The notes under the pieces are model-generated. The model was not told the DNA's origin. It searched no databases and was given only the letters and a program-made list of their open reading frames with translations. A program made the translations under genes and the position numbers. A DNA stretch of 19,502 nucleotides from an uncultured Endomicrobiia bacterium (GTDB lineage: Bacteria; Elusimicrobiota; Endomicrobiia; Endomicrobiales; Endomicrobiaceae): positions 1 through 19,502 of the forward strand of contig CAJOOL010000101.1 in the NCBI GenBank assembly GCA_905236115.1. Direction: 5' to 3'. This document shows, piece by piece, positions 1 through 19,502 of this stretch. How positions within the stretch are numbered: position 1 is the first letter of the stretch; each line of letters opens with the position of its first letter.

Positions 1-111
1 ATTCGTTGGAACTTCTCGCGATAAATTGCCCGGTATCCCTGCGAAGTTCCGCCTCTTTATAGGCAAAATCTGCTTCGGGCTTTGCTCTTTCATAATTAAT
101 CAGTGTTTCCT
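1..111 (-). repeat. Dispersed repeat, long form (type A), running off the left edge
   Basis: Read on the minus strand this begins with AGGAAACACTGATTAATT (111-94) and ends with ATCGCGAGAAGTTCCAACGAAT-like sequence at 22-1. Positions 58-111 match the right edge of the window (19449-19502) in inverted orientation at 52 of 54 positions. Its outer 22 nt recur at 15777-15798. One minus-strand frame is open for about 36 codons, in phase with the frame that the same head uses at the end of the methionine synthase gene. This could be coding-derived or a mobile palindromic repeat. I see no gene here. Confidence 0.8.
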
Positions 112-131
112 AAAAGTTTCGGATTTTGGCA

Positions 132-151
132 GCGGGAAAATATAAAACCGC
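132..151. other. Small hairpin in the 112-330 gap
   Basis: GCGG (132-135) and CCGC (148-151) flank an AT-rich loop. A further perfect AT palindrome, TTTGATA-AAAA-TATCAAA, lies at 229-246. The rest of 191-327 is very AT-rich and shows no gene that I can support. Confidence 0.35.
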
Positions 152-157
152 AATGCG

Positions 158-190
158 AGAAAGTAGGTTGGAAAAACGACTTGCTTTTTC
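158..190 (+). repeat. Palindromic 33-nt repeat, upstream copy
   Basis: Matches 357-389 at 32 of 33 positions, 199 nt away. The arms AAAGTAGGTTG (160-170) and CGACTTGCTTT (177-187) can form an 11-bp RNA hairpin around the loop GAAAAA, using three G-U pairs. The single difference from the other copy turns an A-U pair into a G-U pair, so pairing is preserved. No gene start follows this copy. Confidence 0.8.
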
Positions 191-327
191 ATATATTCCA
201 TAAATATAACATTTGTTTTTCTCTTTTATTTGATAAAAATATCAAAAATAAATATTAAAAAACAAAAAAATATCTTCGGTAATAATGCCAAAATAATTTA
301 TTTGATAAATTTTTTCGCTATTTCTTA

Positions 328-356
328 TTGACAAAAAAAAATATATATGTTACCAT
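328..356 (+). promoter_or_regulatory. Promoter of ATPase 1
   Basis: Consensus -35 TTGACA (328-333), a 17-nt spacer, and -10 TACCAT (351-356) preceded by TGT, which makes an extended -10. The predicted start, near 363, falls within the palindromic repeat at 357-389. A second possible promoter overlaps it: TTGGAA (367-372), 17 nt, TATAAT (390-395). Confidence 0.65.
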
Positions 357-389
357 AGAAAGTAGGTTGGAAAAACGACTTACTTTTTC
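357..389 (+). repeat. Palindromic 33-nt repeat, promoter-proximal copy
   Basis: The arms AAAGTAGGTTG (359-369) and CGACTTACTTT (376-386) flank GAAAAA. It lies between the -10 box and the Shine-Dalgarno of ATPase 1, so it could be a DNA operator or a leader hairpin. Its centre-to-centre distance to the upstream copy is 199 bp, close to 19 helical turns, which would suit looping between two operators. Confidence 0.75.
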
Positions 390-414
390 TATAATATCAA
401 AAAAGGAGCATAAA

Positions 415-1710
415 ATGTATATCAAAAGAGATTTTTATTTAAAACAATTAATAGACAGCATGTGGAATTCTCAAATTAAGATTATCACAGGCTTAAGACG
501 TTGCGGAAAAAGTTTTCTTTTATTTAATATCTTTAAAGATTATTTGTTATCAATAGGAGTAAAAGAAGAAAATATTATAACTTTAGCTCTTGATGAAAAG
601 ATAAATAAACAATACAGAAACTGCGATAATCTGGAAAAATATCTCAGAGAAAAAATTAAGGATAAGAGAAAAAAATATTTTATATTTTTGGATGAAATAC
701 AATTCGCCATAACAAAAGAAGAAATGGAAAAACATTACGCCGAACCTATAGAATTATATGGTGTGTTAAATGAATTATTGCATTTAGAAAATGTAGATGT
801 TTATGTAACAGGCAGTAATTCCAAACTTCTCTCAAAAGATGTTATGACTGAGTTTAGAGGCAGAGGTTATGTCATTAATGTTTATCCGTTGTCTTTTAAA
901 GAATATTTTGATTATACCGGCGGACATAAAGCAGATGCTTTTGAAAAATATATGTTATACGGCGGTATGCCTAAAGTATTGGATAATAAAACTGACGAAC
1001 AGAAGAAAAAATATTTATCCGGTTTATATAATGAAATATATTTTAAGGATATTTCCGAGAGGTACGGCATAGAATTGGGTGATGTAATGAAAGAATTAAT
1101 ATGTCTTTTGTCTTCTTCTATAGGTTCTTTAACAAATATAAATAATATTGTAAATACATTAAAAAGTGTTAAAAATATTACGGTAAGTGATAAAGAAATA
1201 TCTTCTTATATAGAGTATCTTGAAGATGCAATGTTATTTAATCATGCACGGCGTTATGATGTAAAAGGAAGAAAATATTTCGCTTATCCCATAAAATATT
1301 TCTGTGCAGATACGGGCTTAAGAAACATTGCTCTAAATTTTAGGCAATATGATGAACCGCATATAATGGAAAACATTGTTTATAACGAACTTCTTAGAAG
1401 AGATTTTTCCGTAGATGTCGGTGTAGTAAAAATAGAAGAAACCGATGAAAAAAAAGTAAGACATTTGAAAACTTGTGAGATAGATTTTGTAGTTAATAAA
1501 ATAATGAATAAATATTATATACAATGTTCAATGGATATTTCCGAAGAACAAAAAAGAAAACAGGAATTGAGACCATTGCTGGCGGTAAAAGATTTTTTCA
1601 AAAAGATTATTATAACTAAAAGTCTGCAAGAACCTTGGATAGACGAAGATGGAATAATTCATATAGGAATATATGATTTTTTGTTAAACGACAAAATTTT
1701 GAATATTTGA
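415..1710 (+). CDS. AAA-family ATPase with C-terminal DUF4143 domain (copy 1)
   Basis: A predicted P-loop ATPase of the AAA_14/DUF4143 type, common and often multicopy in gut anaerobes; its cellular role is not established. The chosen start is ATG 415, eight nt after AAGGAG (402-407). The longer frame from TTG 328 would begin inside the -35 box. This gives 431 residues, normal for the family. Walker A is GLRRCGKS (26-33), Walker B FLDE (91-94), and a TGSN sensor-like motif follows. The C-terminal part resembles a PD-(D/E)XK fold (ENIVYNEL, then EIDFV near residue 355, then YYIQ), but the catalytic lysine is not evident, so nuclease activity is doubtful. It is paralogous to 2307-3698. It has its own promoter and leader palindrome and no operon partner. 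The family call is secure; the function is unknown. Confidence 0.9.
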   Translation: MYIKRDFYLKQLIDSMWNSQIKIITGLRRCGKSFLLFNIFKDYLLSIGVKEENIITLALDEKINKQYRNCDNLEKYLREKIKDKRKKYFIFLDEIQFAITKEEMEKHYAEPIELYGVLNELLHLENVDVYVTGSNSKLLSKDVMTEFRGRGYVINVYPLSFKEYFDYTGGHKADAFEKYMLYGGMPKVLDNKTDEQKKKYLSGLYNEIYFKDISERYGIELGDVMKELICLLSSSIGSLTNINNIVNTLKSVKNITVSDKEISSYIEYLEDAMLFNHARRYDVKGRKYFAYPIKYFCADTGLRNIALNFRQYDEPHIMENIVYNELLRRDFSVDVGVVKIEETDEKKVRHLKTCEIDFVVNKIMNKYYIQCSMDISEEQKRKQELRPLLAVKDFFKKIIITKSLQEPWIDEDGIIHIGIYDFLLNDKILNI

Positions 1711-1772
1711 TTTTTACAAGAAAAAAATTTTTAAAAATCATATCTTTGTAAATTTATCTTTTTGATCTTGAA

Positions 1773-1813
1773 TTAAGGAAACGCTGATTAATTCTAAACG
1801 GAAACCTTGAGGC
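1773..1813 (+). repeat. Dispersed repeat, short form (type B)
   Basis: Begins TTAAGGAAACGCTGATTAATT and shares an ordered set of blocks (TTAAGGAAAC, TTAATTCT, GGAAACC, AGGC or GAGGC) with the inverted copy at 15812-15853. A short stem, GAGGCA/TGCCTC, follows at once. It lies in the 596-nt gap between the two ATPase genes. Confidence 0.7.
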
Positions 1814-1911
1814 ATATTTTGCCTCTATCTCTCACCGTTCTCACACCTCAGCCATCGTTCCTCTCATCCAATTTTAAATTGCCGTTTCTTCTTCTTTTTC
1901 TCTGCTCATCT

Positions 1912-1951
1912 CATTGAAAATTTTTGCGTATTTCCGCACTTTTTTTCAATG
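1912..1951. other. Inverted repeat in the gap between the ATPases
   Basis: CATTGAAAA (1912-1920) and TTTTCAATG (1943-1951) are perfect inverted arms, with an inner GCG/CGC pair (1926-1928 and 1935-1937). The 3' flank has no T-run, so a terminator is not supported. The remainder of 1814-2000 shows no gene. Confidence 0.4.
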
Positions 1952-2009
1952 AACCCGTTTTTATGTCAAAATTCATACTTATTTTTTACTTATAATAAGG
2001 AGGCGGTTT

Positions 2010-2093
2010 ATGAAAGAAATAAAAAGAGATACTTATTTCAATTATACCACAAATCAAAGTTTTTATCAACAAAAAAAATTTCAAAATCAATAA
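2010..2093 (+). pseudogene. 5' remnant of a third DUF4143 ATPase gene
   Basis: A strong Shine-Dalgarno (AAGGAGG, 1997-2003) precedes ATG 2010. The frame starts MKEIKRDTYF, which matches the start of copy 1 (MYIKRDFYLK) and the usual opening of this family. After about ten codons it runs into a 42-nt repeat that is a minus-strand promoter (2040-2081) and stops at 2091-2093 after 27 codons. It is probably what remains of an ATPase gene cut by recombination or insertion of the promoter-bearing repeat. No downstream ATPase sequence in this frame remains before the next ATPase gene. Confidence 0.6.
2040..2081 (-). repeat. 42-nt exact repeat carrying a minus-strand promoter (copy without the RNA)
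   Basis: Identical to 4427-4468. Read on the minus strand it holds -35 TTGATA (2069-2064), a 17-nt spacer and -10 TATAAT (2046-2041) with an upstream TGG. Here it is not followed by the structured RNA; it points across the ATPase remnant. Confidence 0.8.
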
Positions 2094-2130
2094 CATAACA
2101 TAAAAATTTCTATTGATATTGCCTCCAAAA

Positions 2131-2250
2131 TAAAATTGTATATTTCCACAAAATAATAAACCAAATTTTATAAAATTGTTAATTTACATAAAATTAAAAA
2201 TTACAAAATATAAAAATGTGTATTTACATAAAAAAATAATATTAAAATTA
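2131..2250 (+). repeat. Three imperfect 40-nt tandem repeats upstream of ATPase 2
   Basis: Units start at 2131, 2171 and 2211, exactly 40 nt apart. The first 24 nt of each follow the pattern TAAAAtTGTnnATTTnCAnAAAA. They end just before the -35 box of ATPase 2 at 2259. They could be repeated protein-binding sites or simple AT-rich drift. Confidence 0.5.
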
Positions 2251-2258
2251 ATTTTTTG

Positions 2259-2287
2259 TTGATTTTATTATTTTTTTCAAGTATAAT
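2259..2287 (+). promoter_or_regulatory. Promoter of ATPase 2
   Basis: TTGATT (2259-2264), a 17-nt spacer and a perfect TATAAT (2282-2287). The predicted start near 2294 leaves only about 13 nt before ATG 2307. Confidence 0.65.
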
Positions 2288-2306
2288 TATATAAAAAGAT
2301 AAAATA

Positions 2307-3698
2307 ATGAAATTAAAAATGACGGGAAAAGACATAAACATGGAAAAAAACACAATACTTAAACCTACCCAAAAACTATTCGGCAGAACTTTTTACATGG
2401 AAAAACTGGATAAACTAAAAGCAAGTCCTGATTTAGTTAAAATAATTACGGGCGTTAGAAGATGCGGAAAATCTAAGCTTTTGGAAATGTTTCAATTTAA
2501 ACTGCAAACAGAGAATAATATTCAAAATAGTCAAATAATCAGCATAAACCTTGAAGACAATTTACAAACAGAGGAAATAGGTTTAAAATTTAATTCAAAT
2601 AAATTATTTGAAAGTTATGAAAAACTGATATCTTTTGTTATGGCAAAACTGCAGCCTGATAAAATGAATTATATTTTTATAGATGAAATTCAGCTGCTTG
2701 AAAATTGGCAAATGGCTGTAAATACTCTTCGTCTTCGTGAAAATACGGATATTTATCTGACAGGTTCAAATGCTTATATGTTTTCAAGTGATTTAGCTAA
2801 TACTTTTGGCGGAAGATATATAGAAATAAAAATGCAGCCTTTAACTTTCAAAGAATATTTTTCGGCATATCCTATGACAGCTCAGTTTACAACTTTTACA
2901 AAAGAAGATGTTTTTAACCTTAGAAATCCGGAATATTTATTTCGTAAATATATAAGTGAAAGCGGTTTTCCGCAGACGGTAAATGCTTTCTGGAACAAGC
3001 AGGTTATAGACGATTATGTTACTGACGTCGTTTATAACAATACCGTTCAAAAAGATATTGTAAAAAGATTTAAACTTGAAAATTCCGAAAATCTGGAAAG
3101 AGTAGTTTCTTTTCTTTTTGATAATATAGGAAGTGAAATATCAAATAAAAATATACTGAATTCGTTAAGAGCGGCAGAACATAAAATATCTGCACAAAGC
3201 ATAGATGTTTATATAAAAGGTTTAACAGACAGTTACCTTATGTATGAATGCAAGCGGTATGATATTAAAGGCAAAAAATATTTAAATAATAATTCAAAAT
3301 ACTATGTTTGTGATGTCGGACTAAGAAAAATTCTTTTAGGGCGGCAAGATATTGATATGGGACATATTCTTGAAAATGTAGTTTTTTTGGAATTAATAAA
3401 CAGAGGCTATAAAGTTTATGTAGGCAAAATTCCGCAATTTATTAAGAAAGACGGAAAAACGGAAAGGAAAATTCTTGAAATAGATTTTGTCGCACAGAAG
3501 CCCGGCGAACCTGTAGAATATTATCAGGTAGCATACTATGCTTTGGAAACCGAAACCTTAAAAAGGGAACTTACACCGCTTGAAAAGATAAAAGATAATC
3601 ATCCGAAATTTCTGCTTTCTATGGACTACGGCTCAGGCGATAACAATGGAATAAAAAGAATAAACGTTCTTGACTGGCTTTTGAATATAAAAAAATAA
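2307..3698 (+). CDS. AAA-family ATPase with C-terminal DUF4143 domain (copy 2)
   Basis: Paralogue of 415-1710 with the same layout. Walker A is GVRRCGKS, Walker B IFIDE, and there is a TGSN motif. The C-terminal PD-(D/E)XK-like region shows ENVVFLEL, EIDFV and YYQVAYYAL, again without a clear catalytic lysine. ATG 2307 (463 aa) is the first start after the predicted transcription start but has no good Shine-Dalgarno. ATG 2340 (452 aa) is the alternative, and the family homology begins after both. The gene has its own promoter with three 40-nt repeats upstream and a terminator-like hairpin downstream. Sequence divergence from copy 1 is large, so this is an old duplication or a separate acquisition. 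No cellular function can be named. Confidence 0.88.
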   Translation: MKLKMTGKDINMEKNTILKPTQKLFGRTFYMEKLDKLKASPDLVKIITGVRRCGKSKLLEMFQFKLQTENNIQNSQIISINLEDNLQTEEIGLKFNSNKLFESYEKLISFVMAKLQPDKMNYIFIDEIQLLENWQMAVNTLRLRENTDIYLTGSNAYMFSSDLANTFGGRYIEIKMQPLTFKEYFSAYPMTAQFTTFTKEDVFNLRNPEYLFRKYISESGFPQTVNAFWNKQVIDDYVTDVVYNNTVQKDIVKRFKLENSENLERVVSFLFDNIGSEISNKNILNSLRAAEHKISAQSIDVYIKGLTDSYLMYECKRYDIKGKKYLNNNSKYYVCDVGLRKILLGRQDIDMGHILENVVFLELINRGYKVYVGKIPQFIKKDGKTERKILEIDFVAQKPGEPVEYYQVAYYALETETLKRELTPLEKIKDNHPKFLLSMDYGSGDNNGIKRINVLDWLLNIKK

Positions 3699-3729
3699 TA
3701 CTTACAAATATTTTATGATATTACTTTAA

Positions 3730-3763
3730 AAGACCGAGCAAAGATTTTTTTCTGCCCGGTCTT
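3730..3763. terminator. Hairpin between convergent genes, probably bidirectional
   Basis: AAGACCG (3730-3736) pairs with CGGTCTT (3757-3763), with an inner GCA/TGC. On the minus strand it is followed by TTTTAAAG. It lies between ATPase 2 and the convergent small ORF ending at 3833. The T-tracts are short, so efficiency is uncertain. Confidence 0.55.
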
Positions 3764-3832
3764 CTCAAGAAATACAGCTATGAAGAGTTTCTTTTGTTTT
3801 AAATTACTGCATATTGAAGAATATATTTAAAC

Positions 3833-4117
3833 TTAACGATCATTATACTCTTCAATAGTTGAACCACTATTTATGTAATACCACAATGCTAACCATGTTT
3901 TTCCATTAGTTCTTAATTCTGACGGTTTTAATACTGCAAACCATGTATAATTTTTTGGGGATTCACTTGAATTTGAAGTATCATAAAATATAGAAAAATA
4001 TTTATTACCACGGGCATCAATTCCTAATATCTGTCTTGCCCGCGATGTTGCCCGAATGCCTTTGTCGGGAATCTTGCCGTTTTGTTGTTGCTGTTTCCAT
4101 ACATCCGGTCTTCCCAT
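3833..4117 (-). CDS. Unrecognised small protein with LGIDARGNKYF motif
   Basis: A 94-residue frame from ATG 4117. It has a basic, Gln-rich N-terminus, then LGIDARGNKYF near residues 31-41 and a hydrophobic stretch containing YTWFAVLKPSEL. I do not recognise the family. LGIDARGNKYF and the later LKP(S/K)(E/D)L recur in the second unit at 6508-6735, so the domain is real and duplicated. ATG 4117 has no Shine-Dalgarno of its own. A good one (AAGGAG, 4156-4151) serves ATG 4143 in another frame. Adding one A to the A5 run at 4122-4118 would join the two into a 103-residue protein. It lies directly downstream of the structured RNA and its terminator, in the same orientation. It may be frameshifted, slippage-expressed or translationally coupled. 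Confidence 0.6.
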   Translation of the reverse strand: MGRPDVWKQQQQNGKIPDKGIRATSRARQILGIDARGNKYFSIFYDTSNSSESPKNYTWFAVLKPSELRTNGKTWLALWYYINSGSTIEEYNDR

Positions 4118-4143
4118 TTTTCAATCTGTTTTAATTTTTTCAT
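4024..4143 (-). CDS. Short frame with good RBS, probably the true N-terminus of the 3833 ORF
   Basis: ATG 4143 lies seven nt after a perfect AAGGAG. The frame runs 39 codons (begins MKKLKQIEK) to TAG at 4026-4024. Its first nine codons would fuse in phase to the 94-residue ORF if one A were added in the A5 run at 4122-4118. The remaining codons read through the neighbour's DNA and look like out-of-frame sequence. It is most likely the start of one gene broken by a one-base deletion; a genuine short leader peptide is possible. Confidence 0.4.
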   Translation of the reverse strand: MKKLKQIEKWEDRMYGNSNNKTARFPTKAFGQHRGQDRY

Positions 4144-4195
4144 AACATTTCTCCTTTTGGTTTTTATTCTTTTTGGATTTTACGAAAGAAATGTT
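4144..4195 (-). promoter_or_regulatory. Inverted repeat that could mask the RBS of the small ORF
   Basis: On the minus strand AACATTTCT (4195-4187) is a perfect complement of AGAAATGTT (4152-4144). The second arm includes the end of the Shine-Dalgarno and runs to the base before ATG 4143. In RNA, folding would partly sequester the ribosome site. Confidence 0.45.
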
Positions 4196-4205
4196 TTGCT
4201 TAAAC

Positions 4206-4249
4206 AAAAAAGCTGTGTCAGGTGGATTGGAAGCCGTTCCTGACACAGC
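4206..4249 (-). terminator. Intrinsic terminator of the structured RNA
   Basis: A perfect 11-bp stem, CCTGACACAGC (4239-4249 on the plus strand) with GCTGTGTCAGG (4212-4222), is followed on the minus strand by six T (4211-4206). The 16-nt loop carries the segment complementary to 4350-4359. Confidence 0.85.
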
Positions 4250-4421
4250 CGTCGTTCATTTGCCCTAAAGGGCAAAGAACCAAATTATAAAAATAAATCA
4301 ACATAGCTTCTGATTTATTTTCACAAAATTTTAAACGACTGCTTTTGGACTTCCAATCCTCTTTTGTTTTCACAAAAGCGGTCTGCTTTCGCAGATCCAA
4401 AAACATTGATATTGAGTTTAT
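4206..4421 (-). ncRNA. Candidate structured RNA of about 215 nt, no known family recognised
   Basis: The predicted transcript runs from about 4421 (seven nt after the -10) to the T-run at 4206. Perfect hairpins in order (given as minus-strand RNA): TCTGC-GAAA-GCAGA (4395-4382); CTTTTGT-GAAA-ACAAAAG (4378-4361); an 11-bp stem AAAATAAATCA/TGATTTATTTT with a 10-nt loop (4321-4290); TTTGCCC-TTTA-GGGCAAA (4276-4259); and the terminator stem. A 6-bp stem (GTCGTT 4339-4334 with AACGAC 4256-4251) encloses the third and fourth hairpins. GGATTGGAAG (4359-4350) is complementary to CTTCCAATCC in the terminator loop (4233-4224), a possible pseudoknot. A 62-codon frame crosses the region but has no Shine-Dalgarno and follows the stems, so I treat this as RNA. 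A diverged 5' copy lies at 6493-6575. Confidence 0.65.
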
Positions 4422-4427
4422 ATCTTA

Positions 4428-4456
4428 ATTATACCACAAATCAAAGTTTTTATCAA
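4428..4456 (-). promoter_or_regulatory. Strong promoter of the structured RNA
   Basis: On the minus strand: TTGATA (4456-4451), exactly 17 nt, TATAAT (4433-4428) with TGG just upstream, giving an extended -10. It lies within the 42-nt sequence 4427-4468, which is repeated exactly at 2040-2081. Confidence 0.8.
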
Positions 4457-4480
4457 CAAAAAAAATTTTTTCTTGGCTAT

Positions 4481-4495
4481 TCAGCGTTTCCCTAA
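4481..4495 (-). repeat. Head fragment of the dispersed repeat family
   Basis: On the minus strand this reads TTAGGGAAACGCTGA, an almost exact match to the head AGGAAACGCTGA with one extra G. It sits just upstream of the promoter of the structured RNA and may mark the outer edge of that unit. Confidence 0.5.
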
Positions 4496-4567
4496 GAAAT
4501 AAAAAAATTTAATTTTATCAATAAATGTAAAAATATAAAAAAACAATTAAGTTTATGACGAAATGAA

Positions 4568-4622
4568 GAAACTCGCAAATGCAGTGTACGTAAGTGAAAC
4601 GGTACATAAGTTTGCGAGTTTC
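4568..4622. other. Long hairpin downstream of the rubrerythrin operon
   Basis: A perfect 12-bp inverted repeat GAAACTCGCAAA (4568-4579) / TTTGCGAGTTTC (4611-4622) encloses a second stem TGTAC (4585-4589) / GTACA (4602-4606). It starts 37 nt after the stop of the last operon gene, read on the minus strand. No clean T-run follows on either strand, so it may stabilise the mRNA 3' end or be a small palindromic element rather than a terminator. Confidence 0.6.
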
Positions 4623-4659
4623 AATATTATAGTCCAAAATTTACTGTTTTTTCGTCAGG

Positions 4660-5199
4660 TTATTTGGAAAAGTATCTCTTCAAAAGTCCGTCAAAGCCTT
4701 TCCCATGTCTTGCCTCATCTTTTGCCATTTCATGAACCGTGTCATGTATTGCATCATAGCCGAGCTCTTTAGCTCTCTTGGCAAGCATAAGTTTACCGTC
4801 GCAGGCACCATGTTCCGCAGCTGCTCTGAGTTCCAAATTTTTCTTAGTGCAGTCGGTAACAACTTCACCTAAAAGCTCCGCAAATTTTGCAGCATGTTCG
4901 GCTTCTTCAAAAGCATATCTTTTATATGCTTCGGCAATTTCAGGATAGCCCTCTCTTTCTGCCACTCTGGACATTGCCAAATACATACCTACTTCACAGC
5001 ATTCACCGGAAAAGTTTGATCTTAATCCTTCCATAATTTCTTTATCTTCTACTTTACCGTCGCCTACATGATGTTCAGTTGCATAAACTTTTTCACCTTC
5101 GGAAACTTCATTAAATTCCGTTGCTCCGCATATGGGGCATTTTTCCGGCTTTGTGCCGTCTTCGGATACCCATCCGCACACTTTACATACATATTTCAT
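4660..5199 (-). CDS. Reverse rubrerythrin (N-terminal rubredoxin-like domain)
   Basis: A cytoplasmic non-haem iron peroxidase. Such proteins reduce hydrogen peroxide (and oxygen in some clostridia) with electrons from NADH-linked carriers. It has 179 aa. The N-terminal rubredoxin-like knuckle has Cys 5, 8, 21 and 24. The four-helix ferritin-like domain carries diiron ligand motifs within [14 protein letters not shown] and [10 protein letters not shown]. This domain order is the reverse of classical rubrerythrin, which is the gene immediately upstream. GGAGG lies seven nt before ATG 5199. It is the last gene of a three-gene operon, 65 nt after its neighbour. The family assignment is strong; which oxidant it prefers cannot be read from sequence. 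Confidence 0.9.
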
Positions 5200-5264
5200 T
5201 TTATTACCTCCATCCCTCTATACATCTATACTTCCATACTTCCCAAAATTTGCTTTGCAAATTT

Positions 5265-5840
5265 TTAATAGTTCTCTACAAAAACTTCCTGATATGCTTT
5301 TGAATGTTTGCAGGCAGGGCATTCGTCAAGAGCCTCTTTGCTTTCATATACATATCCGCAGTTTCTGCATTTCCAGCGGACAACACCGTCTTTGCAGAAT
5401 ACTTTTTCATATTTAATATTTTCCAGCAGTTTTCTGTATCTTTTTTCGTGTGCCGCTTCAACTTTTGCAATGTATTTGAATGCTTCGGCAATTTCTTCAA
5501 AACCTTCTTCTTCGGCCACCCTTGCAAACTCCGGATATGCTTTCGTCCATTCTTCATTTTCTCCGTCGGCAGCAGCCTGTAAATTTTCTGCGGTGGTTCC
5601 TATTTTGCCTGCAGGAAAAGAAGCGGTAATTTCGGCTTCGCCGCCCTCTAAAAATTTAAAAAATCTTTTTGCGTGTTCTTTTTCGTTATCTGCCGTTTCG
5701 GTAAAAACAGCTGATATTTGTTCATAACCTTCTTTCTTTGCCGCAGAAGCAAAAAAAGTGTATCTTGTCCTTGCCTGAGATTCCCCTGCAAAAGACTGAA
5801 GCAGATTTTTTTCCGTCTTTGTTCCTTTTAAACTTTTCAT
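5265..5840 (-). CDS. rbr: Rubrerythrin
   Basis: Classical rubrerythrin, 191 aa: a ferritin-like diiron domain followed by a C-terminal rubredoxin domain. It reduces hydrogen peroxide to water in anaerobes. Diiron motifs include ESQARTRY near the N-terminus, DNEKEH, EFARVAEEEGF and EAAHEKRY. The rubredoxin end shows CRNCG and CPAC. The start is ATG 5840, preceded by GGAGG at seven nt. A longer frame from TTG 5852 would begin within the ribosome site and is rejected. It sits between superoxide reductase (60-nt gap) and reverse rubrerythrin (65-nt gap) and fits a pathway from superoxide to peroxide to water. A short AT hairpin follows the stop (AAATTTGC/GCAAATTT). Confidence 0.95.
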   Translation of the reverse strand: MKSLKGTKTEKNLLQSFAGESQARTRYTFFASAAKKEGYEQISAVFTETADNEKEHAKRFFKFLEGGEAEITASFPAGKIGTTAENLQAAADGENEEWTKAYPEFARVAEEEGFEEIAEAFKYIAKVEAAHEKRYRKLLENIKYEKVFCKDGVVRWKCRNCGYVYESKEALDECPACKHSKAYQEVFVENY

Positions 5841-5899
5841 TTTTTCCTCCAATAATTTATCAAAAATACTTCAAAAATTCTTTAAAATTTCTTTAAAAA

Positions 5900-6346
5900 T
5901 TATTCCAATTCCGATATCCAGTTTCCGTGAATATTGCACTGTGCAATAATGGAAATTTTTCTGCCTTTTACATCAAGAGCAATCATTCCCGCAGGTTTAA
6001 GCTCCGGTGTCAATGCTATGCCGCCGACATATTCCTTATCGGCATAAAACATTATATTTGTAATGTAATGTTCCGGAATCATCGGGTGGACAAGCTCGCC
6101 GACTTTAACCTTTATTTTTTCGCACTGACCGTTTGCATCACTGCAGCATTTTGAAACTTCTTTTGTTATCACGGGAAGATGTTTCTTGTGGCTTTCGCCT
6201 GTGGTAACAATATCGTCTTTTGTCTTTAATGCGTCTTCTTTCATATTAAACGCTTTTGAACCTGCACCGCACACGGGACATTTTTCCGGTGCATTTTCTT
6301 TTAAATGAACATAACCGCATACGGAACAAACTAAGGCTTTTTGCAT
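5900..6346 (-). CDS. Superoxide reductase with N-terminal rubredoxin-like domain
   Basis: Reduces superoxide to hydrogen peroxide at a mononuclear iron site. It has 148 aa. The N-terminal zinc/iron knuckle has Cys 7, 10, 23 and 26. The superoxide reductase domain has candidate ligands His 56 (KKHLP), His 87 (VHPM), His 93 (EHYI), Cys 137 and His 140 (CNIHG). The spacings 87/93 and 137/140 are those of known enzymes. The usual Glu two residues before the first His (EKH) is Lys here. A short insert with Cys 67, 68 and 75 lies between the first and second His. AAAGGAG precedes ATG 6346. It is the first gene of the operon, behind a consensus promoter at 6388-6416. Its product is the substrate of the two downstream rubrerythrins. 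Confidence 0.9.
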   Translation of the reverse strand: MQKALVCSVCGYVHLKENAPEKCPVCGAGSKAFNMKEDALKTKDDIVTTGESHKKHLPVITKEVSKCCSDANGQCEKIKVKVGELVHPMIPEHYITNIMFYADKEYVGGIALTPELKPAGMIALDVKGRKISIIAQCNIHGNWISELE

Positions 6347-6387
6347 AAAAATTTCTCCTTTAAAAAAGTTGTAAATATATAGTTAAA

Positions 6388-6416
6388 ATTTTATCTATTT
6401 AAGAGTTCTATGTCAA
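6388..6416 (-). promoter_or_regulatory. Promoter of the oxygen-defence operon
   Basis: On the minus strand: perfect TTGACA (6416-6411), a 17-nt spacer, TAAAAT (6393-6388). It lies 42 nt upstream of the superoxide reductase start. I see no PerR-like palindrome. Confidence 0.8.
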
Positions 6417-6457
6417 CGAATTTATATCAACAAAACATTTTTATATCAAACTAAAAT

Positions 6458-6486
6458 TTGCCAAAAAGGAAATTTTAAGGTATAAT
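6458..6486 (+). promoter_or_regulatory. Promoter of the second RNA/ORF unit
   Basis: TTGCCA (6458-6463), 17 nt, TATAAT (6481-6486). From GGTATAATT onward the sequence follows the promoter and RNA start of the first unit closely, while the -35 region differs. Confidence 0.75.
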
Positions 6487-6492
6487 TTGTTT

Positions 6493-6575
6493 ATAAACTT
6501 AATATTAATGTTTTTGGAATCCGAAAAGGATCTCTTTTGCAAAAGCAAATGGAGCACCAAACCAAAAACAGACGT
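6493..6575 (+). ncRNA. Truncated second copy of the structured RNA (5' part)
   Basis: TATAAACTTAATATTAATG followed by TTTTTGGA matches the first copy (4416-4396, minus strand) with two changes. Two hairpin positions are kept with different stem sequence: ATCC-GAAAA-GGAT, then TTTGC-AAAA-GCAAA, followed by a CCAAA-rich segment resembling CCAAAAGCAG of copy 1. The later hairpins, the pseudoknot partner and the terminator are missing; the sequence passes directly into the LGIDARGNKYF coding part. Confidence 0.55.
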
Positions 6576-6735
6576 ATTAGGAATAGATGCTCGTGGCAAT
6601 AAATATTTTACTAAGTTTCGCGTGGGATATGGTGCTTATGGTAATATAGATCCAAAAATTGCATTTACTGCGGCTGCTTTAAAACCTAAAGATTTACAGA
6701 AATCTGAGGATGAAGCATTACAGGAATTTTTCTAA
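6508..6735 (+). pseudogene. Deleted copy of the LGIDARGNKYF ORF, fused to RNA-derived sequence
   Basis: Open from ATG 6508 (75 codons) or from TTG 6487, but no Shine-Dalgarno precedes either. The first 25 or so codons are translation of the RNA part. From codon 27 the sequence reads LGIDARGNKYF and later FTAAALKPKDL, matching the small ORF at 3833-4117. The end differs (shorter, acidic). It is best explained by an internal deletion that removed the second half of the RNA and the start of the ORF. Whether the fused frame is expressed is unknown. Confidence 0.55.
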
Positions 6736-6787
6736 AAATTTTCTTCTGTTCGTTCCCCGTTTCAACCATTCAACTAACAACAACGGC

Positions 6788-6825
6788 AAGATTGCTTCGT
6801 CGCTATGCTCCTCGCAATGACGTCA
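6788..6825. repeat. Intergenic palindromic repeat of the GCGAGGAGC...GCGACGAAGCAAT type
   Basis: ATTGC (6791-6795) and GCAAT (6814-6818) flank a core containing GTCGC, TATGC and TCCTC. From memory, the complementary form (CGTCATTGCGAGGAGC and so on) is a repeat met in intergenic DNA of many unrelated bacteria; I could not check this. The rest of 6736-6870 shows no gene. Confidence 0.5.
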
Positions 6826-6873
6826 GTGCCTTTGTCGTTTTCAACTCTTCAACTATATTATTTTTTCAAATTA

Positions 6874-6882
6874 TGATAAAAT
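6874..6882 (+). promoter_or_regulatory. Extended -10 promoter of metH, probably leaderless
   Basis: TGATAAAAT (6874-6882) is an extended -10 with no good -35 at the expected place. Initiation 6-9 nt downstream would fall at or next to ATG 6892. No Shine-Dalgarno and no riboswitch-like fold fit in that space. Confidence 0.5.
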
Positions 6883-6891
6883 ATACAAGTT

Positions 6892-9351
6892 ATGAACGCA
6901 AGAGAATTTACAGACCTGCTTAATAAAAAAGTGTTAATTCTTGACGGGGCTACGGGAACGGAACTTCAGAAATATAATTTTCTGCAGGATGTTTCAACGC
7001 CTGAAGAACTTAATATCAAATATCCGGAAAGAATAAGGAAAATTTATTCTTCATATATTGATGCCGGCTCCGATATTATCCTTGCCAACACTTTCGGTGC
7101 AAATAATCTGAAACTGAAACAATACAACCTTGATAATAAAATAAGAGATATTATTTTTGCCGGCGTAAATATTGCAAAAAACGAAGCCGAAAGAACAGGT
7201 GCTTTTGTGGCGGGCGATATTTCTTCGCTTGGCGGTTATCTGTATCCTTTGGGAAATATTTCTTTTGACACGGCTTACGAAACTTTCAAGCAACAGGCGG
7301 AAATTTTAAAAGATTCAAAAGCAGACCTGATTATCATTGAAACCATGACGGAAATTAAAGAATTGAAAGCGGCGGTGCTGGCGGTAAAAGATGTCTGCGG
7401 TGACATTCCCGTGATAACACAAATGACTTTCACAAGCGAGGGGGTTTCCGTTACGGGAACTGATGTTTTAAGTTTTATTGCCATAGCGGAAAGTTTAAGG
7501 GTTACCGCTTTAGGCATGAACTGTTCCGTAGGACCGAAAGACCTTTTGAAACTTGCGGAATTTATGTCAAAAAATACAAATCTGCCTATATCTTTCAAAC
7601 CGAATGCCGGAATGCCTGAGTATATCAACAGACAGACCGTTTTTCCCGGAACGCCGGAAGAATTTCTGAAAATATCTTTACAGGCTTACGATTACGGTAT
7701 CAATATGTTCGGCGGATGCTGCGGAACGACACCCGAATACATAAAACTTTTATCAAAAGAATTAAAAAATAAACCACCCGTTAAAAGAAATTTTATCAAA
7801 CACCACTTATTGTCTTCCAGAACAAGAGCTGTAGATTTGAACACTTTAAAAAGACCGATAAAAATAGGCGAAAGAATCAATCCGACAGGAAGAAAAATTT
7901 TACAGGCGGAACTTTCCCAAAATATTTTCGGACTTGTGAAAAACGAAGCCCGCACGCAGGTGCAAAACGGTGCCGATATTTTGGATGTGAATATGGGGCT
8001 TCCCGGCGGCGACGAAGTAAAACTCATTTCCAATGCCGTAAACGAAATACAGGAAATAGTCAACGTTCCTTTATCTTTGGACTCTTCTTTTGCCGAAGCA
8101 CTTGAGGCGGCATGCAAACATTGTGCAGGCAAACCTCTGATAAATTCCGTCAACGGCGAAACGGAAAAATTATTAAGAATTCTTCCCATAGCCAAAAGAT
8201 ACGGTGCAAGCATTATCGGCCTTACGGTAGACGAAAAAGGCATACCGAAAACTTGGAAAGAAAGAATAAATATAGCAAAAAAAATTTTATATTATGCCGC
8301 AAAAATCGGCGTGAAAAGAACCGAAATTATTTTTGATTATTTAACTCTGTCGGTAAGCTCTTCGCCGGAACAGGTATATGAAACTTTAAGAGCAATAAAA
8401 CAATCAAAAATGCAGTTCTGGGACTGCAAAACAATTCTGGGCGTATCCAATATTTCTTTCGGGCTTCCGTCCAGACAGACGATAAATTCCACATTTTTAA
8501 AAATGGCCGTTGAGGCGGGGCTTGATATGGCGATATGCAACCCGAATGCGGACTGGTCTATAGATGACGAGTATGCAAGAAATTTATTGAACTGCCAAGA
8601 CCCAAACGCAAAAAAATATGTTGAAAAATATTCTTCCGCCGTAAAAAAACAGCCGGCAAAAAATGAAGTGTTGTCGGCAAAAGAAAGATTTTTCAATGCG
8701 ATAATTAACGGCGACAAAGATTATATCAAACCGCTGACAAAGGAAATTCTTGACGAAGGGACAAAACCTTTGGAAATATCCAATGAACTTATTTTAAAAG
8801 CGTTGAATATTGTGGGTGAAAAATTTAATTCCAAAGAATATTTTCTTCCGCAGGTTATAATGTCGGCGGAGGCTTCTCAGGCGGCGTTTGCTTTGCTGAA
8901 ACCTCTGCTGAAAAAAGAAAGTTCCGCTTCGGCAGGTAAAGTGGTAATGGCTACCGTCAAAGGCGATGTTCACGACATAGGCAAAAATATAGTTTGTGCC
9001 GTGCTTGAAAGTTTCGGTTTTGATGTTATAGATTTGGGAAAAAATGTTGACAAGGAAGATATTGTCGCCAAAGCCAAAGAAGTTGATGCGGACATAATAG
9101 GGCTTTCCGCTCTTATGACTACAACCATGGTAGAAATGGAAAATGTCATAAACTTAAAGAAAGCATTAAATATCAATGCCAAGATTATTGTCGGCGGTGC
9201 ACCTTTGACAAAAGATTTTGCCGACAGTATCGGTGCCGACGGTTACGGCAGAGACGCCATTGAAACGGCAAGAATGGCCAAAAAGTTTCTAGAGGAAAAA
9301 AACAAAATATTGAAAGAAACGCTGATTAATCCCGAGCAGAAACAAATTTAA
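6892..9351 (+). CDS. metH: Cobalamin-dependent methionine synthase, lacking the reactivation domain
   Basis: Transfers the methyl group of 5-methyltetrahydrofolate through cobalamin to homocysteine. It has 819 aa, against about 1,200 for the four-domain E. coli enzyme. The homocysteine domain (about 1-290) has the zinc ligands Cys 211, Cys 276 and Cys 277 (MNCSVGP, GGCCGT). The pterin-binding barrel starts near 320 (IGERINPTG). The B12 cap and Rossmann modules (about 630-805) have the cobalt ligand His 694 in DVHDIGK. The C-terminal AdoMet-binding reactivation domain is absent, as in many anaerobes, where a separate protein may supply it. The start is ATG 6892, without a Shine-Dalgarno, directly after a -10 box. 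The last residues (ETLINPEQKQI) are encoded by a 15-nt match to the head of the dispersed repeat. Confidence 0.93.
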   Translation: MNAREFTDLLNKKVLILDGATGTELQKYNFLQDVSTPEELNIKYPERIRKIYSSYIDAGSDIILANTFGANNLKLKQYNLDNKIRDIIFAGVNIAKNEAERTGAFVAGDISSLGGYLYPLGNISFDTAYETFKQQAEILKDSKADLIIIETMTEIKELKAAVLAVKDVCGDIPVITQMTFTSEGVSVTGTDVLSFIAIAESLRVTALGMNCSVGPKDLLKLAEFMSKNTNLPISFKPNAGMPEYINRQTVFPGTPEEFLKISLQAYDYGINMFGGCCGTTPEYIKLLSKELKNKPPVKRNFIKHHLLSSRTRAVDLNTLKRPIKIGERINPTGRKILQAELSQNIFGLVKNEARTQVQNGADILDVNMGLPGGDEVKLISNAVNEIQEIVNVPLSLDSSFAEALEAACKHCAGKPLINSVNGETEKLLRILPIAKRYGASIIGLTVDEKGIPKTWKERINIAKKILYYAAKIGVKRTEIIFDYLTLSVSSSPEQVYETLRAIKQSKMQFWDCKTILGVSNISFGLPSRQTINSTFLKMAVEAGLDMAICNPNADWSIDDEYARNLLNCQDPNAKKYVEKYSSAVKKQPAKNEVLSAKERFFNAIINGDKDYIKPLTKEILDEGTKPLEISNELILKALNIVGEKFNSKEYFLPQVIMSAEASQAAFALLKPLLKKESSASAGKVVMATVKGDVHDIGKNIVCAVLESFGFDVIDLGKNVDKEDIVAKAKEVDADIIGLSALMTTTMVEMENVINLKKALNINAKIIVGGAPLTKDFADSIGADGYGRDAIETARMAKKFLEEKNKILKETLINPEQKQI
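9316..9330 (+). repeat. Repeat head embedded in the metH 3' end
   Basis: GAAACGCTGATTAAT is an exact 15-nt match to the head of the dispersed repeats at 1778-1792 and 19451-19465. It is read in frame as ETLIN, the same frame that stays open through the long repeat at 1-111. Confidence 0.6.
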
Positions 9352-9389
9352 AAAATTATAAATCATCAACTGCAGTTTGTTTTTTATTT

Positions 9390-9408
9390 CCGGAATTTAT
9401 AATTCCGG
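9390..9408 (+). terminator. Hairpin after metH, weak terminator
   Basis: CCGGAATT (9390-9397) and AATTCCGG (9401-9408) form a perfect 8-bp stem with a 3-nt loop, 39 nt after the stop. No T-run follows on the plus strand, so factor-independent termination is doubtful. Confidence 0.4.
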
Positions 9409-9481
9409 CTCTCGTCTATACCTCGTCTACACATCATCTCTGCTTTTCTGAAATATTGCATTTTTTAACACCTGTCTGCTC

Positions 9482-9511
9482 TTGACAAAAACATAAAAAC
9501 TGTGTTATAAT
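9482..9511 (+). promoter_or_regulatory. Promoter of the dnaJ operon
   Basis: Perfect TTGACA (9482-9487), an 18-nt spacer, perfect TATAAT (9506-9511) with TGT upstream. The last base of the -10 is the first base of the CIRCE operator. The leader to ATG 9610 is about 90 nt. Confidence 0.85.
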
Positions 9512-9537
9512 TAGCACTTAAACATAATAAGTGCTAA
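9511..9537 (+). promoter_or_regulatory. CIRCE operator (HrcA binding site)
   Basis: TTAGCACTT, nine nt, AAGTGCTAA: the classical 9-9-9 inverted repeat. It starts at the end of the -10 box, so bound HrcA would block initiation. hrcA itself is not in the window. Confidence 0.95.
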
Positions 9538-9609
9538 CATATTATTTTCTGCAATTTGTTTTCTTTAATGATAATGAAATTTTGTAAAGCAAGTTTTTAA
9601 GAGGATACC

Positions 9610-10734
9610 ATGAAGAAAGATTTTTATGAAGTGTTAGGTGTACCGAAAGGTGCATCGGAAGAAGAAATAAAAAAAGCCTACAGACATTTGGCAATAAAAT
9701 ACCACCCCGACAGAAACCCGGGAAATAAAGAAGCCGAAGAAAAGTTTAAGGAAATAAACGAGGCTTACGACGTGCTGTCCAATCCGCAGAAAAAACAGCA
9801 GTATGACGCTTTCGGCCATGAGGGAATGAACGGTATGGGCGGAGGCTTCGGCAATACGGGCGATATGGGCGACATTTTCAGCAATATGGGCGAAATATTC
9901 GGCGATATTTTCGGCGGAGGAAGAGCAGGCAGAAGCTATCAGAGCAGCCGCAGACAATACAGAAAAGGGGCGGATTTAAGATACGATTTGGAAATTTCCA
10001 TGCTTGACGCAATGACGGGCAAGGAAGTTTCAATAGATATTGCAAGAAGAGATACATGCGAAACCTGCCACGGAACGGGAGCAAAAGCAGGCACTTCCAC
10101 TAAAACATGTCCAACCTGCAGAGGAACCGGACAGATGAGAGTAAGCCAGGGCTTTTTCTCTTTTGCACAAACATGCCCGAGATGTCACGGCGAAGGACAG
10201 ATTATAGAAAGTCCTTGTCCGACATGCAGAGGAACGGGAACGGTAAGAACTTCCAAAACTTTGAAAGTCAGAATACCGCAGGGAGTTAATGACGGCAGCA
10301 CGCTGAGAGTTTCGGGTGCGGGCGATTCCGGACCGCAGGGGGCGGAACCCGGCGATTTATACGTGGTAATTCATTTAAGAAAACAGGACGGTTTTGTAAG
10401 AGACGGCGACGATTTGCATACGGAAATCAAGCTCACTTTTGCACAGGCGGCACTGGGCATAGAATATGATGTTCCCACTTTGGACGGTCATGTAAAAGTA
10501 AAAATTGCACCGGGAACACAGCCGGGAACGATTTTAAGAGTTAAGGAACAGGGCTTTCCGAAACTGGGCAGAAGAATAAAAGGCGATTTATATGTTAAAG
10601 TAAATGTTAATGTTCCAAGAAGTCTTAACGCCGAACAGAAAAAAGCTCTCTTTGAATTTGCCAAGACAATGGGAGAAGTACCCAAAGACGCCGTGCAGAA
10701 AAACGACAGTTTTTTCAAGAAGTTTTTTAATTGA
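9610..10734 (+). CDS. dnaJ: Chaperone protein DnaJ
   Basis: Type I Hsp40 co-chaperone that delivers unfolded clients to DnaK and stimulates its ATPase. It has 374 aa, the usual length. The J domain has the HPD motif at residues 32-34, followed by a Gly/Phe-rich linker. Four CxxCxGxG zinc motifs follow ([32 protein letters not shown]), then the C-terminal client-binding domains. AAGAGG precedes ATG 9610. Expression is under a consensus promoter with CIRCE, so it is heat-inducible via HrcA. Neither grpE nor dnaK is adjacent. The HU gene begins 22 nt after the stop and is probably co-transcribed. Confidence 0.98.
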
Positions 10735-10756
10735 AGAAAAAAAAGAGTAGAAAAAA

Positions 10757-11014
10757 ATGACAAAAAATGATATAATACAGAGCGTTGCAAATTTTATGCC
10801 GTCCAAAAAAGATGCGGCCGAAGTAGTAAACAAGATATTTGAAAATATGCTTACGGCGATAATAAACGGCGAAAAAGTGGTTATTACGGGTTTTGGAAGT
10901 TTTAATTTATTGGTCACTCAGACCAAGAAAGGAAGAAATCCGAAGACCGGCGAAACCATTCTGATAGAACCGAAAAAGAAAATAAAGTTCAGGCAGTCTA
11001 AAGAAATTTTTTAA
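10757..11014 (+). CDS. HU/IHF-family DNA-bending protein
   Basis: An 85-residue histone-like protein of the bacterial nucleoid. It has the family's core FGSF and the DNA-arm signature GRNPKTGE followed by a basic stretch. Length and the neighbouring MerR-type gene plus tRNA-Pro resemble the integration host factor alpha locus of several anaerobes (from memory), but sequence alone does not separate HU from IHF. It lies 22 nt after dnaJ with a purine-rich leader before ATG 10757, so it is likely heat-shock co-transcribed as well as constitutive. Confidence 0.92.
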   Translation: MTKNDIIQSVANFMPSKKDAAEVVNKIFENMLTAIINGEKVVITGFGSFNLLVTQTKKGRNPKTGETILIEPKKKIKFRQSKEIF

Positions 11015-11063
11015 TCCCTGCGGTGCGTGAAAAGAAAATAAAAGAACGGCGTTTGGCGGAAAA

Positions 11064-11417
11064 ATGCTTGAACCGGATAAAAAATATTTAAGTATCAGAG
11101 AAGTTTCCGAAAGAACGGATGTTCCGCCTTATACATTAAGATACTGGGAAAAAGAGTTTATACAGCTTAAGCCCGAACGTCATTCCGGAATGAGAAAATA
11201 TTCCCAAGAAGACGTGTATCTGATAAAAAAGATTAAGACTCTTCTCTATGACGAAAAGTTTACAATAGACGGCGTAAAAAAATATCTTAAAGTTGACAGA
11301 AGAAAAAAAACAAATTCGGACATACTGCACAAAGAACCCGAAATCAGTTTGAGCCGAAAAGATATTTTTGAAATAACGAAAGAAATAGAAGAAGTATTGG
11401 ACTTGTTGGAAAATTAG
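11064..11417 (+). CDS. MerR-type helix-turn-helix regulator
   Basis: 117 aa. The winged helix-turn-helix at about residues 8-75 reads LSIREVSERTDVPPYTLRYWEKEF, characteristic of the MerR superfamily. There is a short C-terminal helix (KEIEEVLDLLEN) in place of a metal or drug sensor domain, so it belongs to the small stand-alone type. Its target is unknown. The start is ATG 11064, after a weak GGCGG-type ribosome site. It sits between the HU gene and tRNA-Pro; its stop codon (TAG, 11415-11417) is one nt from the mature tRNA, so both must lie on one transcript. Confidence 0.88.
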   Translation: MLEPDKKYLSIREVSERTDVPPYTLRYWEKEFIQLKPERHSGMRKYSQEDVYLIKKIKTLLYDEKFTIDGVKKYLKVDRRKKTNSDILHKEPEISLSRKDIFEITKEIEEVLDLLEN

Positions 11418-11418
11418 T

Positions 11419-11492
11419 CGGGGTGTAGCACAGTTGGCTAGTGCGCTCCCTTCGGGTGGGAGAGGTCGCTGGTTCAAATCCGGTCACCCCGA
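11419..11492 (+). tRNA. tRNA-Pro (anticodon CGG)
   Basis: Acceptor CGGGGTG (11419-11425) pairs with CACCCCG (11485-11491), with discriminator A at 11492. The anticodon stem CTCCC/GGGAG carries loop TTCGGGT, anticodon CGG. The T-arm contains GGTTCAAATCC. The C1-G72 pair and A73 fit tRNA-Pro. CCA is not encoded. It begins one nt after the MerR stop codon. Confidence 0.95.
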
Positions 11493-11512
11493 TTTTTGAA
11501 AAAAATCAATCG

Positions 11513-11565
11513 GTTGAATAGTTGAAAAGTTTTTATTCACCTATTCAACTTTTTATTATTTTTAC
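11513..11565 (+). terminator. Intrinsic terminator closing the dnaJ-tRNA unit
   Basis: A perfect 9-bp stem GTTGAATAG (11513-11521) / CTATTCAAC (11541-11549) is followed by a T-rich run from 11550. It overlaps the spurious upstream extension of the next ORF. Confidence 0.8.
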
Positions 11566-11581
11566 TCTTCGCATTAACCAA

Positions 11582-12760
11582 ATGACAAAATATTTGAAAT
11601 CATTTCTAAGCATTTTATTTTTATTCGTTTTCAATTCTTTTGTTTTCGCACAGCATATTTCCGCATCGGATGTAGAGGTTGATATTTTTTCTTCGCCTGC
11701 ACAATTTGCTCAGCAGTCCGACTGGATAAATGCGGATTCCTGTTTTGATTTTGCACAAATGGTAAATATGTCATACACGGATACGAACGCAGATTTTTCA
11801 TCATATCAGGCAAATTTAGATATGGTTGATTATGTTCCCGCTACCGACATATCTTTGATAGAATCCGACAGTCTGAAAGATATTATTTCCGTAAAAAGCG
11901 AAAACGAAGTAAACATTACCGTAAAATACCACGATAAATACGGTCTGGGCGTATCGGCAGGCTATCCGAAACTTTACTACAGGAAACAAAACACGACGGA
12001 TGCTTTTACGCCGGTCTCTTTGGTTTCGGCAGGCGGTAATAAATACGGTGCAGTCATACCGGCGGATTACGGAGCTTATGAATATTATGTTACCGCAGCA
12101 AACGAAATTTATCCCGGGGAATACAGCACGGAAAACAATAAAAAAGTTTTTGTAGTTACGGAGAGACCGTACGATTTTGTAAACTTAAATCCTAATTTGC
12201 AGAATGATAACGCAGCATCAAACGCCGCAGTAAATTTCAGCTGGAATATAAACAAAGGCGTAAATACCGATATTTTAAAAAATACTCTTTTTTTGGGAAA
12301 GTCCGAAAATTCAATGCAGCAGTATGATTTGGGAACACAAACTTCTTTCACGGCACAAAATCTTTCCCCCAGAACCAGATATTACTGGCGTGTGGAAGTG
12401 GAAAATCAATACGGTGCCAAACTTTTATCTCCGCAAACTTTTCAGTTCGTTACTTTAGGCGAGATAACAAAAGCCTATAATGCTCCCAATCCTTTCAACC
12501 CTCAAAAAGGACAGAAAACAAGAATATTTTTTGAAATGGCCGAAAACGGCAAAGCGGATATAGATATTTATTCCGAATACGGGGATAAAATTTTCAACGT
12601 ATCTTTAAACGGTTTAAATGCAGGAAACAACGAATACGCCTACGACGGAAGAGACGATTACAAAAATATTTTGTATAACGGAACTTATCTGTGCGTAATA
12701 AAGAAAAAATATTCAGGCCGCACGAGCACCGAAAAATGCAGACTGTTAATAATAAAATAA
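11582..12760 (+). CDS. Secreted protein with Ig/FnIII-like domains and FlgD-like C-terminal domain
   Basis: 392 aa from ATG 11582. The longer frame from 11522 would run through the terminator hairpin. A Sec signal peptide (about 1-23, cleaved after FVFA) is followed by an acidic N-terminal region. A beta-sandwich follows at roughly 95-190, of the kind seen in surface proteins (KLYYRKQ, then EYYVTAANE). A fibronectin III-like domain spans about 190-292 (SPRTRYYWRVEVENQYG). The C-terminal FlgD-like domain (about 298-392) opens with APNPFNPQKG and ends LLIIK, resembling the C-terminal sorting domains of type IX-exported proteins. No clear Shine-Dalgarno. The next gene overlaps its end by 25 nt, so the two are probably co-expressed. 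Function is unknown beyond being exported or surface-located. Confidence 0.75.
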   Translation: MTKYLKSFLSILFLFVFNSFVFAQHISASDVEVDIFSSPAQFAQQSDWINADSCFDFAQMVNMSYTDTNADFSSYQANLDMVDYVPATDISLIESDSLKDIISVKSENEVNITVKYHDKYGLGVSAGYPKLYYRKQNTTDAFTPVSLVSAGGNKYGAVIPADYGAYEYYVTAANEIYPGEYSTENNKKVFVVTERPYDFVNLNPNLQNDNAASNAAVNFSWNINKGVNTDILKNTLFLGKSENSMQQYDLGTQTSFTAQNLSPRTRYYWRVEVENQYGAKLLSPQTFQFVTLGEITKAYNAPNPFNPQKGQKTRIFFEMAENGKADIDIYSEYGDKIFNVSLNGLNAGNNEYAYDGRDDYKNILYNGTYLCVIKKKYSGRTSTEKCRLLIIK

Positions 12761-14517
12761 TTTTCATTTTAATATTATTGATGTTTTTTATCACCAACGC
12801 TTATGCCAAAGGACAGAGAAAAAATTTCCTTTCTCACGGTCCGTCCGTTTCATCGTTTGCTCAAGGTGAGACGGCACTGAACAACCTTGACGACCCGTCA
12901 ATAATTTTTCACAATTCGTCTTTATTAAATTATTTTAATTTCAATACGGTAACGTTATCAAGATACAATCTTTTTGACGGAACGTCTTACAATTCCGCAG
13001 CAATAAATTTCAGATTGTTTAAGAATTTTTCCGTCGGCTTTAATGCCGTAGATTTGGCAAGCGGCGACGTGGAACTGAGAGCGGATCCTTTTGACAGTCC
13101 GAAAGTTATCCGCACCAATCAATGGGCATATATTTTGGCACTTGCAACGGAAATCAAACCGTTAAGACTGGGTTTGGGAGTAAACGCAAAATACATTTAT
13201 CAGGATTTTTACGAGAAGAAAAACGGCGGATATTCGCTGGACTTTTCAATGTCAAGATTTTTTGAAAATGTAGACTTCGGATACTTTCGGACAAATTTCG
13301 GTTTGGGTTTTTCCGCTCAGAACGTTTACGGTTCGGGCATAAAACTGGACGAATATAAAGAAGATTTTCAAAATATTTTTGTGCTTAGCACCTTAATGCA
13401 GATTCCCGTTGTTTATCATTTTGAAAGTAAAGACACTTTGACTTTTTCTTTTGATGTCAGAAACGAAGACCAACACAATGAATTTTGTGCAGGGCTGGAA
13501 TATAAATTTATAGAAAAGTATGCCGTCAGAGGCGGTTATTACAACAATCACATCACTGCAGGTTTCGGTGCACAAATTTATTCTTTCATAGTCAATTACT
13601 CCATAGATTTTAACGAAATAGATATTATCAACAGATTTTCTCTGTCATTTAAATGGGGCCAAAAAACCAAAGCCGATTCCGCTCTTGAAAAAGAAGCACA
13701 GGCTGCACTGAACAAAGAAAGGCTTTCTATAATACAAGCCGAAAAGATGTTTGATAAAGCCAAAAAATATTATTCGCAAAAGCAGTATCTTTATGCAACA
13801 AATCTGCTTCAGAAAATTATTATGCAGTATCCTCAGTATGAATCGCCGAATTTTTATTATAACAAGATAAAAAAATATATGGAGGAAAAATCTTCTTCCG
13901 CTTTGGAAAGCAATTTTGAAGAATATTCTTATGCGGCAGGATACACAAGCTACTACAAAAACGATTATTACGGCTGTTTGAAAGAATGGGCGAAGTATCT
14001 TCAGTTTGACGATACGAACGAAGAAGTAAAAGATTATTACAATAAAATAAATAAAATTTTAACGGATTCAATAAGGGAAAAAGAAAAGAAAAAATTTGAA
14101 AACGAAGCAAAGGATATGCTTAACGCCGGCATAAATTTGTATAAAAACAAACGCTGGATTTCCTGCATAAAACAGATGGAAAAACTTCAGGCTTTTGTAA
14201 AAGATTCCAAATACACAAGTTCTTTCAACTATTATTCTCTGGCCAAAAATTACATAGACAAATCCGTTGAGGAACTTTCCAAAACGGTTAACAGAAATAA
14301 AAAAACATCACCGAAAATACAACGGCAGCCTGCAGAACAAACAGCAGAAAAAGAAGTTGTCATAGACGAAAAAATGGCGGACAAGAAATATTCCGAGGGA
14401 TTAATTCTTTATGCTAAAGGAAAAAATCTTGAAGCCGAAAGAACTTTTGAGCTGGTGCTCCGCCTGAATCCCGGACACCTCAGAGCCAAAAAAGCCTTGG
14501 AACATCTGAGGAAATAA
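12736..14517 (+). CDS. PorV-like outer-membrane beta-barrel with C-terminal TPR region
   Basis: 593 aa from ATG 12736. A signal peptide spans about 1-24 (ILILLMFFITNAYA). Residues about 25-300 form alternating beta strands typical of PorV/UPF0164-type barrels: an N-terminal SSFAQGETALNNLDDPSIIFHN segment, then repeated strands ending RFSLSFKWGQ. After a charged linker, residues about 320-593 are helical and TPR-like (AKKYYSQKQYLYATNLLQKI, YAKGKNLEAERTFELVLRLNPG). The frame could extend to 12691, but that would place residues before the signal peptide. It overlaps the preceding exported-protein gene by 25 nt. PorV shuttles type IX cargo at the outer membrane in Bacteroidota; a like role here is inference. 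Confidence 0.75.
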   Translation: MQTVNNKIIFILILLMFFITNAYAKGQRKNFLSHGPSVSSFAQGETALNNLDDPSIIFHNSSLLNYFNFNTVTLSRYNLFDGTSYNSAAINFRLFKNFSVGFNAVDLASGDVELRADPFDSPKVIRTNQWAYILALATEIKPLRLGLGVNAKYIYQDFYEKKNGGYSLDFSMSRFFENVDFGYFRTNFGLGFSAQNVYGSGIKLDEYKEDFQNIFVLSTLMQIPVVYHFESKDTLTFSFDVRNEDQHNEFCAGLEYKFIEKYAVRGGYYNNHITAGFGAQIYSFIVNYSIDFNEIDIINRFSLSFKWGQKTKADSALEKEAQAALNKERLSIIQAEKMFDKAKKYYSQKQYLYATNLLQKIIMQYPQYESPNFYYNKIKKYMEEKSSSALESNFEEYSYAAGYTSYYKNDYYGCLKEWAKYLQFDDTNEEVKDYYNKINKILTDSIREKEKKKFENEAKDMLNAGINLYKNKRWISCIKQMEKLQAFVKDSKYTSSFNYYSLAKNYIDKSVEELSKTVNRNKKTSPKIQRQPAEQTAEKEVVIDEKMADKKYSEGLILYAKGKNLEAERTFELVLRLNPGHLRAKKALEHLRK

Positions 14518-14549
14518 AACGGTAAAATCTTTTATTTTCCGGATTAATC

Positions 14550-14558
14550 TGATATAAT
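14550..14558 (+). promoter_or_regulatory. Extended -10 promoter of recA
   Basis: TGATATAAT (14550-14558) is a perfect -10 with TGn. The -35 at the right distance is poor (TTTATT). I see no LexA-type palindrome. Confidence 0.6.
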
Positions 14559-14596
14559 AAATGTATGTAAAATATATAAAAAAAGGAGATTTTAAA

Positions 14597-15712
14597 ATGT
14601 CAAATGCAGAAAAAATGAAAGCCTTAAATTTGGCTTTGTCACAAATAGAAAAGGATTTCGGCAAAGAAGCCGTTATGAGGCTGGGCGATGCCTCTCATGA
14701 AGATGTAGAAGCTATCCCGACGGGAGCTTTACCGCTGGATATTGCTATAGGCATAGGCGGTATTCCCAGAGGAAGAATTATAGAAATTTACGGTCCGGAA
14801 TCTTCCGGAAAATCCACGCTGGCAATGTGTGTTGCCGCACAGGCTCAGAAGCAGGGCGGTATAGTGGCATACATTGATGCCGAACATGCAATGGACCCGG
14901 AATATGCTTCCAAGCTGGGCGTGGATATAGATAATATGCTTATTTCTCAGCCGGATTCCGGAGAACAGGCTCTTGAAATCGCCGACAAACTGGTTCGTTC
15001 CGGAGCGGTGGATTTGATAGTTGTAGACTCCGTTGCGGCACTTGTTCCGCGTGCGGAAATTGAGGGCGAAATGGGCGATTCTTTTGTGGGCGTTCAGGCA
15101 AGGCTGATGAGCCAAGGGTTAAGAAAACTTACGCCTACGGTTGCAAAATCCAAATCTTCAATAATTTTTATCAATCAGTTAAGACAGAAAATCGGCGTTA
15201 TGTGGGGCAGTCCGGAAACCACCACCGGCGGTATGGCACTGAAGTTTTATTCTTCCGTTCGTCTGGATATAAGAAGAGTGGAAGCACTTAAAAAAGGTGA
15301 TGAAATTTTAGGTAACAGAGTAAGAGTAAAAGTAGTAAAAAATAAAGTTGCGGCACCCTTCAAACAGGCTGAATTTGATATTATTTTCGGACAGGGAATA
15401 GATAAGCCCGGCTACATTACCGATATCGGCGTAAACGATGGAATTATAGAAAAGGCAGGTTCTTTCTATACTTATAAAGAAGAACGTTTTCAGGGCAAAG
15501 ATAAATTTAAAGATTACTTGGTTTCCAATCCCGACGTTATAAGCGAGATAGAAAACCTTATCAGAGAAAAACACGGTCTTAAAAAACTGGAAGTTTCCGC
15601 ACAGGCAAATGCCGAAACAAAAGTTGAAGCAAAAACCGAAACCGCAGCGGCACAGGAAGCGAAAGATACCGAAGCAAAAGAAGAGAAGAAAGAGAAAAAA
15701 TCCAAAAAATAA
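14597..15712 (+). CDS. recA: Recombinase RecA
   Basis: ATP-dependent strand-exchange protein for homologous recombination and SOS signalling. The start is ATG 14597, preceded by AAGGAG; the longer frame from 14561 begins within the leader. It has 371 aa. Walker A is GPESSGKS at 66-73, as in E. coli. The core contains the VDSVAAL Walker B region, and the DNA-binding loop contains [18 protein letters not shown]. The C-terminal tail is long and highly charged (Ala/Glu/Lys-rich), as is usual and variable in the family. It is monocistronic: own extended -10 promoter and a strong terminator at 15734-15772. Confidence 0.98.
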
Positions 15713-15733
15713 AAAATTTTTTTGAGGAAAATA

Positions 15734-15772
15734 AAACGCCGGCCTTATTAATCTGCACAGCCGGCGTTTTTT
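15734..15772 (+). terminator. Intrinsic terminator of recA
   Basis: AAACGCCGGC (15734-15743) and GCCGGCGTTT (15760-15769) form a 10-bp GC-rich stem with a 16-nt loop; the T-run is 15767-15772. Confidence 0.9.
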
Positions 15773-15776
15773 ATCA

Positions 15777-15798
15777 ATCGCGAGAAGTTCCAACGAAT
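15777..15798 (+). repeat. Tail fragment of the long dispersed repeat
   Basis: An exact 22-nt match to the reverse complement of 1-22. It follows the recA terminator and directly precedes a type B copy in opposite orientation. Confidence 0.75.
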
Positions 15799-15811
15799 TT
15801 AAAAGTAAAAA

Positions 15812-15853
15812 GCCTTGCGGTTTCCGCTTGAGAATTAAGTATAGTTTCCTTAA
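15812..15853 (-). repeat. Dispersed repeat, short form (type B), inverted copy
   Basis: Reading on the minus strand: TTAAGGAAAC, five variable nt, TTAATTCT, five variable nt, GGAAACC, then CAAGGC. The same blocks are at 1773-1813 in the same order. Its TTAAGG end on the plus strand borders the ribosome site of the radical SAM gene. Confidence 0.65.
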
Positions 15854-15863
15854 GGGGAAAAAT

Positions 15864-16736
15864 ATGAATGACGAAATAAGAAAACTTTATCACTTAACTG
15901 AAAAATGTTCTCTCTGTCCGAGAAAGTGCGGGGTCAACAGACTGAAAGGCGAAAAAGGTGCTTGCCAAATAGGAAACGTTTTAAAAACCGCAAGTATAAA
16001 TCTTCACTACGGCGAGGAACCGCCTGTTTCCGGCGAGACTGGTTCCGGAACGGTATTTTTTACGGGCTGTAATATGTCCTGTGTTTTTTGTCAAAACTAT
16101 CCCATAAGTCAGCTGTGCAACGGCAATGAAATCTCTGCGGAACAATTAGCCGATAAAATGATAGAATTGCAAAACAAGGGAGCCAACAATATAAATCTTG
16201 TTACTCCCACACATGTTTATGCTCAGGCTGCCGAAAGTATTTTTATTGCAAGACAAAAAGGTTTAAAAATTCCCGTTCTTTCAAACTGCGGCGGATATGA
16301 AAGCGTGGAAGTATTGGAGCTTATGGAAAATTTTATTGATATTTATATGCCCGATATGAAATATTCTTCCAACGAAAATGCAAAAAAATATTCCAAAATA
16401 AACAACTATGTTGAACATAACAGAGCGGCGATAAAAGAAATGTTCCGTCAGAAAGGAACACTTTGTTTTGATAAAAACGATATGGCAAAAAAAGGAATTT
16501 TAATACGCCATCTTGTCCTGCCGAACGGCATTGCAGGTTCCAAAGAAACTTTTCATTTTGTAGCTTCGGAAATTTCGCCCGATACATATATGAGTGTTAT
16601 GGCTCAGTATCACACCGCCAACAAATCATCACAATACGAAGAACTCAACAGAAAAGTTACGCAGGAAGAATACGGCAAAGTACTTGAAGATTTTGATGCC
16701 GCAGGTCTTTACAACGGCTGGCTGCAGGAGCTGTAA
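15864..16736 (+). CDS. Radical SAM protein, PflA-like (COG1313 type)
   Basis: 290 aa from ATG 15864, with AAGGGG at 15852-15857. The longer frame from TTG 15828 lies in repeat DNA. A cysteine-rich N-terminus (CSLCPRKCG) is followed by the radical SAM cluster motif CNMSCVFC near residues 68-75, preceded by GSGTVFFTG. The family resembles pyruvate formate-lyase activating enzyme, and its members are usually annotated as putative activases; their substrate is not settled. Conserved segments include NLVTPTHV, SNCGGYE and YMPDMKY. It acts in the cytoplasm. A small stem TTTCC (15845-15849) / GGAAA (15856-15860) covers part of the ribosome site. No glycyl-radical partner is in the window. Confidence 0.88.
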   Translation: MNDEIRKLYHLTEKCSLCPRKCGVNRLKGEKGACQIGNVLKTASINLHYGEEPPVSGETGSGTVFFTGCNMSCVFCQNYPISQLCNGNEISAEQLADKMIELQNKGANNINLVTPTHVYAQAAESIFIARQKGLKIPVLSNCGGYESVEVLELMENFIDIYMPDMKYSSNENAKKYSKINNYVEHNRAAIKEMFRQKGTLCFDKNDMAKKGILIRHLVLPNGIAGSKETFHFVASEISPDTYMSVMAQYHTANKSSQYEELNRKVTQEEYGKVLEDFDAAGLYNGWLQEL

Positions 16737-16779
16737 AATCTCTTTGCTCTTTTTCTTTTTCGCAATATATTTTGTTATT

Positions 16780-16788
16780 TGGTATAAT
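16780..16788 (+). promoter_or_regulatory. Extended -10 promoter of coaE
   Basis: TGGTATAAT (16780-16788) in the 90-nt gap before coaE; the -35 is weak. A leader of about 30 nt includes the GGCGG ribosome site. Confidence 0.55.
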
Positions 16789-16826
16789 AAGAAAAATTTG
16801 GTTCGGCGTTACTTTCAGGCGGTTAA

Positions 16827-17423
16827 ATGATAATAGGTCTTACCGGCGGAATTGCCACAGGCAAAAGCCAATCTTCAAAAATATTTAAAAAACTCGGCTG
16901 TTATATTATTGATGCCGATAAATTGTCCAGAACATTGACGACAAAAAACAGCAAATGTTTGAAAGATATCGTCGGCGTTTTCGGAACGGATATTCTTAAC
17001 AACAACGGTTCATTAAACAGAAAAAAACTGGGTTCTATAGTTTTTAGCGATAAACAGGCCAAGACGGAACTGGAACGAATTATCCATCCCCACATCATAA
17101 GAAAAACCAATGAAATTATTGCAAAAAAATATACTGTTACGGATATTGTTGTGGACGCTCCGCTGCTTTTTGAAGTGGGTCTTGACAGAGTGTGCGATAA
17201 AGTGATTGTCGTCTATGCCGAACACAGCCTGCAGATACTGCGTTTTATGAAACGCGATAACATTACCGAAGAAGAAGCGGAAAAAAGAATTGCTCTTCAA
17301 ATGCCGATAAAAGAAAAAATGCGTCTTGCAGATATTACGGTGGATAATTCCGGAACAATTGCCGAGCTGGAAAATAAAATTAAAGAAATATATAAAAATT
17401 TAAAAGAAAATACACACGAATAA
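16827..17423 (+). CDS. coaE: Dephospho-CoA kinase
   Basis: Last step of coenzyme A synthesis: phosphorylates the 3'-hydroxyl of dephospho-CoA with ATP. It has 198 aa, the usual size. The P-loop GLTGGIATGKS is at residues 4-14, then the family motif YIIDADKLSR. The DAPLLFE and mid-sequence RIIHPHI motifs are also characteristic. The ribosome site is GGCGG, six nt before ATG 16827, behind an extended -10 at 16780-16788. The methyltransferase gene follows after 65 nt and may be co-transcribed. Confidence 0.95.
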   Translation: MIIGLTGGIATGKSQSSKIFKKLGCYIIDADKLSRTLTTKNSKCLKDIVGVFGTDILNNNGSLNRKKLGSIVFSDKQAKTELERIIHPHIIRKTNEIIAKKYTVTDIVVDAPLLFEVGLDRVCDKVIVVYAEHSLQILRFMKRDNITEEEAEKRIALQMPIKEKMRLADITVDNSGTIAELENKIKEIYKNLKENTHE

Positions 17424-17488
17424 TTCCGAACAAAAATATTATTTTTATATAAAAAGTTCTTTCCTGAGGAAATACAAGAGGATATAAA

Positions 17489-18658
17489 ATGAAAAAAATA
17501 ATTTTAAAAAAAGGCGAAGAAAAAAGAGTAGTATCCGGACATCAATGGATATTTTCAAACGAAATCGGCGATATCGTTTCCAAGCCGCAGGCCGGCGAAA
17601 CCGTGGAGTGTTATGACTTTTCCAACAACTTCATCGGGCTTGCTTTTTACAATCCTCATTCACTGATAGCAGCAAGAATTATATCAAGAAAAAATGAAAT
17701 TATTGACATAAAATTCTGGCAGGAAAAAATTCAAAAAGCTTATGACTTCAGAAAATTTTTATATCCCGAACAAAATTCTTTCAGAGCATTCTACGGCGAA
17801 AGCGACGGAATAAGCGGTTTCATTTTGGACAAATATGAAGACTATTGCACGGCTCAGTTTGTTTCGGCCGGAGCCGATAAAAATAAACACGATATTTTGG
17901 AAGCCGTTAAAAATGTTTTAAACCCGAAAGGAATAATGATAAGAAATGATTCCGCTTTAAGAAAACTTGAAAATTTACCGCAGGAAAATGAAGTGTATTC
18001 AGGGGAAATTCCCGACGATATTATCATAACGGAAAACGATATAAAATATTATGTTAATATTAAGCACGGACAGAAAACAGGATTTTTCTTTGACCAGAGA
18101 GACAACAGAAAAATTCTTCAAAAATACTGCAAAGGCAAAAAAGTTTTGGACTGTTTCACGCATACAGGTTCTTTCGGTTTAAACGCCTTAAAAGGCGGAG
18201 CAAAAGAAGTAATATTTGTGGATTCTTCAAGGCCTGCGCTTGAGACGGCTGCAAAAAATTACGAGCTTAACGGATACGAAAATTTCAATGCCGTTGTTGC
18301 CGACGCACAGGAATATATCTGTTCACACGAAGCTGAAAACGAAAATTTTGAAGTGGTAAATATTGATCCGCCCGGACTGATAAAAAGTAAAAAAGATTTT
18401 TTTGCAGGCTATAAACATTATGCCAAACTTAACGAACAGGCTTTAAGGCTTTTAAAAAACGGTGGGATATTTGCAACCTCTTCATGTTCTCACCATTTGT
18501 CGGAAGCGGACTTTGTAAAAATGATTACGCAAGCCTGTGCAAGGGCGAAAAAGACGGCGGTGTTTTTGGAACTTTCCTCTCAGGCAAAAGATCATCCGGT
18601 GCTTGTATCAATGCCGGAAACTAAATATCTGAAGTTCGCCGTTCTGTATGTTTTCTAA
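17489..18658 (+). CDS. Class I SAM-dependent methyltransferase, RlmI-like (23S rRNA m5C)
   Basis: 389 aa. An N-terminal PUA-type RNA-binding domain (about 1-75, VVSGHQWIFSNEIG) is followed by an EEHEE-like middle domain. The Rossmann methyltransferase has KKVLDCFTHTGSFGL as SAM motif I and VNIDPPGLIKSK as the catalytic DPP motif. The late SCSHHL motif supplies the likely catalytic cysteine. By homology it methylates a cytosine in 23S rRNA (position 1962 in E. coli); the exact target here is inferred. AAGAGG lies eight nt before ATG 17489, and a small stem TTTCC/GGAAA at 17460-17472 lies in the leader. It converges with thyX, with only 14 nt between them. Confidence 0.88.
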   Translation: MKKIILKKGEEKRVVSGHQWIFSNEIGDIVSKPQAGETVECYDFSNNFIGLAFYNPHSLIAARIISRKNEIIDIKFWQEKIQKAYDFRKFLYPEQNSFRAFYGESDGISGFILDKYEDYCTAQFVSAGADKNKHDILEAVKNVLNPKGIMIRNDSALRKLENLPQENEVYSGEIPDDIIITENDIKYYVNIKHGQKTGFFFDQRDNRKILQKYCKGKKVLDCFTHTGSFGLNALKGGAKEVIFVDSSRPALETAAKNYELNGYENFNAVVADAQEYICSHEAENENFEVVNIDPPGLIKSKKDFFAGYKHYAKLNEQALRLLKNGGIFATSSCSHHLSEADFVKMITQACARAKKTAVFLELSSQAKDHPVLVSMPETKYLKFAVLYVF

Positions 18659-18672
18659 AAAATTTTTTAAAA

Positions 18673-19350
18673 TTAAACGGTAATTTTCTTCCACGGGCTT
18701 CCGCAGGGTTTTGTTTCGGTGCAACCGCCTCTTACACAGTTCGGCCCCGCATTTTCAAACAATATCGGTGCGGTTTCCTTTGCCAGCTTCAGCATTCGGC
18801 AAGCCATATCTCTTATTTCCCACTGGGCTCTGTTGCAGCACCTCAGCTCAAAAAAGTGCCTCAGTTCTCTTGCATTCATAGTCATAACTATTTTTGTTGA
18901 AGCCGCATTCGGCAGAACATATCTTGCATCCTCGGCGGCAATTCCCGCTTCAAGAAATGTATTGTAATACCGTTGAGCAGTTTCCAAAAATTCATTATAT
19001 TGTTTTAACAAATTTTCATCTTTTAAAATTTTCGGCGGGATAACGAACTCAGGCGTTTTCTTATCAAACTTCACATACCTTTGGCTCTGCACGGAAAATG
19101 ATGCCAGTCTGTGACGTGTCAGCTGTGCCAGCAGTGCTCTTGAAACACCCTCTATGCCGAAAGTAAACGAGGCGTGTTCCAATACGGAATGATGTCCGGA
19201 CTTTATAACTTTTTTTAAAATATCTTCAGTTTTTTCCTGCGTTAATTTTTCTTTCAGTTCTTCAATACCAACCGAGCTGTAACACAATCTTGCAGCAACC
19301 GCACAGGTTTTTTCAGGCTCATTTGTATACCGCAGCAATTCTACTATCAT
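18673..19350 (-). CDS. thyX: Flavin-dependent thymidylate synthase
   Basis: Makes dTMP from dUMP using methylene-tetrahydrofolate, FAD and NADPH; unrelated to ThyA. It has 225 aa. The ThyX signature RHRx7S is complete (RHR 79-81, Ser 89), followed by QR, and the FAD-binding HHSVLEH segment is at about 53-59. The C-terminal CVRGGCTETKPCGSPWK is typical of the family. GGAG precedes ATG 19350 by eight nt. It has its own extended -10 promoter at 19402-19410. It converges on the RlmI-like gene; the 14 nt between holds an A/T palindrome that could serve both as a weak terminator. Confidence 0.96.
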   Translation of the reverse strand: MIVELLRYTNEPEKTCAVAARLCYSSVGIEELKEKLTQEKTEDILKKVIKSGHHSVLEHASFTFGIEGVSRALLAQLTRHRLASFSVQSQRYVKFDKKTPEFVIPPKILKDENLLKQYNEFLETAQRYYNTFLEAGIAAEDARYVLPNAASTKIVMTMNARELRHFFELRCCNRAQWEIRDMACRMLKLAKETAPILFENAGPNCVRGGCTETKPCGSPWKKITV

Positions 19351-19401
19351 AATTTTCTCCGAAATATTTTATATTTTGATAAAGGAAAATACATTTCTTT
19401 C

Positions 19402-19410
19402 ATTATAACA
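19402..19410 (-). promoter_or_regulatory. Extended -10 promoter of thyX
   Basis: On the minus strand TGTTATAAT (19410-19402); the -35 candidate TTCCTA (19430-19425) is weak. The leader is about 45 nt. Confidence 0.6.
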
Positions 19411-19448
19411 AATTAGAAGAGATTTAGGAATGCGATATTTTATAATTT

Positions 19449-19502
19449 AGGAAACGCTGATTAATTATGAATGAGCAAAGCCCGAAGCAGATTTTGCCTA
19501 TA
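19449..19502 (+). repeat. Dispersed repeat, long form (type A), running off the right edge
   Basis: Starts AGGAAACGCTGATTAATT and matches the reverse complement of 58-111 at 52 of 54 positions. One difference (T for A) puts a TGA in the frame that is open in the left copy. The window ends inside it. Confidence 0.85.

Follow-up and report, generated by a model that had tools for sequence, protein, structure and literature searches.

A multi-copy family of structured RNAs ahead of pilin and other genes in Elusimicrobiota: candidate attenuation leaders with a hypervariable long-range helix

Introduction

Leaders that attenuate transcription, such as riboswitch and T-box leaders, stand 5' of a gene, form mutually exclusive antiterminator and terminator helices, and carry a P1-type stem, one strand of which is common to the antiterminator. 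Antitermination by NusG paralogues is known for pilus and polysaccharide operons, and the leaders on which RfaH and LoaP act bear terminators ahead of surface and pilus operons. An RNA linked to the pilin gene pilE of Neisseria gonorrhoeae is reportedly needed for pilin antigenic variation by gene conversion. It is described as a small cis-acting RNA (PMC3547852). The accessible portions of the literature on Elusimicrobia riboswitches and on the Elusimicrobium minutum pilin describe no RNA of the kind reported here.

The window analyzed here is a 19,502-nt stretch of DNA from an uncultured Endomicrobiia bacterium (Endomicrobiaceae; assembly GCA_905236115.1, contig CAJOOL010000101.1), and an element on its minus strand is a member of a multi-copy RNA family without a match in Rfam 15. 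Like riboswitch and T-box leaders, members lie 5' of genes, can be folded into exclusive antiterminator and terminator structures, and share a strand of P1 with the predicted antiterminator; unlike them, they have a hypervariable outer antiterminator helix and no Rfam match, and they are found ahead of pilin and accessory genes, as many as tens of times in a genome. As with the gonococcal RNA, a non-coding RNA is (here, by prediction) transcribed adjoining a pilin gene, whereas here it is a structured leader before many genes, 42 of the 92 scanned bearing a pilin motif. The terminator-bearing position ahead of surface genes recalls RfaH and LoaP leaders, from which the family differs in its self-contained three-arm layout and in that RNA-bearing genomes as a rule show no second NusG at Pfam sensitivity, G127 being the exception.

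Results

The element runs from 4468 to 4206 (Table 1). Its promoter matches the consensus at 11 of 12 positions (-35 TTGATA at 4456-4451, -10 TATAAT at 4433-4428, a 17-nt spacer, TG before the -10). A scan of 1001 bases returned six promoter-like sites, of which this is the best, compared with 4.6 ± 2.1 in shuffles. In the RNA, P1 encloses two hairpins with GAAA loops and is followed by two further hairpins and an intrinsic terminator, the loop of which holds CTTCCAATCC (4233-4224), the exact 10-nt complement of GGATTGGAAG (4359-4350). The minimum free energy is -81.3 kcal/mol, compared with -45.0 ± 4.2 in shuffles (z -8.6), and none of 200 shuffles reached it. An earlier note, made from the letters, had described the promoter, the four hairpins (two with GAAA loops), the enclosing stem, the terminator and the 10-nt complement; all are present, and the structured fold that it proposed is far from chance. 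The terminator hairpin at 4250-4211 has no entry in a terminator scan, whose loop limit of 8 it exceeds, and a Pfam search with the 62-aa frame inside the RNA gave no match.

Table 1. Coordinates of the element and of related features in the window
Feature	Position	Strand	Basis or remark
Promoter	4428..4456	-	Promoter scan; similar region upstream of other copies in the genus
Leader RNA core	4202..4405	-	Covariance-model match, 81.8 bits, among the more divergent copies
P1 5' strand TGTTTTTGGAT	4395..4405	-	Predicted to be freed once the antiterminator forms
Hairpin 1, GAAA loop	4383..4394	-	Minimum-free-energy (MFE) fold
Hairpin 2, GAAA loop	4361..4378	-	MFE fold
PK, hypervariable strand GGATTGGAAG	4350..4359	-	Outer strand of the proposed antiterminator
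P1 3' strand	4340..4350	-	Overlaps antiterminator arm 1
Antiterminator arm 1 GCAGTCGTT	4334..4342	-	9 pairs with arm 2, 6 of them Watson-Crick
Hairpin 3, variant with loop AAGCTATG	4285..4326	-	Same variant in L048 (G004) and L053 (G008)
Hairpin 4	4259..4276	-	MFE fold
Arm 2 GACGGCTGT	4245..4253	-	Partner is arm 1 or, partly, the terminator 3' arm
PK' CTTCCAATCC in the terminator loop, complementary to PK	4224..4233	-	Sequence complementarity
Intrinsic terminator hairpin GGCTGTGTCAGG ... CCTGACACAGCT	4211..4250	-	MFE fold
Terminator T run	4206..4211	-	Sequence
Downstream frame	3833..4117	-	LGIDARGNKYF segment; no Pfam match
Partial second copy, 5' half	6479..6618	+	Joined to frame 6487-6735 bearing LGIDARGNKYF
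Fragment matching the promoter-side part alone	2034..2081	-	BLAST

Further copies, which were beyond the reach of the earlier note, occur elsewhere in this genome and across the phylum. BLAST against its own genome returned further copies, and seven copies examined in full have the same anatomy, each with a perfect complement of 10-12 nt at the same two places and with a complement sequence that differs from copy to copy. A covariance model built from 14 copies (R1) matched 9 of the 11 genomes of the window's genus, 13 of the 76 of its family, and, in the phylum Elusimicrobiota, 92 of 340 genomes spread over 8 of 100 genera; this phylum-wide scan scored 7 candidates per genome, so that it gives minimum copy numbers. 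Among the 92, G203 (family f16) was a weak match that disappeared with the later model, R2. The second large RNA-bearing group, f15, we take to be the Elusimicrobiaceae. The window's genome holds 14 matches at E<=0.001 and G008 holds 29, a few in each being partial or antisense; G004 has 22 and G184 has 48 (R2), 40 of which were used in sequence comparisons.

Rfam 15 gave no family at gathering score on the RNA, its sole match in the window being a tRNA (11419-11492). A permissive search of 3800-4700 yielded weak matches on the RNA, far below gathering scores, and the same search of 19 related loci yielded no recurring family and none at gathering level. Phage and plasmid collections contained no match to the window copy or to L107, and viral contigs none to two patterns. 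Among 21 matches in a pattern scan of named genomes, the only one outside Elusimicrobiota (Mobilisporobacter L113) had no covariance-model support and was discarded.

The nested helices covary. In an alignment of 27 sequences from both groups, made by sequence alone, 94.7% of their cells are paired and both sides changed in 40 of 56 pairs; the 258 double-change cells compare with 75.5 ± 7.9 in shuffles (0 of 500 as high), a score favored by the consensus structure having come from the same alignment. Shifting the partner by one column lowers pairing to below 50%, and the lower helix of the terminator is paired in 100% of cells. The hairpins are thus RNA structure, with the proviso that the covariation of terminator, P1, and arm 1 is not independent, because their sequences overlap. 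The earlier note had called the element a novel structured RNA of no Rfam family that its author recognized, and had named missing covariation and a known family as grounds for giving up that reading; the helices covary, no family reaches gathering level on the RNA in the window or the related loci, and the reading is supported.

The two strands of the long-range complement, PK and PK', fit their own copy. Within a copy, the complement has a median of 10 nt and reaches at least 8 nt in 57 of 60 copies (three of 63, with no recognized terminator arm, being omitted), against a median of 4 nt and 25 of 3540 across copies; within G184 alone, it reaches 8 nt in 36 of 40 against 6 of 1560, none of which reaches 9. 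In a larger set of 108 copies (106 distinct, two pairs being identical across genomes; one fragment of <150 nt left out), 100 have a complement of at least 8 nt and were kept, the 8 below that being dropped by rule, and these 100 carry 93 distinct sequences, 10-12 nt long in 81 and 10 or 11 nt long in 70. With the register set by the longest match, all four Watson-Crick pairs occur in each of ten PK columns. When G-U was allowed equally, the inner eight columns comprised 815 Watson-Crick, 13 G-U, and 12 mismatched cells (of 840), compared with 784, 70, and 52 (of 906) in hairpins 2-4, a scarcity of G-U with a p of 1e-10 that is optimistic since the sequences are related. Copies that are 75-97% identical elsewhere have a mean PK identity of 0.42-0.55, and an identity of 1.0 was found in 12 pairs at >=97%, all between genomes. 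The PK helix is, then, hypervariable and wobble-poor.

Some copies depart from this pattern. Inspection by eye found complements outside the search window in L176 (10 nt) and L170 (7 nt), and ten PK pairs, one of them G-U, in L177. PK and PK' are mismatched in L104:262-470, L091:130-333, and L180 (compared with L177); each of these has one half in common with another copy, a pattern expected of recombined leaders or of assembly chimeras. In L016:1452-1680, two head-to-head leader 5' halves with one common middle meet at PK and PK', which a rearrangement of inverted repeats or a misassembly could have produced.

A second complement adjoins the first. Arm 1, which directly follows the P1 3' strand, is AACAGUCGU in many copies, a sequence similar to the terminator right arm AACAGCCGU, and is complementary to the terminator left arm (arm 2), ACGGCUGUU. 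Seven or more pairs are possible between the arms in 78 of 105 copies (one of 106 being omitted), with a median of 8 against a shuffled mean of 5.1, and fewer than 7 in the other 27, several G008 leaders included. They also change together, as in L172 (AAAUAGUCGU with ACGGCUAUUU), and an A in arm 2 accompanies 8 of the 17 arm 1 strands in which U replaces C at one position, compared with 1 of 70. Own partners make 6.92 Watson-Crick pairs against 6.49 when permuted (101 copies; 0 of 20000 as high), the figures being 7.03 against 6.27 in G184 (0 of 20000) and 6.85 against 6.71 in the other 61 copies (58 of 20000); the effect is small and the sequences are related. PK lies directly 5' of arm 1 and PK' shortly 3' of the terminator left arm, and because of this strand order, PK:PK' and arm 1:arm 2 would combine into a single nested antiterminator that encloses hairpins 3 and 4 (fold B) and takes both the P1 3' strand and the terminator left arm.

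Nearest-neighbor predictions on the 100 copies with a PK of at least 8 nt (the 8 with shorter complements lie outside this set) show how the two folds compete. In transcripts cut directly after PK', the antiterminator with its PK helix is the minimum in 98 of 100, ahead of PK-unpaired folds by a mean of 11.4 kcal/mol, and an average of 0.08 of 8 P1 positions are predicted to remain paired. In full-length RNAs, P1 with the terminator (fold A) is preferred in 81 of 100, by a mean of 4.8 kcal/mol over all, and the minimum leaves PK paired in 19. When a foreign PK' was swapped in, the PK strand paired in 50 of 496 foldings.

The leaders stand before genes. Of 101 copies, 85 are followed by a start codon with a Shine-Dalgarno sequence no more than 300 nt beyond the RNA end, and 69 by one within 120 nt, compared with 17 and 0 of 93 for divergent starts upstream, which served as a mirror control. 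In 23 of the 101, the start is at most 36 nt away, and these genes need read-through, because space for another promoter is absent; a free-standing sRNA is hence less likely than a 5' leader. The Pfam scan, which covered 92 of the 101 chosen downstream frames, found a type IV pilin N-terminal motif in 42 and TPR repeats in 7; others, among the families listed, are glycosyltransferases, DNA methyltransferases, helicase/restriction-like proteins, and nucleases, and these 92 first frames point to no single pathway. Pilins are the sole cell appendages encoded in Endomicrobiaceae, according to one study (PMC11257099). Several genomes have 56 to 111 pilin-motif genes, and G184, G112, G153, and G166 have 76 to 111 matches in 1.4-1.8 Mb. 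With 76 such matches, G166 has zero matches to the RNA; pilin expansion can therefore be separated from the RNA. At contig ends of G008 (e.g., C36, C50, C51, C62, and C65), copies lie ~130-460 nt away with the 3' side outward; a segment common to the regions behind copies, often the pilin N-terminal part, probably breaks the assembly there.

The stretch before the gene start may itself be part of the switch. In the window's family, the P1 5' strand makes a mean of 8.0 Watson-Crick pairs with it, against 5.9 when shuffled, and at least 8 pairs in 24 of 45 copies; in f15 the figures are 5.6 against 4.9, with at least 8 in 4 of 55. The complement tracks the leader's own letters in several copies (GGGA with UCCC in L091, GGAU with AUCC in L040), and read-through minima contain both helices in 20 of 45 copies of the window's family and in 14 of 55 of f15. 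As a lead from these predictions, a P1 strand freed by the antiterminator could couple translation to the switch.

Discussion

From these alignments, foldings, and gene positions, we consider it likely that these RNAs form a new family of cis-acting leaders that would control transcription by attenuation. An intrinsic terminator stands between promoter and gene, and a conserved antiterminator uses its 5' arm, yet with the shortfall in arm pairing noted above. RNA polymerase leaving the promoter would first make P1 and the two hairpins inside it, next hairpins 3 and 4, and finally arm 2 followed by PK'. Once PK' had emerged, PK:PK' together with arm 1 (AACAGUCGU in many copies) and arm 2 (ACGGCUGUU) would close a long hairpin around hairpins 3 and 4, occupying the P1 3' strand and the terminator left arm and excluding both P1 and the terminator; we infer that this is the ON state. 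Were P1 to stay closed, or fold B to fail, arm 2 would pair with the terminator 3' arm and transcription would stop before the gene (OFF), P1 taking the role of an anti-antiterminator. We further infer a signal (a ligand, protein, or RNA) that biases the choice in the course of transcription, perhaps at the junction of arm 1:arm 2 with hairpins 3 and 4. Of four protein families considered as partners (NusG paralogue, Hfq, CsrA, and ANTAR), none tracks the RNA; ANTAR occurs in 7 of 21 genomes (4 among the 11 with the RNA, 3 among the 10 that lack it) and in none of the five RNA-bearing f15 genomes tested.

Gene control in Elusimicrobiota is, to our knowledge, poorly known. A single type of RNA switch preceding tens of genes in a 1.4-Mb genome would open a way to study how these bacteria select their surface, and we know of few cis-RNA regulons of such density. 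The hypervariable antiterminator also raises the question of whether private addresses are evolving or inverted repeats are co-evolving by template switching. Under the former, which we regard as a rather improbable extension of the attenuation model, the terminated RNA of ~200 nt would pair in trans only with nascent leaders of its own locus through its single-stranded PK and PK' and block their antiterminator, so that each of the dozens of pilin genes in a cell would be silenced by the RNA that it produces; the palindromic loops of hairpin 3 might help two RNAs meet. Such selection would explain a helix that is hypervariable and still almost perfectly Watson-Crick. Avoidance of shared PK sequences within genomes was not significant, cross-complements of at least 8 nt occurring in 5 of 768 comparisons within genomes vs 42 of 4170 between (p 0.42), and in 0 of 126 vs 11 of 602 at matched identity of 0.70-0.97 (p 0.23). 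Strong selection for pairing with drift, or the correction of inverted repeats by template switching, a mechanism described elsewhere, may instead be the source of the hypervariability.

The rival that survives best, although we hold it to be unlikely, is a true pseudoknot in which P1 and the terminator stay intact and no antiterminator forms, the RNA being a compact leader or a species of ~200 nt that serves as a stable sRNA or a stronger terminator. The full-length minimum is, as seen, fold A in 81 of 100 copies; PK' touches the 3' side of the terminator stem (0-nt linker in 91 of 99), leaving it free costs the terminator just 3.4 kcal/mol on average, and the 10 or 11 nt of PK in 70 of 100 amount to about one helical turn. 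However, a helix of 10-12 bp would, on structural grounds, be strained in a loop of nearly its own size with almost no linker, and a pseudoknot leaves the arm 1:arm 2 complement unexplained. It was our own first reading, replaced once that complement was found. The earlier note had also read the complement as a pseudoknot or, alternatively, as a helix competing with the terminator fold as a switch: the complement does exist and has been maintained, yet the anatomy favors a nested helix next to arm 1:arm 2, and the alternative is the better fit to this nesting and to the foldings. The long-range complement is probably not a pseudoknot and continues the second helix, although the terminated RNA may still form a knot.

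It is more doubtful still that the copies are free-standing, trans-acting sRNAs whose hypervariable strands are target addresses, the gene having another promoter. A promoter and a terminator are present, the strands are 93 distinct sequences in 100 copies, and 13 of 174 flanks of the loci hold an 8-mer of PK for a third time, roughly double the control rate of 0.039. Against this, the 23 gene starts within 36 nt are too close for a promoter, Hfq and CsrA were each found in 0 of 21 genomes, and the two strands vary jointly as complements, which a guide would not need.

A mobile DNA element of the MITE or attC kind, in which the repeats matter as DNA, is very improbable. The number of matches (up to 48 per genome), a downstream sequence that in the window's family resembles the reverse complement of the 5' end, and the near absence of G-U from the PK repeat (13 of 840 cells) would suit it; hairpins 2-4, by contrast, covary in the manner of RNA helices (70 G-U in 906 cells), the orientation relative to genes is fixed, and the searches of phage and plasmid collections with two copies and of viral contigs with two patterns gave no match. 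Similarity also extends upstream through the promoter, in a comparison that omitted copies whose terminator the pattern missed (the window copy included), and for this reason we dropped a reading of the downstream repeat as a transposon end. Least credible of all is a leader on which a NusG paralogue of the RfaH or LoaP type would bring about processive antitermination, for although the target genes are similar and the leader holds a terminator, two PF02357 matches occur just in G127, G165, G305, and G306 among the 284 genomes with a match, the rest having one, and the window's genus has one in 9 of 11 genomes and none in 2.

The finding is the family rather than the window copy, which is a divergent member with all parts intact. 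The frame behind it shares its LGIDARGNKYF segment with the C-terminal portion of pilin-like proteins encoded after other copies, and the pilin N-terminal motif is missing, so that gene looks remodeled or decayed; because it looks broken, the copy may no longer matter and is perhaps a relic. At 6479-6735, a leader 5' half meets a pilin-like C-terminal frame near a shared stretch of about TAxTAGGAATA, as by recombination at microhomology. Elsewhere, the window contains two neighboring AAA_14/DUF4143 ATPase genes (328-1710 and 2307-3698) and an ordinary oxygen-defense cluster of two rubrerythrins and a desulfoferrodoxin (4660-6346).

Two features of the leaders are of minor note. Hairpin 3 bears, in many copies, an apical loop of 9 nt with a 6-nt palindrome, by analogy like the dimer-initiation kissing loop of HIV-1, from which the family differs in that some distinct loops have no palindrome (4 of 12 among the shorter, 2 of 16 among the longer). 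Of the 16 distinct loops of 9-11 nt in 103 copies, 14 have a 6-nt palindrome, where 2.0 would be expected and none of 20000 shuffles gave more than 8; there are five cores (UAAUUA, UUAUAA, UUGCAA, UCUAGA, and UCAUGA) and overlapping variants, and 8 of the 12 loops of 5-8 nt have a 4-nt palindrome (expected 3.4). The loop sequences suggest kissing dimers or a two-fold symmetric partner. In f15, a Shine-Dalgarno sequence, an ATG, and an immediate stop precede the RNA in 17 of 54 copies, beside a small hairpin (e.g., upstream of L166:416 and L164:1452 on the minus strand), compared with 0 of 49 in the other group; a mini-ORF and a 5' stabilizer are candidate readings of this site.
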